Assembly: GCA_017615835.1 (NCBI GenBank)
Contig: JAFZZI010000004.1
Span: forward strand, 62,001 to 126,000
DNA length: 64,000 nt
Direction of reading: 5' to 3'
Source of the DNA: Bacteroidaceae bacterium
GTDB taxonomy: Bacteria; Bacteroidota; Bacteroidia; Bacteroidales; Bacteroidaceae
In this document: positions 1-64,000 of the stretch, one piece after another
Position numbering within the stretch: position 1 is the stretch's first letter
Layout of the letters: every line of letters starts with the position of its first letter
Translations under genes and position numbers: made by a program
The notes under the pieces: generated by a model
What the model was told of the DNA's origin: nothing
Seen by the model: the letters and a program-made list of their open reading frames with translations, nothing else
Databases searched by the model: none

Positions 1-1
1 C

Positions 2-3000
2 GTGGATAAGCAAAAGGGGCTGTCGTCATTCTCGGTCATACTGGTGATGACGGTGCTGATGATTGTCGGCGCTGCCATGTTGCCGATGCTTGACCTGCAC
101 TATAGTCCGGACAACCACTATCAGTCGCTCACAGTGTCATTCAGCTATCAGGGAGCCTCGGCCCGCATTATTGAGTCGGAAGTCACCTCGGTCGTTGAGG
201 GAGCGCTGAATACCTTGGAGGGAGTGGTGAGTACTAACGCCGTCAGTTCGCAGAACGGTGGTTACGTCTCAATTGAGTTCAAGAAGGGGGTCAATATGGA
301 GATGGCCCGTTTCGAGGCGGCTGCCCGCCTGCGTCAGATAGCCTCAAGGCTTCCTGCCGGGGTACACCCATACCTCGGAGGTTCGGTGTCGGGGGGAAGT
401 GAAGGCAATACCCAAATACTGCGCTACACGGTGAACGCCGATATGACTGCCGACCGTATTCTGGACAATGTTCAGAAACATATTATCATTCCTCTGTCCA
501 GAATTGATGGCGTGGAGAGCGTGGAGTCATCAGGAGCGGCACCCTTCCAATGGATAATTACGTTCGATCCCAACTCGCTGAGGGCCGTAGGGCTCACCCC
601 GGGCGATCTTCAGAACGCTTTTGCCCAGCAGCGTCAGAACAGTATCATCGGTACCCAGGTTACAGAAGACCGTCTGATGCTGGTGCGCCTGCGCTCGACC
701 AGTTTTGAGAGTGACATCGAGGAAATTCCCATCAAGTCTGTTGACGGCCGTCTGTATTACATAGGCGATTTCGCCAAAGTGACATACGAGGAGCAGCCGC
801 CTTCGTCATACAACAGAATAAACGGACTTAACACAATTGACATAGCTGTCTACGGTTCGAAGGGTATAAATACCATAAAAGTGGCCAAAGAGGTTAAGGA
901 CAAGATGGCAGAACTTAAGGAAAGTTTTCCAGCAAAGTTCTCCATCAGGCAGACTTACGACGCATCTGTGCAACTGAAGAAAGAGATAAGGAGAATATTC
1001 TTCAGGGCAATCATGTCGCTCTTTTTCCTGCTGATGTTCGTGCTTCTGGTAAGCCGCAGTTTCCGCTATCTGGCGATAATCGGACTTACCATTACAGCCA
1101 ACCTTCTGTCGGCGGTCATATTCTACTGGCTTTTCGACATAGGCATAGAACTTTACTCGATGGCGGGCATAACCGTCAGCCTTGGAATCATAATCGATAC
1201 GGCCATAGTGATGGTTGACCACTTCACCTACTATGGTAACCGCAGGGTAATGACCTCTATCATGGGTGCCCTTATGACTACCATAGCTGCGTTGCTGATA
1301 GTGTTCTTCCTGCCTGAGAGCATGAGGCAGAATCTGACCAACTTCGTGTGGGTAATAGTGATTAACCTGACTCTGTCAATGCTTGTGGCCTTTCTGTTTG
1401 TTCCGGCACTGCTTGACAAGATTCCACTGCAGTCGAAGGGCGTGGCCAAATACTCTGTCGCAGGCAAGCGGCGCATCGTCGGATGGTCGCACTGGTACGA
1501 GAGATTCATACTGTGGTCTCGCGGCCACAGATGGATTTTCGTTGTGCTGATGTTGCTTATGTTCGGCATTCCCATTCATCTGCTGCCTTCACAGGTTCGC
1601 CACAAGGACAATGGTACTAACAAGGGGGGGCTTGTAGGTGTTTACAATGCCACCATAGGCAGCAAGTGGTACCAGAAAAACAGGGCTGTGTTCGAATATA
1701 TCCTTGGCGGCAGTTTCAACTATTTTTCGAAGAGCGGCTCAAACAGGTACAGCTATCGTGAGCCTGAGCCTTCCAAGACACTGAATGTCTATGCCAACAT
1801 GGCCGAAGGGTGTACTGCCCAGCAGATGAACGAGATAATCGTGGGTATGGAGAACTGGCTGAGTCAGTTTGACGGCATCGAGATGTACGAGACCAGTGTC
1901 AACGGTGCCTCGGCCTCCATCAGGATTACTTTCGAACGCGAGGCAGGCCGGACACGCTTCCCTTACGAACTGAAGCAGAAGATGTGGGCAAAGGCTATGA
2001 ACTATGGTGGAGCTACATGGACCATTACATCGTTGGGAAGTGATGACAACACCCTGACCAACAATACGTACCGTACGTATTGGGACCACACGATAGATAT
2101 TTACGGCTACAATTACGACCTTCTGTACCGTTATGCCGAAGACCTGCGTGACACTTTGCTGACCTTGAAGCGAGTCCCGGCAGCTGAGATTTCATACCGG
2201 GGCAGCAAGCCCGGCAGCGAGTTCTTCCTGGACCTCGACCGCGAGAAAATTGCTATGAACGGACTTGATGTCAGGAGTTATGTGGGCTACATGAATAACC
2301 AACTTTATCAGGGCAGTGCGGGACAGATATTCGACGGTGAGGATAACATCACTGTCATGATGAAGTCGGCTGAACTTGACTACTTCGACCTATGGCACAT
2401 ATCCAATGATATGATCCGTACGGACAGTACTCAGACGCGACTTTCCGATCTTGGTTCTATTACCAAGCGTCAGACAGGTGTGCAGATAATCCGTCAGAAT
2501 CAGGAGTATGTCATTTCTGTAGGCTATGACTTCATAGGCTCATGGGATCTGTCCCGGCAGATGGAGGAGAAGCAGTTCAAGCGTCTCAATGCTTCGCTGC
2601 CTATCGGCTTCCATGCGGGGAATGACGACTACTACAGGTGGAGTCAGGAGAAGAACAGGCAGGCTCTGCTAATATTCATTATCGCCATAATCATCTACAT
2701 GATTTGCTCTATTCTGTTTGAGTCGCTTAACAAGCCTTTTTCGATAATATTGATGATACCGCTCGGTTTCGTCGGACTGTTCATTGCCTATCCGCTCTTT
2801 GGCGTCATGTTTGACCAGGGTGGCTTTGCGGCCATGGTGATGCTTTGCGGTATAGTCGTTAACGCCAGCATCTACATGATCAGTGAGTACGATACCGTTA
2901 CCTCCGCACGGCGATTCCCCGATTCTGACAATCTGACAATAGAACGACGCAATATCCGATATTGGATCAAGGCTTACAACCGCAAGATTATTCCCACGCT

Positions 3001-3178
3001 GCTGACGATTATCTCGACAGTGCTGGGTCTGATACCTTTCCTCTTTGACGGTAAGGACGATGCATTCTGGTACGCATTTGCAATAGGCGTCATAGGGGGC
3101 ATGATATTTTCGATAATAGCATTGGTGTTCTTTATGCCGGTCTTCGTCCCCTTGCGGAAGCAAAACAGACAGCACTAG
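2..3178 (+). CDS. RND-family efflux transporter permease (AcrB/CusA superfamily)
   Basis: Inner-membrane proton-driven exporter of the resistance-nodulation-division superfamily, normally working with a periplasmic adaptor and a TolC-like channel. The 1058 residues from the GTG at base 2 match the usual family length (about 1020-1060), with a first membrane segment near residues 10-30, a long periplasmic domain, a membrane block around residues 335-470, a second periplasmic domain and a final membrane block from about 890. In TM4 the motif GIIIDTAIVM has Asp399 where AcrB has the first Asp of its proton-relay pair, but Thr400 replaces the second. In TM10 Asn954 is kept (GIVVNAS) but the preceding AcrB Lys is Val. 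The substrate cannot be told. The start is two bases from the window edge, so the true start and any adaptor gene may lie upstream. A bidirectional terminator follows. Confidence 0.88.
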   Translation: MDKQKGLSSFSVILVMTVLMIVGAAMLPMLDLHYSPDNHYQSLTVSFSYQGASARIIESEVTSVVEGALNTLEGVVSTNAVSSQNGGYVSIEFKKGVNMEMARFEAAARLRQIASRLPAGVHPYLGGSVSGGSEGNTQILRYTVNADMTADRILDNVQKHIIIPLSRIDGVESVESSGAAPFQWIITFDPNSLRAVGLTPGDLQNAFAQQRQNSIIGTQVTEDRLMLVRLRSTSFESDIEEIPIKSVDGRLYYIGDFAKVTYEEQPPSSYNRINGLNTIDIAVYGSKGINTIKVAKEVKDKMAELKESFPAKFSIRQTYDASVQLKKEIRRIFFRAIMSLFFLLMFVLLVSRSFRYLAIIGLTITANLLSAVIFYWLFDIGIELYSMAGITVSLGIIIDTAIVMVDHFTYYGNRRVMTSIMGALMTTIAALLIVFFLPESMRQNLTNFVWVIVINLTLSMLVAFLFVPALLDKIPLQSKGVAKYSVAGKRRIVGWSHWYERFILWSRGHRWIFVVLMLLMFGIPIHLLPSQVRHKDNGTNKGGLVGVYNATIGSKWYQKNRAVFEYILGGSFNYFSKSGSNRYSYREPEPSKTLNVYANMAEGCTAQQMNEIIVGMENWLSQFDGIEMYETSVNGASASIRITFEREAGRTRFPYELKQKMWAKAMNYGGATWTITSLGSDDNTLTNNTYRTYWDHTIDIYGYNYDLLYRYAEDLRDTLLTLKRVPAAEISYRGSKPGSEFFLDLDREKIAMNGLDVRSYVGYMNNQLYQGSAGQIFDGEDNITVMMKSAELDYFDLWHISNDMIRTDSTQTRLSDLGSITKRQTGVQIIRQNQEYVISVGYDFIGSWDLSRQMEEKQFKRLNASLPIGFHAGNDDYYRWSQEKNRQALLIFIIAIIIYMICSILFESLNKPFSIILMIPLGFVGLFIAYPLFGVMFDQGGFAAMVMLCGIVVNASIYMISEYDTVTSARRFPDSDNLTIERRNIRYWIKAYNRKIIPTLLTIISTVLGLIPFLFDGKDDAFWYAFAIGVIGGMIFSIIALVFFMPVFVPLRKQNRQH

Positions 3179-3263
3179 GCAGAACGTTCGCCTTTCGGTG
3201 TTACCGACTGTGGTTTTACAGAGTCGGGCCGGACAAATGGAGCGTTATAGCATACCGTAAAAA

Positions 3264-3294
3264 CAAGGCAGACCCGGGTTGCGGGTCTGCCTTG
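3264..3294. terminator. bidirectional rho-independent terminator
   Basis: A perfect 13-bp inverted repeat (caaggcagacccg / cgggtctgccttg) with a 5-nt loop, preceded by an A run (T run on the minus strand). It lies between the convergent efflux permease (+) and the barrel protein gene (-) and probably ends both. Confidence 0.85.
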
Positions 3295-3310
3295 TCTGTT
3301 GGGGACGGAA

Positions 3311-3952
3311 TCAGAAGTTGTATACGTATCCTACACCGATAACATGTACAGGCTCGCCTCCATTGGGAAGATGGTACATATAGAACAGGTCAAGTATGTT
3401 GTGCCGGTCGAAGGCTATTTCGGTACCGACGTAGTTCAGAGAGCGTATCCAGGTCTTCCATGTGAAGATTTCTGCCATTGCATAGGGTCTGAATACGCTG
3501 CCTGGAATGTTGTACTGGGCTCTGAGCCTTGTACGCAGGGTGAAACTGTGTGATGACAGGGATGGAGTGTAGGCGAACTCAAGTTTCTCGCGAATTGATA
3601 TGGAAAGAGCGTCGCGGATGAGCGTGCCTGTGGCACATAGTACTGCCTTGTGTGTACTTACAGTTGTGTTCCAATACTCGTAACTCAGGTCTGTCTTGAG
3701 CCATGGGGTTGCTTTGATACCGCCTCCGACGGCTCCGAATATGGCCTCTTTGTGGCCGAAGTTCTGGTTGCTGCGGAATTCGAAACGCATGAAAGCATAG
3801 CTTTTCTCCCAGCCTTTGTTTGCCTGAAGACTGATCCATGCACCGCCGTCATCGGCTCTGACTGTTGTTGAAGTGATTGCTGTAAGAAGCAGAAGTGTTG
3901 CAAGTCTGAGACTTTTGGATGACTTGGGAATGTTGTTTCTTCGTGTGATCAT
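3311..3952 (-). CDS. DUF2490-like outer-membrane beta-barrel protein
   Basis: A 213-residue protein with an N-terminal signal segment (basic MITRRNN start, hydrophobic LATLLLLTAI, cleavage probably after TTVRA-D). The rest alternates polar and aromatic/hydrophobic residues as in beta-strands (for example LKTDLSYEYWNTTV, REKLEFAYTP) and ends in YVYNF, an aromatic C-terminus typical of Bam-dependent barrels. The pattern resembles DUF2490 proteins of Bacteroidetes, which have no established function. The gene is transcribed away from the patatin gene and has a good promoter at 3987-4017. No catalytic motif is visible. The family name is from memory of the pattern, not from a search. Confidence 0.65.
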   Translation of the reverse strand: MITRRNNIPKSSKSLRLATLLLLTAITSTTVRADDGGAWISLQANKGWEKSYAFMRFEFRSNQNFGHKEAIFGAVGGGIKATPWLKTDLSYEYWNTTVSTHKAVLCATGTLIRDALSISIREKLEFAYTPSLSSHSFTLRTRLRAQYNIPGSVFRPYAMAEIFTWKTWIRSLNYVGTEIAFDRHNILDLFYMYHLPNGGEPVHVIGVGYVYNF

Positions 3953-3986
3953 AAGTGTCGTTTCAGTTAGTTGAATTATGTGGGCG

Positions 3987-4017
3987 CAAAGATAATCAAT
4001 AGTTTGCAGCTGTCAAA
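3987..4017 (-). promoter_or_regulatory. Bacteroidetes-type promoter for the DUF2490-like gene
   Basis: On the minus strand TTTG (plus 4014-4017) is followed after exactly 19 nt by TATCTTTG (plus 3987-3994), matching the -33 TTTG / -7 TAnnTTTG pattern of Bacteroidetes housekeeping promoters. It lies about 35 nt upstream of the ATG at 3952. Confidence 0.7.
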
Positions 4018-4066
4018 GAAAGGGCTTTTCTATAATTATTTCTATTTTTACAGCGTTATTACCTAT

Positions 4067-6514
4067 ATGCTTATGAAAGGGACGATAAGAAGGATGACCT
4101 TGTCATTGTTGATGTCGCTTACGCACTCAGTCGTGTTTGCCCAGTCATTTCCCAACGGATTGGCGGCAAACAGTGTGGATCCTGTGTCTGATTCGGTTGC
4201 GATTGCAAGAATGAGTTGCATGCTTGACAGCATACGCAACGAGGAGCACCGGCCGACGGTTGCCGTGGTGTTCAGCGGCGGAGGTGCAAAAGGTGCTGCA
4301 TACATCGGCATTCTGCGTTACATGGAGGAGCAGGGTATCCCCGTTGACCTTATCGGCGGAACAAGCATGGGAGGTCTGATGGGCGGTCTTTACGCCCTGG
4401 GCTATGACAGCCATGAGATGGAAAAATTGATGACAGATATCGACTGGAACAAGATTATGAACGATAATCTTGACCTCAAATATCTTACTTACGAGCAGAA
4501 AGCCTACAAGTCGATCTTCTTTCTGTCGATACCATTCTTTTATGATGACAAGGCCCGTAACCAACGCGAAATGCTGTTCGGAAGTGATCAGTCAGATGGC
4601 AGTACATCAGGTCCGATGGATAAGAGAAAACTGCTTTCAACTATCCCTTTCGGATATAATTCCGGTTTCAACATTGACAACCTGTTGTCAAGGCTTTCTG
4701 TAGGTTATCAGGGTGACGTTGATTTCACTGAACTGCCTATTCCGTTCTATTGCGTGTCATCCGATCTGGTGACAGCGAAGGCAAAGTATCATACCAGTGG
4801 TTCCATAAAGACGGCCATGCGTTCAACAATGTCTATACCGGGAGTATTCAATCCGGTGCGTTCAGACAGGCTGATACTTGTAGATGGAGGCACGCGAAAT
4901 AACTTCCCGATTGATATGGCTGGGGCGGCAGGTGCCGACATTATAGTAGGTGTTGAAGTCGCCTCACGCGATGTGGAGTACTCTCAGGTCAACAGTGCCA
5001 TCGACGTGATGAGTTGCATGATAAAGATGCTGGGCGACGATGCCCGCAGCAATGAGGACTATAGTGCAGACCTGTATGTCAAACCTTCTACCGGCAACAT
5101 AAGCATGCTGAGCTTCAATTCTGAGGCTATAGCTAAGATGATTGAGTCCGGGTATGAAGCTGCTAAGGGACATGATGAAGAATTCGCGGCGATAAAGAGG
5201 CGTGTCGGCGTTTTCGATTATGACAAGTGGCTGTCAGGATTAAAGCCTGATGTAACACATTTGGATGGAAAGTCTGTGATGGTGACTGATGTGAGAGTGA
5301 ATGGAATCCCTTCGGAAGAGGAGTTTATGTTCCGGCGCATTCTCGGCATCCGCGACAGTGCTATGGTCACAACTTCCGATATAGAGGATGCAATGTGCAG
5401 GATTAAGTCAACGGGGGCCTTTGAGACTGTCAGGTACTCGTTGCTCGACAGAGATAACGATGATTCGTACACATTGCTTTTGGAGTGTACGCCTGGTCAA
5501 GTTCACAATTTCGGCTTTGCTTTCCGTGCCGATACCGAGAACTGGGCTGGAATCATTGCCAACCTGACTTTGAATGCTCATCGCCTTACTGGTTGGCGCT
5601 ATGATTTTACGTTGGATCTTGGCTCGCGACATGGCATTGATGTGACAGTTTCATACCGTAAGAACTACATGGCTCAACTGAATGCTTCTCTTTCTCTGTT
5701 CCACTCACGCCATGATTTGGCTTCAAGGAGTGAGGCGATGAAACTTGACATAGGCTATCTTGGTGCCCGCGGCGAACTGTTTGTCTCTTCGGCACATGGC
5801 CTTTCTTATGATTTTAAGTGCGGCGTGAGGGCCGATGCGGCAACAATGCCCAGGAAGTGGTTCAAATCGTCCAGACCCGATGTCTGGAGTCCGTCAGATT
5901 CGCAGTCGAAAGGCTGCTATTTGTCTGGCTTTGTCTGCTCCGGCTTCAATACGATGAATGATGTCCAGTTCCCGTCAAGAGGAATCAGGGCAAAACTTGA
6001 AATGGAGTGCCGCTTTTTCAAGTTCGGCCATGACTATTCACCGACTCCTTCGATTTCTGCCAGTTTCCAGTCTGTGATTCCTGTTACACGCTGGTTGTCA
6101 TTGATTCCAGACCTTCACTATCGCAGTCTGTTCTCGGATTATACAAGGGAAGACGAAGGCTATTCGATTATGAACAACAATTTTGTAGGTGGGTCATTTG
6201 CAGACAGGTATGTTTACGGCGAGATTCCATTCGTAGGATTGAATGACCCTTATATGGCTCAGAATCATGTGCTCGTGGCAAATCTGGATGTAAGGTTCAG
6301 ACTGGCAAATAAACTCTATCTGTCAGCCCTTCTTGGTGCAGTCCGTGAAAACGATTCATTTGCCGGGCTTTTCAGCAGTGTCGAACCTTCGTTCTGGGCG
6401 TGTGGAATGGAACTGGGATACAGGATGGGAATCGGGCCTCTCAAGGTCAACGTACATTGGTCGGACTTCTCCAGGAACTTTGACTATTATATATCTGTAG
6501 GTTACGATTTCTGA
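4067..6514 (+). CDS. Patatin-like phospholipase with POTRA and Omp85-type barrel
   Basis: An outer-membrane protein of the PlpD-like architecture: a periplasmic or exported lipid acyl hydrolase joined to a BamA-like barrel. After a signal peptide come the patatin elements: oxyanion loop SGGGAKG, nucleophile elbow GGTSMGG (Ser in GTSMG), and the catalytic Asp of DGGTRNNFP. A POTRA-like stretch follows (from MVTDVRVNGIPSEEEF through TTSDIEDAMCRIKSTGAFETV), then a long beta-rich region ending in YYISVGYDF, an outer-membrane C-terminal signature. The frame is open from 3971, but the first 32 codons are AT-rich and lack a signal peptide, so I start at the ATG at 4067 (4073 also possible), giving about 815 residues. 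It is divergent from the DUF2490-like gene. Substrate unknown; the fold call is firm. Confidence 0.88.
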   Translation: MLMKGTIRRMTLSLLMSLTHSVVFAQSFPNGLAANSVDPVSDSVAIARMSCMLDSIRNEEHRPTVAVVFSGGGAKGAAYIGILRYMEEQGIPVDLIGGTSMGGLMGGLYALGYDSHEMEKLMTDIDWNKIMNDNLDLKYLTYEQKAYKSIFFLSIPFFYDDKARNQREMLFGSDQSDGSTSGPMDKRKLLSTIPFGYNSGFNIDNLLSRLSVGYQGDVDFTELPIPFYCVSSDLVTAKAKYHTSGSIKTAMRSTMSIPGVFNPVRSDRLILVDGGTRNNFPIDMAGAAGADIIVGVEVASRDVEYSQVNSAIDVMSCMIKMLGDDARSNEDYSADLYVKPSTGNISMLSFNSEAIAKMIESGYEAAKGHDEEFAAIKRRVGVFDYDKWLSGLKPDVTHLDGKSVMVTDVRVNGIPSEEEFMFRRILGIRDSAMVTTSDIEDAMCRIKSTGAFETVRYSLLDRDNDDSYTLLLECTPGQVHNFGFAFRADTENWAGIIANLTLNAHRLTGWRYDFTLDLGSRHGIDVTVSYRKNYMAQLNASLSLFHSRHDLASRSEAMKLDIGYLGARGELFVSSAHGLSYDFKCGVRADAATMPRKWFKSSRPDVWSPSDSQSKGCYLSGFVCSGFNTMNDVQFPSRGIRAKLEMECRFFKFGHDYSPTPSISASFQSVIPVTRWLSLIPDLHYRSLFSDYTREDEGYSIMNNNFVGGSFADRYVYGEIPFVGLNDPYMAQNHVLVANLDVRFRLANKLYLSALLGAVRENDSFAGLFSSVEPSFWACGMELGYRMGIGPLKVNVHWSDFSRNFDYYISVGYDF

Positions 6515-6612
6515 TTCACAGATGCGGCCACTTCCGTTATTGATTACATCCTTGCCGTTGACGCGAAGAATACAGGATACTGTGGAAATGGTCGGAATCA
6601 AGTCGGCATAAA

Positions 6613-6642
6613 AAAAGAGTCCGGTTTCGGCCGGACTCTTTT
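6613..6642. terminator. bidirectional terminator between patatin gene and hsp20
   Basis: Perfect 12-bp stem aaaagagtccgg / ccggactctttt with loop tttcgg, with A and T runs at its edges. It separates convergent genes and can serve both strands. The rest of the gap 6515-6709 shows nothing else I can name. Confidence 0.85.
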
Positions 6643-6709
6643 CCAGAATAATCATGAATTGTCCATTTTTCGGGGTATCCTTAATAGTCCCCTTTTGTAT
6701 CACTTTCAA

Positions 6710-7150
6710 TTAAAGAATTTCTATCCTTCTGCTTTCCGGAGTCTTGACAGTGACTTCTTTCTTGGGAAGTGTAATGTGAAGGATGCCGTTGGTCATCTGA
6801 GCGGTAATCTTGTCCGACTCGATATCGTCCGGCAAAGTGAAAGCCTGACGGTAGGCCGAGTATGAGAACTCACGGCGCAGATAGTTTTTCTTGTCTTTTT
6901 TGTCTTCCTTGTCACTCTTTTTCTCAAGGGTTATGAGAAGCTCTCCTTCGTTGGATACCTGAACATTCAGGTCTTCCTTGTTCATTCCAGGTGCTGCCAC
7001 CTCAATCTCGAAATCTTTCTCGTTTTCGATTACATTGACTGCCGGTGAAGCAAACTGCTTTGCAGGTGTGAATGCCGGAAAACTGTCGTAAAAGAAGTCG
7101 TTGAACAGTGAAGGCAGCCAATCATTTGAATTTCTACGTGCTACTAACAT
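6710..7150 (-). CDS. Small heat shock protein, Hsp20/alpha-crystallin family
   Basis: A 146-residue cytosolic holdase that binds unfolding proteins during stress. The N-terminal region (NDWLPSLFNDFF) is aromatic-rich as usual. The alpha-crystallin domain runs from about residue 35 (PAVNVIENEKDFEIEVAAPGMNKEDLNVQV) to GILHITLPK near 130, which carries the conserved G-I-L-x-I-x-x-P-K closing strand. A lysine/aspartate-rich loop (KSDKEDKKDKK) sits in the middle. The C-terminal RRIEIL supplies the I-x-I/L motif used for oligomer assembly. It is a single-gene unit closed by the terminator at 6613. Upstream there is no good TAnnTTTG promoter but there is a sigma-54-like -24/-12 element (7229-7244) with TGACA boxes behind it; see findings. 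Confidence 0.93.
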   Translation of the reverse strand: MLVARRNSNDWLPSLFNDFFYDSFPAFTPAKQFASPAVNVIENEKDFEIEVAAPGMNKEDLNVQVSNEGELLITLEKKSDKEDKKDKKNYLRREFSYSAYRQAFTLPDDIESDKITAQMTNGILHITLPKKEVTVKTPESRRIEIL

Positions 7151-7228
7151 AATTGTAAATTTTAAAAGTTATACATTTTTATCTGTTTCAATTTCTTCCC
7201 GTATCTCTGCGGGTTTCACATGAATAGT

Positions 7229-7244
7229 TGCAAACTGAATGCCA
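7229..7244 (-). promoter_or_regulatory. sigma-54-like -24/-12 promoter of hsp20 (predicted)
   Basis: On the minus strand the sequence reads TGGCATTCAGTTTGCA. Against the consensus TGGCACG-N4-TTGCA it matches except for TT in place of CG; the invariant GG and GC dinucleotides are present with the required 12-nt offset. A start of transcription near 7218 would leave a leader of about 68 nt before the ATG at 7150. Prediction only. Confidence 0.45.
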
Positions 7245-7255
7245 GTTTATAATCA

Positions 7256-7321
7256 AGACACTATGTCTGCGTTTACTGACATACTGACATGAAATGTAGA
7301 TTTTTGCATGACAAAATGACA
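7256..7321. promoter_or_regulatory. TGACA box cluster upstream of hsp20
   Basis: A 13-bp palindrome AGACA-CTA-TGTCT (7256-7268) is followed by TGACA at 7277, 7285, 7309 and 7317. The last four start at multiples of 8 nt from each other (8, 24, 8). The region lies behind the predicted -24/-12 element of hsp20 but also upstream of the divergent DUF456 gene, so it could act on either. The word GACACTWTGTC recurs upstream of groES. Confidence 0.5.
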
Positions 7322-7372
7322 AACTGGGTAGTTTGTGGCTAATTATTGATATTTTAGCAGACAGAAACGTCA

Positions 7373-7867
7373 ATGGTGTCAATCATGTCGGTAGTTGATT
7401 TTTTGGCTTTGCTGTTGGGTGTCATTGGGATAGCCGGCAGTGTGATTCCTGGTATTCCGGGCCCTCCTTTAAGCTGGGTAGGGCTGTTGCTGGTCTGGCT
7501 CGGCCGTAATGACGGCGGGCATCCGGTTGCAAACGCGGCCCTGTTGGTATGGTTGGGCCTGACTGTGCTGGTTTCGGTTTTGGACTATGTGGTGCCTGCT
7601 CAGTTCACACGGATTACGGGAGGTACCAAGTCGGCGTCGAGAGGTGCCATAATTGGTTTGGTGATAGGGTTGCTGCTTCCGCCTGTCGGGATAATTGTCG
7701 GCAGCCTGCTGGGGGCCTTTGTTGCAGAGTTTGTTTCGGAAGGCAGGGATGTGTGGAGTTCTGCCAAGGCGGCACTTGGGGCTTTTGCCGGTTTTATGTT
7801 CGGTACCGGACTTAAGTTGCTGGTTTCGGGTCTGATGTTCTATTATATTATAGTAGGTATTTTCTGA
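7373..7867 (+). CDS. DUF456 domain-containing small membrane protein
   Basis: A 164-residue, very hydrophobic inner-membrane protein with about four to five membrane segments. It shows the features I associate with DUF456: a Gly/Pro-rich PGIPGPPLSW motif near residues 26-35, a GGTKSASRGAIIGLVIG segment near residue 80, and a Gly-rich second half. No function is established for the family; Gly-zipper-like segments suggest helix packing in the membrane (inference). Start is the ATG at 7373; an in-frame ATG at 7385 (MSVVDFL) is equally possible. It stands alone between the hsp20 promoter region and a terminator shared with tRNA-Val. Confidence 0.75.
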   Translation: MVSIMSVVDFLALLLGVIGIAGSVIPGIPGPPLSWVGLLLVWLGRNDGGHPVANAALLVWLGLTVLVSVLDYVVPAQFTRITGGTKSASRGAIIGLVIGLLLPPVGIIVGSLLGAFVAEFVSEGRDVWSSAKAALGAFAGFMFGTGLKLLVSGLMFYYIIVGIF

Positions 7868-7912
7868 TTCTTTTCCGTTGTCGTAGCCGACGGTGCTGAG
7901 TGCAGTAAAAAT

Positions 7913-7941
7913 AACAGCCGCAGACTAAGTCTGCGGCTGTT
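7913..7941. terminator. bidirectional terminator of the DUF456 gene and tRNA-Val
   Basis: Perfect 13-bp stem aacagccgcagac / gtctgcggctgtt with a 3-nt loop taa, preceded by an A-rich tract on + and followed by T residues. It directly abuts the 3' end of the minus-strand tRNA gene. Confidence 0.85.
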
Positions 7942-7946
7942 TCGTG

Positions 7947-8021
7947 TGATCCGTGGCGGATTTGAACCGCCGACCTCTTGCCTGTCAAGCAAGCGCTCTA
8001 AACCAACTGAGCTAACGGATC
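7947..8021 (-). tRNA. tRNA-Val (anticodon GAC)
   Basis: The minus strand folds as a full cloverleaf: acceptor GATCCGT / ACGGATC, D-stem GCTC / GAGC with a 10-nt loop, anticodon stem CTTGC / GCAAG with loop TTGACAG (GAC at 34-36), variable AGGTC, T-stem GGCGG / CCGCC with loop TTCAAAT, discriminator A. CCA is not encoded. Reads GUC and GUU. Confidence 0.93.
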
Positions 8022-8039
8022 GGACTCTTGTTGCGGATG

Positions 8040-8070
8040 CAAAGATAGATTGTTTTTTTGGGAATGCCAA
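8040..8070 (-). promoter_or_regulatory. promoter of tRNA-Val
   Basis: Minus-strand TTG (plus 8068-8070), 20 nt, then TATCTTTG (plus 8040-8047), a full match to the TAnnTTTG -7 element, ending 18 nt before the tRNA 5' end. Confidence 0.65.
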
Positions 8071-8150
8071 CTATTTGCATCAGTTCTTGAAAAAAGAGTT
8101 TTCTATAAAATATCGTATTGATGTCTGTTTTCAGAGCGTCTGCCAGGTGG

Positions 8151-8171
8151 TTATCAACAGGCTGTTGAAAA
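8151..8171. promoter_or_regulatory. inverted pair of DnaA-box-like 9-mers before the dcw operon
   Basis: TTATCAACA (8151-8159) and, 3 nt later, TGTTGAAAA (reverse complement TTTTCAACA, 8163-8171) face each other. Each differs from the common DnaA box TTWTCCACA at one position. Whether DnaA binds here is unknown; the pair may also be a simple dyad. Confidence 0.3.
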
Positions 8172-8182
8172 CTTTTTGGTAA

Positions 8183-8212
8183 AAAGTGGGGGAAAGTGGA
8201 TTAAAGTGGAGG
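8183..8212 (+). promoter_or_regulatory. three tandem MraZ-binding boxes
   Basis: Three exact 10-bp repeats begin AAAGTGG: AAAGTGGGGG, AAAGTGGATT, AAAGTGGAGG. Tandem GTGG-type repeats with 10-bp period upstream of mraZ are the known target of MraZ, so this is the expected autoregulatory operator of the dcw operon. The boxes end 9 nt before the -7 element, overlapping the -33 region. Confidence 0.85.
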
Positions 8213-8221
8213 AATTTTTTA

Positions 8222-8229
8222 TAATTTTG
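8222..8229 (+). promoter_or_regulatory. -7 element of the dcw operon promoter
   Basis: TAATTTTG matches TAnnTTTG exactly and lies 37 nt before the mraZ ATG. The -33 position falls in the MraZ boxes and has no clear TTTG, as would fit a regulated promoter. Confidence 0.6.
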
Positions 8230-8266
8230 ACGCAATGATGTAATTAAGATACCCAAATTAGATAGA

Positions 8267-8764
8267 ATGAGTCTGATAGGTCAGTTCGCGGCAAAACTTG
8301 ACAGCAAGAACAGGGTGTTCCTGCCTGCTGCGTTCCGTCGTTCCATTCAGACTGTAGTAGCCGGGACGGATGCAGAAGACAAGGTAAAGTCTCCGGAGGT
8401 TACTTTGGTGGTGCGCCGTGATCTTTTCGAGAACTGTCTGGTCATCTATCCTGAGAGCGAGTGGCGTGCTGAGATTGAAAAGGTTCGTTCCAAACTCAAT
8501 CGTTTCGACAGTCTTCAGCAGATGATTTTCCGTAAACTTGTGTCAGAGGCACAGGAGGTAACTCTTGATTCGAATGGAAGATTTCTCCTGCCCAAGGGGC
8601 TGCTTGAAAAGGTGGGAATAACACAGGAGGTGTTGTTTGTGGGAATGGAGCGGACTATTGAAATGTGGGCTCCGTCCGTCGCAGGAAAGTCTGACGTAGG
8701 TGGGGAACCGTTCATGAGCGATGCTGAATTTGAAGAGGGTATCAAACAGTTTATGGCCGAGTGA
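8267..8764 (+). CDS. mraZ: Transcriptional regulator MraZ
   Basis: A 165-residue AbrB-like DNA-binding protein that binds repeats in its own promoter and controls the division and cell-wall operon. Two SpoVT/AbrB-type domains are visible: the first opens with GQFAAKLDSKNRVFLPAAFRR (conserved K-D-x-K-x-R-x-x-L-P), the second holds EVTLDSNGRFLLPKGLLEKVGI with the same fold signature. Compared with the usual 140-150 residues, it has a longer loop after VAGTDAEDKVKSPE and a C-terminal acidic tail. It is the first gene of the dcw cluster, 22 nt from rsmH. Three 10-bp boxes at 8183-8212 provide its likely binding site. Confidence 0.95.
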   Translation: MSLIGQFAAKLDSKNRVFLPAAFRRSIQTVVAGTDAEDKVKSPEVTLVVRRDLFENCLVIYPESEWRAEIEKVRSKLNRFDSLQQMIFRKLVSEAQEVTLDSNGRFLLPKGLLEKVGITQEVLFVGMERTIEMWAPSVAGKSDVGGEPFMSDAEFEEGIKQFMAE

Positions 8765-8786
8765 GAGATATTAGTCACATAGCAGA

Positions 8787-9701
8787 ATGTTGGAGAACAA
8801 CGAGACGACATATCACGTACCGGTACTTCTCAGACAGAGTGTAGATGGACTGGTCGTTGATCCCGATGGGATCTATGCCGACGCCACTTTTGGCGGCGGA
8901 GGTCACTCTCGCGAGATTCTTGTGCGTCTCTCATCAAAAGGTCGTCTTTATGGCTTCGACCAGGATATGGATGCCATGTCCAACAAACTTGAGGACAGCC
9001 GTTTTACTTTTGTTTATAGCAATTTCAGGTACATGCGCAACTTCATGCGCTACTATGGCGTGGAGAAGTTGGATGGCATTATTGCCGATCTGGGCGTGTC
9101 GTGGCATCATTTCGATGAGGCTGAGCGGGGTTTTTCTTTTAGGTTTGACGCCCCTCTGGACATGCGCATGAATCGCAGGGATGGGTTATGTGCGGCTGAT
9201 GTCTTGAACAGTTACTCTGAGGAGGAAATTGCCCGCCTATTCCGCACTTATGGCGAGTTGCAATGCGGCGGCCGTCTTGCCAAAGCGGTAATATCTGCAA
9301 GAGATAACGGTCGCATTGAAACTACAGGTCAGCTTTGTCGGTTGGCAGAACCTATACTTGGTCGTGAACGTGCACGCAAGGAGATGGCCAAGGTCTTTCA
9401 GGCTTTGCGCATTGAGGTAAATCATGAGACAAAGGCATTGCAGAGTTTGCTTGAACAAGCTGCAGGACTGTTGAAGTGTGGTGGAAGACTAGTGGTGATA
9501 ACATACCATTCTATCGAGGACCGCATGGTTAAGAATGTGATGAAAAGCGGAAATATTGATGGAACCGTTGAGCGTGACTTCTATGGGAACAGCTGTGTGC
9601 CGTATCGCTTGGTAGGCAAGCCTGTCACGGCTGATGCAGCCGAACAGGCTTCAAACCCGCGTTCACGGAGCGCAAGGCTGAGGGTGGCAGAAAGGGTTTA
9701 G
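8787..9701 (+). CDS. rsmH: 16S rRNA (cytosine(1402)-N(4))-methyltransferase RsmH
   Basis: A 304-residue S-adenosylmethionine-dependent enzyme that methylates N4 of C1402 in the decoding centre of 16S rRNA (formerly MraW). Family landmarks: the N-terminal YHVPVLLRQSVDGL, the SAM-binding ATFGGGGHSREIL, GIIADLGVSWHHFDEAERGFSFR, and near the C-terminus VVITYHSIEDRMVKNVMK followed by NPRSRSARLRVAER, which closes nearly all family members. Length is normal. It lies between mraZ and ftsL in the standard dcw order; ftsL begins 3 nt after its stop. Confidence 0.97.
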   Translation: MLENNETTYHVPVLLRQSVDGLVVDPDGIYADATFGGGGHSREILVRLSSKGRLYGFDQDMDAMSNKLEDSRFTFVYSNFRYMRNFMRYYGVEKLDGIIADLGVSWHHFDEAERGFSFRFDAPLDMRMNRRDGLCAADVLNSYSEEEIARLFRTYGELQCGGRLAKAVISARDNGRIETTGQLCRLAEPILGRERARKEMAKVFQALRIEVNHETKALQSLLEQAAGLLKCGGRLVVITYHSIEDRMVKNVMKSGNIDGTVERDFYGNSCVPYRLVGKPVTADAAEQASNPRSRSARLRVAERV

Positions 9702-9704
9702 ATT

Positions 9705-10076
9705 ATGGCGGAATCGATAAACGGAAGACAGAGCGAGGACTCTGGACGCAAGTTCAGCCTCAAGCAGTTCCTGAGGGGCGATGATCCGCGTATGATGGCC
9801 TTCATCCGACGTCAGATCCCCCTGATAGTCCTTGTAATTGTTCTGGTAATGATCTACATAGGAAACCGATATGACAGCCAGTGCGATTTGGTTCGTATTG
9901 AGAGAATGAAAGAGGAGCTTGTAGATGTGCGTTATCAGGCATTGAACATAACGAGTGATGTGTCGGCAAAGAGTAAACCGTCTTACATTGAACAGGTCGT
10001 GGGTGGGGGAACATATGGCCTTCAGTCGTCCAAACAGCCTCCTTATCGCATAGTCGGCAGAAAAAAGAGAAGATGA
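9705..10076 (+). CDS. ftsL: FtsL-like cell division protein
   Basis: A 123-residue bitopic membrane protein: a basic cytoplasmic stretch of about 35 residues ending in FIRRQ, one transmembrane helix (IPLIVLVIVLVMIYIGNRY, about 39-57) and a periplasmic segment that begins with a heptad-like helix (CDLVRIERMKEELVDVRYQALNITSDV). This is the topology of FtsL, which pairs with FtsQ and a FtsB-like partner to activate FtsW-FtsI at the septum. Sequence conservation in this family is low, so the call rests mainly on its position between rsmH and ftsI and on topology. Its stop overlaps the ftsI start by 4 nt (ATGA). Confidence 0.85.
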   Translation: MAESINGRQSEDSGRKFSLKQFLRGDDPRMMAFIRRQIPLIVLVIVLVMIYIGNRYDSQCDLVRIERMKEELVDVRYQALNITSDVSAKSKPSYIEQVVGGGTYGLQSSKQPPYRIVGRKKRR

Positions 10077-12229
10077 GCGAAGTGAACAAAGAGGACAAGT
10101 CGGTGGTGCGATTCAGGATTCTGACTATCCTGATGAGCGTCGTGGCGCTTTTTATAATAGTGCAGATGTGCCGCGTCATGTTCGCTGAGCGCAGATACTG
10201 GAAAGAAGTATCTAATTACATGGTCTCATGGAACAAAACCATAGAGCCGCGTCGTGGAAACATATTGAGCGACGAGGGGCTCCTGATGGCCAGTAGCATG
10301 CCGCAGTACCGGATATATCTTGACTTCGTTACCAGTGAGAGGGTCGCAAAACTGAAAGATTCGGATCAGAACCGCAAGGATACGTTGTTCTATAAATCGC
10401 TGGATGAAACAGTGTCGGCCATGCACAACCTGTTTCCGTCAATTCCTCAGAGCCGTTTCAGGGAACATTATGTACGGGGTCATTCTATCAAGAGCAAATA
10501 CTATCCCCTGGTGCCTGACGGCAAGGTTCTCTCGTATAACCAGTTCAAGGAGGCTGTCGTTACTGTTCCATGGCTGAAGCCAAGATACGAAGGCTGGTTC
10601 TACAGCAAGGATGGCAGGGTGTCGCGTAAGAAACCATTCGGCCAGCTCGCTACCCGTACTCTGGGTGACCTGTATGGGGCAAAGGATTCTGCAAGGTATG
10701 GATTGGAGTTTTCGTTCGATTCGGTGTTGCGAGGAACTCCGGGAATAGGTCATGAGGAGAGAATTCGCAACACTACCCGTGTAATAGTGGACAAGGAGCA
10801 GACGGATGGTTCCGATATAGTGACTACGCTGAATGTACAGATGCAGGATATAGCCGAAACTGCTTTGAGGCGACGTCTTCTGGATCTGAACTCCTACTCG
10901 GGAGTGGCGGTGCTGATGGATGTGGCGACTGGAGACATTAAGGCAATGGCAAGCCTTACGCGTACCGGTGACGGCAGTTACTATGAAATTCAGAATAATG
11001 TAGTAAAAGAGATTTACGAGCCGGGCTCCACTTTCAAGACGGTGTCCATGATGGTGGCGCTTGATGCCGGCAAGATGAGCATAAATGACAGCGTTTATTG
11101 CGAGAAAGGACAGTATTTCGGTTTTGGGGGTGTCCGGATGACCGACTCTCATGGACTTGGCTGGGCTACAGCCGCTGAGGTGTTGATGGAGTCGTCGAAT
11201 ATAGGTACTGCCAAACTGATATCGAAGGCGTTCAAGGGCCACGAAGAGGAGTTTGTCGAAGGTGTCTACAAGACAGGTATCAACACCCATTTCGATCTGC
11301 AGTTGACTGGTACGGCCGCACCGGTCATACGCAAAGGCGGTTATTGGGATGCTACCCGGTTGCCTTGGATGTCGTACGGATATAATGTGCAGTTGCCGGC
11401 CATTAACACTCTGGCCTTTTACAACGGCATAGCTAACGGTGGCAAAATGGTTGCTCCCAGACTGGTGACCGAGGTTCGCCGGGATGGACAGGTGGTCAAA
11501 AGTTTTCCGGTTGTTACCGTAACTGAAAGAATGTGCGGTGACAGCACACTTAAGGACATCCGTTATATGCTGGAGAAGGTTGTTGAGGAGGGAACGGGTA
11601 AGCAGGCCGGTTCAAGCCGCTTCAAGGTGGCAGGAAAGACGGGAACAGCTCAGCTTTCGCAAGGAGCCGGGGGCTATACTGCATCGGGACGATCTTATCT
11701 GGCGTCTTTCTGCGGCTACTTCCCGGCAGATAATCCCAGATTCTCGTGTATTGTCACGATACGCACCCAAAAGGGGCAACTTGCATACGGAGCCGGAGCT
11801 GCCGGGCCGGTTTTTCATGAGATTTCAGAGAAGGTAATGTCCATGTTGGGTGAAAGTAATCTTGCTGATGCACGCGATACAGTGAACAGTCATGTGCCGA
11901 CAGTATTGTCTGGAGATATGTCAAAAGCAGGATACATTCTGTCAAAACTGGGGATTACGGCATATCCGAAAGATGGCAGCGAACTCGCTGACAGTTTGTG
12001 GGGAAAGGTCACTAATGAGAATGATTCCATTGTGATAACACCTCGGGAGTATCGTAACGGTCTGGTACCGGATGTGGTAGGTATGGGCGCTTCTGATGCC
12101 GTATATCTTCTGGAGAGTGTCGGACTTAAAGTTGGATTGAGCGGAGTGGGTCGAGTGTATAGTCAGAGTCTGTCAGCAGGAACGGCTTTCAAGCAGGGTA
12201 GTTATATTTTGATTAAACTGAGGATGTGA
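10073..12229 (+). CDS. ftsI: Division-specific penicillin-binding protein (FtsI/PBP3-type transpeptidase) with PASTA domain
   Basis: A 718-residue class B penicillin-binding protein that crosslinks septal peptidoglycan together with FtsW. A single membrane anchor lies near residues 15-38 ([18 protein letters not shown]), followed by the dimerisation domain ([12 protein letters not shown] near residue 60). The transpeptidase motifs are all present: S-x-x-K as EPGSTFKT with catalytic Ser319, S-x-N as SSNIG, and K-T-G as [10 protein letters not shown]-terminal PASTA domain (about 655-718, [24 protein letters not shown]) is longer than in E. coli FtsI and typical of Bacteroidetes. It overlaps ftsL by 4 nt and murE by 1 nt, so translation is probably coupled. 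Confidence 0.95.
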
Positions 12230-13680
12230 TGATTACGGTAGCAGATCTTGTCAAGGATATCAACCTCCTTGAAGTGAAGGGAGATACTGGAAAAGTTGTC
12301 TCGGGTGTGGCGATAGACTCGCGCATGGCAGGCTTCGGGTATATGTTCATCGCCATCAAGGGTACAACCCAGGATGGACATGCCTATATTGGCAAGGCAA
12401 TAAGCCAAGGAGCTGTTGCGGTTGTCTGTCAGGACATGCCCGAAAATCCGGATCCTTCGGTTGTGTGGCTGAGGGTTCAGGATACCAGCGATGCCGTAGG
12501 CCGCATTGCTACCCGTTTCTATGGCAACCCGACATCAAAGATTATTCTTGTCGGAGTGACGGGAACGAACGGTAAGACTACTATAGCGACACTTCTGTAC
12601 GAGATGTTCCGCAAGTTCGGATACAAGTGCGGACTGATTTCGACTGTATGCAATTATATTGATGGTGAGCCTATTGAGACGGATCATACTACTCCCGATG
12701 CCATTACTTTGAACAGTCTTCTTGGCCGGATGGCCGACGAAGGTTGCAAGTATGTGTTCATGGAGTGCAGTTCGCATGCCATTGATCAGAAACGCATCGG
12801 AGGACTTAAGTATGCCGGCGGAATATTCACGAACCTGACACGCGATCATCTGGACTATCATAAGACTGTAGATAACTATCTGAAAGCAAAGAAGGCCTTT
12901 TTTGACGGCCTTGGCAAGGATGCTTTTGCAGTAACTAATCTGGATGACAGAAATGGACTGGTAATGACACAGAATACAAGGGCCAAAGTCACGACGTATT
13001 CTCTTCGCAGTATCAGCGATTTCAAGGGAAAGGTGCTTGAGTCTGGTTTCGAGGGCATGTTGATGGATATCAACGGACGTGAAGTGTTCCTTCGTTTCAT
13101 AGGCAGGTTCAATGCAAGCAACCTTCTCGCCGTTTACGGAACGGCCTGCAATCTTGGACGAGATCCGATTGAGGTTCTCAGGGTTATGAGTACTCTGGTG
13201 CCGGTAAACGGACGTTTCGATGCACTGCATTCGCCTAAGGGCTTTACTGCGATTGTGGATTACGCGCATACCCCTGATGCTCTGGTTAATGTGCTGGAGT
13301 CAATTCGTGAAGTGCAGAATGGGAAGGGCAGGCTTATCACTGTTGTAGGTGCCGGCGGAAACCGCGATAAGGGCAAACGGCCTCTGATGGCAATGGAGAG
13401 CGCCAGACGCAGTGACAAACTGATAATTACATCGGATAATCCAAGGTTCGAGGAACCTCAGGACATAATAAATGATATGCTGGCTGGCCTGACTTCGGCT
13501 GACATGAGGAAGACCCTGACCATTGTGGACCGGAAGGAGGCTATACGTACAGCCTGCATGATGGCTGAAAAGGGTGATGTCGTTCTCGTGGCAGGAAAAG
13601 GCCATGAGACATACCAGGATGTGAAAGGGGTAAAGCACCACTTTGACGACAAGGAGGTGATTGCGGAATGTTTTGAATAA
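12229..13680 (+). CDS. murE: UDP-N-acetylmuramoyl-L-alanyl-D-glutamate--2,6-diaminopimelate ligase MurE
   Basis: Cytosolic Mur ligase adding the third residue to the UDP-MurNAc-dipeptide using ATP. The P-loop [15 protein letters not shown] lies near residue 110, the central domain includes the carbamylated-lysine region, and the C-terminal domain carries [14 protein letters not shown] is the recognised signature for meso-diaminopimelate specificity, so the wall is predicted to be of the DAP type. I start at the ATG at 12229, which overlaps the ftsI stop (TGATG); a GTG one codon earlier is also in frame. 483 residues, the normal length. mraY starts 7 nt after the stop. Confidence 0.96.
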
Positions 13681-13687
13681 ATATGCT

Positions 13688-14965
13688 ATGCTGTACTATC
13701 TGTTCCAGTATCTTGGCAAGTTGAACTTTCCTGGCGCGGGAATGTTCTCGTACGTCACTTTCAGGGCCATATTGGCGATGGTCCTTTCAATCATCGTCTC
13801 GGCCTGGTTTGGCAAGTTTTTCATCAGATGCCTCAAAAACCGCAATATCTCGGAAACTCAGCGCGATGAAAAGACAGATCCGTTCGGAGTGGCCAAGAAG
13901 GGGGTCCCGACTATGGGCGGTGTGATTATAATAACTGCCATACTGGTGCCGTGCCTTCTTGTAGGGAAACTCGGGAACGTTTACATGATTCTCATGATTG
14001 TGACCACCTTATTGCTGGGTACGGTCGGTTTTGCGGATGACTATGTGAAGACTTTCAAAAAAAACAAGGAAGGTCTGAACGGTTGGGTAAAAATTACGGG
14101 GCAGGTCATACTTGGGCTTATTGTGGGGCTTACGCTTCGTTACAGCCCTCAGGTCGTGATGAATGAGAATGTCTCACATCGCATTGAGAATAATGTTGAG
14201 GTTGTAGTAAAGTCACCTGATGTAAAGTCGACGCGCACCACCATCCCGTTTGTCAAGGAACACAATCTTAACTATGCGAATTTTTTCAATTGGCTGGGTG
14301 AGCCTCTGAAGTATCAGGCCGGGTGGATATTCTTCGTGCTGTTGACTGTGTTTGTAGTTACAGCAGTGTCGAACGGATCTAACCTTAATGATGGCATGGA
14401 TGGTATGGCGGCCGGAAACTCGGCTATCATCGGTACTGCAATAGGTGTACTGGCCTACGTGTCTAGTAATGTTGTGGCTGCAGGACATTTCGACTTAATG
14501 TATATTCCCGGCAGCCAGGAGATGGTGGTTTTCCTCAGTGCCTTCGTTGGAGCGCTCATAGGCTTTTTGTGGTACAACTCTTACCCTGCTGAGATATTTA
14601 TGGGTGACACGGGAAGTCTGACCATCGGCGGCATCATAGCGGTGTCGGCCCTTTGCATACATAAGGAACTTCTTCTGCCGATACTGTGTGGTGTATTTCT
14701 CATGGAGAGTGTCTCTGTCATCGGACAGAGGTTTTACTACAAGTCGGGCAAGAAGAAGGGGGTACATCGCCGGTTGTGGAAGCGTACACCGTTTCATGAC
14801 CATTACCGCACTTCCCTTGAGCAGGTCCAAAAGTGCGATCCGGGCAGTACTGTCCTTTTCCGGGGCAGTGGCAGGCTTCAGTTTGAGACTAAAATTACGC
14901 TTCGGTTCTGGATTATCAGTATAGGACTTGCAGCGTTTGCTATATTGACTTTGAAAATCAGATGA
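13688..14965 (+). CDS. mraY: Phospho-N-acetylmuramoyl-pentapeptide-transferase MraY
   Basis: Integral membrane enzyme that transfers phospho-MurNAc-pentapeptide to undecaprenyl phosphate, forming lipid I. Ten or so membrane helices are visible. Motifs: TMGGVIII, FADDYVKTFKKNKEGL (Asp pair of the active site), NGSNLNDGMDGMAAG, FMGDTGSLTIGG and the C-terminal RRLWKRTPFHDH. About 55 residues between the third and fourth helices (YSPQVVMNENV through FFNWLGEPL) form an extra extracytoplasmic loop compared with E. coli, common in Bacteroidetes. The frame extends upstream into murE through a TTG at 13661, but MLYYLFQYLGKLN at 13688 is the family's normal N-terminus. 425 residues. Confidence 0.96.
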   Translation: MLYYLFQYLGKLNFPGAGMFSYVTFRAILAMVLSIIVSAWFGKFFIRCLKNRNISETQRDEKTDPFGVAKKGVPTMGGVIIITAILVPCLLVGKLGNVYMILMIVTTLLLGTVGFADDYVKTFKKNKEGLNGWVKITGQVILGLIVGLTLRYSPQVVMNENVSHRIENNVEVVVKSPDVKSTRTTIPFVKEHNLNYANFFNWLGEPLKYQAGWIFFVLLTVFVVTAVSNGSNLNDGMDGMAAGNSAIIGTAIGVLAYVSSNVVAAGHFDLMYIPGSQEMVVFLSAFVGALIGFLWYNSYPAEIFMGDTGSLTIGGIIAVSALCIHKELLLPILCGVFLMESVSVIGQRFYYKSGKKKGVHRRLWKRTPFHDHYRTSLEQVQKCDPGSTVLFRGSGRLQFETKITLRFWIISIGLAAFAILTLKIR

Positions 14966-16299
14966 CGATGACAAGGATTGTTGTGTTGGGTGCAGGTGAA
15001 AGTGGAGTGGGGGCTGCTGTCCTCGCTGTTAAACAGGGGTTTGAGGTGTTTGTATCGGACATGTCGTCAATTAAGCCTAAGTACCGGGACGAACTCATTC
15101 GCAGGGGAATACAGTTCGAAGAGGGAAAACATACCGAGGAACTTATTCTTTCTGCAAAAGAGGTGGTGAAGAGTCCGGGTATTCCCAATGACGCTCCAAT
15201 TATTGTGAAGTGCCGTGAGAAGGGAATCGGCATCATCTCTGAGATTGAGTTTGCAGGGCGATATTCTACGTCCAAGATGATTTGTATAACGGGTAGCAAC
15301 GGCAAGACGACCACGACATCTCTGATTTACCATATTTTCAAGATGGCGGGCAAGGATGTCGGACTGGCGGGTAACATAGGCAACAGTCTTGCGCTTCAGG
15401 TGGCTGAGGATCCGCATGAGTATTATGTTATCGAACTGAGCAGTTTCCAGCTTGACAATATGTACGACTTCAAGGCTGACATAGCCATTCTGATGAACAT
15501 TACCCCCGACCATCTTGACCGTTACGGACAGGAGATGCAGAATTATGTCGATGCCAAGATGAGAGTCGTACGTAACCAGACACAGGATGACGCTTTCGTG
15601 TTCTGGAACGATGACCCGATTATTCAACGCGAGCTTAAGAAGTATGGCATTACTGCTAAACTGTATCCTTTTGCCGAGGCCAAGGCTGCAGGGCTCGCCT
15701 CGTATGTAGAGGATGGAAAGGTGTGGTTCAACACTCCTGTATCCTTCAACATGGAACAGGAATCGCTTGCCCTGACGGGAAAGCACAACCTTTATAATTC
15801 GATGGCAGCAGGCATTTCGGCCGGTATTGCAGGTATACACAAAGAGACTATACGCGAGGCACTACAGACCTTCAAGGGAGTCGAGCACAGGCTTGAGAGG
15901 GTTGCCAGGGTAGGCGGGGTTGATTATATAAACGACTCGAAGGCGACAAACGTAAACAGTTGCTGGTATGCTCTTCAGAGCATGCCCGTGAAGTGCGTAC
16001 TGATCCTAGGGGGCAAGGACAAGGGAAATGACTACAATGAGATAGCTGATCTTGTGCGGGAAAAGTGCTGTGGGCTGGTCTATCTTGGCCTGCACAATGA
16101 AAAACTTCATGGTTTTTTTGACAGTTTCGGTATCCCCGTGGCTGACGTACAGTCGATGAAGGATGCTGTCGATGCTGCTGCCGGCATGGCCTCGGAAGGG
16201 CAGATAGTCCTTCTCAGTCCCTGTTGCGCCAGCTTCGACCTTTTCATGAGTTATGAGGACAGAGGTGATCAATTCAAAGCCTGTGTCAGAGCGTTATAG
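14962..16299 (+). CDS. murD: UDP-N-acetylmuramoylalanine--D-glutamate ligase MurD
   Basis: Adds D-glutamate to UDP-MurNAc-L-Ala in the cytosol. The N-terminal Rossmann-like domain opens with MTRIVVLGAGESGVGAA; the ATP-binding loop CITGSNGKTTTTSL is near residue 112; ELSSFQLDNM and ITPDHLDRYG follow as in other MurD; the C-terminal domain includes YINDSKATNVNSCWYAL and LSPCCASFDLF. 445 residues, normal length. The first ATG overlaps the mraY stop by 4 nt; an ATG two codons later (14968) fits the family N-terminus equally well. ftsW follows after 6 nt. Confidence 0.96.
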   Translation: MTMTRIVVLGAGESGVGAAVLAVKQGFEVFVSDMSSIKPKYRDELIRRGIQFEEGKHTEELILSAKEVVKSPGIPNDAPIIVKCREKGIGIISEIEFAGRYSTSKMICITGSNGKTTTTSLIYHIFKMAGKDVGLAGNIGNSLALQVAEDPHEYYVIELSSFQLDNMYDFKADIAILMNITPDHLDRYGQEMQNYVDAKMRVVRNQTQDDAFVFWNDDPIIQRELKKYGITAKLYPFAEAKAAGLASYVEDGKVWFNTPVSFNMEQESLALTGKHNLYNSMAAGISAGIAGIHKETIREALQTFKGVEHRLERVARVGGVDYINDSKATNVNSCWYALQSMPVKCVLILGGKDKGNDYNEIADLVREKCCGLVYLGLHNEKLHGFFDSFGIPVADVQSMKDAVDAAAGMASEGQIVLLSPCCASFDLFMSYEDRGDQFKACVRAL

Positions 16300-16305
16300 A
16301 GCATT

Positions 16306-17526
16306 ATGGATAAGGAAGAGAGGACATTGTTCAAGGGTAAGCCCATTCTTTGGCTGTTTGTCGGGCTATTGTGTCTGGTGTCGGTTATTGAGGTGTTCAG
16401 TGCTACAAGCCGAATGACTTTCGGCGGCGACCAGAACTACCTGATGCCGGTGCTTAAACATGTAGTTCATCTTGTTCTGGGCTTTGTGGTGCTTTTCCTT
16501 GTACATCGTATTCCTTACAGATTTTTTAAGGCCATCCCTTACATCCTGTTACCTGTGACAGCCGCAGCACTGGTGTGTCTTATGGTCAAGAGTGCCGTTA
16601 CAGGTGTCACAGATAGGTGGATTCAGCTTCCCGGGTTTTCGATACAACCATCGGAACTCGCCAAGATGGGTGTTATTGTGGCAGTGGCTGCATTGTTGGC
16701 AAAGTTGGATGAGGAGGATGAACTTTCGCAGGTCAGGATCTTCTGGCGTATTCTGTTGTTGTCAGGTAGTTTCATATTGATGATTATGCCGGAGAATCTC
16801 TCTACTGCCGTATTGCTGGCAATTGTAGTATTCCTGATGATGATAGTGGGCGGTATTCGCCCACGATATCTTCTTTACCTTACAGGAACGTGTGTTGCAC
16901 TCGGAGGTGCCATGCTTGCCGTGATGCTGTACGTATCGCCCCAGAAAATAGAGAAGTCGCCACTTCCGTCCCGTTTCCTGACATGGCAGGCCCGTGTTTT
17001 GGACTTTGTGGATGGTAGCGACAAGAACCTTACACCTCAGGATTATGTCAGGACAATAGCGCGTGACAAGCCTCAGGAGACACATGCAAACATTGCCATT
17101 GCCAGTAGCCATATTCTTGGTAGAGGTCCGGGTAATTCCGTAGAGAGGGATTTCGTTCAAGAAGCAAGCTGCGACTTCATTTATGCCATCATCATTGAGG
17201 AACTTGGCTTATTGGGGGCTCTTGTGGTGCTGTTCATTTACCTGTGGATTCTTCTGAAGTCAGGTGGTGTGGCGGCGCGTTGCGGCTCAAGAAAGTTCCC
17301 CCGATACCTTGCTATGGGTATAGCTTTTCTGATTACGCTCCAAGCCTTTGTCAATATGTCAGTTGCTGTTGGGCTAATACCTGTCACGGGGCAACCTTTG
17401 CCATTGATAAGTACTGGAGGAACTTCCATACTGATTACTTTTTTCTATTTCGGAATGTTGATAAGCATTAGCTGGAGCGGTGAAGAGGAACATGAAGAGA
17501 CTGTAGAAACGGCCGAAGAAAACTAG
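16306..17526 (+). CDS. ftsW: Septal peptidoglycan glycosyltransferase FtsW (SEDS family)
   Basis: A 406-residue polytopic membrane protein of the FtsW/RodA/SpoVE family that polymerises lipid II at the septum as partner of FtsI. About ten helices are visible, starting at LWLFVGLLCLVSVIEVFSATS. Family motifs: RWIQLPGFSIQPSELAKMGVIV (W-x-x-x-x-x-x-x-Q-P-S-E), ENLSTAVLL, the loop RGPGNSVERDFVQEASCDFIYAIIIEELG with the conserved E-x-x-x-D-F-I-x-A-x-x-x-E-E-x-G pattern, and PVTGQPLPLISTGGTS near the C-terminus. The C-terminal tail is acidic (GEEEHEETVETAEEN). Placed between murD and murG in the dcw operon, which separates it from a RodA role. Confidence 0.96.
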   Translation: MDKEERTLFKGKPILWLFVGLLCLVSVIEVFSATSRMTFGGDQNYLMPVLKHVVHLVLGFVVLFLVHRIPYRFFKAIPYILLPVTAAALVCLMVKSAVTGVTDRWIQLPGFSIQPSELAKMGVIVAVAALLAKLDEEDELSQVRIFWRILLLSGSFILMIMPENLSTAVLLAIVVFLMMIVGGIRPRYLLYLTGTCVALGGAMLAVMLYVSPQKIEKSPLPSRFLTWQARVLDFVDGSDKNLTPQDYVRTIARDKPQETHANIAIASSHILGRGPGNSVERDFVQEASCDFIYAIIIEELGLLGALVVLFIYLWILLKSGGVAARCGSRKFPRYLAMGIAFLITLQAFVNMSVAVGLIPVTGQPLPLISTGGTSILITFFYFGMLISISWSGEEEHEETVETAEEN

Positions 17527-17533
17527 AGGGAAT

Positions 17534-18646
17534 ATGGTAAAGACAAAGATTATCATAAGCGGAGGTGGTACAGGTGGACATATCTTCCCTGCTATCTCGA
17601 TAGCAAATGCTGTAATGAAATTGCGTCCGGATGCGGAGATTCTGTTTGTAGGTGCCGAGAACCGTATGGAGATGCAGCGCGTTCCGGCTGCCGGATACAG
17701 GATAGAAGGACTGCCTGTTGCAGGTTTTGACCGTCACAACCTTATTAAGAATGTTTCCGTGTTGGTAAAACTCATGAGAAGTCAGTGTAAGGCACGCAGG
17801 ATTGTGAAGGAGTTCAAGCCTCAGGTTGCGGTTGGTGTCGGTGGTTATGCTAGCGGACCGACTCTGAGAATGGCCGGACGTATGGGAGTGCCGACACTGC
17901 TCCAGGAGCAGAATTCGTTTGCGGGTGTAACCAATAAGTTGCTGGCAAAGAAAGCAAAGCGCATTTGTGTAGCCTACGAGGGTATGGACAAGTTCTTTCC
18001 CAAAGATGTGATAATGCTTACTGGTAATCCTGTCCGGCAGAATTTGGTAGAGAACCATGTCTCAAAGTCTGAGGCTGCTTCAGCAATGGGGCTTGACGCA
18101 GGCAAGCGGATTGTTCTGATCATCGGTGGTAGTCTTGGAGCACGCAGTATCAACGAAAGCGTGCTGGCGAATCTGGATGCTATTCGTTCCGCCAGGGATG
18201 TTCAATTCTACTGGCAAACGGGAAAGTTGTACATTGATGAGATGAGACGCAGGCTTGACGATTGCGAGGCTGTACCGAATCTTTTCGCTACCGATTTTAT
18301 AGCAGACATGGACAAGGCGTATAGTGCCGCCGATCTTGTGGTTTCAAGGGCAGGTGCCGGATCTATTTCCGAGCTCTGTCTTCTTGGTAAACCTGTCATA
18401 CTGGTACCATCGCCCAATGTGGCAGAGGACCATCAGACTAAGAATGCAATGGCTTTGGTCAACCATAATGCTGCCGTGCATGTGTCTGATTTGGAAGCTC
18501 CCAAGATTATGATACCGGAAGCACTTGATCTTGTGCGTGACGAGAAGCGTCTTTCATCTCTTAGTACGAATATTCTTAAAATGGCCCTTCCTGATTCGGC
18601 TGAGATTATAGCCAGGGAGGTCCTGAAACTTGCAGATGGGAAGTGA
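17534..18646 (+). CDS. murG: UDP-N-acetylglucosamine--undecaprenyl-P-P-MurNAc-pentapeptide transferase MurG
   Basis: GT28-family glycosyltransferase on the cytoplasmic face of the inner membrane that converts lipid I to lipid II. N-terminal donor/acceptor loop GGGTGGHIFPAISIANA, a second glycine loop VGVGGYASGP, LLQEQNSFAGVTNKLLAKKAKRICVAYEG, the hinge LTGNPVRQN, IIGGSLGARSIN, and the UDP-GlcNAc-binding SRAGAGSISELCLLGKPVILVPSPNVAEDHQTKNA. 370 residues, normal length. 7 nt after ftsW and 1 nt before murC. Confidence 0.97.
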   Translation: MVKTKIIISGGGTGGHIFPAISIANAVMKLRPDAEILFVGAENRMEMQRVPAAGYRIEGLPVAGFDRHNLIKNVSVLVKLMRSQCKARRIVKEFKPQVAVGVGGYASGPTLRMAGRMGVPTLLQEQNSFAGVTNKLLAKKAKRICVAYEGMDKFFPKDVIMLTGNPVRQNLVENHVSKSEAASAMGLDAGKRIVLIIGGSLGARSINESVLANLDAIRSARDVQFYWQTGKLYIDEMRRRLDDCEAVPNLFATDFIADMDKAYSAADLVVSRAGAGSISELCLLGKPVILVPSPNVAEDHQTKNAMALVNHNAAVHVSDLEAPKIMIPEALDLVRDEKRLSSLSTNILKMALPDSAEIIAREVLKLADGK

Positions 18647-18647
18647 T

Positions 18648-20045
18648 ATGAATATGAACCAAATTGAATCTGTCTATTTCATAGGGGCAGGAGGCATAGG
18701 AATGAGCGCATTGGTCCGTTTCTTCCTTGCAAATGGAAAATATGTGGCAGGGTATGACAGAACCCCGTCTGAACTGACATCGGCCTTGTCCGCCGAGGGC
18801 GCGGTCATACATTTCGAGGACAGTGTGGAACTGATTCCCGAACGTTGCCGCAATGTCGGAAATACGCTGGTGGTATATACTCCGGCAATTACGGCTGATT
18901 CAAATACCGAGATGAGATGGTTCATAGACAGAGGATTCACATTACAGAAAAGAGCGCAGGTGTTAGGTACTGCAACTCAGAATATGGACGCTCTTTGTGT
19001 TGCAGGAACACATGGGAAGACGACTACTTCGGCAATGACCTCTCATATCCTTGATGGCACCGAAGAAGGTTGCAATGCCTTTCTTGGAGGTATACTCAAG
19101 AATACGCATAGCAATCTGATGATTAGCAAACGCACAAAGCGTGTGGTGGTCGAAGCCGATGAGTTTGACCGTTCGTTCCACTGCCTCCGGCCATTGAGAA
19201 CTGTTGTTACAGCTATTGATGCTGACCACCTGGATATATATGGAACGTACGAAAATTATGTAGAGAGTTTCCGCCATTATGTGTCACTGATACGGCCGGG
19301 CGGAGACCTGATCCTGCGTAACGGACTTGAGGACAGATTGAGGCCGGAACTGCAGCATGGAGTGCAGCAATGGTCGTATTCTGCAGACAATGGTAACTTC
19401 CATGCAACTAATGTCCGAAAGGCAGATGGTGGTATCGTGTTTGATTTTGTGTCTCCGCTTGGAAATATTGATGATGTCGCACTTGGGGTCCCGGCAATAA
19501 TAAACATTGAGAATGGTGTGGCAGCCATGGCTATGGCGCAATTGAGCGGTGCTCCGGCTTCGGTCATCCGTGAGCGTATGGCATCGTTCCGGGGAACAGA
19601 CCGTAGGTTCGACTTCCATCTCAAGACATCCGCAAAGGTCTATGTGAGCGACTACGCCCACCACCCGGAAGAACTGAGACAATGTGCAATATCAATGCGG
19701 GGATTATATGCTGACAAAAAGATAACGGCTATATTCCAGCCTCATCTTTACTCCAGAACCCGCGATTTCCACAAGCAGTTTGCAGATAGCCTTTCGCTAT
19801 TCGACGAAGTCTGGCTTCTCGATATCTATCCTGCACGCGAGTTACCCATTCCTGGTGTTACGAGTGAACTGATAGCAAAAGACATTCGTCCCGGAGTGTT
19901 CAAGGGTGTTGTGAGTATGGAGCAGGTTCCCGATCTTGTACGTAATATAGCAACTGACGTCGAGGTGCTGGTTACAGTCGGGGCTGGCGATCTGGATAAT
20001 CTGGCTGATAGGATAACAGAGATATTGAGTGAAGGTACGGTATGA
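18648..20045 (+). CDS. murC: UDP-N-acetylmuramate--L-alanine ligase MurC
   Basis: First Mur ligase, adding L-Ala to UDP-MurNAc. The N-terminal domain opens with VYFIGAGGIGMSALVRFF (family IGIGGxGMS), the ATP loop VAGTHGKTTTSAMTSHIL is near residue 120, EADEFDRSFHCLRP follows, and the C-terminal domain has RRFDFHL, DYAHHPEELR and FQPHLYSRTRDF. I chose the ATG at 18648 (MNMNQIESVYF), one base after the murG stop; an in-frame ATG at 18630 would overlap murG by 17 nt. About 465 residues. Its stop overlaps the ftsQ start by 4 nt. Confidence 0.96.
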   Translation: MNMNQIESVYFIGAGGIGMSALVRFFLANGKYVAGYDRTPSELTSALSAEGAVIHFEDSVELIPERCRNVGNTLVVYTPAITADSNTEMRWFIDRGFTLQKRAQVLGTATQNMDALCVAGTHGKTTTSAMTSHILDGTEEGCNAFLGGILKNTHSNLMISKRTKRVVVEADEFDRSFHCLRPLRTVVTAIDADHLDIYGTYENYVESFRHYVSLIRPGGDLILRNGLEDRLRPELQHGVQQWSYSADNGNFHATNVRKADGGIVFDFVSPLGNIDDVALGVPAIINIENGVAAMAMAQLSGAPASVIRERMASFRGTDRRFDFHLKTSAKVYVSDYAHHPEELRQCAISMRGLYADKKITAIFQPHLYSRTRDFHKQFADSLSLFDEVWLLDIYPARELPIPGVTSELIAKDIRPGVFKGVVSMEQVPDLVRNIATDVEVLVTVGAGDLDNLADRITEILSEGTV

Positions 20046-20770
20046 GACGTGTAGCGGGCATATTAGCAGTGATTCTGTTGGCGGGATACATGATTTTCTC
20101 GCTTGTCAGGCTTACGGCTTCTCCGAAGGGACATGTCTGTGGTGATGTCGTGCTCCGCATTCAAGACAGTCTGCACTATGGACTCCTGAACAGAGCAGCT
20201 GTTCTGGACTTGCTTGACCGCGAGGGAATCAATCCTATTGGCAAAAGTCTGGATGAGGTCAATCTGGACAGTATGGAGAAGGTCCTTGAAATGCATCCTC
20301 TGATTATGTCGGCCCAGTGTTACAGAACCGTGGGCGATGGGATAAGAATTAAAATCCGCTGCTCTGTACCTTTGGTCAGGGTTATGTCAGGAAATGGTTC
20401 CGACTATTGGGTTGACAGTAATGGACGTATTCTGGAGAGTCTGGGGTGTGCAGTAAATGTTCCTGTCGCAACCGGAAACATCTCACGCAGGTTCGCCCGT
20501 GAGGAATTGCTCAATATTGTTCGCGACATTAACTCCGACCAATTCTGGAAAGCTCAAGTCGAGCAGATAACAGTTGACGCGAATGGTAACGTAGAGCTGG
20601 TTCCCAGGGTTGGAAATCATGTAGTACAATTGGGGAAACCTGAGAATACGGCTGAAAAGTTGGATCGTGTATTCAAGTTTTATGAGAAGGGGCTGGATGA
20701 AATAGGTTGGAACAAGTACAGGTCGGTCAGTGCGGCCTTTGACGGTCAGATAGTATGTAGAAAGAGATAA
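20042..20770 (+). CDS. ftsQ: Cell division protein FtsQ
   Basis: A 242-residue bitopic membrane protein of the FtsQ/DivIB group linking early and late divisome proteins. A short basic N-terminus (MRR) precedes one helix (VAGILAVILLAGYMIFSLVRL, about 4-24). The periplasmic part begins with a POTRA-like domain (GDVVLRIQDSLHYGLLNRAAVLDLLDREGINPIGKSLDEVN through VGDGIRIKIRCSVPLVRVM) and continues with a DYWVDSNGRILE strand typical of FtsQ. Primary sequence conservation is weak, so position between murC and ftsA weighs heavily. ftsA follows after 9 nt. Confidence 0.9.
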   Translation: MRRVAGILAVILLAGYMIFSLVRLTASPKGHVCGDVVLRIQDSLHYGLLNRAAVLDLLDREGINPIGKSLDEVNLDSMEKVLEMHPLIMSAQCYRTVGDGIRIKIRCSVPLVRVMSGNGSDYWVDSNGRILESLGCAVNVPVATGNISRRFAREELLNIVRDINSDQFWKAQVEQITVDANGNVELVPRVGNHVVQLGKPENTAEKLDRVFKFYEKGLDEIGWNKYRSVSAAFDGQIVCRKR

Positions 20771-20779
20771 AGGGATTGT

Positions 20780-22183
20780 ATGGAAAACGAGAAAGTAGTA
20801 GTAGCAATTGAGTTGGGATCATCAAAGATTTCTGGCGCTGCGGCCAGCAAAGGTCCTGACGGACGACTGGAAGTATTGGCATATGCCACACTTCCATCAT
20901 CGTCATTCATCCGTAACGGTGCCGTATATAATCTGGACCGTACGGCAGAATCTCTGGCACAACTTATTGAGTTGCTGGAGAGACAGCTTGGCGCAAAGAT
21001 CAACAAGGTCTTTACCGGATATGCAGGAAAGTCCATGAGGACAGTCCCTGTAACGATAGAGCGTGATCTTGAGGAGGGTGAGGTAATCACTTCTGATATG
21101 GTGGACGGGATGCTTGTGGAATGTGGCGAAGTCCCTTCGGATAACATGTTGTCGCTCTGCGTCGCATCGCAGGAGTTCATGACAGACCATAAGTCAGTTC
21201 CCGAGCAGGATCCCATTGGTGTGGCATGTACCCATGTCTTGGGCCGTTTCCAGCGGATAATGATTCGCCCCAGGCTCTTCAAGCTGATGGACGATAGCTT
21301 CTCCAGAGCAAGTCTGGAAATTGCGGACAGTTTTGTTGCTCCGCTTGCTCTTGCAGGAATGGTGCTGACTGAGGATGAGAAACAGCGTGGCTGTGTCTTG
21401 ATTGACTATGGCTCGGATAATACGACCGTACTTGTCTACAAGAGCGGACAACTGTGTTATTTGCGTGTTATCCCTTTGGGTAGCGATACCATCACCAAGG
21501 ATATAATGAGCCAGTTCCAGCTTACGCATGAAGAGGCAGATTCGCTCAAATGCAGTTACGGCCTTTATGGCCTGACTGGCTCCAAGGAGGAAATAGCCAT
21601 TGTAGACGCCAAGGAGATTCCTCTGAAGCTGTTGGGCGAGATAATTGAGGCCCGCAATGAGGAGATAATGACGAATGTTGTGCGTCAGATTCGGGCCAGC
21701 GGTTATTACGACAGCCTTTTCGGCGGCATAGTCGTGACTGGTGGCGGTAGCAATCTCCGTAAGTTACGCACGGCGATGGCTCCTTTATTCTCAGGTATTG
21801 GGTCAATAAGAATCTGTAATCATTTGGACAATATCATCAGATGGAAAGACCAGGAATGGGATGTCTCCAATGGTACGAACCTGTCACTTATCGCTCTGCT
21901 TGAGAATGGCAATGAGAACTGCTGCGAAGTGGCTATTATTGACGATCCGTTCGAAAACCTTGCGCCAGCTAATGTCAATAATTTTGAGCAGGCAAGCCTA
22001 TTTAACGAGAATGGTGAAGATGCCCAACCTGAGCGCGACCGCAAGCGTCGGGAGAAGGAAGAGGAGCGTCGCCGGCAGAGAGCTGAAAAGGAAAGGATGA
22101 AGGAAGATAAGAAAACCAAGACATCTTCCTTTATAAACGGTATCAGAAATTCGTTCCATAAGTTTTTTGATGATGTCCAATAA
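20780..22183 (+). CDS. ftsA: Cell division protein FtsA
   Basis: Actin-like ATPase that tethers FtsZ filaments to the membrane and recruits later divisome proteins. The phosphate-1 loop VVAIELGSSKISGAA opens the protein, a 1C/SHS2 domain follows (GDEV-type segment RDLEEGEVITSDMVDGML), then VLIDYGSDNTTVLVYKSG (phosphate 2) and GGIVVTGGGSNLRKL (adenosine loop). After about residue 400 comes a highly charged linker (RDRKRREKEEERRRQRAEKE) and a C-terminal amphipathic helix (FINGIRNSFHKFFDDV), the usual membrane-targeting sequence. 467 residues, longer than E. coli FtsA (420) because of the charged linker. ftsZ begins 16 nt downstream. Confidence 0.96.
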   Translation: MENEKVVVAIELGSSKISGAAASKGPDGRLEVLAYATLPSSSFIRNGAVYNLDRTAESLAQLIELLERQLGAKINKVFTGYAGKSMRTVPVTIERDLEEGEVITSDMVDGMLVECGEVPSDNMLSLCVASQEFMTDHKSVPEQDPIGVACTHVLGRFQRIMIRPRLFKLMDDSFSRASLEIADSFVAPLALAGMVLTEDEKQRGCVLIDYGSDNTTVLVYKSGQLCYLRVIPLGSDTITKDIMSQFQLTHEEADSLKCSYGLYGLTGSKEEIAIVDAKEIPLKLLGEIIEARNEEIMTNVVRQIRASGYYDSLFGGIVVTGGGSNLRKLRTAMAPLFSGIGSIRICNHLDNIIRWKDQEWDVSNGTNLSLIALLENGNENCCEVAIIDDPFENLAPANVNNFEQASLFNENGEDAQPERDRKRREKEEERRRQRAEKERMKEDKKTKTSSFINGIRNSFHKFFDDVQ

Positions 22184-22199
22184 TTAAACTGTCACAACT

Positions 22200-23420
22200 A
22201 TGAATGAAACAATAAAGGCTTTTGAGGAAAATGAGGTGCTGCCGTTCGGCTTTCCGACAGACGCTCCCAAGATAATCAAAGTGATAGGAGTAGGCGGTGG
22301 CGGTGGAAATGCGGTCAAGACGATGTTTCGCGAGGGAATTCGTGATGTGTCGTTTGTATTGGCAAATACCGACAGCCAGGCTCTTGCCGAATCAGACATA
22401 CCTATCAAGCTGCAGTTGGGTAAGAAGATAACCAACGGCCTTGGAGCCGGCAACGATCCTGAAGTGGCCCGTGCAGCTGCTGAAGAGAGTATTGAAGACA
22501 TCAGAAAGATGTTTGCCGATGAGACTAAGATGGTATTCATCACTGCAGGCATGGGAGGTGGTACGGGAACCGGGGCCGCTCCGGTAATTGCCCGCTGTGC
22601 CAAGGAAGCGGGGGTTCTCACTGTAGGAATTGTCACCATTCCGTTCAAGTTCGAAATGCGTCCTAAGATTCGTCAGGCCATATTGGGAGTTGAGGAGATG
22701 GCAAAAAATGTTGATGCCCTGCTTGTCATAAATAACGAGAGATTACTTGAAATATATTCAGAGCAGAAAGTTTCCATCGGTTTCAAGAAGGTTGATGAGA
22801 CTCTGACTACTGCCACCAAGAGCATTGCAGAGATTGTAACCTGCAGGGGAATCATTAACCTTGATTTCCGTGATGTGAGAAAGATATTGAGGGATGGTGG
22901 TGTGGCTATAATGAGTTCGGGTGAGGCTGCTGGCGAGAACCGTGTCGAGCAGGCTATTCAGTCTGCACTCAACTCCCCATTATTGTACAACAACGACATC
23001 TATCGCTCCAAGAAGATCTTGTTCAATATCTATCAGAGTACCGAAGAGCAACATCAGCTTGTACTCAATGAGATGAACGAGATCCGTCACTTCATGGACA
23101 AGTTCGAGGACGAGAATATTGAAGTTATCTGGGGACTCGCCAATGATCCGTCGCTGGGAGACAAGGTTAAGATAACTGTACTCGCTACGGGATTTGGAAT
23201 GAGTAACATTCCTTTGGTTGATGATACAAGTGACAGTGATACTGTAATTGGCAAACTCTATGGAGAATCTCTTGACAAGAAGGCACTCTATTTATTTGAA
23301 CTTGAGGATGAAGACCTTGATAATGACCAGTTGATAAATGCCCTGACCAATTCTCCGACAAACCTGCGTCGTTCATCCGACATCTCCGAGATAAGGTCGT
23401 TGCGCGAGAAAAAGTCGTGA
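22200..23420 (+). CDS. ftsZ: Cell division GTPase FtsZ
   Basis: Tubulin-like GTPase forming the Z ring. KVIGVGGGGGNAVKTM is the first nucleotide loop, GMGGGTGTGAAPVIA the tubulin signature near residue 120, and NLDFRDVRKIL the T7 loop supplying catalytic acids to the next subunit. The globular domain ends around ITVLATGFGM (residue 335). The remaining tail of about 70 residues is acidic and ends in SDISEIRSLREKKS; I do not see the conserved C-terminal peptide (D/E-I/V-P-x-F-L/I) that binds FtsA in many bacteria. 406 residues. Last gene of the dcw operon, followed by a terminator at 23460. Confidence 0.97.
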   Translation: MNETIKAFEENEVLPFGFPTDAPKIIKVIGVGGGGGNAVKTMFREGIRDVSFVLANTDSQALAESDIPIKLQLGKKITNGLGAGNDPEVARAAAEESIEDIRKMFADETKMVFITAGMGGGTGTGAAPVIARCAKEAGVLTVGIVTIPFKFEMRPKIRQAILGVEEMAKNVDALLVINNERLLEIYSEQKVSIGFKKVDETLTTATKSIAEIVTCRGIINLDFRDVRKILRDGGVAIMSSGEAAGENRVEQAIQSALNSPLLYNNDIYRSKKILFNIYQSTEEQHQLVLNEMNEIRHFMDKFEDENIEVIWGLANDPSLGDKVKITVLATGFGMSNIPLVDDTSDSDTVIGKLYGESLDKKALYLFELEDEDLDNDQLINALTNSPTNLRRSSDISEIRSLREKKS

Positions 23421-23459
23421 CGGGCTTAGTTGGGTCTGTGGCAGTTGCCGGCAAAAGCA

Positions 23460-23495
23460 AATAAGGGACGACTGTAAATACAGCCGTCCTTTATT
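23460..23495 (+). terminator. terminator of the dcw operon
   Basis: A 17-bp stem (aataagggacgactgta with its partner tacagccgtcctttatt, one G-T pair and one mismatch) around a 2-nt loop, ending in a short T-rich run. It lies 40 nt after ftsZ and may also serve the convergent rpsT gene. Confidence 0.75.
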
Positions 23496-23540
23496 GTATT
23501 CTCTTAAATGATTGTAAGAAATCCTGGATTATGCCGTAAC

Positions 23541-23795
23541 TCAAGCAATCTTCGCAATGTGGGCGCAGAGCTTTGACTTCAGGTTTGCAGCCTTGTTTTT
23601 GTGAATCATATTGGTCTTCGCCATCTTGTCAAGAAGCTTCTGCACTTTCGGATACATTGCGAGTGCCTCTTCCTTGTTGGTCATAGCACGGAACTGACGG
23701 ACTGCGTTACGCATCGTCTTGCCGTAGTAACGGTTGTGAAGTCTTCTCTTCTCACTCTGTCTCATTGACTTGAGTGTCGCTTTGTGATTTGCCAT
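23541..23795 (-). CDS. rpsT: 30S ribosomal protein S20
   Basis: Primary-binding protein of the 30S subunit body. 84 residues, strongly basic, beginning [22 protein letters not shown], and containing [12 protein letters not shown] near the C-terminus, all typical of bS20. It is expressed from the minus strand directly after tRNA-Glu (29-nt gap), probably as a tRNA-mRNA cotranscript from the promoter at 23961-23991. Confidence 0.98.
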
Positions 23796-23823
23796 TCTCT
23801 CTAATTAATTCATTTTGTTGTTG

Positions 23824-23895
23824 TAGCGCGTATGAGAGTCGAACTCATCTTGCAAGAATGAAAATCTTGAGTACTAGCCGATATACGAACGCGCC
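23824..23895 (-). tRNA. tRNA-Glu (anticodon TTC)
   Basis: Minus-strand cloverleaf of 72 nt: acceptor GGCGCGT / ACGCGCT (G-U at the first pair), D-arm GTAT..GTAC, anticodon stem CAAGA / TCTTG with loop TTTTCAT (TTC at 34-36), T-stem ATGAG / CTCAT with loop TTCGACT, discriminator A. CCA not encoded. Reads GAA and GAG. Confidence 0.92.
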
Positions 23896-23960
23896 GTCTT
23901 TTTCACTGCCCTGACTCCTTGCACCGGTGCCTTTTGCAGTACTTGCCTTTTAAGCGGTTG

Positions 23961-23991
23961 CAAAGGTAGTTACATTTTTTCCAATAGACAA
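23961..23991 (-). promoter_or_regulatory. promoter of tRNA-Glu / rpsT
   Basis: Minus-strand TTG (plus 23989-23991), 20-nt spacer, TACCTTTG (plus 23961-23968): a full TAnnTTTG match, 65 nt before the tRNA start. Confidence 0.6.
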
Positions 23992-24045
23992 TATTTAGAA
24001 AAGAATTTTTTATATTCGCGTTTGTAACTATGGGATTCCCCGGTA

Positions 24046-24765
24046 ATGTGGCAGAAGGAGAAGGGTATTGTACTGGGTTCGGTCAGACACAATGACAAGT
24101 CCAGTGTCCTGCACCTCTTTACAGAAGGCTGCGGTCATGTATCTTATGTGTTCTATATGATATCGTCGTCAAAAAACATAACCAGAAATGCTCTGCTCCA
24201 ACCTCTCACGTTGATAGGGTTTGAAAACCGCATTGTCTCCTCCCGTTCTTTGCAGCATCTTCGGGAACCGGTCAATCTGCGCCCTTTCAGCCGTATTCCA
24301 TTCGATCCGGTCCGGGGTTCCATCGCCCTGTTTCTCGGCGAGCTGTTCATTCACTCTTTGATGGAGGAAGGGGAAAACAAGCCATTGTTCAGTTTCCTCA
24401 CTGATGCCATATATACTCTTGATTCAGCCGATGACGTCAGGAACCTGCATCTGTTCATCATGCTCAGACTGTCATCTTACTTGGGTTTCGGTCCCAATAC
24501 AGATGACTACTTTGAGGGTTGTTGGCTTGATCTACAGAATGGAGTATTTGTCCCGTCTGAGCCGTTGAACGGGCTTAATCCTGAGTTGGCTTACCGCGCC
24601 GTACAACTTCTCAATTGCAGCGCTGCGTCGGACACTGGCTGGATATCCATGACAGGGACACAACGTTCCTCCCTCCTTGGCAGTCTGAATACATACTACA
24701 GACTACACCTTCCGTCGTTTCCTGTGCTGAAGTCACTTGAGATACTTCAAGAGGTGTTTGGTTAG
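24046..24765 (+). CDS. recO: DNA repair protein RecO
   Basis: A 239-residue recombination mediator that helps load RecA on SSB-coated single-stranded DNA (RecFOR pathway). The N-terminal OB-fold domain is recognisable by EKGIVLGSVRHNDKSSVLHLFTEGCGHVSYV, and the helical C-terminal domain by LFLGELFIHSLMEEGENKPLF and LSSYLGFGPNTDDYFEGCWLDLQNGVF. The paired cysteines of a RecO zinc finger are absent, as commonly in Bacteroidetes. Monocistronic on +, divergent from tRNA-Glu and convergent with the acyl-CoA ligase at 24797. A weak -7-like TATATTCG lies 25 nt upstream. Confidence 0.9.
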   Translation: MWQKEKGIVLGSVRHNDKSSVLHLFTEGCGHVSYVFYMISSSKNITRNALLQPLTLIGFENRIVSSRSLQHLREPVNLRPFSRIPFDPVRGSIALFLGELFIHSLMEEGENKPLFSFLTDAIYTLDSADDVRNLHLFIMLRLSSYLGFGPNTDDYFEGCWLDLQNGVFVPSEPLNGLNPELAYRAVQLLNCSAASDTGWISMTGTQRSSLLGSLNTYYRLHLPSFPVLKSLEILQEVFG

Positions 24766-24796
24766 TGCTGGATTGACTGAATGGGGCAGCTGAGCC

Positions 24797-26458
24797 TCAT
24801 TTGGCAGCGTCCTTCTGGCGTATCTCTACGCGGCGTATCTTGCCGCTTATAGTCTTTGGCAGTTCATCGACAAACTCGATTACGCGGGGGTACTTGTAAG
24901 GAGCAGAAACTTTCTTCACATGATTCTGTATCTCCTTAATCAGGGCCTCCTTGTCTGCGGTGTTGCGATACTCTTTGGCCAGCACTATGGTTGCTTTCAC
25001 AACCTGTCCGCGAATATCGTCAGGTACGCCTGTCACCGCACATTCCACAACAGCAGGGTGTGTCATCAATGCACTCTCGACTTCGAATGGACCAATACGG
25101 TATCCGGAACTCTTGATGACATCGTCTGTACGTCCTACAAACCAGTAATATCCGTCGCTGTCGCGCCATGCTACGTCACCAGTATGATAGATGTTGTCGT
25201 AGTGTACGGTCTTGGTAAGTTCGGGGTCATGGTAGTACTCTTCAAACAGTCCGACAGGAGTGCGTTTGTCGGTGTGCAGTACTATTTCGCCACTCTCTCC
25301 ATCTTCGGCAGAACGCCCGTCAGATGTAAGAAGGTCCATGTCGTATGATGGGTTAGGAACCCCAAGTGACCCCGGTTTCGGTTTCATCCAGGGAAATGTG
25401 CCGATTGTCATAGTCGTTTCAGTCTGGCCGAATCCCTCGTGAATTTCCAGGCCCGTCCCGTGCTTCCAGGCTTCGAATACGCTGGGATTTAGTGGCTCGC
25501 CAGCGGTAGTACAGTACTCAAGGGCACTTAGATCGAACTGACTAAGATCCTCGCGTATGAGAAAACGGTATATTGTAGGTGGAGCGCAGAAAGATGTAAC
25601 CTTGTATTTGGCCATCGCTGCCAGTATGTTCGCAGGTGTGAACTTTTCGTGGTCGTATACGAATACGGTAGCTCCAACAATCCATTGTCCGTAAAGCTTT
25701 CCCCATACGGCCTTTCCCCATCCGGTGTCTGCTACAGTGAGGTGTAAACTCCCTTCGTGCAGGTTGTGCCAGTATTTTGCGGTTACAATATGTCCAAGCG
25801 GATAGAGGAAGTTGTGCGCTACCATCTTGGGGTTGCCGGATGAGCCAGAGGTAAAATAGAGCAGCGAGATATCGCTATTGTTGTTTACTTGCGCGGGCCT
25901 TTCAAACTGAGGAGCGTTATTGCGACCTTCGTCCATGCTTAGCCATTTGCCCTCATGGTATCCGCCGGTAGCAACAATTCTCTCTACAGAGGGACACTGT
26001 GGAAGGCACTCTTCCACGTGCTTGATAATGTTTTCTTCGGATGCTGCCACGATCATTCTGATGTGTGCGGCATTACACCTGTAAATCAGATCTTTGGCGG
26101 TGAGTAGGTGAGTGGCTGGAATGGCAACAGCACCTATCTTGTGCAATGCGAGTATAGTAAACCAGAAATCTATCCTCCTCTTGAGCATCATCAGCACGGT
26201 ATCTCCGCGAGAAATTCCCAATTTCATCAGGAAGGCTGCTGTGCGGTCAGATTCGCGCTTCATGTCTGCAAAGGTATAAAGATGCTCAGCGCCTTCGTCG
26301 TTAGTCCACAGAAGTGCCGGTTTGTCGGGTTGCTCGACTGCCCAGGCATCTGCCACATCATAGGCGAAGTTGAAGCACTCTGGTACAATTATCTCAAAAT
26401 TATGACAGAATTCGTCGAGTGAGTTGAATTCTGTTTGCTTAAGGAATTTTTCAAGCAT
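24797..26458 (-). CDS. AMP-forming acyl-CoA synthetase (medium-chain/acetyl-type)
   Basis: A 553-residue adenylate-forming enzyme that activates a carboxylic acid with ATP and CoA. Core motifs: P-loop YFTSGSSGNPKMV near residue 205, EGFGQTETTMTIG near 335, YHTGDVAWRDSDGYYWFVGRTDDVIKSSGYRIGPFEVES near 420, and the C-terminal catalytic lysine in PKTISGKIRRVEIR. The sequence looks like the acetyl/medium-chain (MACS-like) group rather than long-chain FadD. The acid is unknown; short or branched-chain acids from amino-acid breakdown are plausible given the 2-oxoacid oxidoreductase 7 kb away (inference). Its gene lies 3 nt after an HTH-cupin gene, forming the second of two such pairs in one minus-strand operon. 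Confidence 0.88.
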   Translation of the reverse strand: MLEKFLKQTEFNSLDEFCHNFEIIVPECFNFAYDVADAWAVEQPDKPALLWTNDEGAEHLYTFADMKRESDRTAAFLMKLGISRGDTVLMMLKRRIDFWFTILALHKIGAVAIPATHLLTAKDLIYRCNAAHIRMIVAASEENIIKHVEECLPQCPSVERIVATGGYHEGKWLSMDEGRNNAPQFERPAQVNNNSDISLLYFTSGSSGNPKMVAHNFLYPLGHIVTAKYWHNLHEGSLHLTVADTGWGKAVWGKLYGQWIVGATVFVYDHEKFTPANILAAMAKYKVTSFCAPPTIYRFLIREDLSQFDLSALEYCTTAGEPLNPSVFEAWKHGTGLEIHEGFGQTETTMTIGTFPWMKPKPGSLGVPNPSYDMDLLTSDGRSAEDGESGEIVLHTDKRTPVGLFEEYYHDPELTKTVHYDNIYHTGDVAWRDSDGYYWFVGRTDDVIKSSGYRIGPFEVESALMTHPAVVECAVTGVPDDIRGQVVKATIVLAKEYRNTADKEALIKEIQNHVKKVSAPYKYPRVIEFVDELPKTISGKIRRVEIRQKDAAK

Positions 26459-26461
26459 ATG

Positions 26462-27019
26462 TCAAATTATGATGGCGAAAAAACGGACCGGCTCACCATT
26501 TAGTGCCTTGATGGCATGTGGCTGGTTCGCATCGAAGTATATGCTGTCACCTGCATTCAGTATCAACTCTTTGCCTCCCAGATTCATTTGCATGCTGCCA
26601 TTCAGGACGAGGTTGAACTCCTGATCGTCATGTGAATTGAGATGTGCGCTTTCTGCGTCTTTTGGGTCGACGGTCACTATGAAGGGTGATGCCTTGGCAT
26701 GTTTGAAACCCATTGCCAGAGCCTGATACTTATATGCTTTCTGACGCTCCACCACCGGTCCCTTGCCATTACGTACCAGCCAATAGTTGTTCATTGTGGG
26801 TGTGTCGCCGGCGAAGAGTTCGAGCGGTTCTACTCCCATCACTTGGGCTGCATTGCATACGAAGTTCATAGGTATGTCCGATTCGCCACTTTCGTATTTG
26901 GTCAACTCGGCAACAGTCACGCCGCATTTACCTGCCAATTCCTCAAGGCTCATGTCCAGGTCCTCGCGGAGGCCTTTCAGGCGCATAGCCATCTGTCTGA
27001 TTTGTTCGTTCAGTGCCAT
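26462..27019 (-). CDS. HTH (XRE-type) and cupin domain regulator, copy 2
   Basis: A 185-residue protein with an N-terminal helix-turn-helix of the XRE/Cro type (LKGLREDLDMSLEELAGKCGVTVAELTKYESGE, about 13-48) and a C-terminal cupin barrel (NLVLNGSMQMNLGGKELILNAGDSIYFDANQPHAIKAL, about 130-175). Such proteins are cytosolic repressors or activators whose cupin senses a small molecule. It sits 3 nt after the acyl-CoA ligase at 27023 and 3 nt before the one at 24797, so it probably controls these genes, perhaps in response to an acid or acyl-CoA (inference). It resembles the regulator at 28685 in architecture but is clearly diverged. Confidence 0.87.
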   Translation of the reverse strand: MALNEQIRQMAMRLKGLREDLDMSLEELAGKCGVTVAELTKYESGESDIPMNFVCNAAQVMGVEPLELFAGDTPTMNNYWLVRNGKGPVVERQKAYKYQALAMGFKHAKASPFIVTVDPKDAESAHLNSHDDQEFNLVLNGSMQMNLGGKELILNAGDSIYFDANQPHAIKALNGEPVRFFAIII

Positions 27020-27022
27020 ATT

Positions 27023-28675
27023 TCAAACTATTTCTATTCCTTGTTCGGCGCACAGTTTAAGACTGAGCTCCCGCAACTTGAACTTTTGGATTTTGCCGCT
27101 TCCTGTCAAAGGGTACTCTTTAACAAAAAAGACGTATTTGGGTATTTTGTATCTGGCTATTTTGCCGCGGCAAAAGTCACGCACCTCCTCGGTGCTCAAC
27201 TGTGCCCCTTCATCAAGTATTATGAAGGCACCAACCTCCTCGCCATACTTTTTCGACGGCACTCCTGCAACTTGTACGTCACGGACGCCCGGCAGATGAT
27301 ACAGGAATTCCTCAATCTCGCGCGGGTAGATGTTCTCTCCTCCCCGGATTATCATATCCTTGATGCGGCCTGTAATGCGGTAATTGCCATTCTCATCCAT
27401 CACGCCCAGGTCGCCTGAGTGGAGGTAACCGTTTTCGTCTATCACTTCGGCTGTAGCTTTTGGGTTTTTGTAATATCCCTTCATTACATTGAACCCCTTG
27501 CAGCACATCTCGCCTTGAACTCCGACGGGAACCTCCTTGTTGGTCTCGGGGTCGAGAACTTTCACGTCAACAAACTCATAGTCGCGTCCAACGGTTGTAT
27601 AGCGCACTTCGTCAGGGTCATCAACCCGTGTCTGACTCATGCCGGGTGAAGACTCTGTCAGCCCGTAAACGCTTGTAACATGCAGGTGCATTTTCTCTTC
27701 CACCTTACGCATCAGTTCAATTGGACAGAGTGAGCCAGCCATAATTCCCGTGCGGAGGCACGTTAAGTCAAACATGTCAAACATAGGATGGTTCAACTCG
27801 GCAATAAACATTGTGGGTACGCCATACAGAGCTGTACAGCGTTCCCTGTGGACAGATGCAAGCGTAACAAGCGGGTCGAAACGCTCAACCATTACCTGGG
27901 TGCAGCCGTGCGTCAGACAGTTCATTGTAGCCAGTACAACTCCGAAACAGTGGAAAAGCGGCACGCAGACGCACAACTTGTCGTTATTTGTGAAGTGCAT
28001 GTGCTCGCCAGTCAGGAAACCATCGTTGGCAATATTGTAGTGAGTCAGCATCACTCCCTTCGGGAATCCTGTCGTGCCTGATGTGTATTGCATATTTACC
28101 ACGTCGTGACAATTCACAGAATTACGTAGGCGGTCGAACTCTTCGTCGTCTGTGTTTTCGCCAAGAAGAAGTATCTCTGCAGTGTTGTACATGCCACGGT
28201 ACTTCTCCTGCCCGATGTAAACTACGTTCTTCAGGTTCGGGAATCGTTCACTCTTCAGATGACCGCGCTGGCATTCTCTCAGTTCGGGCAGCATTGCATA
28301 AGTCATGTCCACATAGTTGCTCTCCCACGTACCGTCTGTCAGGCAGAGGGTGTGCATATCTGAGTCCTTAACCAGATACTCCAGTTCGCTCTGCTTGTAG
28401 TTGGTATTGACAGTTATGCAGACTGCTCCCAGCTTGGCACAAGCGTAGAGGAACGTAAGCCAATCGGGAACGTTCTGTGCCCAAAGACCCACATGGGTGC
28501 CTTTGGTCACACCTATCGCAACAAGGCCACGGGCCATATCGTCAACGCGCTCGTTGAATTCCTTCCATGTAAATCTCAGGTCGCGGTCTGAATAGACCAC
28601 GTACTCCTTGTCGGGAGTATGCTCGGCCCAGTATTCCAGATACTGTCCGAGCGTCTTCTCAGATAACTGTAGCAT
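27023..28675 (-). CDS. AMP-forming acyl-CoA synthetase (FadD-like group)
   Basis: A 550-residue adenylate-forming ligase. Motifs: [18 protein letters not shown] near residue 200 (ATP loop), [14 protein letters not shown] near 330, [42 protein letters not shown] near 420, and [15 protein letters not shown] with the catalytic lysine at the end. The [12 protein letters not shown] motif and overall spacing fit the medium/long-chain acyl-CoA ligase group. The natural acid is unknown. Located between two HTH-cupin genes (3 nt and 9 nt gaps), first enzyme of the tandem ligase-regulator operon. Confidence 0.88.
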
Positions 28676-28684
28676 ACAACCTTG

Positions 28685-29254
28685 TTAAACTGGGGTATAG
28701 ACGACAGCCAGAATTCTTGCCTTCTGCCCTTTGAAACCGTGTACGTGGTGCTTGACAATTGAATCGTAGTAAATGCTGTCGCCGGCTTCCAGTACATGGG
28801 TGTGCTTGCCATAGACAATCTCTACCTGGCCTTCCAGCACATAGATGAATTCTTCACCTTCGTGCGTTGACAACGAGTACTCCTCATTGGACGTAGGCAG
28901 TATGTCGATGATGAACGGATCAATGTGGCGACTTTCCTTTCCGTCTGAAAGCGAGTGGTAGAGCATGTGGTCAACATCGGTTGCACCATGGTTGGAGAAG
29001 TGTGCGCTCTCCTTCAACTCGTTGCTGCGACTCACTACGGCCCCAATGCCTTGCGAGTCATCAAGAAATGTGCCCAGTCGGACTCCCAACACCCTTGCAA
29101 TTTTTATTAGTGGCGCCAGACCGGGTACCGGTCCTCCATCCTCAATTTCACGGATCTGCCCCACAGGCAGCTGGGAACGTTCAGCCAGGACATCCAGTTC
29201 AATGCCTTTCGATTCCCTCAGTGAGCGTATCTTGCTCCCTACCGATGCTTTCAT
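28685..29254 (-). CDS. HTH (XRE-type) and cupin domain regulator, copy 1
   Basis: A 189-residue regulator, first gene of the minus-strand operon 29254-24797. The HTH is KIRSLRESKGIELDVLAERSQLPVGQIREIEDG (about 7-40); the cupin is EFIYVLEGQVEIVYGKHTHVLEAGDSIYYDSIVKHHVHGFKG (about 135-178), ending KARILAVVYTPV. The cupin keeps histidines (KHHVHGF) that could hold a metal or a ligand, whereas copy 2 has QPHAIKAL. Likely autoregulatory (inference); a TACCTTCG -7-like element is at plus 29302-29309 and an inverted repeat GTTTCGGC / GCCGAAAC at 29326-29361 lies just upstream of it. Confidence 0.87.
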   Translation of the reverse strand: MKASVGSKIRSLRESKGIELDVLAERSQLPVGQIREIEDGGPVPGLAPLIKIARVLGVRLGTFLDDSQGIGAVVSRSNELKESAHFSNHGATDVDHMLYHSLSDGKESRHIDPFIIDILPTSNEEYSLSTHEGEEFIYVLEGQVEIVYGKHTHVLEAGDSIYYDSIVKHHVHGFKGQKARILAVVYTPV

Positions 29255-31642
<2,388 letters not shown>

Positions 31643-31662
31643 CAACAAACCGTAACACCTAT

Positions 31663-32931
31663 ATGATTAAAAGAACCTTTGCCATCATTTTGGCTACAAC
31701 TTTAGCTTTCCCAGCCATAATTCTTGCCCAGAAGTGGGAAGGAGTGGCCGATACGCCCCAGATGGGCTGGAACAGTTGGAATAAGTTTGCACATCGTCTT
31801 AACGAACAGTTGGTCCGTGAGACTGCAGACGCCATGGTATCTGAAGGACTGCTCGATGCAGGTTATGTCTATCTCAATATGGATGATTGCTGGCACGGAG
31901 AACGTGATGAGAATGGGTTCATTACCTGTAATGCCGAGAAATTCCCTTCGGGAATAAAAGCAGTTTCTGATTATGTGCACTCCAAGGGTCTCAAGTTCGG
32001 CATATATTCGGATGCAGGTCGCAAAACCTGTGCCGGTTATGAAGGTAGTTTTGGCCACGAGTATCAGGATGCCTTGCAATATGCCCGCTGGGGTGTCGAT
32101 TACTTGAAATATGACTGGTGCAGCAGCGAGAATATTAATCCTCAGGGTGCGTACGCATTAATGCGTGACGCTCTTAGGGCTTCCGGCCGTCCCATATTCT
32201 TCAGCATGTGCGAGTGGGGCAGCAACAAACCGTGGCTCTGGGCTTCCGAAGTTGGTAACTCTTGGCGTACAACCGGTGATATCTGTGCGGTTTTCGACAG
32301 TGTAAGCAACCGTTCGTGGATGAACAGTGTAATGACCATTGTTGAGCAGAATGTGAACCTACGGAAATATGCAGGTCCCGGCCATTGGAACGACCCCGAT
32401 ATGCTTGAGGTAGGCAATGGAATGACCACTAACGAGGACCGTGCCCATTTTACTCTCTGGTGCATGATGGCTGCTCCCCTCATATTGGGTAATGATATAT
32501 GCAATATGACTCAGGATACACGTGACATAATACTGAACAAGGAGGTCATAGCAATAGATCAAGACAGACTGGGTGTACAGGGACTCAGATTGCGCAGCGA
32601 AGGTGCTCTTCAGTTATGGTTCAAGCCTCTTGAAAATGGCGATTGGGCCTTCTGTCTGTTAAACAGGGACAGAAATCCCGTTGACTATACCATTGATTGG
32701 GAGACTCTTTGTTTCACTGACACCGAAGTCTCAAACCTCTCTACCTGCTTTGACCGTACCACATATTCCATTAGGGATCTTTGGGAGAAGGATTCGCGCA
32801 AAGCTAATAAGGGTACAACAGAAAAGTCTCTGACGGTAAATGTTCCGGGCCGTGACGTTATCCTCTATAGGCTCTCACCGAAAGACCTGTCCGCCTGTGG
32901 AATTGGTGCTTTACCTGTATCGTCAAAATAG
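31663..32931 (+). CDS. Secreted alpha-galactosidase, glycoside hydrolase family 27
   Basis: A 422-residue retaining alpha-galactosidase. Signal peptide MIKRTFAIILATTLAFPAI with probable cleavage after ILAQ. The GH27 barrel follows: DTPQMGWNSWNKF, YVYLNMDDCWHGERD, KFPSGIKAVSDYVHSKGLKFGIYSDAG, then YLKYDWC with the catalytic nucleophile Asp151, and WRTTGDI with the acid/base Asp206. GPGHWNDPDMLEVGNG is also characteristic. A C-terminal beta domain starts about residue 330. I use the ATG at 31663, where the signal peptide begins; an ATG at 31639 overlaps the gyrB stop by 4 nt and would add eight residues before the signal. It probably acts in the periplasm on galactosyl side chains of plant glycans. 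Confidence 0.93.
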   Translation: MIKRTFAIILATTLAFPAIILAQKWEGVADTPQMGWNSWNKFAHRLNEQLVRETADAMVSEGLLDAGYVYLNMDDCWHGERDENGFITCNAEKFPSGIKAVSDYVHSKGLKFGIYSDAGRKTCAGYEGSFGHEYQDALQYARWGVDYLKYDWCSSENINPQGAYALMRDALRASGRPIFFSMCEWGSNKPWLWASEVGNSWRTTGDICAVFDSVSNRSWMNSVMTIVEQNVNLRKYAGPGHWNDPDMLEVGNGMTTNEDRAHFTLWCMMAAPLILGNDICNMTQDTRDIILNKEVIAIDQDRLGVQGLRLRSEGALQLWFKPLENGDWAFCLLNRDRNPVDYTIDWETLCFTDTEVSNLSTCFDRTTYSIRDLWEKDSRKANKGTTEKSLTVNVPGRDVILYRLSPKDLSACGIGALPVSSK

Positions 32932-32971
32932 TATGAAGAGTAGGGCGCATAGCCGTCTCTTATGATATATA

Positions 32972-33005
32972 AATGAAGACGGGCCTTATACGGTCCGTCT
33001 TCATT
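32972..33005. terminator. bidirectional terminator
   Basis: A 14-bp stem (aatgaagacgggcc / ggtccgtcttcatt, one G-T pair) with loop ttatac. It separates the convergent alpha-galactosidase and the oxidoreductase gamma-subunit gene. Confidence 0.8.
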
Positions 33006-33032
33006 ATTTCTGCCATGTAGCCGCAGTCGTCC

Positions 33033-33569
33033 TTATTTCACCAGTTCCATGCCTGCCTGGATAGCTTTCTCGTTGAGAGGAATGTATTTCCAGTTGCGTT
33101 CCGAAACTGAATGCTTGATACCTTCCAGCACATATTCCATCTTCAGAATCGGATGAATCTTCATGAAAGCTCCAAGAAGAAACATATTTGCCACCTTGGT
33201 GGCGTTTATCTTTGCAGCTTCCTCAATGGCCTTTATTGGATAGATTGTTATGTCATTACGTGTAGGCTTTCTGGTAATGGTACTCGGAGTGTAGATGAGT
33301 ACACCTCCAGGTTTTACGCTCTGCTCGAACTTATCCATAGACTGCTGGTTCAGTATAATAGCCGTACTGAATTTCTGGAGAATGGGCGAACTGATAGTAC
33401 TGTCGCTAAGTATGACTGTGACGTTCGCAGTGCCACCGCGGATTTCAGGTCCGTACGAAGGCATCCACGAAACCTCAAGACCCTGCATGAGGCCTGAATA
33501 TGCAATGATCTTACCCATAGAGAGGACACCTTGTCCTCCAAATCCGGCTATGATAATCTCTTCTGTCAT
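33033..33569 (-). CDS. 2-oxoacid:ferredoxin oxidoreductase, gamma subunit
   Basis: A 178-residue subunit of the CoA-acylating 2-oxoacid oxidoreductase family. It opens with IIIAGFGGQGVLSMGKIIAYSGL (the conserved G-F-G-G-Q-G-V) and has WMPSYGPEIRGGTANVTVILSD, both defining the gamma domain. It is the last gene of the minus-strand cluster ferredoxin-alpha-beta-gamma; 15 nt separate it from the beta gene. The complex oxidatively decarboxylates a 2-oxoacid to acyl-CoA and reduces ferredoxin; 2-oxoisovalerate or 2-oxoglutarate are the usual substrates, and sequence alone does not decide. Confidence 0.92.
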   Translation of the reverse strand: MTEEIIIAGFGGQGVLSMGKIIAYSGLMQGLEVSWMPSYGPEIRGGTANVTVILSDSTISSPILQKFSTAIILNQQSMDKFEQSVKPGGVLIYTPSTITRKPTRNDITIYPIKAIEEAAKINATKVANMFLLGAFMKIHPILKMEYVLEGIKHSVSERNWKYIPLNEKAIQAGMELVK

Positions 33570-33584
33570 ATTGCTCTTCTCCTC

Positions 33585-34379
33585 TTATCTTGGTGCGTTC
33601 ATATCCATTACCAACTTTCCGTCAACTTTCATGTCGCCTAGCGGATACTTCTTGAACATGTTCTCAATCATCCAATCGTTAGCTGCCTTGGGAGTAAGGC
33701 CCCAGCCGGAGTTGCAGTTTGAAACAACCTCGACAATTGAGGTTCCTTTCTTGTCTCGCTGGTTTTCAAAAGCCTGACGAAAGGCCTTTTTCAACTTGCG
33801 CACATTAGCCGGAGTGTGTACCGAGTGCCGTGTAACATAACAGACACCATCAAGTTGTGCCAGTAGCGGGGTAATGTTGAGCGGATATCCCATTGTCTTG
33901 ACATCGCGGCCTCGCGGACAGGTAGTCGTTTTCATGCCCTCGAGTGTTGTAGGTGCCATTTGGCCTCCTGTCATTCCGTAGATACCGTTGTTTATGAAAA
34001 CTATCACAAGATTCTCGCCACGGTTGCACGCATGTATTGTTTCACCGGTGCCAATGGCAGCAAGGTCGCCATCGCCCTGATAGGTGAATACGTACTTGTC
34101 GGGTTGTACCCGCTTGATACCGGTTGCAACAGCACATGCACGCCCATGTGCAGCTTCGACAACGTCGAATTTGTAGAAATCATATAGAAAAACAGAACAG
34201 CCAACGGGCGAAATGCCAATGACGTCATGTTCGATTCCCATTTCTTCAATCACCTCTGCTATCGTGCGTACCACTACTCCGTGTCCGCAACCCGGGCAGA
34301 AATTAAAGGTTGCGTCCGACATCAGACGGCTCTTCCTGTAAACCAGATTCTCAGGTTTGACTATATCTTTTACATCCAT
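33585..34379 (-). CDS. 2-oxoacid:ferredoxin oxidoreductase, beta subunit (thiamine pyrophosphate-binding)
   Basis: A 264-residue catalytic subunit binding thiamine pyrophosphate. Motifs: FNFCPGCGHGVVVRTIAE near residue 26, VGCSVFLYDFY, the cofactor motif GDGDLAAIGTGETIHACNRGENLVIVFINNGIYGMTGGQM (GDG...NN) around residues 100-140, and SIVEVVSNCNSGWG. There is no extra [4Fe-4S] cluster domain, so electrons must leave through the small ferredoxin subunit encoded upstream. Sits between alpha (11 nt) and gamma. Confidence 0.93.
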   Translation of the reverse strand: MDVKDIVKPENLVYRKSRLMSDATFNFCPGCGHGVVVRTIAEVIEEMGIEHDVIGISPVGCSVFLYDFYKFDVVEAAHGRACAVATGIKRVQPDKYVFTYQGDGDLAAIGTGETIHACNRGENLVIVFINNGIYGMTGGQMAPTTLEGMKTTTCPRGRDVKTMGYPLNITPLLAQLDGVCYVTRHSVHTPANVRKLKKAFRQAFENQRDKKGTSIVEVVSNCNSGWGLTPKAANDWMIENMFKKYPLGDMKVDGKLVMDMNAPR

Positions 34380-34390
34380 AGTATTCGAAT

Positions 34391-35467
34391 TTAAAGACCA
34401 AACTGACGGTAGAGAGCATTCTCTATTTCCTCTGGAGTCGGAACCATACCTCCAAGACGTCCGAAGAAACCTATCGGCTTACGTCCCTCTATGGCAAGTC
34501 GTACATCTTCGATCATCTGACCGGCATTCAACTCGACTGACATGAAGCCTCTTACCCTCTTTTCGCGCGAAAGTGCTTCAATCTCTCCAATGGGGAAGGG
34601 ATAGAGCGAAATGGGGCGGAACAGGCCTATTTTGTGACCTTTTGCGCGTGCCTGCTCAATACTTTTCTGTGCTATTCGGGCAATTATGCCGAAGGCTACA
34701 ACGATATACTCAGCATCATCACACATGATGGATTCGAAACGTACCTCTTCCCTTTCCATCTGCCTGTATTTGGCCTGCAGGCGCTGGTTTACCAACTCGT
34801 GCTGCTGGGGCAAGAGGTTCAGAGACGTGACGAAACGGCGTTCCTTCCCTTCGGGGGTTCCGTTAGTAGCCCAGTCAGGGTACTCAGACAGCCTTGGACG
34901 CTGTTCAGGAAGTGTTATCTTTTCCATCATCTGTCCGAGTGCTCCATCTGCCAGAATCATTACCGGGTTGCGATATTTGAACGCCAAGTCAAATCCCTCA
35001 GCAATGAAATCGGCCATCTCTTGAACTGACTTCGGTGCCAAAGTCAGCAGCTTGTAGTCACCGTGGCCACCTCCCTTTACTGTCTGAAAGTAGTCGGCCT
35101 GGCTAGGCTGTATTGTGCCAAGTCCAGGACCTCCGCGTGACACATTAATAAGAAGGCATGGCAACTCTGCACCTGCAATGTACGAAATACCCTCGCACAT
35201 CAAGCTTATTCCGGGACTTGACGATGATGTCAGTACCCTATGCCCCGTGGCGGCTGCGCCATATACCATGTTGATTGCTGATACTTCACTTTCGGCCTGT
35301 AGTACGACCATGCCTGTGCGGGCGTATGAATCGGTCTCCATCAGATATTCCATGACCTCAGTCTGTGGAGTTATGGGGTATCCGTAGAAGGCGTCCGCTC
35401 CAGCGCGTATGGCAGCCTCGGCAATAGCCTCGTTGCCTTTCATCAATCTGACTTCCTTACTTTCCAT
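34391..35467 (-). CDS. vorB: 2-oxoacid:ferredoxin oxidoreductase, alpha subunit (VorB/KorA type)
   Basis: A 358-residue subunit with the pyruvate:ferredoxin oxidoreductase N-terminal fold: LMKGNEAIAEAAIRAGADAFYGYPITPQTEVMEYL at the start, AESEVSAINMVYGAAATGHRVLTSSSSPGISLMCEGISY, and LINVSRGGPGLGTIQPSQADYF. A second domain follows around residue 240 (IARIAQKSIEQARAKGHKIGLFRPISLYPFP). In Bacteroidetes this protein is generally annotated as 3-methyl-2-oxobutanoate dehydrogenase subunit VorB, so branched-chain 2-oxoacids are the likely substrate, but this was not checked. Located 2 nt downstream of the ferredoxin gene. Confidence 0.9.
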   Translation of the reverse strand: MESKEVRLMKGNEAIAEAAIRAGADAFYGYPITPQTEVMEYLMETDSYARTGMVVLQAESEVSAINMVYGAAATGHRVLTSSSSPGISLMCEGISYIAGAELPCLLINVSRGGPGLGTIQPSQADYFQTVKGGGHGDYKLLTLAPKSVQEMADFIAEGFDLAFKYRNPVMILADGALGQMMEKITLPEQRPRLSEYPDWATNGTPEGKERRFVTSLNLLPQQHELVNQRLQAKYRQMEREEVRFESIMCDDAEYIVVAFGIIARIAQKSIEQARAKGHKIGLFRPISLYPFPIGEIEALSREKRVRGFMSVELNAGQMIEDVRLAIEGRKPIGFFGRLGGMVPTPEEIENALYRQFGL

Positions 35468-35469
35468 TA

Positions 35470-35700
35470 TTACTCTTCAATTTTGGCCCTGTATACCGAG
35501 ATTACTCCATCAGGGCAGATAATACCGCAGTTGGTGCACCCGATGCACAGTTCAGGCTGTACCATGTATGCGTAATGGTATCCTTTGCTGTTTACGGCGG
35601 TTGACATGCCTATGACCTGCTGGGAGCAGGTGGATACGCACAGCTCACAACCCTTGCATCTTTCGTTTTCAACTACGATAGCACCTTGGAATTTTGCCAT
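35470..35700 (-). CDS. 2x[4Fe-4S] ferredoxin subunit of the 2-oxoacid oxidoreductase
   Basis: A 76-residue iron-sulfur protein with two cluster motifs: CKGCELCVSTC (about 15-25) and CIGCTNCGIICP (about 52-63). It is the electron-transfer (delta) subunit of the oxidoreductase encoded just downstream. The reading frame is open far upstream into the FKBP gene, but MAKFQGAIVVENERCKGCELC at 35700 is the natural start; the longer version would add 53 residues unlike any ferredoxin and overlap the neighbouring gene. Confidence 0.92.
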   Translation of the reverse strand: MAKFQGAIVVENERCKGCELCVSTCSQQVIGMSTAVNSKGYHYAYMVQPELCIGCTNCGIICPDGVISVYRAKIEE

Positions 35701-35723
35701 GTCTTTGAAATAGTGTGATTTGT

Positions 35724-36371
35724 TTACATTTTTGGTAATGGTGTTCCCACGTGAGAACTGGCAAGCAGTCTGATGTCGAATACCAACGTCGAGTATGCCG
35801 GTATGTTGGTCTTCACTGATGCATTGTAGCCAAGCTCGTATGGAATGTGGAGTTGCCAATGGTCGCCGACTTTCATCTTCTGGAGCGCCGTAGCCACTCC
35901 GCAGACAAGTCCTGAAACCACAAAGTCCTTGGGTACGTTCACTTCAATGTCCGGCAAGGCAGTCTTATATGTCTGCTCGGCAACGAACCCGTTGGGATGT
36001 TCGTCAGTGGGCATTAGTCTGCATCTGTAATGAATACGTACGCTGTCCGTGTACAGAGGAGATTCTGTTCCGTTCCCTTTGGCAATGACAGTACAGTAAA
36101 TATAATCCGAAGTATTCCAGTCATCTCTTAACGAATCAAGCTTGTATGAAGGCAGTCTGAAACGGTCACCTACCGACGCGTTGTCGTATCTGATACCTCT
36201 GTCCGCATACAATTTGACTTCGTCTGCTACATCCTCGATGAAAGCATCGTTGCGCTCCTGCCAATCGTGATACTCGTCCTGTTTCTCGGTCGAGGAGCAC
36301 GACGGCGTTAACAGTGCCACCAATGCAAACAAAGGGATAATGCCGACAATTCCTTTCATCATGCTGCTCAT
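35724..36371 (-). CDS. FKBP-type peptidyl-prolyl cis-trans isomerase, lipoprotein-like
   Basis: A 215-residue exported protein with a signal peptide (MKGIVGIIPLFALVALL) followed by TPSCSST, a weak lipobox with Cys likely lipidated. The C-terminal half looks like an FKBP domain: SVRIHYRCRLMPTDEHPNGFVAEQTY, then FVVSGLVCGVATALQKMKVGDHWQLHIPYELGYNA and IPAYSTLVFDIRLL, the family's G-x-x-x-A-L-x-x-M-x-x-G-x-x-x-x-x-x-I-P-x-x-x-x-Y-G order. The usual AYG is LGY here, and some active-site aromatics differ, so isomerase activity may be low. Its start overlaps the glyS stop by 4 nt, and it lies upstream of the oxidoreductase genes. Confidence 0.8.
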   Translation of the reverse strand: MSSMMKGIVGIIPLFALVALLTPSCSSTEKQDEYHDWQERNDAFIEDVADEVKLYADRGIRYDNASVGDRFRLPSYKLDSLRDDWNTSDYIYCTVIAKGNGTESPLYTDSVRIHYRCRLMPTDEHPNGFVAEQTYKTALPDIEVNVPKDFVVSGLVCGVATALQKMKVGDHWQLHIPYELGYNASVKTNIPAYSTLVFDIRLLASSHVGTPLPKM

Positions 36372-37906
36372 AAGGTCTTGAGAATGCTTGTGATTGTAAC
36401 CTTGTCAGCTATTATGTTGAGGAGGTCGTCAATCCTTACGCGTTCCTGCTGCATGCTGTCGCGGTTGCGCAGAGTAACGGTGCCGTTCTCAAGTGACTGA
36501 TGGTCAATGGTTATGCAATATGGAGTGCCGATAGCATCCTGTCGACGGTAGCGCTTGCCTATTGAGTCTTTTTCGTCATACTGACAGTTGAAGTGGAATC
36601 TGAGGCTGTCGTGAATCTTGTGTGCCAGTTCAGGAAGACCATCCTTCTTGACAAGCGGCAGGATTCCGAGTTTGACAGGTGCAAGGGCAGCCGGAAGATG
36701 AAGAACGATACGGCTTTCGTTGTTTTCAAGAACTTGTTCTTCATAAGAAGCGCACATCACGCTCAAGAACATGCGGTCAACACCGATTGAGGTTTCAATG
36801 ACATACGGAGTGTAGCTCTCGTTTGTTTCCGGATCAAAGTACTTGATACTTTTGCCGCTATATTTCTCGTGCTGGGACAGATCGAAGTTTGTGCGGCTGT
36901 GGATGCCCTCAACCTCCTTGAATCCAAATGGCATGAGGAATTCGATATCTGTGGCCGCGTTCGCGTAGTGGGCCAGCTTGTCATGGTCGTGGAAACGATA
37001 GTGATCGGCTCCGAATCCAAGTGCCTGATGCCATTTCATGCGGGTAGCCTTCCATTTTGCAAACCAGTCAAGCTCAGTGCCTGGTTTGATGAAAAACTGC
37101 ATCTCCATCTGTTCGAACTCGCGCATCCTGAAAATGAACTGACGTGCCACAATCTCATTCCGGAAAGCCTTGCCTATCTGAGCTATTCCGAAGGGAATCT
37201 TCATACGACCTGTCTTCTGCACGTTCAGGTAGTTCACAAAAATACCCTGTGCCGTTTCGGGACGGAGGTAAATTTTCATAGACGCATCTGAAGTAGAGCC
37301 CATCTCCGTGGAGAACATCAGGTTGAATTGGCGGACATCAGTCCAATTGCGGGTACCGCTGATCGGGCATACTATCTCCTCGTCTATGATTATCTGCTTC
37401 AAGGCATCAAGGTCTCCGTCATTCATCGCCTTTTTGTATCGCTCGTGCAAGGCATCACGTTTGGCCGCATGCTCAAGAACATTCTGACTTGTGGCACGGT
37501 ATTTGGCCTCGTCAAAGCTGTCACCGAAACGTTTGCGGGCTTTGGCAACCTCTTTTTCTATTTTTTCATCGTACTTGGCAATCTGGTCTTCAATCAGCAC
37601 GTCGGCACGATAACGTTTCTTGCTGTCACGGTTGTCTATAAGCGGATCGTTGAAAGCATCAACATGTCCGGAAGCCTTCCATATTGTCGGATGCATGAAA
37701 ATGGAACTGTCAATGCCGACAATGTTATCGTGTAGTAGCACCATGCTCTGCCACCAGTATGACTTTATGTTGTTTTTCATCTCTACTCCCATCTGTCCGT
37801 AGTCATAGACAGCGCCGAGACCATCGTAAATCTCGCTAGACGGAAATACGAAACCATACTCTTTGCAATGTGCTACAATCTTCTTGAAAACGTCTTCCTG
37901 TGCCAT
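36368..37906 (-). CDS. glyS: Glycyl-tRNA synthetase (dimeric alpha2 type)
   Basis: A 512-residue class II aminoacyl-tRNA synthetase of the eukaryote/archaea-like homodimeric type rather than the alpha2-beta2 bacterial type. N-terminal VFPSSEIYDGLGAVYDYGQMGVEMKNNIK, motif 2 QIGKAFRNEIVARQFIFRMREFEQMEMQFF, and motif 3 IETSIGVDRMFLSVMCASY are clear. LRPETAQGIFVNYLNV is the conserved glycine-pocket region. The C-terminal anticodon-binding domain starts about residue 400 (LAPVKLGILPLVKKDGLPELAHKIH). First gene of the minus-strand unit that continues into the FKBP gene and the oxidoreductase; promoter element at 37924-37931. Confidence 0.96.
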   Translation of the reverse strand: MAQEDVFKKIVAHCKEYGFVFPSSEIYDGLGAVYDYGQMGVEMKNNIKSYWWQSMVLLHDNIVGIDSSIFMHPTIWKASGHVDAFNDPLIDNRDSKKRYRADVLIEDQIAKYDEKIEKEVAKARKRFGDSFDEAKYRATSQNVLEHAAKRDALHERYKKAMNDGDLDALKQIIIDEEIVCPISGTRNWTDVRQFNLMFSTEMGSTSDASMKIYLRPETAQGIFVNYLNVQKTGRMKIPFGIAQIGKAFRNEIVARQFIFRMREFEQMEMQFFIKPGTELDWFAKWKATRMKWHQALGFGADHYRFHDHDKLAHYANAATDIEFLMPFGFKEVEGIHSRTNFDLSQHEKYSGKSIKYFDPETNESYTPYVIETSIGVDRMFLSVMCASYEEQVLENNESRIVLHLPAALAPVKLGILPLVKKDGLPELAHKIHDSLRFHFNCQYDEKDSIGKRYRRQDAIGTPYCITIDHQSLENGTVTLRNRDSMQQERVRIDDLLNIIADKVTITSILKTL

Positions 37907-37923
37907 TTTTTCACAATTTTGCG

Positions 37924-37931
37924 CAAAATTA
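37924..37931 (-). promoter_or_regulatory. -7 element of the glyS promoter
   Basis: On the minus strand TAATTTTG (full TAnnTTTG match), 18 nt before the glyS ATG; it sits within the palindrome aattttgcgcaaaatt. Confidence 0.5.
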
Positions 37932-38086
37932 CTTAAATGATTCTATTAAAAGAAGAATTCATTTATAAAGATTGTTAAGCAGGACGGTAAGAAGGATCGT
38001 CGACGGCTGTTTCGCGGAATAAAGAAGACAATGGGGCAGACAGGACTGTTTTTGGGAATCTGCTGTGGAAATGTGCTTTTTTTTTG

Positions 38087-38094
38087 TAACTTCG
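38087..38094 (+). promoter_or_regulatory. -7-like element of the parC promoter
   Basis: TAACTTCG, one base off TAnnTTTG, directly after a nine-T run and 26 nt before the parC ATG. No clear -33 element. Confidence 0.4.
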
Positions 38095-38119
38095 CAACTG
38101 GTTAGCCGGATTCTGTACA

Positions 38120-40831
38120 ATGAGCGACGAAACAGACAATTACGAGGAGGATGAGATGATTCAGGAAACCGAGGGCCCGATCGGTTTTGACAGCGATGCC
38201 GATACCGGTGACAGTCATTCTTCGTACCATCCTGTCATGGGTGACGACGGACTTGTTCGCCATCAGTTGTCAGGAATGTTTCAGAACTGGTTTCTTGACT
38301 ATGCCTCATACGTAATTCTCGAGCGTGCGGTTCCGCATTTTGTGGATGGCCTTAAGCCTGTGCAAAGACGTGTGTTGCATGCCATGAAATGTCTCGATGA
38401 CGGTCGCTATATCAAGGTTGCCAACATCGTGGGACACACCATGCAGTTTCACCCCCACGGGGATGCCTCAATTGGCGATGCCTTGGTACAGATGGGCCAG
38501 AAAGATCTTCTGATTGATTGTCAGGGTAACTGGGGCAATATACTTACGGGGCATCGGGCGGCTGCACCCAGATACATCGAAGCCCGTCTGTCAAAATTTG
38601 CCTTAGAGACTGTTTTCAACTCGAAGACAACCGAATGGAAACTTTCGTATGACGGTCGCAATAAAGAGCCTGTGACACTTCCCGTCAAGTTCCCTCTATT
38701 GCTTGCGCAGGGCGCTGAAGGAATTGCGGTAGGGCTTTCCTGTAAGATTCTTCCCCATAATTTCAATGAGTTATGCGATGCAGCAGTGTCATATCTCAAG
38801 GGCGAAGAGTTCCATCTTTATCCGGATTTTCCCACCGGAGGAGCAATAGACGTATCTCACTATAATGACGGTGAGCGCGGCGGTATAGTCAAGATAAGGG
38901 CCAAAATATCAAAGGAGGCTGACAACAAGACGCTGGTTGTAAATGAGATTCCCTACGGTGAGAATGTTATGACACTATGCGAGTCAATAGTCAAGGCTGT
39001 CAAGAAGGGTAAGATAAAAGTACGCAAGGTCGAGGATCTCACTGCTGCAAAGGTGGAAATACGCATTACACTTGCTCCCGGTGTATCATCGGACAAGACC
39101 ATTGACGCGCTATATGCCTTTACGAACTGTGAAGTAAGTGTTTCTCCCAACTGTTGTGTCATTGATGAGCAGAAACCGCATTTCCTCTGTGTCAGTGATG
39201 TTCTTCGCAAATCCGTTGACAATACTCTGGCCCTGCTTAAGATGGAACTGGAGATTCATAGAGCAGAGATATTTGAACAACTGCACTTTGCATCCCTCGA
39301 GAAGATTTTCATTGAAGAGCGCATTTACAAGGATAAGGAGTTTGAGGAAGCCCGTGACATGGATTCAGCCTGTGAGCACATTGATGACCGCCTTACCCCC
39401 TACTATCCACAGTTTGTCCGCGAAGTATCGAAGGACGATATTCTACGCCTGATGGAAATCAAGATGGCCCGCATCCTGAAGTTCAACAAGGATAAGGCGG
39501 ATGAGGCAATTGCCCGAATGAAGAAGGAAATCGCCCGCATAGACAAAGACCTTGCCAATATGGTTGGCGTAACCATACGCTGGTTCGAAAACCTGAAAGA
39601 AAAATATGGCTCCGCATGGCCAAGACGCACAGAATTGAAGAACTTCAACACTATTGTAGCCAACAAGGTTATCGAAGCAAACGAGAAATTGTATATTAAT
39701 CGTGCTGATGGCTTTATCGGGACTGGACTGAAGAAGGATGAATACGTCACCAACTGCAGCAACTTGGATGACATCATCTTGTTCTACAAGGACGGCCGAT
39801 ACAAGGTAGTCAAGGTCGCTGAGAAGCTTTTTGTTGGACCGAACGTGATCCATGTGGCAGTATTTAAGAAGAATGACAAACGTACCATCTACAACGTGGT
39901 TTACCGCGACGGCAAGAACGGTGCGAGTTACATCAAGAGGTTTGCAGTAACCGGACTGGCCCGTGACAAGGAGTATGACCTGACTCAAGGCAAGCCTGGG
40001 TCGAAGATTCTGTACTTTACATCGAATAGCAATGGTGAGGCTGAGGTAGTTAGAATTCAGCTTAAACCCAATCCTAAATTGAAGAAACCTGTCTTTGAGA
40101 AGGATTTCAGCACTATCTCTATAAAGGGTCGCCAGTCTATGGGAAACCTGCTTACCCGCAATGAGGTCCAACGTGTCGGACTGAAGGCGCATGGCGTGTC
40201 CACGCTAGGCGGACGCAAAGTCTGGTTTGACAAAGACATACTTCGCATTGATTTGGATGGTCATGGAGACTATATTGGTGAGTTCGAGTCAGACGACCTG
40301 CTACTTGTCATAAATGCCGATGGTGAGTACTACACTACCGAGGTCGATTCAAATCATCACTTTGACCAAAATGTTATCCGTATTGAGAAATACGTTCCCG
40401 GCAAGGTCTGGAGTGTCGCTCTTTTCGACGCATCACAGAAGAACTGTCTGTACGTCAAACGCTTTTCTCTCGATCCTTCATCAAAGAAGAACAGTTTTCT
40501 GGGTGAGACGAAGGAGAACCGCATGCTCTTGCTCACTGATACTGTCTACCCGCGTTTCCTTGTGACTCCCGGAGGTGCCGACAGTTTCAGAGAACCTTTT
40601 GATCTTGATGTAGAGAGTTTCGTTTCAGTCAAGAGTTTTAAAGCTCGCGGGCGACGGGTATCAGTGTGGAATATCGAAAAGGTTGAGGAATTGGAACCGC
40701 TCAGAAATCCGGAACCGGCAGAAGAGATTCTGGAAGATACAGGTGAAGGTACGGCAAACGAGTCAGACGAAGGCAACCCGACCGAAAACAATACTAATGC
40801 AGATGATATTGGGCAGATGTCGCTTTTTTAA
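38120..40831 (+). CDS. parC: DNA topoisomerase IV subunit A (ParC)
   Basis: A 903-residue type IIA topoisomerase A subunit. An acidic 45-residue N-terminal extension precedes LSGMFQNWFLDYASYVILERAVPHFVDGLKPVQRRVLHAM. The winged-helix active site has AAAPRYIEARLSKFA with catalytic Tyr152. The region equivalent to the quinolone pocket is HPHGDASIGDALVQM, with Ala where GyrA has Ser83 and Asp at position 87. After a coiled-coil tower (about 430-510) the C-terminal beta-propeller is degenerate, without the GyrA box (Q-R-R-G-G-K-G), which favours ParC over GyrA. The tail is Glu/Asn-rich and ends GQMSLF. The next gene's start lies inside its 3' end. Confidence 0.88.
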   Translation: MSDETDNYEEDEMIQETEGPIGFDSDADTGDSHSSYHPVMGDDGLVRHQLSGMFQNWFLDYASYVILERAVPHFVDGLKPVQRRVLHAMKCLDDGRYIKVANIVGHTMQFHPHGDASIGDALVQMGQKDLLIDCQGNWGNILTGHRAAAPRYIEARLSKFALETVFNSKTTEWKLSYDGRNKEPVTLPVKFPLLLAQGAEGIAVGLSCKILPHNFNELCDAAVSYLKGEEFHLYPDFPTGGAIDVSHYNDGERGGIVKIRAKISKEADNKTLVVNEIPYGENVMTLCESIVKAVKKGKIKVRKVEDLTAAKVEIRITLAPGVSSDKTIDALYAFTNCEVSVSPNCCVIDEQKPHFLCVSDVLRKSVDNTLALLKMELEIHRAEIFEQLHFASLEKIFIEERIYKDKEFEEARDMDSACEHIDDRLTPYYPQFVREVSKDDILRLMEIKMARILKFNKDKADEAIARMKKEIARIDKDLANMVGVTIRWFENLKEKYGSAWPRRTELKNFNTIVANKVIEANEKLYINRADGFIGTGLKKDEYVTNCSNLDDIILFYKDGRYKVVKVAEKLFVGPNVIHVAVFKKNDKRTIYNVVYRDGKNGASYIKRFAVTGLARDKEYDLTQGKPGSKILYFTSNSNGEAEVVRIQLKPNPKLKKPVFEKDFSTISIKGRQSMGNLLTRNEVQRVGLKAHGVSTLGGRKVWFDKDILRIDLDGHGDYIGEFESDDLLLVINADGEYYTTEVDSNHHFDQNVIRIEKYVPGKVWSVALFDASQKNCLYVKRFSLDPSSKKNSFLGETKENRMLLLTDTVYPRFLVTPGGADSFREPFDLDVESFVSVKSFKARGRRVSVWNIEKVEELEPLRNPEPAEEILEDTGEGTANESDEGNPTENNTNADDIGQMSLF

Positions 40832-41675
40832 CAGTACGGTACTGCCCATGGTGACCTGCGCATTATTTGCTGCCATTCCATTGGTGACTTGGGCATTCCC
40901 TGACAAGGAAACCGACTTGGGAGAAGTAGGCATGTCTCCTGTGAATAAAGAGAGAATCTCGGCCGTTTCGTTGGGATTTGGAGGGATGAATGCTCTTGAC
41001 GAGTATCTCTCTCCAGGTGTTTACAGGGGAATGGCTTTTGACTTTTCATACCAGACAATACGCCGGTTCAGACAAGCTGACGGCTGGTACTCACCATACT
41101 TTTTCAATGTAGTGGCAAGCCCAATGAGGATGGGAAACGGAAACGGAAGAACATATGCACTGATGCTTGACTTCCGACCTTCCTGGGAGCGTCTGTGGAT
41201 ACAAAAGCCCAAGTTCACGCTTACGGCTGGTCCTGGACTCTTTGTTAGGGTGGGGGGGGTGTACAATGTGCGCAACAGCAACAATCCTGCACAACTGAAG
41301 TTGCATATAGCGGCCTCCGTCTCCGGTGAGGCTGCCTATAGGCTGACAGTTTCCAGTTTCCCCATTGATTTGAGATGGAGAATCGACATACCTCTGCTGG
41401 GCTATAATTTCTCACCCGACTTTGGATTGCAGTATTACGAAATGTACTATCTCGGTCAGATGTCAGGGGCATCACACTTCGCTTGGCCTGGAAACCTGCT
41501 GATGCTTGGTCAGAGAATATCTGCCGATATACCCGTTGGTGGTGTCAGACTGCGACTCGGCTACATGGGCGATTACTGGGGGTACAATATGGGAGGAGTA
41601 AGATGCAGAATTTTCTCGAATACCTTCCTGATAGGCATCGTCAGAAGGGTCGAAATCAAACACAACGGACGATGA
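40803..41675 (+). CDS. Exported beta-rich protein, DUF3316-like
   Basis: About 290 residues. I use the ATG at 40803, giving an N-terminus with Arg residues (ILGRCRFFN) followed by a hydrophobic stretch (MVTCALFAAIPLVTWAF) that looks like a signal peptide; an ATG at 40848 would start right at the hydrophobic part. The mature protein has strand-like segments rich in aromatic residues (FDFSYQTIRRF, YALMLDFRPSWERL, LQYYEMYYL) and repeated Gly, as in outer-membrane barrels; YGMLG-type aromatic girdles suggest this too. It resembles the DUF3316 proteins of Bacteroidetes; I am unsure of the family. No function can be given. It overlaps parC by about 29 nt and the S41 gene by 4 nt. Confidence 0.6.
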   Translation: MILGRCRFFNSTVLPMVTCALFAAIPLVTWAFPDKETDLGEVGMSPVNKERISAVSLGFGGMNALDEYLSPGVYRGMAFDFSYQTIRRFRQADGWYSPYFFNVVASPMRMGNGNGRTYALMLDFRPSWERLWIQKPKFTLTAGPGLFVRVGGVYNVRNSNNPAQLKLHIAASVSGEAAYRLTVSSFPIDLRWRIDIPLLGYNFSPDFGLQYYEMYYLGQMSGASHFAWPGNLLMLGQRISADIPVGGVRLRLGYMGDYWGYNMGGVRCRIFSNTFLIGIVRRVEIKHNGR

Positions 41676-42709
41676 GGCATCACATAATGAACATAAAAGC
41701 TCTGCTTCTCTCGCTTTCGGTACTTTCTGTAACATCGTGCATCAGGGAAACCATGCCGGACAATACGCCTGCCGGTAACTTCGAGGCTTTGTGGGAAATG
41801 ATGGACCAGCGTTACTGCTTCTTCGACTACAAGGCTTCTGAGTATGGACTTGATTGGAACGAAGTTTACGTCAGGTACAAACCGCGCATATCAGACAATA
41901 TGAGCAGTGAAGGTCTCTTTGAAGTCCTTTGTGAGATGCTTTCAGAGTTGCGCGATGGTCACGTGAACCTATATTCTTCAATTGACGTAGGACGCAACTG
42001 GTCGTGGTACGAGGCTTTTCCGCCAAACTTCTATGAACATCTGCAGAGTAACTATCTTGGTACTGATTATAGGATAGGTGGAGGATTGCGTTACCAGATA
42101 CTCGATGACAATGTCGGATATATTTATTATTCCGATTTTACAGGATCTCTCGATGATTCCTACCTCAACCGTGCCTTGAACTACTTCTCACTTTGTAACG
42201 GCCTGATAATCGACGTTCGCAGCAATGGAGGTGGCTACATATTCAATATAGACAAGATAGTTTCGCGCTTCATCGAGGAGCCGGTCCTCTGCGGTTACGT
42301 CTGCCACAAGAACGGCCCCGGACATTCCGATTTCTCGGACTATGCAGAGAGATGGATAGAGCCTGCAACAGACCAGCTACGCTGGAATAAACCAGTGGCG
42401 ATACTCTCAAATCGCGGTTGCTACAGCGCGACCAACACCTTTGTCAGTGATATGAAGGCGCTTCCACAAGTGTGCGTAATTGGAGACCGGACGGGTGGTG
42501 GTGGCGGCATACCCTCATCGTTCGAGCTTCCAAATGGCTGGTCTGTAAGATATTCCGCTTGCCCGATGCTTGATTCTGACCGCAGACAGATAGAGTTTGG
42601 GGTGGAACCCGATATACGGGTTGACATTTCTGATTCTGATTTTGCCCGTGGTGTGGATACCATAATTGAAAGTGCGCGCGTGTGGATCAATTCGTTTTTG
42701 TCAAAATGA
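41672..42709 (+). CDS. S41-family (C-terminal processing) serine peptidase, lipoprotein
   Basis: About 345 residues. Signal peptide IKALLLSLSVLSVTSC with a canonical lipobox (VTSC). The S41 core domain is seen in DDNVGYIYYSDFTG, GLIIDVRSNGGGYIFN (typical D-x-R-x-N-G-G-G), and SNRGCYSATNTFVSDMKALPQVCVIGDRTGGGGG, in which the Ser of YSATN is the expected nucleophile. An N-terminal helical Tricorn/TSP-like region (FEALWEMMDQRYCFFDYK) precedes it. There is no clear PDZ domain, so it is closer to the short secreted S41 lipoproteins of gut Bacteroidetes than to CtpA. ATG at 41672 overlaps the preceding stop; 41687 (MNIKALLL) is an alternative. Confidence 0.82.
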   Translation: MRHHIMNIKALLLSLSVLSVTSCIRETMPDNTPAGNFEALWEMMDQRYCFFDYKASEYGLDWNEVYVRYKPRISDNMSSEGLFEVLCEMLSELRDGHVNLYSSIDVGRNWSWYEAFPPNFYEHLQSNYLGTDYRIGGGLRYQILDDNVGYIYYSDFTGSLDDSYLNRALNYFSLCNGLIIDVRSNGGGYIFNIDKIVSRFIEEPVLCGYVCHKNGPGHSDFSDYAERWIEPATDQLRWNKPVAILSNRGCYSATNTFVSDMKALPQVCVIGDRTGGGGGIPSSFELPNGWSVRYSACPMLDSDRRQIEFGVEPDIRVDISDSDFARGVDTIIESARVWINSFLSK

Positions 42710-42729
42710 TATAAACCTTATTTACTGAT

Positions 42730-44472
42730 ATGAAAAGAATTATTGTTTTACTTGTCTCAGCTGTCATGCTGATGTCACAGCCGGCATTGTCCGCTACTGG
42801 AAAGATTCTGAAAATCGATTTTAAGACACCCGTGGTAGAGCGCGAGTCTGACGGTTTTTCGCTGTCATCCTTTTCCCTCTCTTCGATAGGCAATGGCAGC
42901 ATTACCCTTTATGAACTTGTCCGCGCCATATATAAAGCGGCCGAGGACGAGTCTGTTTCTATGATTTACATGACGCCCAGCAATCTCTCAGCCGGAATGT
43001 CCCATGCAGAGGAAATACGGGCGGCCCTGGAGAGTTTCCGCTCATCAGGAAAAGAGATAGTGGCTTACTGCGATAATCTCAGCAATGTTTCATATTATCT
43101 GGCTTCTGTTGCCAACAAGGTTATTCTCAACCCTGCTTCAGAAAACTACCTCATGGGACTCGGCTCACAGCAGTATTTCCTAAAGGATGCGCTTGATGCC
43201 CTTGGAGTTGAAGTCCAGCTTATACGTCACGGCAAATACAAGTCAGCGGGTGAGATGTTTACGCGCAATGACTTCAGTCCTGAAAACTACGAGCAGTATC
43301 GTGTCATGATCACTTCTCTTTGGAATGGGATGTGCGATGAAATAGCATCCTCACGCAATTTCACTTCTGACCAGTTCAAAGGTTGGATAGACGACCTCTC
43401 GCTTGTCAATCCTGCCGCATTCAAGGAGAAAGGACTTGTTGATGAACTTTGGTACATAGATCAGGTAGAGGACTACTTCTGCGAGAAGGAGGGTAAGACT
43501 CCCATCAAACTTGTCGGTTTTGTTCCTCTGAAACGATATTTGGCTAAAGTTGCCAAGGCTCAGCGTAAAATTAACCGCAAGAACAAGAAATCAGCTGTGG
43601 CTGTCATTTATGCAAACGGTGAAATTGTAACCTCTTCGAGTGGAATCAACACATCGTCAGATGTCATTATAGGTAAAAAACTGGCCTCAGTCATTGCCAA
43701 AGTCCGTAAGGATGACAATATCAAGGCTGTAGTGTTCCGTGTCAACTCCCCTGGTGGCAGTGTTACCGCATCCGAACTCATAAAGCGCGAGATTGACCTT
43801 CTGAAGGCCAGTAAACCGGTCGTTGCAAGCTATGGCGACTATGCTGCATCGGGTGGATATTGGATTTCCGCCGGCTGCAATAGAATATTCTGCGACAAAA
43901 CGACCCTTACCGGTTCTATCGGCTGCTTCTCGATGGTACCTAATCTCGGTGACGCAATCCGTAAGAAGCTTCGTGTCAACTTTGGTGTAGTTTCTTCGTC
44001 CAAGCATAGTGATATGATGTCAGGCATGCGCCATCTTGACGAATCTGAGACAGCTTTCCTGCAGACTCAGATTGAAGAGATTTATGACAATTTCACTACA
44101 ATAGTTTCTGAAGGCCGTAGCATGGACAAGGATCGCGTTGACGAAATAGGTCAGGGCCGTGTCTGGGCAGGAACCGATGCTCTGGGAATCGGACTCGTCG
44201 ATGAAATTGGTGACCTGTATCAGGCAATAAAGTGTGCTGCCGAAACCGCCGAACTGTCTGACTATGCTTTGGTAGAATACCCTGAGGTGACTCCTTTCTC
44301 GTTCATGTCACTCTTCTCTCAGCCCCAGGATCTTGACGAAACCGTTACTTCCGACTCTGAGAGTGCTGTCTCGATAATGCTCGACACTAAGTTTCCCTTC
44401 GTGTCTGCAATGTTTGAAAGCAAGTCGCCAGTCATGATGGCCAGGTTGCCGTACACAATATCTTTCAATTGA
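42730..44472 (+). CDS. sppA: Signal peptide peptidase SppA (long, two-domain type)
   Basis: A 580-residue membrane-anchored serine protease that degrades cleaved signal peptides, with tandem S49 domains as in E. coli SppA 67K. N-terminal membrane anchor or signal: RIIVLLVSAVMLMSQPALSA. The catalytic Lys is Lys171 in HGKYKSAGEMF of the first domain, and the nucleophile is Ser374 in GDYAASGGYWIS of the second, exactly the split dyad of the long form. FRVNSPGGSVTASELIKREIDLL is the conserved S49 helix. 20 nt after the S41 peptidase gene. It may be cotranscribed with it, so two envelope proteases follow parC. Confidence 0.93.
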   Translation: MKRIIVLLVSAVMLMSQPALSATGKILKIDFKTPVVERESDGFSLSSFSLSSIGNGSITLYELVRAIYKAAEDESVSMIYMTPSNLSAGMSHAEEIRAALESFRSSGKEIVAYCDNLSNVSYYLASVANKVILNPASENYLMGLGSQQYFLKDALDALGVEVQLIRHGKYKSAGEMFTRNDFSPENYEQYRVMITSLWNGMCDEIASSRNFTSDQFKGWIDDLSLVNPAAFKEKGLVDELWYIDQVEDYFCEKEGKTPIKLVGFVPLKRYLAKVAKAQRKINRKNKKSAVAVIYANGEIVTSSSGINTSSDVIIGKKLASVIAKVRKDDNIKAVVFRVNSPGGSVTASELIKREIDLLKASKPVVASYGDYAASGGYWISAGCNRIFCDKTTLTGSIGCFSMVPNLGDAIRKKLRVNFGVVSSSKHSDMMSGMRHLDESETAFLQTQIEEIYDNFTTIVSEGRSMDKDRVDEIGQGRVWAGTDALGIGLVDEIGDLYQAIKCAAETAELSDYALVEYPEVTPFSFMSLFSQPQDLDETVTSDSESAVSIMLDTKFPFVSAMFESKSPVMMARLPYTISFN

Positions 44473-44502
44473 AAGGAAGTCTGTTTTTAATGAAATAATT
44501 GC

Positions 44503-44510
44503 TAACTTTG
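44503..44510 (+). promoter_or_regulatory. -7 element of the tRNA-Leu promoter
   Basis: TAACTTTG, full TAnnTTTG match, ending 9 nt before the tRNA. The T-rich GTTTTTAA about 20 nt upstream may provide the -33 contact. Confidence 0.6.
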
Positions 44511-44519
44511 CCCCGTCAT

Positions 44520-44601
44520 GCGATCGTGGCGGAATTGGCAGACGCGCCAGACTTAGGATCTGGTGTCTTCGGACGTGAAGGTTCAAGTCCTTTCGGTCGT
44601 A
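44520..44601 (+). tRNA. tRNA-Leu (anticodon TAG)
   Basis: An 82-nt class II tRNA: acceptor GCGATCG / CGGTCGT (two G-U pairs), anticodon stem CCAGA / TCTGG with loop CTTAGGA (TAG at 34-36), long variable arm TGTCTTCGGACG, T-loop TTCAAGT, discriminator A. CCA not encoded. Reads CUA and CUG. Confidence 0.93.
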
Positions 44602-44656
44602 CACAGAAGTGACGGTTCCTATTGTAAATACACAGAGGGAACCGTCACTTCTGTGT
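44601..44656. terminator. long perfect hairpin after tRNA-Leu
   Basis: A 19-bp perfect inverted repeat (acacagaagtgacggttcc / ggaaccgtcacttctgtgt) with an 18-nt loop begins at the tRNA discriminator base. It can terminate the tRNA transcript, although no strong T run follows. It may instead be a repeat element; see the TACACAG finding. Confidence 0.55.
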
Positions 44657-44914
44657 AATTGTCAAAGTATTTCGTTATACGGTAGACGGGGTCCGGTGCC
44701 GAAGACGGACATTTTTTGTGCAGTAACCAGGGTGAGAAATACTCTGGTTAATGAGCAGATTTTTCCTAGTTGGAGCGAAAAACGGTTCTGTTCTGCTCGG
44801 TGCGTAAGGATTTTTCCTCTCGCAGTACACAGTAGGGACCCCTAGGTATGCTTTTTGTGCGTTGCGTTGCAGTTGTTGCAGTTCAAATCGGATACATCAA
44901 AAGCCTTTATACAG
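44657..44914. other. intergenic region with short repeats, no gene recognised
   Basis: About 260 bp without a supportable gene. It holds TACACAG at 44826, a 10-mer GATTTTTCCT twice (44758 and 44809), several T5-T6 tracts and a small dyad AACCAG / CTGGTT. Open frames exist on + but show no family, no plausible start signal and a composition like non-coding DNA. A small RNA cannot be excluded. Confidence 0.4.
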
Positions 44915-44952
44915 AAGAAGTACACAGAAAGAATTCCTTCTGTGTACTTCTT
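44915..44952. terminator. hairpin at the end of the PspC-PadR-PspC operon
   Basis: Perfect 15-bp stem aagaagtacacagaa / ttctgtgtacttctt with loop agaattcc. It lies 18 nt beyond the stop of the minus-strand PspC gene and is the likely terminator of that operon. Its arms share the word TACACAG with the hairpin at 44601. Confidence 0.65.
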
Positions 44953-44970
44953 GTTTCTGTGTTCCTGAGA

Positions 44971-46335
44971 TTAGGCCGCAGACATAATGGTAATCGTGGT
45001 GTCCACGACATCCATCTTGAAAACAGAGTCGTTATACTCTATCCTCATGCTGTCGGGTACGGCAAAGTTGTGCCTCTCAAGCCACTCTCTGATTTCGGGC
45101 AGACTCTCTTCGTTCAGATTATGGTCTTCCAGCCATTCCTTGAGTTCTTTTGTCTCGTCTGTGTCGAAATTGTGTTTATCCAGCCATTCGTCCAGTTTGT
45201 CAAGGTCCTTTATCAGATTACCGGAGAACTCGAACACCTCTTCGATATGCATGGATTCCTGTAGTTTGTTGATGTTCCTGATGGTTGTGTAATAGCTTAC
45301 GGGTATGGCAATGAATAACAGCACGAACCACAGAATGAGCATGCACAGCCCCGGTCTCCATTTGGGCGATTCAAGGTTGAATGTAAGGAGAACGCCAACA
45401 TAACACATCAGGATAACGGGAATGGCAAACAGCATAACCACCAGAGAGTGCATCCAAGGATTGAATACAATGTTCAGGAGGCTATGCAGTCCATTGCCCA
45501 AAAATCCGAACAAACTGAATGGCAGCACAGCCCATCTTACCGCTCCTGATGCGAATATCAGGGGAATTGTAGCAGTTACTACGATAATAAGTCCAAATGA
45601 TCCTAAAATAAGCAGCAGTAAGCCTATGCAGGTGAGAAGGCATCCCCTGCCTTGTCTTGAGTTCTTCTCTCCACGACCGTGAAGGCGCTCGTATTCGGCC
45701 CTGCGGCGAAGGTCTTCAATTGAACCATCCTCTCCGCGCAGTTCCCAACGCTGTTTCGCAGTTTCTGCCTTGGGCAATACAATCCACATTATCAGGTATA
45801 ATATCAACCCTGCGAAACGCAGTGCTATAAAATGCGTGAAAAAGAATGGCACAACGCTCAAGACAAATAATAGTCTGAAAATGACAGGATCAACGTTCAG
45901 GTATTTTCCCAGACCGCCGCAAACTCCTGCTATGCGCTTATTCTCTGTATCTCGGTACAGGCGGTGCAGTTTCTTTGTATTTCCGGTTTCGTCTTTCTTT
46001 TCCGACTGACCATACACCCCCGACTTGCCTTTTTTCTCGCTTTTTGCGTATTCCGCTGATGCTTCGGCATCAGTGTGGGCGGACTCTGCCTCGGGATAAC
46101 CAAGTATTTCAATCACATTCCTGACTTCACTTTCCGAGACTACTCCATCGTACCCACAGTGCTCGTAAAGCAGCTCTGCGATGCGTTCCTCGATATTCTC
46201 CATAATCTCAGCTCCATCATCCTCTTTCAGATAGTGGTTTTCGAGGGTGGAGATATAATCTCTTACAACCTTATAAGCTTTGTCGTCAAGAGTGAACACA
46301 TAGTGTCCGATGCTAATTTTTTCAGTTTTGTCCAT
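44971..46335 (-). CDS. PspC-domain membrane protein with C-terminal triple repeat
   Basis: A 454-residue inner-membrane protein. Residues 1-80 are a soluble domain (FTLDDKAYKVVRDYISTLENHYLKEDDGAEIMENIEERIAELL) shared with the smaller PspC protein upstream. The PspC domain is at about 125-195 (LHRLYRDTENKRIAGVCGGLGKYLNVDPVIFRLLFVLS, then YLIMWIVLPKA). Further membrane segments lie at about 235-260, 270-315 and 325-350. The C-terminus has three tandem repeats of about 17 residues built on EWLxxHN: DEWLDKHNF, KEWLEDHNL, REWLERHNF. PspC proteins take part in envelope-stress signalling. Third gene of the operon; its start overlaps the padR-like gene by 14 nt. Confidence 0.85.
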   Translation of the reverse strand: MDKTEKISIGHYVFTLDDKAYKVVRDYISTLENHYLKEDDGAEIMENIEERIAELLYEHCGYDGVVSESEVRNVIEILGYPEAESAHTDAEASAEYAKSEKKGKSGVYGQSEKKDETGNTKKLHRLYRDTENKRIAGVCGGLGKYLNVDPVIFRLLFVLSVVPFFFTHFIALRFAGLILYLIMWIVLPKAETAKQRWELRGEDGSIEDLRRRAEYERLHGRGEKNSRQGRGCLLTCIGLLLLILGSFGLIIVVTATIPLIFASGAVRWAVLPFSLFGFLGNGLHSLLNIVFNPWMHSLVVMLFAIPVILMCYVGVLLTFNLESPKWRPGLCMLILWFVLLFIAIPVSYYTTIRNINKLQESMHIEEVFEFSGNLIKDLDKLDEWLDKHNFDTDETKELKEWLEDHNLNEESLPEIREWLERHNFAVPDSMRIEYNDSVFKMDVVDTTITIMSAA

Positions 46336-46660
46336 TTGTCAGCGTTTCTATTGAATCGGTAATCTCGTTCCAGACTTTTTTCATCTCATCCAGTTGCTGC
46401 CTTCCCTGTTCGGTAATGGCATAGTACTTTCGTGGCGGACCTTGAGTTGACTCCTCCCACCGGTAGGTAAGGAGTCCCTGGTTCTTCTGTCTTATAAGCA
46501 GCGGGTAGAGAGTTCCTTCCACTACCACCATTCCCGCATTCTTCAGGTCTTCGAGGATAGTGGAGGCATACTCCTCCTTATGGCTCAGGACAAGCAGAAT
46601 GCTGTACTCAATGAGTCCTTTGCGCATCTGCTGCCTAATGCTTTCGCTAAGGTTCTCCAT
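46322..46660 (-). CDS. PadR-family transcriptional regulator
   Basis: A 112-residue winged-helix regulator. MRKGLIEYSILLVLSHKEEYASTILEDLKNAGMVVVEGTLYPLLIRQKNQGLLTYRWEESTQGPPRKYYAITEQGRQQL carries the full PadR pattern, including GTLYPLL and the R-K-Y-Y-x-I-T-x-x-G wing. I start at the ATG at 46660; the frame's earlier initiator is a TTG. The gene is flanked by two PspC genes (13 nt after one, 14-nt overlap with the other), so it probably represses this operon in response to an unknown stress; the 25-bp palindrome at 47326-47350 is its best candidate operator. Confidence 0.93.
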   Translation of the reverse strand: MENLSESIRQQMRKGLIEYSILLVLSHKEEYASTILEDLKNAGMVVVEGTLYPLLIRQKNQGLLTYRWEESTQGPPRKYYAITEQGRQQLDEMKKVWNEITDSIETLTNGQN

Positions 46661-46673
46661 ATACAATTTCTTT

Positions 46674-47282
46674 TCAATAGAATTTTCTCATGTTCTCGGC
46701 TGTGGCAGCCCACCCCCTCATTTCGCATTTCTGGGCAGGAGTGACAGCCTTCGGGACAACAATCCACATGATAATGTAGAATAAAAGCCCGCCTCCGAGG
46801 AACAACACTGCCAGCAAGGCAAGCACCCTGAATACTGTTGTGTCTGAATCGAAATAGTGGGCCAATCCTGAGCACACTCCTCCAAACACTCTCTGCTCAC
46901 TGTCACGATAAAGTTTCCTTTTGCTTATGTTGATTGTTTCATGGATGTATTCGGTGCTCTTCTCTTCCGTACTCTGCTTGTTGCTTTCCGGACGCGTGTA
47001 TGGTTCGGGACTACCGTCCGGCATTCCAAGCTGACGGGTAATGTCGTTAATCAGTTGGATACCCACAGCCATGGACGGGTTCTCCAGCTGACTGAGCAAC
47101 AACTCCGAGATGCGGCTTTCAAGATCTGCCATCACCTCCTTTGTCTGTGCTTCACCAGAGGTACTTCCTGTTTCGGCTAGAACCTCCCTAAAGTTTCTCA
47201 AAAACTGGTCCAGTCTCTGATATGCATCCTCCTCGAGGCAGAAACTGCGGCCTCCAATTCCAACGTTTACAACCTTCTTCAT
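46674..47282 (-). CDS. PspC-domain protein, short form
   Basis: A 202-residue protein. The N-terminal soluble domain (MKKVVNVGIGGRSFCLEEDAYQRLDQFLRNFREVL through ADLESRISELLLSQL) resembles that of the larger PspC protein 1 kb downstream. The PspC domain is at about 120-185 (KRKLYRDSEQRVFGGVCSGLAHYFDSDTTVFRVLALLAVLFLGGGLLFYIIMWIVVPKA) with one or two membrane helices. I start at the ATG at 47282; nine codons upstream are in frame but contain the promoter elements. First gene of the PspC-PadR-PspC operon. Likely an envelope-stress membrane sensor or effector (inference from the family). Confidence 0.88.
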   Translation of the reverse strand: MKKVVNVGIGGRSFCLEEDAYQRLDQFLRNFREVLAETGSTSGEAQTKEVMADLESRISELLLSQLENPSMAVGIQLINDITRQLGMPDGSPEPYTRPESNKQSTEEKSTEYIHETINISKRKLYRDSEQRVFGGVCSGLAHYFDSDTTVFRVLALLAVLFLGGGLLFYIIMWIVVPKAVTPAQKCEMRGWAATAENMRKFY

Positions 47283-47306
47283 TGTTCGCAAAAGTAATTT
47301 ATGACA

Positions 47307-47314
47307 CAAAGATA
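47307..47314 (-). promoter_or_regulatory. -7 element of the PspC-PadR operon promoter
   Basis: Minus-strand TATCTTTG, a full TAnnTTTG match, 25 nt before the ATG. A second match, TACTTTTG (plus 47289-47296), would give an almost leaderless transcript and is less likely. The operator palindrome lies 12-36 nt upstream of the first. Confidence 0.55.
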
Positions 47315-47325
47315 TAAAGCGTTTT

Positions 47326-47350
47326 TAGTACCTTGTACAACAAAGTACTA
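47326..47350. promoter_or_regulatory. 25-bp palindrome, candidate PadR operator
   Basis: Arms TAGTACCTTGT and ACAAAGTACTA around the centre ACA; 10 of 11 arm positions pair. It spans the -33 region of the promoter of the operon that encodes a PadR regulator. PadR-type operators are commonly GTAC- or TGTA-rich dyads. No other reason for a dyad here is apparent: it is not followed by a T run in either direction close by. Confidence 0.6.
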
Positions 47351-47411
47351 TATTTAACATTATTTTAACACTTCTGGTAGGAGCAGAAGTGTAATCAGAC
47401 AGTGTCAATAA

Positions 47412-48308
47412 TTACTTGAAGACGCTTTCAATCAGTTTGATATAGTAGTTTTTCCAGTTGTACCAGTCGTGTCCTCCGGATGTCTTGATATAGGAGTGCC
47501 TGAAATCATGACGATTAAGAAATTTCGAGAAGTTGTTGACGTGTGGATGAAAGAAGTCTGCTTTTCCGATCATTATAAGGTATAGAAGGGGAGGATTTTC
47601 AAACTGTCTGGCTATCTTGCTGTTCCTCGACTTGTAGAAATTGCTGTATGCACTGTGCTTCGTAATTGCGCGGGGCATTGGCGAGAACAGTCCGACGTAT
47701 CCGAAAATGTCTGGCGACGATGCTGAAATGAAAAGAGTCTGCAAGGCTCCCACTGACAATCCCCCAATTGCCCGGTGTTCCTTGTCGGGTATGGTACGGT
47801 ATACACTGTCCACCAGTTCTACTACATCGTGCACGAATGAAGACTCGACAGTTCCGTCTATTTCCAGAAGTGATTCCAGTGCAGTTTTCATGCGCGAGTT
47901 GTCATAGTCCCTGTCGTTCTTGTACTGGTTCATATTTGGCATGACTATGATAGACTCCTCTGCGAGCCCTCTGCTTGTAAGACTGTCTGTAATGCTTATG
48001 ATATTACCTTTTGTAATCCATGAAGTTTCATGACCACGGGCTCCGTGAAGCATATATGTCACAGGATACCTTTTATCGCTGTCGTGATAGTTATGTGGCA
48101 GATAAACTATCAGTCTCCGTTCTGAGGGCCCAGGAACGGAACAGTGGTATCTCAACTCTTCGACAGTCCCGAGTGGTTTGTCCTCATCGCTGATTATCTG
48201 CTCTATTGAGAGAGCCCGGTATGCGTAACTGTTCTTCGGAGCCAGGGCGGCGCACGAGATGAACAACGGGAGTAGCAGTAGCAGGGATAATGACTTGATA
48301 GTCCTCAT
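47412..48308 (-). CDS. Esterase-D/CE1-like alpha/beta hydrolase, lipoprotein
   Basis: A 298-residue exported hydrolase. N-terminal signal with near-canonical lipobox (LLPLFISC, Cys19). LIVYLPHNYHDSDKRYPVTYMLHGARGHETSW opens the alpha/beta fold, GGLSVGALQTLF is the G-x-S-x-G nucleophile elbow, the Asp of GKADFFHP and the His of GGHDWYNW complete a plausible triad. Family members are feruloyl or acetyl esterases and mycolyltransferase-like enzymes. It lies 3 nt downstream of the GH127-GH51 gene, so it may remove acyl groups from arabinose-containing glycans (inference). Confidence 0.82.
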   Translation of the reverse strand: MRTIKSLSLLLLLPLFISCAALAPKNSYAYRALSIEQIISDEDKPLGTVEELRYHCSVPGPSERRLIVYLPHNYHDSDKRYPVTYMLHGARGHETSWITKGNIISITDSLTSRGLAEESIIVMPNMNQYKNDRDYDNSRMKTALESLLEIDGTVESSFVHDVVELVDSVYRTIPDKEHRAIGGLSVGALQTLFISASSPDIFGYVGLFSPMPRAITKHSAYSNFYKSRNSKIARQFENPPLLYLIMIGKADFFHPHVNNFSKFLNRHDFRHSYIKTSGGHDWYNWKNYYIKLIESVFK

Positions 48309-48311
48309 TGT

Positions 48312-51300
48312 TCACTTTTTCACTTTGAACCTGAAAACCGTAAATGTCTTTCCTGTTACTGATGTCACGTAGGCAGTTGTACGGCCTGTCTTTTTCAATC
48401 CGACCGTTCCCTCTTCTTCGGAATCCAAGTTTAAAGGATATGTGTAGGGCTTTACGATGTCCGGGTTGTCAAGAGTGTTCTCTGCCATGGGATCACTGGC
48501 ATGAATTGACGTAACTGTTCCTTCTGTTATCTGTCCGGTCAGATTTCCGAATGAAAGTGTAACTTCGTGCATGCCCTCGTTCAGGTTTGCCACTTTGACA
48601 ATAATCTCATCATCCTGCATTACTGACGAGGCATAGAGTTGGGATTGTCCCGTAACAGGTTTACCATTCATGAGGGTAGGAAGTACGTTATCGCCCTTAT
48701 TCTGTGAGTATAGTTGCTGTACGTAATAACTGGCTGAGCGCATAACCCTAAGATTGTCAAACCATATCAGATCAGGTCTCCACTGCCACCCCTTGATGTG
48801 GGCAAGCAATGGCGCATAGGTTGCCATATACACCACATCAGCGTTTCGCTCAAGCCCTGTCATGAAGGCCGCTTCCATAAGGGCTGCATTGAAATGGTTG
48901 AATTTCCTTCCGTTGCTCCCATGGCAGGCATATTCGCCGGCAAAAACCTTTGTGCCCTCACGGGGATAGTTGTCATATCTCGTCGCGTTGTTCTCAAAGA
49001 AACTTTCAGGACTGTAGAAATGTTCATCCACAAGGTCACACCCGAGTTCTCTCATCTTTGGCCACAGATAGTCGAAATCCTCGCCTCCTGATGATGGTCC
49101 GGCCGAACCTATCAGTTTCAGGTCGGGATAGCGTGTACGTATCTGGCTGATGAAAGGCTTCAGGTGGTCTATGAAGACTTCGCCCCATTGTTCGTTGCCG
49201 ATTGCCAGATATTTCAGGTTGAAGGGTTCAGGATGTCCCATTTCAGCCCGAACCTTTCCCCACTTTGAAGTGACAGGCCCGTTTGCGAACTCTATAAGGT
49301 CAAGGGCATCGTCAATATAGGGCTGAAGTTTGTCAACTGGTGCGTGCGGATTGTCAGCCTCATTGTTTTGGAACTGACATGCCATACCGCAGCTGATTAC
49401 AGGCAGCGGTTCAGCGCCTATCTCCTCTGCGAAACGGAAAAACTCGTAGAATCCAAGTCCGTAGCTTTGGTAGTAATCAGGGTACATTCTTTCGGGGAAA
49501 GTGTAGTTCCAGCGATTCATGTTCACGGGACGGTTTTCTACCGGCCCTACACTGTTCTTCCACTGGTAACGCTGCTCAAGAGTCGACCCCTCGACTATGC
49601 ATCCTCCCGGAAATCTCAGCACGCCCGGCTTCAGCTCCGCCAATGCCTCTGCGATGTCGCGTCTCAGTCCGTTCGGGTCGCCATTGTACGTGTCGACAGG
49701 GAACAGTGATATGTGTTCCAAATCAACGCAACAGTCAGTCCTGTCTCCCTGCCAGTCACGGCTTCTTGTCTCAAGAATTATCCTCAGTGTTGCATCCTGG
49801 ACACTTCGCGGAGCCGTGAACACAACTTCATATTTTTTCCATTCGCGACCTTTTACTTCAATGGTATTACTCGTAAACATTTGGTTTTCACCCATTGTGT
49901 CATCATCACACAGATGGAAAGTTATAAATTCGCTTTCTGCAGCCTTCCTGTTCTTTCCGTATGGAGCAGTGCGTGCCCATACAGTTATCCTGTATTGCTT
50001 GCCACGCTCAATACCCATGCCGAAATAACCCTCGTTCTCCAGTCCCGTTACCATCGACTGATGTCCCGACCAACTCAGACGGACATAGTGAGGACAACGC
50101 TCGAATGGTCCGTCATTGCGGACATCCACTTTGCCGAATGTATTCCATCCCATAAGCGGATTGTCAAACTCAAATGAGCGGTTCTTTACAAGTTCGGCAT
50201 ACAGCCCGCCGTCAGCGGCATAGTTTATGTCCTCGAAAAAGAGTCCGTACATTGTCTTCTGAACAGGTGTACCCGGAGAGCCTGCATCAATGTCTATAGT
50301 TGACCTTTTCTGTACAGGAATCCATACAGTCATTTCGCCACTGCCCCGGTGACACCATGCATAATAGGGAATCAGTGTCATCTCGACATCCCTGACCGTT
50401 TGTCCTCCATCTTCTTCGTTTACGACAGCTCTTGCCTTGGTCCTTATTTTTTCAATACCGTAAAGATCGTCGGAATACTCTACCGTGAATGAAGGATTTT
50501 CATCCAAAACCGCATTCCTGACTGAAAAATCATTGTCGGGCCACTCTGCACAATAAACGACAGGGCCGCGCTCAATGGCAATTCTTCCTGCATCAGCTTC
50601 CACTTTTTCGTGTGCCTTGACAGTTCTTGGAATCATCTCGAAACAGACTTCAACAACGTCACCTTTTTTCCATTTCCGTGTAATCGTATAGTATCCGTCG
50701 TCAGTCAGGGTCCCCTGACCTGCACTTCCGTTTACAGAAATTGTGAATTCAGGTTGCTCCCCATCGCAATAACTGTACAAGTCACTGGGAACCACTCTGT
50801 TCCTTGCCCATCCTGGTATTCTGATTTTCAGGTTGAATGGATCTTTGCATGCATTTTTATCTATACGTATCCTTATGTCGCCACTCCAGGGGTAGTCGGT
50901 GTCCTGGGTGAGAACAACCTCTTTACCTCCAATTTCCTGACTGACAGTGTTGGCTGCAAAAAGGTTAATGTAAAAGTTATCATCCCTTACAGCATATACA
51001 TAGCCTGGCAGGGACGGAATGAAACGGCAGATGTTGCTCGGGCAGCATGCACATCCGAACCATGCCTGCCGTTGGTGTTGTCCGGCACTCTCAAGCGGGT
51101 TGGGGTAGAAGAAACTTCCTCCGTCAAGGCTTACGCCGCTTATCAGGCCGTTGTACAGAGACCTTTCAAGAACGTCAATATACTTGCTCTCGCCGTGAAG
51201 AAGGAACATCCGGTAGTTGAAATAGACATTGCCTATGGCAGCACATGTCTCACAATAGGCACTCATGTTCGGCAACTCGTAATTCTTGCCAAAAGCCTCT

Positions 51301-52274
51301 CCGTTCGAGGTGGCACCTATTCCTCCTGTTACATAGAGTTTTTTACCGACAATGTTGTCCCATATCCGGTCTATGGCAGCAATATAGTCGTTATTGCCTG
51401 TCAGCGCAGCGACATCGGCCATGCCTGAGTACATATATGCGGCCCTTACCGCATGCCCTACTGCTTCGTCTTGTTCTATGACAGGTTTGTGAGCCTGACT
51501 GTACTCATCCTTTATCTGAGTGTAACCTCTCCTGTCAAGAAAGAACTTGGCCATGTTGAGGTATTTTACATCACCGGTCACAAGATACAGTTTGCTGAGA
51601 GCCATCTCTGCAATCTGATGTCCCGGAACCCTGACTATCTGCCCCGGCCCTTCGCCAATTTCGCGGCAAACACAATCGGCATACTTGATAGCAATGTCCA
51701 GAAAATTTCTCTTGCCCGTAGCCTGATAGTGTGCGATAGCACCTTCTATCATATGGCCGAGGTTGTAGAATTCATGGCTGCCGCTTTCGACCTGACTCCA
51801 TCTCTTCGGCCCAGACCAGCTGTGGGGATGATTCGGATTCATTGTACGTGCAGTGTACAGATATCCGTCCGGTTCCTGAGCATTTGAGACTACCGCCAGG
51901 ACACTGTCAATATAAGCTTCCAGTTCTTTGTCAGGGTAGGTCTGGAGCAGATAACTGGCACCTTCAATCGTCTTGTAAACATCCGTGTCGTCAAACGGGA
52001 GGCCACCGACACGATACAAGTTGTTTTCATTGTAATTATGAAGAGCAGCCTTCGAAAAGTTCTCATAGCGTCCGCTCTCTTTGCATTTGCTGAAGGCCAG
52101 AGGTATTGTAACCTCACGCGAAGCGTTCAGTCTTTGACCCCAGAAAGAATTTCCGGAAATATTGACACTTGTAAACGGGACCGGACTGGTAGGGTATCCT
52201 CCATCCTTCGGAACCTGAGCCGTAATAACCATTGAACAGATGACGGCGGCCAACAAAAGAAGAACTTTTTTCAT
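48312..52274 (-). CDS. Bifunctional secreted arabinofuranosidase: GH127 fused to GH51
   Basis: About 1320 residues after starting at the signal peptide MKKVLLLLAAVICSMVITAQ; the open frame's 58 earlier codons run over the terminator and promoter and are rejected. Residues about 30-680 form a GH127 (DUF1680) beta-L-arabinofuranosidase: acid/base Glu326 in NGEAFG, zinc-site Glu342 and Cys344 in AYCETC, and Cys410-Cys411 in CACCPSN, matching the Zn-Cys active site of HypBA1. It ends with PYYAWCHRGSGEMTVWIP. From about 700, GLFFEDINYAADGGLYAELVKNRSFEF begins a GH51 alpha-L-arabinofuranosidase with a CBM4_9-like insert (about 740-880), acid/base Glu1028 in AIGNEQWGE and nucleophile Glu1114 in FAGEYA. 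Both sets of catalytic residues are intact, so both alpha- and beta-linked arabinofuranose should be cleaved. Confidence 0.92.
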   Translation of the reverse strand: MKKVLLLLAAVICSMVITAQVPKDGGYPTSPVPFTSVNISGNSFWGQRLNASREVTIPLAFSKCKESGRYENFSKAALHNYNENNLYRVGGLPFDDTDVYKTIEGASYLLQTYPDKELEAYIDSVLAVVSNAQEPDGYLYTARTMNPNHPHSWSGPKRWSQVESGSHEFYNLGHMIEGAIAHYQATGKRNFLDIAIKYADCVCREIGEGPGQIVRVPGHQIAEMALSKLYLVTGDVKYLNMAKFFLDRRGYTQIKDEYSQAHKPVIEQDEAVGHAVRAAYMYSGMADVAALTGNNDYIAAIDRIWDNIVGKKLYVTGGIGATSNGEAFGKNYELPNMSAYCETCAAIGNVYFNYRMFLLHGESKYIDVLERSLYNGLISGVSLDGGSFFYPNPLESAGQHQRQAWFGCACCPSNICRFIPSLPGYVYAVRDDNFYINLFAANTVSQEIGGKEVVLTQDTDYPWSGDIRIRIDKNACKDPFNLKIRIPGWARNRVVPSDLYSYCDGEQPEFTISVNGSAGQGTLTDDGYYTITRKWKKGDVVEVCFEMIPRTVKAHEKVEADAGRIAIERGPVVYCAEWPDNDFSVRNAVLDENPSFTVEYSDDLYGIEKIRTKARAVVNEEDGGQTVRDVEMTLIPYYAWCHRGSGEMTVWIPVQKRSTIDIDAGSPGTPVQKTMYGLFFEDINYAADGGLYAELVKNRSFEFDNPLMGWNTFGKVDVRNDGPFERCPHYVRLSWSGHQSMVTGLENEGYFGMGIERGKQYRITVWARTAPYGKNRKAAESEFITFHLCDDDTMGENQMFTSNTIEVKGREWKKYEVVFTAPRSVQDATLRIILETRSRDWQGDRTDCCVDLEHISLFPVDTYNGDPNGLRRDIAEALAELKPGVLRFPGGCIVEGSTLEQRYQWKNSVGPVENRPVNMNRWNYTFPERMYPDYYQSYGLGFYEFFRFAEEIGAEPLPVISCGMACQFQNNEADNPHAPVDKLQPYIDDALDLIEFANGPVTSKWGKVRAEMGHPEPFNLKYLAIGNEQWGEVFIDHLKPFISQIRTRYPDLKLIGSAGPSSGGEDFDYLWPKMRELGCDLVDEHFYSPESFFENNATRYDNYPREGTKVFAGEYACHGSNGRKFNHFNAALMEAAFMTGLERNADVVYMATYAPLLAHIKGWQWRPDLIWFDNLRVMRSASYYVQQLYSQNKGDNVLPTLMNGKPVTGQSQLYASSVMQDDEIIVKVANLNEGMHEVTLSFGNLTGQITEGTVTSIHASDPMAENTLDNPDIVKPYTYPLNLDSEEEGTVGLKKTGRTTAYVTSVTGKTFTVFRFKVKK

Positions 52275-52297
52275 ATTGCAAAACGAATGCTGACACA

Positions 52298-52305
52298 CAA
52301 AGATA
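52298..52305 (-). promoter_or_regulatory. -7 element of the GH127-GH51/esterase operon
   Basis: Minus-strand TATCTTTG, full TAnnTTTG match, 23 nt before the ATG at 52274 and just beyond the groEL terminator. Confidence 0.6.
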
Positions 52306-52313
52306 ACAAAAAA

Positions 52314-52341
52314 ACCGGACAGGGAACAAACCCTGTCCGGT
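52314..52341 (-). terminator. terminator of groES-groEL
   Basis: An 11-bp perfect stem accggacaggg / ccctgtccggt with loop aacaaa, followed on the minus strand by a T run (TTTTTT). It lies 25 nt after the groEL stop and ahead of the GH127-GH51 promoter. Confidence 0.85.
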
Positions 52342-52366
52342 CTTATTTGGAAAAGACTTGCAGAAA

Positions 52367-54004
<1,638 letters not shown>

Positions 54005-54020
54005 TCAAATTCTTAAAAGA

Positions 54021-54293
54021 TTAACCTAATATTGCCAGAACATCGCTCTGACGCATGATGAGATACTTTGTTCCTTCAATTTCAAGCTCTGTGCCCGAGT
54101 ATTTGCCGTATAGCACGTTGTCACCTTTCTTGAGAATCATCTTCTCGTCCTTGGTGCCTTCGCCTACTGCGATAACCTCACCTTTCAGGGGTTTCTCCTT
54201 TGCGGTATCCGGAATGATGATGCCGCCGATAGTCTTCTCCTCAGCTGCTGCGGGGAGAACCAGAACTCTGTCTGCCAATGGTTTGATGTTCAT
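54021..54293 (-). CDS. groES: Co-chaperonin GroES (10 kDa)
   Basis: A 90-residue heptameric lid of Gro[37 protein letters not shown] contains the mobile loop with the conserved [31 protein letters not shown] and the C-terminal SDVLAILG are standard. The frame is open upstream to 54449, but the ATG at 54293 gives the normal length and N-terminus. Its upstream region has a sigma-54-like -24/-12 element and TGACA boxes instead of a good TAnnTTTG promoter; see findings. Confidence 0.98.
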
Positions 54294-54362
54294 AACTATA
54301 AAAACTAAAATATTGTTGTTCCGAATTGTCACGACTTTTTCCAGCCATGCACACTTGTAACT

Positions 54363-54378
54363 TGCCAAAACCGTGCCA
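54363..54378 (-). promoter_or_regulatory. sigma-54-like -24/-12 promoter of groES-groEL (predicted)
   Basis: Minus strand reads TGGCACGGTTTTGGCA; against TGGCACG-N4-TTGCA only one position differs (G for the second T of TTGCA), and GG and GC are offset by the required 12 nt. The preceding base is T, also as in the consensus. A start near 54352 would leave a leader of about 59 nt before the ATG at 54293. Confidence 0.55.
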
Positions 54379-54409
54379 ATGCCGATTTTCCGCCTGTATG
54401 CGGCATGCT

Positions 54410-54446
54410 TGTCAGTTCTGTTATGACAGCTCTGACACTTTGTCAG
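54410..54446. promoter_or_regulatory. TGACA/TGTCA box cluster upstream of groES
   Basis: TGTCA at 54410, TGACA at 54424 and 54433, TGTCA at 54441; the last two form the palindrome CTGACA-CTT-TGTCAG (54432-54446). The cluster starts 33 nt upstream of the predicted -24 GG, as at hsp20 (34 nt). It also sits just after the cdaA stop, so the palindrome could partly act as a weak cdaA terminator. Confidence 0.5.
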
Positions 54447-54460
54447 CAAAGATGCCGGGC

Positions 54461-55228
54461 CTAACGTTCAAGCAGGAATTGCTCCAGTTCCTGCTGAGTG
54501 ATGCCGATTCTGTAACTGTTGCCTTTGAACACCGATATGCATCCTGTCTCTTCCGACACCACAATCGCAGCAGCGTCGCATAGCTGTGTGATGCCTAATG
54601 CCGCTCTGTGGCGCAGGCCAAACTGCTTTGGGACATTCTCACTGTGAGATATGGGCAGGATGCATGCTGCCGACTCAATACGGTAATTGTTTATTATCAC
54701 GGCACCATCGTGAAGCGGACTGTTCTTGAAGAAAATGTTCTCGAGGAGTTGCTGGTTAATATTGGCGTCAATAGTTTCACCGACCTGTACGAGTTCACTC
54801 AGAAGGTCATTGTTCTGGATGACTATCAAGGCTCCTTCCTTGCTGTCGCTCATACTTGAACATGCCTTGACAACCGGCTGCCACAAAGCCGCATCCTCAT
54901 TCTTCCTGTTATGCTTGGATAGCCATTTGTATAGTTTGCCGGTGCGGGTCCGAGTGCCCAGGTCGCGGAAGAATCGCCTGATGTCATCAGCGAAAAGCAC
55001 TATCAGCGCAATTACCCCCACATCGACCAGCTTGTCCAGAACCACTCCCAGAAGCTGCATCTCGAGGACCTGCGACACAATCATCCACACCAGGATGAAA
55101 ACTATGATTCCGATGAACATATTCAGGGATCCGGTTCGCTTCATCATCTTGTACAGATAGAAAAGAAGCAGGGCTACGCACAGAATATCAGCGATGTCCT
55201 TTATTCCGAAATTTGAAAAATAATCCAT
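54461..55228 (-). CDS. cdaA: Diadenylate cyclase CdaA (c-di-AMP synthase)
   Basis: A 255-residue membrane-bound DisA_N-family cyclase making cyclic di-AMP from two ATP. Three N-terminal helices (about 12-28, 36-56, 60-78: [41 protein letters not shown]) precede a linker and the catalytic domain with [35 protein letters not shown] (DGA motif) and [27 protein letters not shown] (RHR motif). The layout matches CdaA/YbbP rather than DisA. 5 nt downstream of folP and upstream of groES. Confidence 0.94.
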
Positions 55229-55233
55229 AGTCT

Positions 55234-56013
55234 TCAGTTTTTGTTGATGTTCAGTTCTTCAATAAGCCTTACTGTCTGAACGGCCTCTTTCACATCGTGT
55301 ACCCGCAGCCACTCAGCACCTTTCATAAGTGCAACGGTGTCAAGTACGACCGTTGCCTCGAGTGCCTGAGCGGGAGTAATGTCAAGTAACCTGTATGCCA
55401 TAGATTTGCGTGACAGAGCCGCCATTACCGGTAGTTTAAACTGTTTCAGACAGTCCAGATTGGCCAGTATCCGGTAGTTCTGTTCCAAAGTTTTGGCGAA
55501 CCCGAATCCCGGGTCGAGAATGACTTTCCCGGCACCAGCCCTGAACAGCTGTTCCAGTTTTGTCTCAAAGAACTCCAACATGGCCGGCAGTATGTCGCCA
55601 TATACCTCCCTGTTGAAAGTGAGTATGTATCCGGCTCCAGTGGCTGCAACCGTGTTGAACATCTCCTCCGACCCTCCCGAGATATCATTGATAATGTCAA
55701 CTCCCCAGCGGTCAACACATGTCGAGGCAATTTCGGGCCTGAATGTGTCGATTGACAGCGGAAGGGCAGGGCAAGCCTCCAGAACAGCCGGCATCCCGGT
55801 CTCAAGTCTCTTCATTTCCTGTTCAGACGTTGCTTGAACACCGCCAGGTCTGGTTGAGCAGGCTCCGATATCTATCATGTCAGCTCCTTCGCTGCAGAGT
55901 CTTGCCGTAGCTTCAAGGATGTGGTCATGGCCCATAACTCTTGACTCCTCGTAGAAAGAGTCCGGGGTCAGATTAAGGATGCCGGCTATCTTTATCTTGT
56001 GCCTGTTGTCCAT
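55234..56013 (-). CDS. folP: Dihydropteroate synthase FolP
   Basis: A 259-residue TIM-barrel enzyme joining p-aminobenzoate to 6-hydroxymethyl-dihydropterin pyrophosphate in folate synthesis; target of sulfonamides. IAGILNLTPDSFYEESR (family I-x-N-x-T-P-D-S-F), ADMIDIGACSTRPGG, PLSIDTFRPEIA, GVDIINDISGG, KVILDPGFGFAKTLEQNYRIL and MAALSRKSM appear in the expected order. The usual G-G-E-S-T-R-P is GACSTRPG here. 12 nt after murF, 5 nt before cdaA. Confidence 0.95.
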   Translation of the reverse strand: MDNRHKIKIAGILNLTPDSFYEESRVMGHDHILEATARLCSEGADMIDIGACSTRPGGVQATSEQEMKRLETGMPAVLEACPALPLSIDTFRPEIASTCVDRWGVDIINDISGGSEEMFNTVAATGAGYILTFNREVYGDILPAMLEFFETKLEQLFRAGAGKVILDPGFGFAKTLEQNYRILANLDCLKQFKLPVMAALSRKSMAYRLLDITPAQALEATVVLDTVALMKGAEWLRVHDVKEAVQTVRLIEELNINKN

Positions 56014-56025
56014 ATCTCAGAAAAA

Positions 56026-57333
56026 TTACAGAAATCCGACCACTTTTGTGAGTCCGATACTGTTGGATCCCTTTATCAGGATTGTTTTCCCTTCGGGCTT
56101 CCCGGATTCCAGCCAGTCACACAACTCATCCACGTTACTGAAACAGCGCCATCCCTCAGGAAGTATGCCTCCTGCCGCATTCCTGAATTCCTTACCGACA
56201 AGAAACACGTCTTTGTATCCTGAAGAACGTATGAGTCCGACTATGCGTCTGTGTTCCGTCGGTCCTGCTTCGCCCAGTTCAAGCATGTCTCCCAGAATCA
56301 GCATCTTTTGTTCGGCCTTCATGAACCCCATGTTGTCTAGAGCCGCCTTCATGCTTGTTGGGTTGGCATTGTATGCGTCAACAATCAGGCGGTTCCTGCC
56401 TGTGTCAGTTATCTGAGAGCGGTTGTTGCGCGGAACATACTCCTCAAGCGCTTCGGTTATATTCTCTTCCGGAACGTTGAAGTAACATCCGACTGTTGCT
56501 GCGGCAAGAGCGTTGTCTATGTTATAGCTACCGGCAAGGTTCATCCGGACAGTGTGTCGCGGGCCATTCTCCATATTCCACCATAGCTCAAGGGTCGGGT
56601 CGCACCCGATGACACCTCCTGTAACGTACCCTTCAGACTTCTGCCCGTAGGTTATACATTCCAGCCCCTTGGCCATGTCTGTCAGATGTGCATTGTCGCG
56701 GTTAACGAACACCTTTCCTTTTTTGTTCAGTATCCAGTCATAGAGTTCACCCTTGGTTTTCTTTACGCCCTCGAAGGAACCGAATCCCAACAGATGGGCC
56801 ATGCCTACATTGGTGATGAGACCGAAGTCGGGGTCGCAGACGTTCACCAGCTCGTCAATGTCACCCGGATGACTGGCTCCCATCTCAATTACCGCGATCT
56901 GGTGCTCAGGCTTCATTTGGAGTACTGTCAGCGGCACCCCTATAGAGTTGTTCAGGTTACCCTTCGTTGACAGCACGTTGAATGATTTCGACAATACTGC
57001 AGTTACGAGTTCTTTTGTCGTCGTCTTGCCGTTTGTCCCGGTAATGCCCAGCACCGGAAGCCCCAATTTGCGGCGATGCCTGAGAGCCATGGCCTGAAGC
57101 GCCTTCAGAACGTCCGGAACAGCCAGGATCCTGCTGTCGTTGAAGCCATTGCGCTCCGGCTCGTCTGTAACAGCGTACGGACAGCCCTTCTCCAGCGCCT
57201 GCAGCACAAAATCATTCCCGTTGAAACGTCCGCCCTTTAAGGCGAAGAACATCGTTCCCTGCTCGCAACTCCTCGAGTCGGTGGTCACTCCCGAACACTC
57301 CAGAAACCTGCTGTACAATTCCTCGTCATTCAT
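56026..57333 (-). CDS. murF: UDP-N-acetylmuramoyl-tripeptide--D-alanyl-D-alanine ligase MurF
   Basis: About 435 residues; the last cytosolic Mur ligase, adding D-Ala-D-Ala. SGVTTDSRSCEQGTMFFALKGGRFNGNDFV (N-terminal UDP-binding domain), [20 protein letters not shown] (ATP loop near residue 100), NLNNSIGVPLTVLQM, EMGASHPGDID, and VDAYNANPTSMKAALDNM are all typical. I start at the ATG at 57333 (MNDEELYSRF); the frame extends 12 codons further but reaches the promoter. It lies 34 kb from the dcw operon, heading murF-folP-cdaA. Confidence 0.95.
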   Translation of the reverse strand: MNDEELYSRFLECSGVTTDSRSCEQGTMFFALKGGRFNGNDFVLQALEKGCPYAVTDEPERNGFNDSRILAVPDVLKALQAMALRHRRKLGLPVLGITGTNGKTTTKELVTAVLSKSFNVLSTKGNLNNSIGVPLTVLQMKPEHQIAVIEMGASHPGDIDELVNVCDPDFGLITNVGMAHLLGFGSFEGVKKTKGELYDWILNKKGKVFVNRDNAHLTDMAKGLECITYGQKSEGYVTGGVIGCDPTLELWWNMENGPRHTVRMNLAGSYNIDNALAAATVGCYFNVPEENITEALEEYVPRNNRSQITDTGRNRLIVDAYNANPTSMKAALDNMGFMKAEQKMLILGDMLELGEAGPTEHRRIVGLIRSSGYKDVFLVGKEFRNAAGGILPEGWRCFSNVDELCDWLESGKPEGKTILIKGSNSIGLTKVVGFL

Positions 57334-57338
57334 AACCG

Positions 57339-57346
57339 CGAAGATA
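57339..57346 (-). promoter_or_regulatory. -7-like element of the murF promoter
   Basis: Minus-strand TATCTTCG, one base off TAnnTTTG, about 6 nt before the murF ATG, which would give a nearly leaderless message. Tentative. Confidence 0.35.
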
Positions 57347-57390
57347 GCAATAATCCTAAGCTGCCCCATCTCGGCACGACAAAAATATTT

Positions 57391-57421
57391 TTTGTTCTGC
57401 TCTCTATTTACCGTAACTTTG
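57391..57421 (+). promoter_or_regulatory. promoter of the SGNH hydrolase-purN-queA unit
   Basis: TTTG at 57391-57394, exactly 19 nt, TAACTTTG at 57414-57421: a textbook Bacteroidetes promoter, 23 nt before the ATG at 57445. Confidence 0.75.
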
Positions 57422-57444
57422 CATCCAATCGCAGAATCGATGAT

Positions 57445-58110
57445 ATGAATAGACTATTAATTGCCGTCTCGGCAGTCCTGCTGTGCACCGGAGTTATGGC
57501 GCAGCCAAAAAAAGTCTCCATTTTGGGCGACTCATATTCCACCTTCCGCGGTGCCATACCGCAGAATTATGCCGTATTCTACCCCCTTCAGGGCAACGAT
57601 GTGAAGAACGTCGAAGAGACTTGGTGGTATCAGTTTATCTCTGATTCAGGCTTTCAGCTTGAGGTCAACAACTCCTATTCAGGCTCCACGATATGCAATA
57701 CCGGATACAACCGTGAGGATTACTCCGACCGGGCCTTCATATCGCGTGTCAACGAAATAGGTTCTCCGGACATACTCTTCATCTTCGGAGGAACAAACGA
57801 CGCATGGGCCGGCTCTCCGATAGGCGAATACAAGTACCGCGACATCACCAAGGCCGATTTGTATTTCTTCCGTCCTGCGCTCGCATATCTGCTCGACGAA
57901 CTCAAGTCGTTGTATCCGGAAACAAAGATATACTTCCTTCTCAATACCGAACTCAAGGATGAGATAAACGAATCCGTCAAGACCGTGTGCGCCCATTACA
58001 ACGTTCCTGTGATAGTGCTTCACGATATTGACAAGCAGATAAGCCATCCTTCAAAAGAGGGCATGAAGGCCATTGCCGGTCAGATCAGCGATTTTATTAA
58101 AAACGAGTGA
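57445..58110 (+). CDS. Secreted SGNH/GDSL-type hydrolase
   Basis: A 221-residue exported esterase-like protein. Signal peptide MNRLLIAVSAVLLCTGVMAQ. Block I is VSILGDSYSTF with the Ser nucleophile, Gly block II in NNSYSGSTICNTGY, block III is IFGGTNDAW with the Asn of the oxyanion hole, and the catalytic His lies in ISHPSKEGMKAIAGQI. The Asp three residues before that His in the GDSL pattern is replaced by Ser (K-Q-I-S-H), so the catalytic acid may come from elsewhere or be dispensable. The substrate, possibly an O-acetylated or acylated sugar, is not determined. First gene of a + unit; purN begins 1 nt after its stop. Confidence 0.85.
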   Translation: MNRLLIAVSAVLLCTGVMAQPKKVSILGDSYSTFRGAIPQNYAVFYPLQGNDVKNVEETWWYQFISDSGFQLEVNNSYSGSTICNTGYNREDYSDRAFISRVNEIGSPDILFIFGGTNDAWAGSPIGEYKYRDITKADLYFFRPALAYLLDELKSLYPETKIYFLLNTELKDEINESVKTVCAHYNVPVIVLHDIDKQISHPSKEGMKAIAGQISDFIKNE

Positions 58111-58111
58111 C

Positions 58112-58792
58112 ATGCTCAGACTCGCAATCCTGGCTTCCGGAAACGGAACCAATGCAGAAGCAATACTTAAGGCTGTACATGACGGCAGCCTTGATGCTGA
58201 TGTCCGTGTCATTCTCACCAACAAGCCCGGCGCAGGAGTTATTGAGAGGGCCCGCAGGTGGAATGTACCTGTCGAGACAGTACCTTCCAAGGGAGTACTC
58301 AACCGAATGGAGTATGATCAGACCGTGGTTGACGTCCTGTCAGGATATAGTGTCGATACCGTAGCCCTTGCGGGCTGGATGCGTATTCTGAGCGAAGTTT
58401 TTCTCAGCGCTTTCCCCGGCCGTATCATTAACCTGCATCCGGCTATTCTTCCCAGTTTCAAGGGCGGCACCGGCATAGACGACGCCTTTGACTATGGAGT
58501 CAGACTATCCGGCTGTTCTGTACATCTCGTCTGCCCTGAACTTGACGGAGGACCGCTTATCATCCAGGCAGCTGTCCCTGTCGGTGAATCACGCGACGAA
58601 TTTGAAGCCCGGATCCACCGTATGGAGCACCTGATACTTCCACAGGCCCTTCAGTGGTTCAGCGAGAACCGCATTTCCGTTCAGGGCCGCAAGGTGGTGA
58701 TAGCCCCCCCTGCTGTTCCCGTCCGACAGACGGACTATATCGAAGGTTGTCTGGTCTCTCCTCCACTCGAAGAAAGATTGATTAATGCTTGA
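58112..58792 (+). CDS. purN: Phosphoribosylglycinamide formyltransferase PurN
   Basis: About 226 residues; transfers formyl from 10-formyltetrahydrofolate to GAR in purine synthesis. LAILASGNGTNAEAIL binds the phosphate; VALAGWMRILSEVFLSAFPGRIINLHPAILPSFKG holds the catalytic N-x-H (INLHPA) and FKG; SVHLVCPELDGGPLIIQAAV has the catalytic Asp (D-G-G). The C-terminus is extended by about 25 residues over E. coli PurN (ending LEERLINA). I start at ATG 58112; 13 earlier codons overlap the SGNH gene. Its 3' end overlaps the queA start by 8 nt. Confidence 0.95.
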   Translation: MLRLAILASGNGTNAEAILKAVHDGSLDADVRVILTNKPGAGVIERARRWNVPVETVPSKGVLNRMEYDQTVVDVLSGYSVDTVALAGWMRILSEVFLSAFPGRIINLHPAILPSFKGGTGIDDAFDYGVRLSGCSVHLVCPELDGGPLIIQAAVPVGESRDEFEARIHRMEHLILPQALQWFSENRISVQGRKVVIAPPAVPVRQTDYIEGCLVSPPLEERLINA

Positions 58793-60020
58793 CGAGGCAC
58801 TGCACATAAGGACAACCGATTACGACTACGATTTGCCCGATTGGAGAATTGCAAAATTCCCTCTGGAACCCCGCGACAGTTCCAAATTGCTGGTTTATCG
58901 TCATGGCGATGTTTCCGAGAAGGTATTTACCGATCTGCCGGGACTGTTGCCGGAGGGTGCGCTGATGGTGTTCAACAACACAAGGGTAATTCAGGCAAGA
59001 CTTCACTTCCGGAAAGAAGACAATGCACAGAACCGGGGAGCTCTCATTGAGGTGTTCCTTCTGGAACCGGCATCTCCGTCCGATTATCAGCTGAACTTTG
59101 CTGCAACCGGTAGTTGCTCGTGGTATTCACTGGTGGGTAATCTCAAGCGCTGGAAGTCTGGCACTCTTCGCCTTGCCGTTGATGTCGGCGGACACCGGAT
59201 TACGCTCTGCGCTACGCGGGGACCGGCTCACGGTGCAGGATACCGGATAGATTTCACTTGGGACAATGACGGAACGACGTTCTCCGAACTGCTTGAGGCA
59301 GCCGGTGAAATACCAATTCCGCCATACTTGAACCGTCAGTCACAGGAGAGCGACAAGACAACATATCAGACCGTTTATTCAAAAATTAAAGGCTCGGTGG
59401 CCGCTCCCACTGCCGGCCTGCATTTTACAGACAGGGTGCTTCGAGACCTTGACGCCCGCGGCATTGATCGTGAGGAACTGACTCTCCATGTCGGAGCAGG
59501 CACTTTCAGACCCGTCAAGAGTGAGGAAATTTCCGGACACGAGATGCACACCGAGTTCATAGCGGTACATCGCAGCACTATTCAAAAACTGATTGCACAC
59601 GGTGGGCATGCAATAGCTGTCGGCACTACATCGGTTCGTACTCTTGAAAGTCTGTTTTACATCGGCGTTTATCTTTCTGAGCATCCCGACGCTACTGAAG
59701 AAGACATGCATGTGGGACAGTGGGTCCCATACAGGGGTACTGCTGACATGGACACCGTCACTTCGTTACATCATATTCTGGACTACCTTGACAGCCAAGG
59801 ACTTGATGTGCTGAAGACCAGCACTCAGATAATAATAGTGCCGGGCTACAAGTATCATATAGTCAACATGATGGTAACAAATTTTCATCAGCCCCAAAGC
59901 ACACTGCTGCTGCTTGTCTCAGCCTTTGTAAATGGCGACTGGCACACAATCTACGATTACGCCATCTCACACGGCTTCCGATTCCTCAGCTATGGAGACA
60001 GTTCGCTTCTCATTCCCTGA
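58785..60020 (+). CDS. queA: S-adenosylmethionine:tRNA ribosyltransferase-isomerase QueA
   Basis: A 411-residue enzyme that transfers the ribosyl part of SAM to preQ1 in tRNA, forming epoxyqueuosine. YDLPDWRIAKFPLEPRDSSKLLVY, LPEGALMVFNNTRVIQARLHF, GEIPIPPYLNR, YQTVYSKIKGSVAAPTAGLHFTDRVL, LHVGAGTFRPVKSEEISGHEMHTEF and AVGTTSVRTLES follow the family order. It is about 55 residues longer than E. coli QueA, mostly in the region after LESLFYIGVYLSEHPDATEEDMHVGQW. Overlap with purN suggests translational coupling. Confidence 0.95.
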   Translation: MLDEALHIRTTDYDYDLPDWRIAKFPLEPRDSSKLLVYRHGDVSEKVFTDLPGLLPEGALMVFNNTRVIQARLHFRKEDNAQNRGALIEVFLLEPASPSDYQLNFAATGSCSWYSLVGNLKRWKSGTLRLAVDVGGHRITLCATRGPAHGAGYRIDFTWDNDGTTFSELLEAAGEIPIPPYLNRQSQESDKTTYQTVYSKIKGSVAAPTAGLHFTDRVLRDLDARGIDREELTLHVGAGTFRPVKSEEISGHEMHTEFIAVHRSTIQKLIAHGGHAIAVGTTSVRTLESLFYIGVYLSEHPDATEEDMHVGQWVPYRGTADMDTVTSLHHILDYLDSQGLDVLKTSTQIIIVPGYKYHIVNMMVTNFHQPQSTLLLLVSAFVNGDWHTIYDYAISHGFRFLSYGDSSLLIP

Positions 60021-60023
60021 GAC

Positions 60024-60170
60024 TCACTCTTTCTGTCTCATCTGACACTCTTTCGTGCAGCCGGAACAACCGCATCCGCATCCCTCCCTGGACCTGCGGA
60101 AAAGGCTTTTGCAGACCAGGGCCACCGCCGTTGCCACGACTGCCAGTATCAGAATGTCGGCAATGTTCAT
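60024..60170 (-). CDS. FeoB-associated Cys-rich membrane protein
   Basis: A 48-residue protein: MNIADILILAVVATAVALV as a single membrane helix, then KSLFRRSRE, then a Cys-rich tail GCGCGCSGCTKEC. Membrane helix plus CxCxCxxC tail directly after feoB is the hallmark of the FeoB-associated Cys-rich proteins, which may hold iron or affect FeoB; the role is not settled. It begins 3 nt after the feoB stop on the same strand, and ends 3 nt from the convergent queA stop. Confidence 0.88.
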   Translation of the reverse strand: MNIADILILAVVATAVALVCKSLFRRSREGCGCGCSGCTKECQMRQKE

Positions 60171-60173
60171 TTC

Positions 60174-62528
60174 TCAGACAATCAGAATGGCAGTCTGGTA
60201 TGCTATGAAAGCCACCAGCCAGGCAATAATGCATTGGAACAGAATCATGAATACAGCCCATCGGCCTCCAAGTTCACGCCGCACCGCCGCTATGGCTGCC
60301 ACGCATGGAGTATACAACAGACTGAATGCCAGCATCGGGATTGACGTAGCAACCGTAAGAGCGCTTGCCACGCCAAGTACCTCCATCGTTGCCACAACGC
60401 TCTCTTTGGCAAGAAAACCCGATATGAAGGCTGTCACTATCCGCCAGTCGCCAAGTCCTAGCGGGCTGAACAGAGGAGCAATCCATCCTGCTATTACTGC
60501 CAACATGCTTCCTTCTCCGTTCTGAACCATGTTGAACCTGAAACTGAAGGTTTGCAGAAGCCATATCACTATTGTGGCAAGGAAAATCACTGTAAATGCT
60601 CTTTGGAGAAAGTCTTTGGTCTTGTCCCACAGCAGATGCCCCACATTTATCAGGCGAGGCAGGCGGTAGTTGGGAAGTTCCATGACAAACGGAGCAGTGG
60701 AACTCTTCTTCGAGGTCCATTTTCGCACAAGAGCAAGCACCACACCGCACAATATACCAAACAGGTACAGGCAAATCAGCACCACTCCTCCGTGTCCGGG
60801 GAAAAATGCACTTGTCAGGAAACCATATATTGGAATCTTTGCTGAACAGCTCATGAAGGGTGTCAGCAGAATCGTCAGCTTTCGGTCTCTGTCCGAGGGT
60901 AGGGTACGGGTGGCCATTACAGCGGGCACCGAGCATCCAAATCCTATCAGCAGCGGGACAATGCTGCGCCCCGACAGTCCCAGTTTGCGCAAGAGCTTGT
61001 CTGTCACAAATGCAACGCGTGCCATATAGCCGCTATCCTCCAGCATCGACAGAAAGAAGAACAGTATTATTATGATAGGAACGAAACTTACAACAGAACC
61101 GACGCCTCTGAAAATCGCATCAACCACCAGCGATTGAATGGCAGGGTTTACCCCAGCCTTCTCCATTCCTATGGCCGTCAGGCCGGACAGCCAGGTTATC
61201 GCCTGATCCAGTAGGTTCTGAAGCGGTGCGCCTAACACGTCTATGCTCAGCCAGATTACCAGTGCCATTACAATGACAAAGATGGGCAACGCTGTCCATT
61301 TCCCGGTCAGGACACGGTCGATGCGGCGGCTGAGACGATACTCGCGGCTTTCGCGCGGTTTCACCACGGTCTTTTCGCACAGCCTCTTTATGAAGGAGAA
61401 ACGCATGTCGGCTATGGCTGCAGACCGGTCAAGACCGCGTTCCTTCTCCATCTGCCCGATTATATGTTCAATCGCATCTGTATCTTCGGTTGACAGGTTA
61501 AGTTTTTTCATCAGGGAAGCATCTCCCTCGACTATTTTGTCCGCCGCGAATCGTGTAGGCACGCCCGCAGCCTTGCAGTGGTCTTCGATAAGGTGCATAA
61601 TGCTGTGAAGACAGCGGTGTACCGCACCTCCGTTGTCCTCAGGACTGCAGAAATCGTGACGCACAGGTCTTTCCTGGTATTTTGCCACATGAACGGCATG
61701 TCTCACCACCTCGTCAACACCTTCGTTCTTTGCTGCCGAAATGGGAACTACCGGTATTCCCAAAAGCCGTTCCATCTCGTTTACTCTCACGGAACCGCCG
61801 TTGCCTCTCACTTCGTCCATCATGTTCAGCGCGAGTACCATCGGAATGTCAAGTTCCATTAGCTGAACAGTCAGATACAGGTTGCGCTCAATGTTGCTGG
61901 CATCCACAATGTTTATGATTCCTTTTGGCTTCTCTTCCAGTATGAACTTTCGTGAAACCATCTCCTCGGGAGTGTATGGAGAAAGTGAGTAGATGCCGGG
62001 AAGGTCAGTCACCATAGTGTTGGGATATCCCTTTATCTGACCATCCTTGCGGTCAACCGTCACTCCGGGAAAGTTTCCCACATGCTGGTTCGAGCCTGTC
62101 AGCATGTTGAACATTGTAGTCTTTCCGCAATTCTGCTGCCCTGCCAGGGCGAATGTCAGCAGAGAATCCTTTGGCAGCGGATCCTCATGCTCCTTAGAGT
62201 GAAATATACCCTCTTCGCCCAACCCCGGATGCGGATCTTCCTCATGGTCGTTCGGATTATATCCCGTTTCTTCCAGCCATAGCGGCTCATTGTCCGTTCC
62301 TGCCATGTCGAACGTCACGGCAATCTTGTCTGCCTCTTCCTTGCGAAGAGTCAGCGAGTATCCGTGAATCATGAACTTCAGAGGATCACCCATTGGCGCT
62401 GCCCCCAACATCCATATATCAGACCCCGGAATAAGACCCATGTCCAGCAGGTGCTGGCGAAGGGCTCCAGAGCCTTCAACGCCGGTAATCATAGCCGACT
62501 CGCCAGCTTTCAAACTCTTTGCCGTCAT
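60174..62528 (-). CDS. feoB: Ferrous iron transporter FeoB with fused FeoA domain
   Basis: About 784 residues. Residues 1-75 are a FeoA (SH3-like) domain (SLKAGESAMITGVEGSGALRQHLLDMGLIPGSDIWMLGAAPMGDPLKFMIHGYSLTLRKEEADKI). The FeoB G-domain follows from about 125: G1 AGQQNCGKTTMFN (GNPNCGKT in most relatives, so GQQ is unusual), G3 DLPGIYSLSPYTPEE, G4 NMMDE. The membrane part includes IGFGCSVPAVMATRTLPSDRDRK and SCSAKIPIYGFL, matching the two gate regions. I start at ATG 62528 (MTAKSLKAG); a TTG further up falls inside the promoter element 62556-62563. Imports Fe2+ under anaerobic conditions. Confidence 0.96.
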   Translation of the reverse strand: MTAKSLKAGESAMITGVEGSGALRQHLLDMGLIPGSDIWMLGAAPMGDPLKFMIHGYSLTLRKEEADKIAVTFDMAGTDNEPLWLEETGYNPNDHEEDPHPGLGEEGIFHSKEHEDPLPKDSLLTFALAGQQNCGKTTMFNMLTGSNQHVGNFPGVTVDRKDGQIKGYPNTMVTDLPGIYSLSPYTPEEMVSRKFILEEKPKGIINIVDASNIERNLYLTVQLMELDIPMVLALNMMDEVRGNGGSVRVNEMERLLGIPVVPISAAKNEGVDEVVRHAVHVAKYQERPVRHDFCSPEDNGGAVHRCLHSIMHLIEDHCKAAGVPTRFAADKIVEGDASLMKKLNLSTEDTDAIEHIIGQMEKERGLDRSAAIADMRFSFIKRLCEKTVVKPRESREYRLSRRIDRVLTGKWTALPIFVIVMALVIWLSIDVLGAPLQNLLDQAITWLSGLTAIGMEKAGVNPAIQSLVVDAIFRGVGSVVSFVPIIIILFFFLSMLEDSGYMARVAFVTDKLLRKLGLSGRSIVPLLIGFGCSVPAVMATRTLPSDRDRKLTILLTPFMSCSAKIPIYGFLTSAFFPGHGGVVLICLYLFGILCGVVLALVRKWTSKKSSTAPFVMELPNYRLPRLINVGHLLWDKTKDFLQRAFTVIFLATIVIWLLQTFSFRFNMVQNGEGSMLAVIAGWIAPLFSPLGLGDWRIVTAFISGFLAKESVVATMEVLGVASALTVATSIPMLAFSLLYTPCVAAIAAVRRELGGRWAVFMILFQCIIAWLVAFIAYQTAILIV

Positions 62529-62555
62529 TCTTTCGAAGGTTATTGGTTCGGTCTG

Positions 62556-62563
62556 CAAAAATA
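62556..62563 (-). promoter_or_regulatory. -7 element of the feoAB promoter
   Basis: Minus-strand TATTTTTG, full TAnnTTTG match, 27 nt before the ATG at 62528; a TTG lies 21 nt upstream. It supports the chosen feoB start. No Fur-box-like dyad was obvious. Confidence 0.55.
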
Positions 62564-62602
62564 CCGTTTTTTCAGCAAAAAGGGCAATTCAGTTTTACTG
62601 CT

Positions 62603-63289
62603 TTATCCTGCCAAACCTAAAGAAAAAACACTTACACGCACGTTTGAGGCGCTGCTTATGGTTTCCAATAATGATGAAATGGTGGCACCTGTAGTTATGA
62701 CATCGTCAACTACAAGAACATGACATCCTTCCAGTCTGGCAGCGTCCCTGACACTGAATATCCCCTCGACGTTTTCCCAGCGTTCAATCCCGCCTTTCCT
62801 TGCCTGGGACTGGTTGTCTATTAGTCTGCACACCAGTTCTTTCTCTACAGGTATGCCTGTGACCTGTGACAACCCCCGAGCTATGTATTCAGACTGGTTG
62901 TATCCCCTCCTGCGTTGCTTTGCTTTTGACAACGGAACGGGTATGATACAGTCCACTCCTTCGAAGAATCCTTCCTGAACCAGTCTGGATGCCGCCTGTC
63001 GTGCCATCCATAATCCGACCTCGGGATGTCCGAAGTATTTCAGATGATAAAGAATTCTTGAGTAGCCGCTCTCCTTCCTGTATCTGAAGTATGAGGCTGC
63101 CCTGACCAGGAGCGGTTCTCCCATCAGAAGAATTTCTGTGCTGCTCAGTTCTCCATTTTTGTATGGTATTACGGGCAGTTTCATCAGACAGATCAGGCAC
63201 AGATGCTTTTCACCAAGTGCCAGACGTCGTCCGCACACTATGCAGAAACGCGGCATCAGCGCGTCTGCAACTGAATCCAGCAGTAACAT
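62603..63289 (-). CDS. comFC: ComF-family phosphoribosyltransferase-like protein
   Basis: About 228 residues. N-terminal zinc-finger pair (CIVCGRRL and HLCLICL), then SYFRYRKESGYSRILYHLKYFGHPEVG, IIPVPLSKAKQRRRGYNQSEYIARGLS, and the phosphoribosyltransferase loop VLVVDDVITTGATISSLLE. ComFC is needed for handling incoming single-stranded DNA in transformable bacteria and is widespread in others; the enzymatic substrate is unknown. I start at ATG 63289, one base after the recX stop. It ends the prmC-recX-comFC minus-strand unit. Confidence 0.92.
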   Translation of the reverse strand: MLLLDSVADALMPRFCIVCGRRLALGEKHLCLICLMKLPVIPYKNGELSSTEILLMGEPLLVRAASYFRYRKESGYSRILYHLKYFGHPEVGLWMARQAASRLVQEGFFEGVDCIIPVPLSKAKQRRRGYNQSEYIARGLSQVTGIPVEKELVCRLIDNQSQARKGGIERWENVEGIFSVRDAARLEGCHVLVVDDVITTGATISSLLETISSASNVRVSVFSLGLAG

Positions 63290-63290
63290 T

Positions 63291-63755
63291 TCAGTCGATT
63301 GTGATTTCCGTACCGAGCACCTTCCCGGCAAGTGAAGGCTCAAATCCTCTCTGGCATACCGAGCGCATCAGCTTCATTGAACGCTCATATCTGTCGGTTC
63401 CGTGCACCTCGCGTTTTTTTGCAGCAATCACTTCCTTCAGTATCTTCATATATTCTTCATGGTCAATTGCTTCCAAGGCTGTTTCGACCGCTTCTGCCGC
63501 GACCCCGTTCCGCCTGAGTTCAGCCTGTATTTTCAGCCTTCCCCATTTGTTGAAACGCAGTTTGTCGTGCGCGAAAGCTTTGGCATACCGTTTTTCGTCC
63601 AGAAACCCCTCTTTCTCAAGATGCGCAAGTATTTTGCCGACTACCGGGCTTTCCAGCCCCATCTTTTCGAGTTTGCTGACTACCTGCTGTCTGCAGTGTT
63701 CGCTGGCCGAGCAGTACTCCTCGGCCTTCATGATGGCATCTTTTTCAGTTATCAT
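63291..63755 (-). CDS. recX: Regulatory protein RecX
   Basis: About 154 residues; a helical repeat protein that limits RecA filaments. AEEYCSASEHCRQQVVSKLEKMG, VVGKILAHLEKEGFLDEKRYAKAFAHDKLRFNKWGRLKIQAELRRNGV and the following helices have the RecX three-helix pattern (F-L-D-x-x-R-Y-A-x-x-F and K-W-G-x-x-x-I). I start at ATG 63755; the longer frame extends into prmC. It overlaps the prmC 3' end by 11 nt. recA is not in the window. Confidence 0.92.
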   Translation of the reverse strand: MITEKDAIMKAEEYCSASEHCRQQVVSKLEKMGLESPVVGKILAHLEKEGFLDEKRYAKAFAHDKLRFNKWGRLKIQAELRRNGVAAEAVETALEAIDHEEYMKILKEVIAAKKREVHGTDRYERSMKLMRSVCQRGFEPSLAGKVLGTEITID

Positions 63756-64000
63756 TGGTATGGTGGATTTTTGCCATGCGCCGCTTTTGGCTGATATCGT
63801 TCCTGAATTGTACTTCAAATCCCTCTTCTTCAAGAAGATTCTCCAGTCTGTCGGCATACAGCGGATTTATTTCGAGGTAGATACTGCCTTCGGGCTTCAG
63901 ATGGTTTTTTGCGAAAAGTCCTATGGCACGATAGAACTGCAACGGGTCGCAGTCGGGTACGAAAAGTGCGATATGCGGTTCATGTTCCAGCACTGTCGGT
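63745..64000 (-). CDS. prmC: Peptide chain release factor N5-glutamine methyltransferase PrmC (3' part, cut by window edge)
   Basis: The C-terminal 84 or so residues of PrmC (HemK), which methylates the GGQ glutamine of release factors. VLEHEPHIALFVPDCDPLQFYRAIGLFAKNHLKPEGSIYLEINPLYADRLENLLEEEGF is the family's C-terminal segment. The frame stays open to base 64000, so the gene continues beyond the window; its N-P-P-Y active site is not visible here. First gene of the unit continuing into recX and comFC. Confidence 0.9.
   Translation of the reverse strand, partial: PTVLEHEPHIALFVPDCDPLQFYRAIGLFAKNHLKPEGSIYLEINPLYADRLENLLEEEGFEVQFRNDISQKRRMAKIHHTNDN

Follow-up and report, generated by a model that had tools for sequence, protein, structure and literature searches.

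Two described systems, sigma-32 (RpoH) and HrcA/CIRCE, control the same set of target genes as the one considered below. Sigma-54 cannot initiate transcription without an enhancer-binding activator, and single sigma-54 chaperone promoters are known elsewhere, namely those of E. coli ibpB and of Bradyrhizobium japonicum groESL3, the latter under NifA. In Bacteroidota, as far as the accessible text of the aRpoNDB survey goes (2025, PMC12316311), GroEL, GroES, IbpA, GrpE, DnaJ and DnaK are enriched as predicted sigma-54 targets, Hsp90 (COG0326) and ATP-dependent proteases (COG0542, COG0466, COG1066) are enriched as well, and sigma-54 dependence is stated for B. thetaiotaomicron GroES and GrpE, with citation of Sabree 2009. 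Neither groES nor rpoN is mentioned in the main text of a B. thetaiotaomicron transcription start map (PMC7366714). For P. gingivalis, the accessible part of another paper reports that no CIRCE was found and that different control mechanisms were assumed, and it describes RprY as a response regulator and proposed repressor giving gel shifts with groES, dnaK and clpB promoter DNA (PMC3646045).

The window, i.e., the whole stretch of 64 kb analysed here, contains groES and groEL on the minus strand together with the following elements:

54363-54379, minus strand: groES -24/-12 sigma-54 promoter element TTGGCACGGTTTTGGCA, from pattern match and conservation in Bacteroidales
54433-54445, minus strand: exact palindromic enhancer-like site TGACA-N3-TGTCA of groES, centred at about -87 from the inferred start
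54410-54428, minus strand: two more groES TGWCA words, TGTCA at 54428-54424 and TGACA at 54414-54410, their starts 14 nt apart
54021-54293, minus strand: groES (Cpn10), ATG at 54293-54291, from domain match
52367-54001, minus strand: groEL, from ORF and domain match

A preliminary description of this DNA had reported a sigma-54 match before groES at 11 of 12 fixed consensus positions, and the match is indeed found at 54379-54363, with GG (54377-54376) and GC (54365-54364) 12 nt apart. The four TGACA/TGTCA words that it placed further upstream are also there, within 54445-54410 on the minus strand; the first two form the palindrome CTGACA-AAG-TGTCAG (54446-54432; the other strand reads CTT), and TGWCA spacings of 12-14 nt are also seen in other groES upstream regions. 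Transcription of groES would start near 54352. Directly upstream of groES lies a cdaA-like gene (DAC and CdaA_N domains, window 54461-55228), likely a cyclic-di-AMP synthase.

The second heat-shock locus in the window is that of hsp20:

6710-7150, minus strand: hsp20 (small heat-shock protein), from ORF and HSP20 domain match
7229-7245, minus strand: hsp20 -24/-12 element CTGGCATTCAGTTTGCA, matching 10 of 12 consensus positions
7277-7289, minus strand: proximal enhancer-like pair TGTCA-GTA-TGTCA, from word search
7309-7321, minus strand: distal enhancer-like pair TGTCA-TTT-TGTCA, exactly 32 bp from the proximal pair

The arrangement at groES had been said to recur before hsp20, and it does so as CTGGCATTCAGTTTGCA plus two TGTCA-N3-TGTCA pairs, with a predicted start near 7218. 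Many hsp20 upstream regions of the window's genus carry two perfect palindromes 32 bp apart, followed by the promoter. TGNCA-N3-TGNCA occurs seven times in the window against 1.66 expected, a count reached in none of 100 shuffles, and the three sites outside genes are all at groES and hsp20. The housekeeping word TAnnTTTG is absent from the groES and hsp20 upstream regions, as the preliminary description had stated; however, it occurs at chance level in the window (33 vs. 31.9 expected), and we therefore rejected its absence as evidence.

Allowing one mismatch at most, the sigma-54 pattern matches the 64 kb window only once, at groES (TTGGCACGGTTTTGGCA). With up to three mismatches, 88 matches were observed against 96 expected; because a pattern this loose turns up in the window no more often than chance would give, the groES site by itself proves little. 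Nor is there an excess in the whole genome when the generic consensus is searched at one mismatch (18 matches vs. 22 for the control). Such counts are what would be seen if the element were a chance match and groES were transcribed solely from a housekeeping sigma-ABfr promoter. To explore the conservation of the element, groES was sampled from 41 genomes, 40 of which had a match (44 groES matches, reduced to 30 loci), and from the best 80 of 584 relatives. The resulting 110 groES and 30 hsp20 upstream regions were reduced to 96 and 18, respectively, by excluding one of each shorter than 150 nt and removing near-duplicates. In this sample, which includes the best 80 of the 584 groES relatives, 85 of the 96 non-redundant Bacteroidales groES upstream regions have a -24/-12 element at 9 or more of 12 positions (mirrored motif, 23; shuffles, 7.6), and 57 have it at 10 or more (mirrored motif, 7; shuffles, 0.96); in these 85 rows the distance from the end of the site to the ATG is 43-92 nt, except for one row at 101 nt. 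At 9 or more positions the element is found in 15 of the 18 non-redundant hsp20 upstream regions (mirrored motif, 0; shuffles, 1.4). The scan of relatives proposed in the preliminary description was thus passed by both genes. Conservation across relatives, near the ATG, refutes a chance match as the whole story, and two independent motif searches (see below) converge; we regard this explanation as hardly conceivable. A parallel housekeeping promoter may nevertheless exist at groES alongside the sigma-54 promoter. The groES -24/-12 observation is thus confirmed, and its interpretation as a sigma-54 promoter is supported by the sequence comparisons.

The consensus of the 93 accepted groES sites in the same sample (best 80 of 584 relatives included) is TTTGGCAYRNTTTTNGYW, the sharpness of which is partly owed to the score cut by which these sites were accepted. 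Three of the 96 groES rows fail this cut; one of them (L072) has a good site beyond the 130-nt search range, and the other two (L089 and L116; 2 of 96 in the sample with the best 80 of 584 relatives) have no acceptable promoter. Porphyromonas gulae groES (L123) has only a weak site, scoring high enough to count as accepted. This weak promoter, together with the binding of RprY described in the accessible part of PMC3646045, suggests that Porphyromonas may differ.

A short hairpin was noticed at the very 5' end of the predicted transcript, in the window (54294-54352) and in the 5'-UTRs of groES and hsp20 within the window's genus (among them L028, L041, L042 and L252). By eye, the letters of its stem vary among relatives with pairing retained; it is clearest in the window's genus and absent in many others. 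The mean folding z is -1.12 over the 93 groES upstream regions versus +0.27 at the UTR end, so an RNA thermometer reading is a tendency only.

The boxes upstream of the promoter were examined in a pool of 93 groES and 28 hsp20 upstream regions (121 in total), in which about two thirds of the hsp20 rows come from one genus. In this pool, whose groES rows include the best 80 of 584 relatives, TGWCA occurs 2.74 times per 110-nt upstream region versus 0.40 in shuffles, TGSCA is mildly enriched (0.69 vs. 0.26), and four control words of similar composition show no enrichment. Again with the best 80 of 584 groES relatives included, TGNCA pairs with starts 8 nt apart number 101 against about 0.5 expected (TGACA>TGTCA 42, TGTCA>TGTCA 23, TGACA>TGACA 6 and TGTCA>TGACA 3), and a second peak lies at 32 nt, about three helical turns (53 pairs), in which the hsp20 rows of one genus weigh in. 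The pairs are also evident at groES alone: among the 93 non-redundant upstream regions (best 80 of 584 relatives included) there are 60 TGNCA-N3-TGNCA pairs at 8 nt, 86 regions have any TGWCA and 56 have the N3 pair, with 7 and 37, respectively, lacking them. The preliminary description had looked for conserved TGACA boxes behind the promoter; TGWCA is indeed enriched 10-90 nt behind the promoter site, but this does not extend to clpC. The form of the site would fit an enhancer for a dimeric activator of the Fis type.

We then derived a strict promoter pattern from the sites of groES and hsp20 and searched genomes with it, using the reversed pattern as the control. In the window's genome the pattern has eight matches versus two for the control, and six of them lie outside ORFs, at groES, hsp20, clpC, an alpha-amylase gene, a DUF3108-like gene whose ATG comes immediately after the site, and one position without a clear gene. 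The gene htpG follows clpC by 99 nt, and the clpC-htpG promoter has no TGWCA within 90 nt upstream. The promoter of grpE(-dnaJ) is TTGGCAAGGGTTTTGCA, and a palindrome ends 32 nt upstream of it; promoter and TGNCA boxes together are found before groES, hsp20 and grpE-dnaJ in this genome. In eight relatives the strict pattern has 28 matches versus 9 for the control, of which 13 are outside ORFs if one situated in a frame extension of groES (L216) is included. Nine of the 13 precede groES (6), htpG (2; named by likeness to the HtpG of the window's genome, read by eye) or dnaK (1), and the others are at a thioredoxin gene (L225), a DUF3737 gene, an HNH-like gene (by eye) and one position without a gene. 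One genome (G264) has the activator described below and no strict-pattern match. A search of six genomes with the exact palindrome gave 31 matches versus 16 for the control. Nine of these are outside ORFs of at least 110 aa, and seven of the nine are followed, 11-72 nt further on, by a promoter that scores at least 14 of 15 and then by groES, grpE-dnaJ or hsp20; none of the 22 palindromes inside ORFs has a downstream promoter scoring above 12.5. The promoter-pattern and palindrome searches, independent of each other, meet on one gene set.

Several further sites were observed in the window's genome. A sigma-54-like site with TGACA-ATT-TGTC just upstream (L017, G000:C28:44273) has no same-direction ORF of at least 60 aa within 500 nt downstream, and its target may be a small RNA or a small protein. 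The alpha-amylase gene with its sigma-54-like site is at L197 (G000:C32:17979). A perfect palindrome without a good promoter lies at a glycogen-debranching-like gene (by eye; L283, G000:C27:6561), and a sigma-54-like site 52 nt before secA (L020, G000:C30:233012) falls within a 103-aa ORF that is possibly unreal.

The window's genome encodes RpoN (PF04552, E 7e-46), as do 290 of 296 Bacteroidia genomes in total. No rpoN was found in the remaining six, but these assemblies are split into 130-460 contigs and five have an rpoN-bearing congener, so the misses look like assembly gaps. There is one true sigma-54 activator in the window's genome (C27, L002); three other matches are much weaker, and one of these (L003) is clpC. 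The activator has 402 residues, with an AAA+ domain from residue 15 (PF00158, E 6.9e-67), a GAFTGA loop (GSFTSA or GAFTSA in three relatives) and a terminal Fis-type helix-turn-helix (HTH_8, E 9.2e-15). No receiver-domain match and no sensor domain were found in it, which sets it apart from the NtrC-type two-component regulators, and it stays below the cut-off of every curated NCBIfam model among the matches listed. A single activator at E up to 1e-20 was found in 9 of the 20 genomes searched, this one included, and the eight relatives concerned are 90-100% complete. Because sigma-54 needs an activator and only one is encoded, that activator must serve all sigma-54 promoters in these genomes, those of the chaperone genes included. 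The window's own assembly is 82% complete, so a further activator, or HrcA, for which this assembly has no PF01628 match, could be missing from it.

In a tree of 30 activators, seven rows of which fill under half of the columns, 18 proteins, each from a different genome and 393-438 aa long, group in a single clade (support 99/97), and a 386-aa activator of genome G027 falls outside it. Two genomes outside the clade have a 54-65% identical protein beside lptE, and an activator of this lptE-linked type is present in all 20 Bacteroidia genomes checked; identity to the activator of the window's genome is 46-70% over 16 relatives. A linker motif (like LYKVLFDLRRDVTE) between the AAA+ domain and the helix-turn-helix is found in 11 of the 18 clade members and in none of the 12 other activators. 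The activator is beside lptE in 9 of 11 neighbourhoods, and secG is in 6. In G027, which has two further activators, there is a row of activator, lptE, a 194-aa gene, secG, groES and groEL (L295, 238-5082), possibly an old order; linkage of activator and groES as a general rule was rejected, since they are adjacent in only 1 of 11 neighbourhoods. Two adjacent PspC-domain proteins (211 and 454 aa) are encoded in the window at 44971-47309; the sole true activator of this genome lacks a receiver, as PspF does.

It could be argued that the promoter does depend on sigma-54 but that something other than the activator, for example a repressor or a response regulator of the RprY kind, recognises TGACA-N3-TGTCA, and that the activator acts from elsewhere or from solution. 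Regulators of the OmpR type, RprY among them, recognise direct repeats spaced by about 10-11 nt; the 8-nt pairs found here are mainly inverted and recur at 32 nt, as for dimers on one face of the DNA. The window's genome and the eight 90-100% complete relatives have one activator each, and that of the window's genome ends in a Fis-type helix-turn-helix. Some sites are nonetheless very near the promoter, with TGWCA words most frequent (in 10-nt bins) at 10-19 nt upstream of the -24 element (sample including the best 80 of 584 groES relatives), clpC-htpG has the promoter without sites, and RprY of P. gingivalis bound chaperone promoter DNA in the accessible part of PMC3646045. On balance we find a separate regulator quite improbable, and sites bound by the lptE-linked activator would fit the data better.

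It is very likely that groESL belongs to a sigma-54 protein-quality-control regulon, the core of which consists of the promoter, the site, the activator and the regulon itself. At the level of sequence, the conservation of promoter and site, the membership of the regulon and the presence of rpoN with a single activator are established; the dependence of the chaperone genes on rpoN, the binding of the activator to the TGACA-N3-TGTCA sites and its mode of sensing are what we infer from them. RNA polymerase with RpoN would be held as a closed complex on TTGGCAY-N5-T-N-GY. Dimers of the receiver-less activator (AAA+, GAFTGA, Fis-type helix-turn-helix; lptE neighbour) would occupy sites resembling TGACA-N3-TGTCA, located 10-90 nt upstream, and open the promoter using ATP. 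Genes hsp20 and grpE-dnaJ would be served likewise, clpC-htpG probably so (promoter, no boxes), and dnaK and htpG in relatives. Accumulating unfolded protein would free or activate the activator, perhaps via the linker motif.

Heat is probably the main signal, a claim that overlaps with another explanation, in which the regulon, with its elements and activator, exists but responds mainly to envelope or LPS-assembly stress, redox or nitrogen, with heat secondary. Receiver-less PspF serves envelope stress, the activator is beside lptE in most neighbourhoods, and sites are also found at the thioredoxin gene of a relative and at secA. The targets, however, are cytoplasmic chaperones (groESL, grpE-dnaJ, hsp20, clpC-htpG and dnaK), and we consider a different main signal rather unlikely. 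A more far-reaching proposal is that one dedicated receiver-less sigma-54 activator runs the whole cytoplasmic heat-shock response of Bacteroidia, with the linker motif sensing unfolded protein or free chaperone and with unusually close tandem palindromes as its sites of action, and that this task explains both the rarity of rpoN loss and its survival in some shrunken insect-symbiont genomes; we put this forward tentatively, as slightly less likely than not.

A reduced genome bears on the last point. G064, a single contig of 489,825 bases, retains RpoN and an activator of the lptE-linked type, the sole one there. Its groES upstream region (11% GC) has two TGTCA words and TGGCATAAAAAATG, of the pattern TGGCAT-N6-TG, found by reading the region rather than by pattern; both features occurred together in 1 of 20,000 shuffles (5e-5), the pattern having been chosen after the region was seen. 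The promoter pattern alone was tried on G064 and set aside (50 matches at two mismatches vs. 9 for the reversed control; none of 11 inspected was convincing). In the accessible text of PMC3971599, retention of RpoN in flavobacterial insect endosymbionts is called unusual, with nitrogen tentatively suggested as the reason, and one of the four insect-symbiont genomes compared is marked as lacking rpoN, so the system can be lost. Control of chaperones would be a simpler reason for this retention, though not one forbidding loss, and is a possible answer to the puzzle raised there (PMC3971599).

The preliminary description regarded a sigma-54 chaperone regulon as a new control scheme. The promoter half is not new, since for Bacteroidota a control of GroES and further chaperones by sigma-54 was already predicted (PMC12316311). 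The accessible text of that survey names no enhancer site or activator for the chaperone genes; what is added here is the lptE-linked activator candidate and, as a putative enhancer, TGACA-N3-TGTCA with its spacing. Among the titles listed from open-access full texts, a scope that takes in few subscription papers, none deals with the lptE-linked activator or the enhancer site. The control of heat-shock genes in Bacteroidales is not settled, judging from the accessible part of PMC3646045, and activator and site offer a concrete candidate, narrowing the putative switch to one activator gene, one 13-bp site and a short list of targets. RprY binds chaperone promoters in another member of Bacteroidales, as the candidate activator would do here, and differs in not being an enhancer-binding protein (PMC3646045, accessible part). 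The activator is like PspF in having AAA+ and then a Fis-type helix-turn-helix without a receiver, and TIGR02974 matches over residues 16-398; however, the match has 267.9 bits against a cut-off of 443.55, which places the protein below the curated model, and the activator differs further in its extra linker motif (11 of 18 members), its lptE neighbour and its putative cytoplasmic chaperone targets. Unlike control by sigma-32 or HrcA/CIRCE, the scheme would use sigma-54 and an ATP-driven activator, with no HrcA seen in a genome 82% complete; ATP-driven opening could combine a tight off state of the heat-shock genes with strong induction, in contrast to a competing sigma factor or a repressor. 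Finally, ibpB and groESL3 are single genes under the activators of other systems, whereas a whole regulon with one activator appears to be served here.
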